Assembly: GCA_024403175.1 (NCBI GenBank)
Contig: JAKSSI010000089.1
Span: 1-6,075, forward strand
DNA length: 6,075 bases
Reading direction: 5' to 3'
Source: Clostridia bacterium
GTDB lineage: Bacteria > Bacillota_A > Clostridia > Peptostreptococcales > Anaerovoracaceae
The first letter of the stretch is position 1. Every line of letters begins with the position of its first letter. Both the position numbers and the translations under genes were made by a program. The notes beneath the pieces are model-generated. The model was not told where the DNA came from. It saw only the letters and a list, made by a program, of their open reading frames with translations, and searched no databases. Below, piece after piece: positions 1 to 6,075 of this stretch.

Positions 1-294
1 AACCAATGATTGAATAACGTTATATCCTGCACCTAAAGGATCAGCTTCAGGATGCAACCATGTGGTTATTCTTGAAGATTGATATCCTCTTAAACCTTTT
101 AACAATAATATTGGGATAAATCCGCATGCACCCCATAATATTAATTGTAATGAACCACCGGCACAAATATATATTGCAACTGATGTAAATAACAAAAGTA
201 ATATCATTTGCAGTAAAAGAGATTTTTTGAATACTATTTTCAATAAAAATTGATCTGAATTTTTGAATTTTACGACAAAAGCACGAAAAACGAC
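1..294 (-). pseudogene. SEDS (FtsW/RodA/SpoVE) family fragment, apparently 5'-truncated, runs off the window start
   Basis: Read on the minus strand this frame gives a hydrophobic stretch ending in SSRITTWLHPEADPLGAGY and NVIQSL. This is the conserved SEDS block seen in FtsW and RodA (R-x-R-I...DP-x-x-DP-x-G-x-G-Y...QS). SEDS proteins are polytopic membrane glycosyltransferases that polymerise lipid II. In the family about 190-200 residues precede this block. Here an in-frame TAA (297-295) lies only about 75 codons before it, the first ATG is at 207-205, and no upstream helices or DLGTA-type motif are visible in any minus frame. The 3' part continues beyond base 1. Most Ile codons are ATA and Leu is often TTA, unlike the genes to the right. 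The family call is firm. Whether this is a decayed remnant, a rearranged gene or an assembly join cannot be decided here. Confidence 0.65.
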
Positions 295-323
295 TTAAAT
301 TCAGTAAAACTTATAAAAAGCGT

Positions 324-359
324 AAAATCAGAGGTTAAATATCCTCTGATTTTTGTTTT
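324..359 (+). terminator. Rho-independent terminator with no visible upstream gene
   Basis: A perfect 11-bp stem, AAAATCAGAGG (324-334) and CCTCTGATTTT (343-353), encloses an 8-base loop and is followed by a T-rich tail (TTTTGTTTT) reading on the + strand. The A-rich sequence on the left side could make it work on the minus strand too. No + strand coding frame of any length ends before it, and the SEDS frame on the other strand runs away from it. It insulates the promoter at 357-385. Confidence 0.8.
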
Positions 360-385
360 ACTTGCTATTGTCTGTACGCTATAAT
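357..385 (+). promoter_or_regulatory. Sigma-A-type promoter for the Fe-S protein gene
   Basis: TTTACT (357-362, 4 of 6 matches to TTGACA) and a perfect TATAAT (380-385) are separated by 17 bases. The leader to the ATG at 406 would be very short, about 15 bases, and holds the ribosome site GAGGTGG. No room is left for a riboswitch. Confidence 0.7.
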
Positions 386-405
386 GTTCGCGAGGTGGTA
401 TTTAA

Positions 406-1248
406 ATGGAAAAGTTGACTGAAAAATTGGCGCAGTTTGTAATGACTCGCGAAGATAACTTAATCAGTGCTGAGAATGCAATTTATCCTGAGCTTGCGGG
501 TATGCCGATGTATGAGGCTCCGCTTGTTGCGGTTGCAGATGCTAACGACCCAATTTTTACAACAGAGTTTAGAAAGCCAAATGTAATTAATCCAAATTAC
601 TGGTCTCCGCAGCAGTGGCTTGAAGGCGCTCAGTCTGTTATTAGCTTTTTCTTGCCATTTACTGAAGAAATTAGAAAATCTAATGTCTCTTTAAAAGATG
701 AGCCTTATGAAGAGGGGTTAAATCAGCTTGCCAGTGCAGCTTGGCTTCATGCAAGAATTGAAGGGCAGAGTTTTTTAGAAGAAGTTTGTAAATACATTCA
801 GCAGCTTTTAGCCGAAGAAGGATATGAGTCTGTAACTCCTGCAATTGATCCAAGATTTACAATGCTTGCTCCTATTGTTTCAAACTGGTCTGAAAGACAC
901 ACTGCTTATGCAGCAGGTCTTGGCACATTCGGTTTGTCTAAAGGACTCATTACAGAAAAGGGGATGGCTGGCAGATTTGGCAGTGTTATTACTACTGCAA
1001 AACTTCCTGTTACAAAGCGCCCATATTCTTCACCGTTTGAATACTGCACTATGTGCGGCGCTTGTGCTAAGCGTTGCCCTGTAAATGCTATCGACCCAGA
1101 AAAAGGCGTAGCTTTAGGAAAGAATCATATGATTTGTGCCCCATACGTAAATGGCGGCAAATTGCCACCACATGGACCTAATAAGATTGCTAGATACGGC
1201 TGCGGCAAATGCCAGGTGGGCGTTCCTTGTGAATTCAAAAGACCTTGA
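406..1248 (+). CDS. Double [4Fe-4S] cluster protein, epoxyqueuosine reductase (QueG)-like
   Basis: A 280-residue soluble, probably cytoplasmic protein. The middle region (about 161-195, with RHTAYAAGLGTFGLSKG) matches the AGLG...G segment of the QueG family. The C-terminal part has a ferredoxin motif C214-x2-C217-x2-C220-x3-C224-P and a second set, C244, C266, C269 and C275 (YGCGKCQVGVPCE), enough for two [4Fe-4S] clusters. QueG uses such clusters with cobalamin to reduce epoxyqueuosine in tRNA to queuosine. Here the second cluster ends in C-x5-C instead of QueG's C-x3-CP and there is no C-terminal HEAT-like extension, so it is shorter than typical QueG. It may instead be one of the uncharacterised relatives often annotated as epoxyqueuosine reductase. 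The start is fixed by GAGGTGG seven bases upstream and by the promoter. It overlaps the next gene by four bases. queA lies 1.9 kb downstream. Confidence 0.78.
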   Translation: MEKLTEKLAQFVMTREDNLISAENAIYPELAGMPMYEAPLVAVADANDPIFTTEFRKPNVINPNYWSPQQWLEGAQSVISFFLPFTEEIRKSNVSLKDEPYEEGLNQLASAAWLHARIEGQSFLEEVCKYIQQLLAEEGYESVTPAIDPRFTMLAPIVSNWSERHTAYAAGLGTFGLSKGLITEKGMAGRFGSVITTAKLPVTKRPYSSPFEYCTMCGACAKRCPVNAIDPEKGVALGKNHMICAPYVNGGKLPPHGPNKIARYGCGKCQVGVPCEFKRP

Positions 1249-2855
1249 ATAAATTAAAAGAATATTTAAAACTTAATTACAAAGCATTAGCTTTGAAAGT
1301 AGCATTGATTACTACATTATCTATGCTACTTTCTTTTGTGTGCGGTATTGCTGAATATAGCGAAGCCTCTGATATTGTGTTCTTTGGAATAGTACTAAGC
1401 TGCTTATCCATTGTACTTGGAATTATCTTTGGCAAATTTTTTATTGGTTTAATTGTTACTTTTATTCCGACAGCTATTATTGGAATTATCGGTTTTTATA
1501 AGCTTAGAATAGCCGGTGTTCCATTCTCGTTTGCTGATTTTTATCTTATCGGTCAGTCACTAAACATTGCAAAGCTTAACAAAGATTCAATCAGTTTTAC
1601 ACCTATGGTAGGGCTAATTGCTATTTGTGCAATTGCTTCCTGTGTGCTGTTTTACTTTGCAGATAAGAAGCTTGGTTTTAGCAAGAAAAGCATTAAGGCT
1701 AAGCTGATTTCTGCAGTTGCTTTTATTCTTGTATTTGTAATTGTTCAGCCGTTTACTCCGGCTTATGGATCTATGCTGAATCTTTGGGTTGAGGCGATGC
1801 CTAAGCTTGGATTGTTTGAAGAAGAAATTGATACAGCAGAACTGCTTGCAAATATTTCCGATGAGACAGTTGTTCCTTATGAAAAGAAGCCAAACGTAAT
1901 TATGATTCTTTCTGAATCATTCTTCGATGTTACAAAGCTTGCTGGCGTCAATTATGCTTCCGACCCAGTTAAAGAATTCCACGATTTGCAGAAAGAATCT
2001 ATTTACGGAAAGTTCTATACAAGAACTCTTGGTTACGGCACATGCGACATTGAAATGGAAATCCTTACAGGTATGAATACAAGTTATCTTGGTAAGGATT
2101 TGCATTTAAGCGAAATGGATTTAAACACGCTTGCTTTAAATGATAGCGTACCTAAGCTCTATAAAAACGATGGCTACGAAACGGTTTATATCCATTCCTT
2201 TAACGACCAAATTTACAACAGATCTCGTTTTCTTCCAACCGTAGGCTTTAATAATATTTATTTTTCTGGAGATTTAAATGAACTTCTTTATCCAGAATTT
2301 AACTTAACTAAGTCTGAATATTACTATCAGCTGTCGGTGGATTATCTTGAAAAAGAGTATTATTCCGATATGCTTATTGCAGACTCTGTAATAAAGGTCT
2401 GCGAAAACACCGATGATCCTGTTTTCTGTTTTGCAGCAACAATGGCTAATCACACTCCGTTTGGTGCAGACAAATATTACGAATATGATTATGAGTTCAC
2501 AACGGATGTTGAATTAAATGAGGAGGCAATAGCCTCTATAAATCCGCTTACTCAAGGGGTCGCAAATGCTTCAAAGATGCTTGGCCAGCTGACAGACTAC
2601 TTTAGAGAAAGCGAAGAACCAACTATCATTATTTTCTTTGGCGACCACAAACCGAATATTCCAATTTCAAACGATTCGAATTTGTATATGGAGTTAGGCT
2701 TAATTAATTCCACTATTAACAGATGGACAGACGAAGAAAAAGAAGTAATGCTTTCAACGGATTATCTTATTTGGGCGAACGATGCGGCTTATTTGGATGC
2801 TGAGCAGGGTACAAAGAAAGATGAAACAGTTAACTTTATGGGGCTTGATATCTAA
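1245..2855 (+). CDS. LTA synthase family membrane phosphoglycerol transferase-like protein, interrupted by an in-frame stop
   Basis: Residues 1-175 hold about five membrane helices (near 14-34, 44-62, 64-86, 121-139, 153-171). They are followed by an extracytoplasmic alkaline-phosphatase/sulfatase-fold domain from about 215 (KPNVIMILSESFFDVT). By comparison with LtaS, the metal and catalytic residues are E224, T266 (in GYGTCDIE), D467 and H468 (FFGDHKPN); substrate-site candidates are H317, R326 (NR) and H403 (NHTPFG). All are present. LtaS moves glycerol phosphate from phosphatidylglycerol onto a growing polymer; the substrate here is unknown. The start is TTG at 1245, sharing TTGA with the upstream stop, without a good ribosome site of its own, so translation is probably coupled. 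ATG at 1323 is in frame but would cut the first helix. The frame stops at TAA 2853-2855, about 64 codons before a family-like C-terminus ends. Confidence 0.85.
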   Translation: MNKLKEYLKLNYKALALKVALITTLSMLLSFVCGIAEYSEASDIVFFGIVLSCLSIVLGIIFGKFFIGLIVTFIPTAIIGIIGFYKLRIAGVPFSFADFYLIGQSLNIAKLNKDSISFTPMVGLIAICAIASCVLFYFADKKLGFSKKSIKAKLISAVAFILVFVIVQPFTPAYGSMLNLWVEAMPKLGLFEEEIDTAELLANISDETVVPYEKKPNVIMILSESFFDVTKLAGVNYASDPVKEFHDLQKESIYGKFYTRTLGYGTCDIEMEILTGMNTSYLGKDLHLSEMDLNTLALNDSVPKLYKNDGYETVYIHSFNDQIYNRSRFLPTVGFNNIYFSGDLNELLYPEFNLTKSEYYYQLSVDYLEKEYYSDMLIADSVIKVCENTDDPVFCFAATMANHTPFGADKYYEYDYEFTTDVELNEEAIASINPLTQGVANASKMLGQLTDYFRESEEPTIIIFFGDHKPNIPISNDSNLYMELGLINSTINRWTDEEKEVMLSTDYLIWANDAAYLDAEQGTKKDETVNFMGLDI

Positions 2856-3050
2856 AAGCTTGGAAGAATTCAGCTTACCGAGGAGTGGAGACTTCTTGAA
2901 TATGTTAGAACAAAATTCCAGTGCTGGACAAGATTTTATATGATTGATAAAGACGGCGTTATGGGAAGTGTTTATAATTATGTAAACCATAAGGAAAATT
3001 ATAACTTTATAAAGGCTCTAAAACGCTACTATAACCAGAAGTATTTCTAA
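2856..3050 (+). pseudogene. Detached C-terminal tail of the LTA-synthase-family gene, in frame after a premature TAA
   Basis: After the TAA at 2853-2855 the same frame stays open for exactly 64 codons to TAA 3048-3050. It reads KLGRIQLTEEW, then RTKFQCWTRFYMIDKDG and ALKRYYNQKYF. The composition (aromatic-rich, D-x-D-G turn, final QYD/KYF-like end) is what follows the GLDLLKL-type segment in clostridial members of this family. No frameshift is needed; one base change (for example TTA to TAA) would restore a 601-codon gene. The tail has no ribosome site or credible start. It is therefore probably untranslated unless the stop is read through or is a sequencing error. Confidence 0.75.
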
Positions 3051-3058
3051 AAAATACT
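3040..3058. repeat. AT-rich inverted repeat across the end of the LTA-synthase-family gene
   Basis: AGTATTT (3040-3046) pairs with AAATACT (3052-3058) around a 5-base loop that includes the start of the final stop codon. The stem is weak and no T-tract follows on the + strand, so it is not a convincing terminator. Some transcription from upstream may continue into queA. Confidence 0.35.
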
Positions 3059-3077
3059 AAAGAAAATGCATGCTTCG

Positions 3078-3086
3078 TGGTATACT
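3078..3086 (+). promoter_or_regulatory. Extended -10 promoter for queA
   Basis: TGG followed by TATACT (3081-3086) forms a TGn-TATACT extended -10 element, 35 bases before the queA start. No good -35 hexamer is seen at 16-18 bases spacing, which extended -10 promoters tolerate. Confidence 0.45.
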
Positions 3087-3121
3087 AGACAAGTTATTAA
3101 ATTATAAAAAAGGACACATAG

Positions 3122-4153
3122 ATGAACGTTAGCGATTTTAATTATGAATTACCTGTAGAGCTTATAGCTCAGGCTCCTTCTGCAAAGAGAGACGGCTGCA
3201 GGCTGATGGTAATGAATAGAAAAGATAAAAGCATAGAACACAAGGTTTTCTCAGATATTTTGGATTATCTTGTTCCTGGAGACTGTTTGGTTTTCAACGA
3301 TTCCAAGGTTATTCCAGCTAGACTTTTCGGTGAAAAGGAAGAAACCGGCGCGCAGGTGGAATTTCTGCTTTCAAAAAGGCTTGATGGCGATGAATGGGAA
3401 ACTCTTGTTAAGCCTGGAAAAAGACTTAAGCCTGGCCACATTGTAAGCTTTGGCAATGGCAAACTTAGAGCTGAAATTCTTCGTATGGGAGAAGAGGGTA
3501 CACGAATTGTTAAATTCATGTACGACGGCGTGTTTATGGAAATTTTAGAAGAGCTGGGCGCTATGCCTCTGCCTCCATATATCACTCGTAAGGCTGAAGC
3601 TGGCGACAAAGATAGATACCAAAACGTGTATGCAAAGTACGAAGGATCTGTTGCTTGCCCAACTGCCGGACTCCACTGGACAAAAGAACTTATCGATGCC
3701 GCAAAAGCCAAAGGTGTAGACATTGCTTATGTTACTCTGCACGTTGGAATTGGAACGTTTAGACCGGTTTCTGTAGATAAAGTTGAAGATCATCATATGC
3801 ACTTTGAGGAATACTCTGTAAGCCCTGAAAATGCCGAGATTATAAACAAGGCAAAGGCTAGAGGCAGTAGAATTATCTCCGTTGGAACCACTGCTTGCAG
3901 AACTTTAGAAAGTGCCACAGACGAAAACAGTGTGCTTAAAAGTGGCAGCGGAAGCACAGGCATTTTCATCTATCCGGGTTACAAATTTAAGATGGTTGAT
4001 TGCCTTACTACAAACTTCCATCTGCCTCAGTCAACACTTCTTATGCTTATCTCTGCTCTCTACGATAGAAAAGAAATCATGAAGGCTTATGAAGAGGCTG
4101 TAAAGGAAAGATATATGTTTTTCTCTTATGGCGACGCCTGCCTAATTATATAA
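3122..4153 (+). CDS. queA: S-adenosylmethionine:tRNA ribosyltransferase-isomerase
   Basis: A full-length (343 aa) cytoplasmic QueA. It transfers and isomerises the ribosyl group of S-adenosylmethionine onto preQ1 at tRNA position 34 to form epoxyqueuosine, the penultimate step to queuosine. Family blocks run in order: [19 protein letters not shown] (10-28), [12 protein letters not shown] (59-70), KPGKRLKPG (97-105), [20 protein letters not shown] (165-184), [10 protein letters not shown] (207-216), HHMHFEEY (224-231), [11 protein letters not shown] (254-264), [14 protein letters not shown] (296-309) and the C-terminal [12 protein letters not shown] (331-342). Minor departures are Cys at 25, 179 and 340 where Ser, Ala and Met are common, and Met332 where the Arg of YRFFSYGD is usual. 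ATG 3122 is supported by AAAAGGA seven bases upstream and by the [11 protein letters not shown] opening. The product of this enzyme is the substrate of QueG, and a QueG-like gene lies upstream. Confidence 0.97.
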
Positions 4154-4157
4154 TTAG
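4142..4157. repeat. 16-bp perfect palindrome over the queA stop codon
   Basis: CTAATTATATAATTAG is its own reverse complement. It covers the last codons and stop of queA and ends ten bases before the -35 element of the metQ promoter. It could be an operator half-site pair placed just upstream of RNA polymerase, but it is almost pure A/T and may be chance. It has no loop, so it is not a terminator. Confidence 0.35.
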
Positions 4158-4166
4158 ACATTGTTA

Positions 4167-4195
4167 CTGACACACATATTTTGTTGTGATATAAT
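4167..4195 (+). promoter_or_regulatory. Strong sigma-A-type promoter for metQN
   Basis: CTGACA (4167-4172, 5 of 6 matches) and a perfect TATAAT (4190-4195) stand 17 bases apart, with an added extended -10 TG at 4187-4188. This is the best promoter in the window. The resulting leader, about 55 bases and very A/T-rich, is too short for a SAM-I (S-box) riboswitch or a T-box. Confidence 0.85.
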
Positions 4196-4255
4196 AGAAA
4201 AATCTATTTTCATATATAAAAATAAAATAATATAAATTCCAGGAGGATTAAAACC

Positions 4256-5101
4256 ATGAAAAAAGCATTATCACTTGTACTTGCACTTGTACTTGTTTTA
4301 AGCTTCGTAGCATGCGGAAAGAAGGAAACAAGCGTTACAATCGCAGTTCCAAACGACACATCCAATGAAGCTCGTGCACTGCTTCTTCTCGAAGCTCTCG
4401 GCTACATCGAAGTAGACGATAAGGCAGGCATTACAGCTACAGTAAAAGACATTACAAAGAACCCAAAGAACATTAAGTTCAACGAAGTAGAAGCTGCTCA
4501 GCTTCCAAACGTTCTTAAGGACGTAGACTATGCAGTAATCAACGGAAACTATGCTATTCCTGCAGGTCTTAAGCCAGCTGATGCTCTTGGCATCGAAGGT
4601 TCTGCATCCCCATATGCAAACATTCTCGTAGTAAAGCAGGGCAATGAAAAGACACCTATCATCGTTGCTCTTAAGGCTGCTCTTGAATCCAAGCAGGTTC
4701 AGGACTACATCAAGAAGACATATCCAGATGGATCCGTTGTTACAACAGTTGACAACCCAACAGATGGTTATGACAAGTCCGTAGATTATGCAGCACTTTC
4801 TGGCAATACTGTAACAGTTGCAGCTACACCAGAACCACATGCATCCATTCTCACAAATGTTGTTAAGGACATTCTTGCAGCAAAGGGAATTACACTTAAG
4901 GTTGTTGAATACACAGACTACGTTCAGCCAAACCTCGTAGTTGAATCCGGAGAAATTGATGCTAACTACTTCCAGCACGAACCATATCTTAACGACTTCA
5001 ACGCTGAACAGAAGACACACCTCGTAACAATTTCTTACATTCACTGCGAACCAATGGGTCTCTTCGGCGGAAAGCAGAAGACACTTGATGCTTTAAAGTA
5101 A
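4256..5101 (+). CDS. metQ: Methionine ABC transporter substrate-binding lipoprotein MetQ with circularly permuted domain order
   Basis: A 281-residue lipoprotein: MKK, hydrophobic core, then a lipobox-like FVAC with C20 as the lipidated residue, and a Lys/Glu linker. The family is NlpA/MetQ, which captures methionine outside the membrane for MetN/MetI. The halves are swapped. Residues 26-165 (VTIAVPNDTSNEARALLLL, DITKNPKNIKFNEVEAAQLP, VDYAVINGNYA, SPYAN, QDYIKKTYPDGSVV) are normally the C-terminal half. A linker (166-183) follows. Residues 184-281 (NTVTVAATPEPHASIL, EYTDYVQPNLVVESGEIDAN, YFQHEPYL, CEPMGLFGGKQKTLDALK) are normally the N-terminal half, which usually reads straight on into the PNDTSNE motif. 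Likely ligand contacts on both halves are kept: the Tyr-Phe-His of NYFQH, R40, the Asn residues of NGNYA, and N122. AGGAGG nine bases before the ATG fixes the start. Codon use suggests high expression. metN follows after one base. Confidence 0.93.
   Translation: MKKALSLVLALVLVLSFVACGKKETSVTIAVPNDTSNEARALLLLEALGYIEVDDKAGITATVKDITKNPKNIKFNEVEAAQLPNVLKDVDYAVINGNYAIPAGLKPADALGIEGSASPYANILVVKQGNEKTPIIVALKAALESKQVQDYIKKTYPDGSVVTTVDNPTDGYDKSVDYAALSGNTVTVAATPEPHASILTNVVKDILAAKGITLKVVEYTDYVQPNLVVESGEIDANYFQHEPYLNDFNAEQKTHLVTISYIHCEPMGLFGGKQKTLDALK
4272..4295 (+). repeat. Two perfect 12-bp tandem repeats inside the MetQ signal peptide
   Basis: CACTTGTACTTG occurs twice in direct contact (4272-4283, 4284-4295). 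The unit is four codons, so copy number changes keep the frame and only lengthen or shorten the hydrophobic core (SLVL, ALVL) of the signal peptide. Confidence 0.8.
4331..4750 (+). other. Relocated C-terminal half of MetQ (now first)
   Basis: Encodes residues 26-165. In canonical MetQ this block begins after the first hinge crossing (…SLDEL.. then VAIPND…) and runs to the C-terminus. Here it is fused directly behind the lipobox linker. All expected motifs are present in their own internal order, with no stop or frameshift, so the half looks complete. Confidence 0.85.
4751..4804 (+). other. Linker joining the old C-terminus to the old N-terminus of MetQ
   Basis: Residues 166-183 (DNPTDGYDKSVDYAALSG) match no conserved MetQ motif. 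They resemble the variable, polar spacer that normally lies between the lipobox Cys and the first strand of MetQ lipoproteins. They may be what is left of the mature N-terminus of a second fused copy (inference). Confidence 0.55.
4805..5098 (+). other. Relocated N-terminal half of MetQ (now last)
   Basis: Encodes residues 184-281. It starts with the first strand motif VTVAATPEPHASIL and ends at GGKQKTLDALK. In a canonical protein the chain would cross the hinge here and continue with the VAIPNDTSNEARALLLL segment, but TAA (5099-5101) follows at once. The cut is therefore at a lobe boundary and not inside a secondary structure element, by family knowledge. Confidence 0.85.
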
Positions 5102-5102
5102 T

Positions 5103-6075
5103 ATGATCGAATTAGTAAATCTATCGAAAAAATTCACAACTTCAGAAGGCGAAGTAGATGCTCTTAACAATGTGTCGCTGTCCATTGCGGATGGCGACAT
5201 ATTTGGCGTTATCGGCATGAGTGGTGCAGGTAAATCTACACTGGTTCGCTGTATAAACCTTCTTGAACGCCCAACAGAGGGCAAGGTAATAGTAGACGGA
5301 GTAGACATGATGAGTCTTTCCGATGCTGCTCTTAGAGAAAAGAGACGAGACATTACAATGATTTTCCAGGGCTTCAACCTCTTAATGCAGAGAACAAACC
5401 TGGCAAATGTATGTTTCCCATTAGAGCTTGAAGGCGTAAAAAAGGCCGATGCTGAAAAGAAAGCTTACGAACTTTTAGAGCTTGTAGGTTTAAAGGACAA
5501 GGCAAAGGCTTATCCAGCACAGCTTTCCGGTGGTCAGCAGCAAAGAGTTGCTATTGCAAGAGCTTTGGCTACAAATCCAAAAGTTCTTCTTTGCGACGAA
5601 GCTACATCTGCACTGGATCCTAAAACTACAAACGAAATATTGGCACTTATTAGAGATATTAATGCCAGACTTGGAGTTACTGTAGTAATTATCACTCACT
5701 CTATGAGCGTAGTTGAAAGTACTTGTAAGCACGTTGCAATTTTAGACCACGGCGTTGTAGCTGAAACAGGTGATGTTTCTGAAATTTTCAGCAACCCACA
5801 ATCTGCTGCAGCAAAACGTCTTGTTTATCCAAATTCCGAAAAGGAAACTGTTGCAACTTATGAAGGACATGATTACTTCATCAGATTAGTATTTAACGGT
5901 GAAGAAACAACAGATAAACCTGTTATTACAAGTCTTGCCTTAGAAAAAGGTATCGCTGCTAGCATCATTGCTGCTCAGACTACAAACATCGGTGGACAGA
6001 CTTTCGGTAGTTGTATACTCGGTATTGATGGCGACGAAAACACATTTAAGGCTGTCATGGATTACCTGCACGCTG
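5103..6075 (+). CDS. metN: Methionine ABC transporter ATP-binding protein MetN, 3' end outside the window
   Basis: The 324 visible codons start at ATG 5103, one base after the metQ stop (TAATATG). There is no strong ribosome site, so translation is probably coupled to metQ. The cytoplasmic ATPase domain shows Walker A GMSGAGKST (38-46), Q-loop Q89 (FQGFNLL), signature LSGGQQQR (141-148), Walker B VLLCDE (161-166), the ATSALDP D-loop and H-loop H199. From about 256 (HDYFIRLVFNGE) a NIL/ACT-like domain begins. In MetN this binds methionine and shuts the transporter down when internal methionine is high. Its TFGSCILGIDGDE and AVMDYLHA segments are visible, so only the last few residues are likely missing. 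It looks like an ordinary MetN. The permease gene metI would be expected next. Confidence 0.96.
   Translation, partial: MIELVNLSKKFTTSEGEVDALNNVSLSIADGDIFGVIGMSGAGKSTLVRCINLLERPTEGKVIVDGVDMMSLSDAALREKRRDITMIFQGFNLLMQRTNLANVCFPLELEGVKKADAEKKAYELLELVGLKDKAKAYPAQLSGGQQQRVAIARALATNPKVLLCDEATSALDPKTTNEILALIRDINARLGVTVVIITHSMSVVESTCKHVAILDHGVVAETGDVSEIFSNPQSAAAKRLVYPNSEKETVATYEGHDYFIRLVFNGEETTDKPVITSLALEKGIAASIIAAQTTNIGGQTFGSCILGIDGDENTFKAVMDYLHA

Follow-up and report, generated by a model that had tools for sequence, protein, structure and literature searches.

The window, by which is meant the whole 6,075-nucleotide stretch of DNA that was analysed, carries on its forward strand a metQ gene (4256–5101; ATG start, 281 amino acids, TAA stop) that was delimited from its open reading frame and from Pfam and PDB alignments, with a Shine-Dalgarno AGGAGG (4241–4246, forward strand) that can be read directly in the sequence ahead of it. 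The predicted protein opens with a signal peptide and lipobox (..SFVAC, Cys20; 4256–4315, forward strand), recognized in the sequence, the cysteine of which is invariant in 45 aligned rows (A1) of group A, the set of relatives that includes the window. After a spacer of five residues, as placed by the sequence and by spacer statistics, the Pfam and PDB alignments locate the half that is C-terminal in canonical MetQ (residues 26–165, with R40, N98, and N122; 4331–4750, forward strand), a new internal linker (residues 166–182, DNPTDGYDKSVDYAALS; 4751–4801, forward strand), and, now last, the canonical N-terminal half (residues 183–281, with Y222, F239, H241, and Y244; 4802–5098, forward strand). 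One base past the metQ stop starts an ordinary metN (5103–6075, forward strand), an ABC ATPase with a NIL domain that runs off the window; the Pfam matches (ABC_tran and NIL) bear out the metN neighbor named in the initial annotation. No Rfam family reached its gathering score in the window, and methionine control by a riboswitch thus finds no support there.

Upstream of the metQ operon, and on the same strand, are an ORF for a 4Fe-4S protein (406–1248) and a QueA-type gene (PF02547; 3122–4153), neither of which has an evident link to methionine transport. Between them lies a sulfatase-family ORF (PF00884; 1245–3050, forward strand) with a TAA at 2853–2855, beyond which a further 64 codons can be read in frame before the TAA at 3048–3050; the earlier TAA reflects either a nonsense mutation or an error in sequencing.

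The order of the halves was established from profile and structure alignments. Pfam Lipoprotein_9 (PF03180) matched the window protein in two stretches (253.4 bits against a cut-off of 27; E = 2e-75), the better of which places profile positions 99–233 on residues 28–162, while the family N-half falls on residues 184–281, such that the protein belongs to the family by descent and departs from its canonical linear order. A search of the PDB matched 22 sequences, each in two stretches, and the order was swapped in all three of the alignments listed, including 4k3f, for which query residues 184–280 pair with chain residues 3–98 and query residues 26–162 with chain residues 101–237. The chain of the window protein runs from the old C-half through the old C-terminus, the 17-residue linker, and the old N-terminus to the loop that formerly joined the halves. 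In the canonical order, this short loop leads from the final small helix of the N-half (TLDALK) to the opening strand of the C-half (TIAVPND), and it is where the chain has been cut, probably at or just past the hinge. The linker is conserved to the same degree as its surroundings (mean majority fraction over the 45 A1 rows of 0.84 versus 0.83 and 0.84 in the halves). The lipoprotein at 4256–5101 is thus confirmed as a naturally occurring circular permutant of MetQ/NlpA, as the initial annotation had proposed from the letters alone; its residue ranges for the two halves (26–165 and 184–281) were correct to within one residue, the signal peptide, lipobox, and half motifs are intact as described, and a profile match in normal linear order, which it had named as grounds for withdrawing the claim, was looked for and the swapped order was found. 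The same single Pfam accession covers permuted and ordinary proteins, so annotation can hide a permutation. The NCBIfam models TIGR00363 and NF008285 score the window protein at 138 and 140 bits, below their cut-offs of 228.85 and 374, and this was considered as a sign of permutation and rejected, since the canonical sisters L141 and L193 also fall below the cut-offs and the failure does not single out the permutant.

The swapped order is shared by the closest relatives of the window protein. Among 7998 homologues scored in a protein search, all of the best 120 hold a C-half followed by an N-half (C-N order), with 89 simple C-N proteins, 31 with three half-hits, and no canonical protein; the linker is 17 residues in 89/89 of the C-N proteins, and this uniformity, together with the lack of any canonical form among the 120 homologues listed, excludes chance. 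Amongst the best 80 of 138 loci in a scan of contigs, three are permuted (L001, L002, and L003; 86, 67, and 62% identical, respectively) and the remaining 77 each have at least one canonical ORF. Whole-genome searches returned C-N matches across both halves in at least 32 of 394 genomes from one order (111 with any match), at least 26 of 197 from one family (79 with any match; two of the 26 matches are partial), at least 18 of 247 from another family searched with a group B query (92 with any match), at least 18 of 391 class-wide (113 with any match), and at least 3 of 398 phylum-wide (138 with any match), these counts being lower bounds from overlapping samples with differing queries and limits. 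A group C query had close matches (84–100%) in 4 of 296 genomes.

When re-scanned with half-profiles, a C-N ORF was present in 77 distinct genomes, with 12 more loci concordant, and linkers of 17 residues in 59 genomes, 18 in one, 11 in 12, and 25–28 in five; none of the loci retrieved from these 77 genomes held a canonical MetQ ORF. For three genomes (G1266, G981, and G996) the C-N order is read from the span of the match alone. Several permuted genes sit on near-complete contigs (3.757 Mb of 3.8 in G606, 1.739 of 1.7 in G491, and 2.55 of 2.6 in G346), and a protein from Gemmiger sp. An120 (P0123; Oscillospiraceae, longest contig 572 kb) matches a group B gene at 100% identity. Close relatives with the canonical order would have spoken against the permutation, and the relatives proved to be permuted as well, some on genome-length contigs; given the C-N ORFs in 77 genomes, the 12 concordant loci, and these contigs, an assembly error is very unlikely. 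The permuted form is widespread in the Clostridia, well beyond the single case that had first been described. Four unannotated records from phage collections ('Bacteriophage sp.', human faeces; MT835961, MT838975, MT839148, and MT838178) also have a one-piece match across both halves and are probably bacterial DNA in viromes.

Permuted genes form three groups, A, B, and C, that share the same cut loop and have linkers unlike one another in sequence and in length, with 17 residues in group A, 11 in 93 of 97 group B proteins, and 24–27 in 118/118 group C proteins. A mixture-model tree (92 rows, 236 columns) requires three changes of half order, with support of 100/99 each for group B, for group C, and for group A together with the canonical L141; without L141, group A has weak support (61/66) and is not firmly a clade. 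A quick tree leaves the relation of group A to L141 open, nests group B with canonical genes of the same family, and groups C with the canonical L164, L217, and L219. For the group B query, one canonical N-half is 74% identical and full-length group A matches are 47–54% identical. Approximately unbiased (AU) tests reject a single origin of all three groups (p = 1.6e-7) and each pairwise union (A+B, 0.0076; B+C, 0.0037; A+C, 0.020), though these p-values are optimistic, since an earlier tree had already revealed the groups. The operon order is metQ-metN-metI in group A and its canonical neighbor G423 and metN-metI-metQ in group B and its canonical neighbor G617; group C also has metN-metI-metQ, and its canonical neighbor G467 has an extra gene (Ldh domains) before metQ. 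The canonical MetQ of G423 is L141, the sole PF03180 gene of that genome, which falls within or next to group A, shares its operon order, and would be the nearest sister with unpermuted halves or else a revertant.

Based on the trees, the linkers, and the operon order, the simplest and best supported reading is that one site was permuted independently three or more times. The alternative of one ancestral permutation with repeated reversion, or of one permuted scaffold whose halves were replaced through gene conversion by canonical copies, could draw on the common cut loop and on the position of L141 and is nonetheless improbable: every union of groups is rejected by the AU tests, the linkers differ in both length and sequence, the operon order matches that of both canonical relatives compared (for groups A and B), and the distant relatives from the contig scan are canonical (among the best 80 of 138 loci). 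Gene conversion in particular is opposed by the lack of a canonical donor copy in 20/20 permuted genomes.

Several lines of evidence bear on whether the permuted proteins function. In all 20 permuted genomes tested (13 from group A, five from B, and two from C), the sole PF03180 matches are the two halves of the permuted gene, making it the only MetQ in each; in one genome, G463, a contig end carries an additional, partial match to group C. The metN gene adjoins metQ in 16/16 permuted loci examined (11 A, three B, and two C), and a Pfam match identified metI at one locus from each group (L227, L234, and L237). The window ends inside metN, and for group A the order of metN with a NIL domain and then metI is seen in the relative L227, so that the window metN and the L227 metI together give the operon of a MetNIQ importer. 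Group B operons L234–L236 encode short MetN ORFs (245–249 aa); in the L234 ORF, the one scanned, no NIL domain is seen, in contrast to the MetN proteins scanned from groups A and C.

The MetQ of Neisseria meningitidis is reported to hold methionine with R156, N213, and N238 of one domain and with Y81, F98, H100, and Y103 of the other (PMC6739813). By motif and spacing, the counterparts in the window protein are R40, N98, and N122, corresponding to the residues that bind the amino and carboxyl groups, and Y222, F239, H241, and Y244, corresponding to those around the methionine side chain, with one set on each half. All seven are invariant in the 45 A1 rows and are kept in 25/25 group A and 8/8 group B rows of the tree. 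In group C, the position of N213 is a threonine in 5/5 rows and that of Y103 a phenylalanine in one of five; its members (L149–L152 and L199), with the canonical L164, L217, and L219, form a divergent NlpA subfamily in which the N-half has a non-PTPH start. Due to the N213 replacement and the divergent N-half, the substrate of this subfamily may differ and may not be methionine.

Values of dN/dS (Nei-Gojobori) range from 0.013 to 0.177 in 11 pairs (0.122 for the window against L001), and for the linker only, over as few as 11–26 codons, they are 0.13 for the window pair and 0–0.39 in eight pairs, being undefined in three. AlphaFold2 models were confident for group A (pLDDT 89.3, pTM 0.82) and group B (pLDDT 87.2, pTM 0.81, with two of five models poor at 69.6 and 65.6), and have the two alpha/beta lobes of the type II substrate-binding fold, matching solved type II proteins. 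Sequential aligners matched mainly the C-half to MetQ structures (for 4ib2, 141 residues at 1.6 Å, among the 50 matches listed), a pattern that is expected of a permutant and does not speak for a different fold; the C-half is 48–52% identical to the six best rows from Foldseek. The operon, the contact residues, the dN/dS values, and the confident model argue for a functional permuted protein. A real rearrangement in non-functional decay, the alternative, is very unlikely in light of these dN/dS values, the conserved ligand residues, the standing of the permuted gene as the only MetQ in 20/20 genomes, and the intact Shine-Dalgarno sequence and operon.

The route by which the halves were exchanged would likely have begun with a tandem duplication of metQ, followed by in-frame fusion and loss of the outer halves. 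Canonical metQ genes do occur in tandem (e.g., L020, L024, and L052), which makes duplication and fusion plausible. The candidate intermediates are proteins with three half-hits, which among the best 120 of 7998 homologues comprise 18 C-N-C, 12 N-C-N, and one C-C-N; of 114 further proteins, 16 have three half-hits, including two (P0220 and P0224; 250–257 aa) with merely a broken C-half, and one is a lone C-half. Another set of 120 listed proteins contributes two C-N-C. In four of the seven shown (P0011, P0012, P0022, and P0025) there is a clear switch of parent at a conserved motif (PTPHAEIL, DANYFQH, or VPNDTTNEARALLLL), as in one example with about 190 residues identical to the permuted L111 and a canonical-like remainder; in the other three (P0023, P0121, and P0134) the parents are too distant for the switch to be placed. 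As duplication intermediates these proteins were mostly rejected, the switches lying between unlike parents at the most conserved motifs, and the three-half metagenome proteins are probably mostly assembly chimeras. Genome searches with queries from groups A and B showed no three-half gene, each genome with a full-length C-N match giving that one match; the protein search covered lengths up to 1.75 times the query, with four-half fusions outside this range. The tandem fusion put forward in the initial annotation therefore stands as a route that we infer, with its starting material at hand and its sole candidate intermediates probably mostly artefacts. Such entries (P0007–P0034, P0121, P0134, and others) could pollute family alignments.

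That chimeras seem to occur in this family, with three half-hits in 31 of the best 120 proteins and a clear switch in four of seven, gives some color to the view that the swapped order is itself an assembly or metagenome chimera, a view rendered almost untenable by the 17-residue linker in 89/89 C-N proteins listed, the C-N ORFs of 77 genomes (several on single genome-length contigs), the identity of P0123 to a group B gene, and the fact that two fused canonical genes would not place a signal peptide directly before a C-half. It is highly probable that the window encodes a working, membrane-anchored permuted MetQ and that the same cut has arisen at least three times independently in the Clostridia, in groups A, B, and C.

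The lobes of type II binding proteins are arranged with pseudo-twofold symmetry. The cut loop would be the counterpart of the native N-terminus, and a cut at this position would add no crossover and would keep the two-lobed design, which is a likely reason for the repeated use of this loop. HHalign detected no sequence likeness between the two halves, and the pseudo-twofold argument thus rests on knowledge of the fold and on alignments that span other type II proteins from end to end at high rmsd (4.8–6.2 Å for 2b4m). The two halves would be expected to close around methionine in Venus-flytrap fashion and to pass it to the MetN-MetI transporter encoded alongside.

The lipid anchor of the permutants is on the other half from that in canonical MetQ. 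The spacer from the cysteine to the first domain has a median of five residues in 61 group A, five in 12 group B, and eight in five group C members, versus 17 in canonical proteins (104 of 116 with a lipobox), with overlapping ranges (2–30 versus 3–54); medians in the protein sets are five (89 from A), four (91 of 97 from B), and nine (101 of 118 from C), all with the lipobox found by a simple motif and the kinship of rows ignored. For N. meningitidis it is reported that lipid is required for full stimulation of MetNI (PMC8416018), and the geometry of the tether may therefore matter; it is our hypothesis that a short tether on the other half is relevant to the contact with MetNI. A bolder reading, tentative and somewhat less probable than its converse, is that MetQ has a preferred swap point, cut at least three times in the Clostridia with replacement of the canonical gene, and that moving the anchor onto a short tether reflects selection for how the protein is held against MetNI and not drift.

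Should the permuted proteins work, as is probable, the order of lobes in type II binding proteins could be changed with the system kept intact, and methionine sensors based on MetQ would have in the cut loop a site already tried by nature. Identity to canonical relatives from the same bacterial families reaches 44–74% per half, and such canonical and permuted relatives allow paired tests of chain order against folding, domain closure, docking to MetI, and lipid anchoring. What appears to be new here is permutation in MetQ/NlpA, with its recurrence at one site as the surprising part, permuted binding proteins being already known in other families. A search of the open-access literature found no circular permutation of MetQ/NlpA, in agreement with the initial annotation, in which no described case was known (subscription papers were outside its scope).

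Compared with MetQ/NlpA itself (PF03180; Ruminococcus gnavus 4ib2 and N. meningitidis MetQ), the permutant has homologous halves, the ligand residues, the lipobox, and the metN/metI operon, and differs in the reversed halves, the new linker, and the shorter lipid tether (median 5 versus 17 residues). The nearest parallel of the same kind in another family is TpMglB-2 (Tp0684), the glucose-binding protein of Treponema pallidum, described as a natural circular permutant with the proposed designation 'Type Ic / Cluster Bc' and as binding ligand and changing shape, with relatives in Gram-positive gut bacteria (PMC4990184). Both are naturally permuted binding lipoproteins of ABC importers with halves in rotated order. 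According to that account, TpMglB-2 differs in its type I fold, in which strands of the N-lobe are permuted and a fourth crossover is needed, and its permuted part is 13% identical to the E. coli MglB counterpart. Glycine-betaine-binding proteins (2b4l OpuAC, 1r9l, and 1sw1), molybdate-binding proteins, and CysB have been related by permutation through structure, using CPSARST (PMC2395249); the OpuAC/ProX proteins likewise have type II-like folds related by circular permutation, and the group A and B models both align end to end with OpuAC. Within that set, as reported, identity is <24% and the relation is drawn from structure, whereas the MetQ permutants keep canonical relatives at up to 74% identity per half. 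The natural permutants of binding proteins that our literature search turned up are isolated, ancient cases linking remote proteins, whereas those of MetQ number three in one family, at one site, with the operon preserved.
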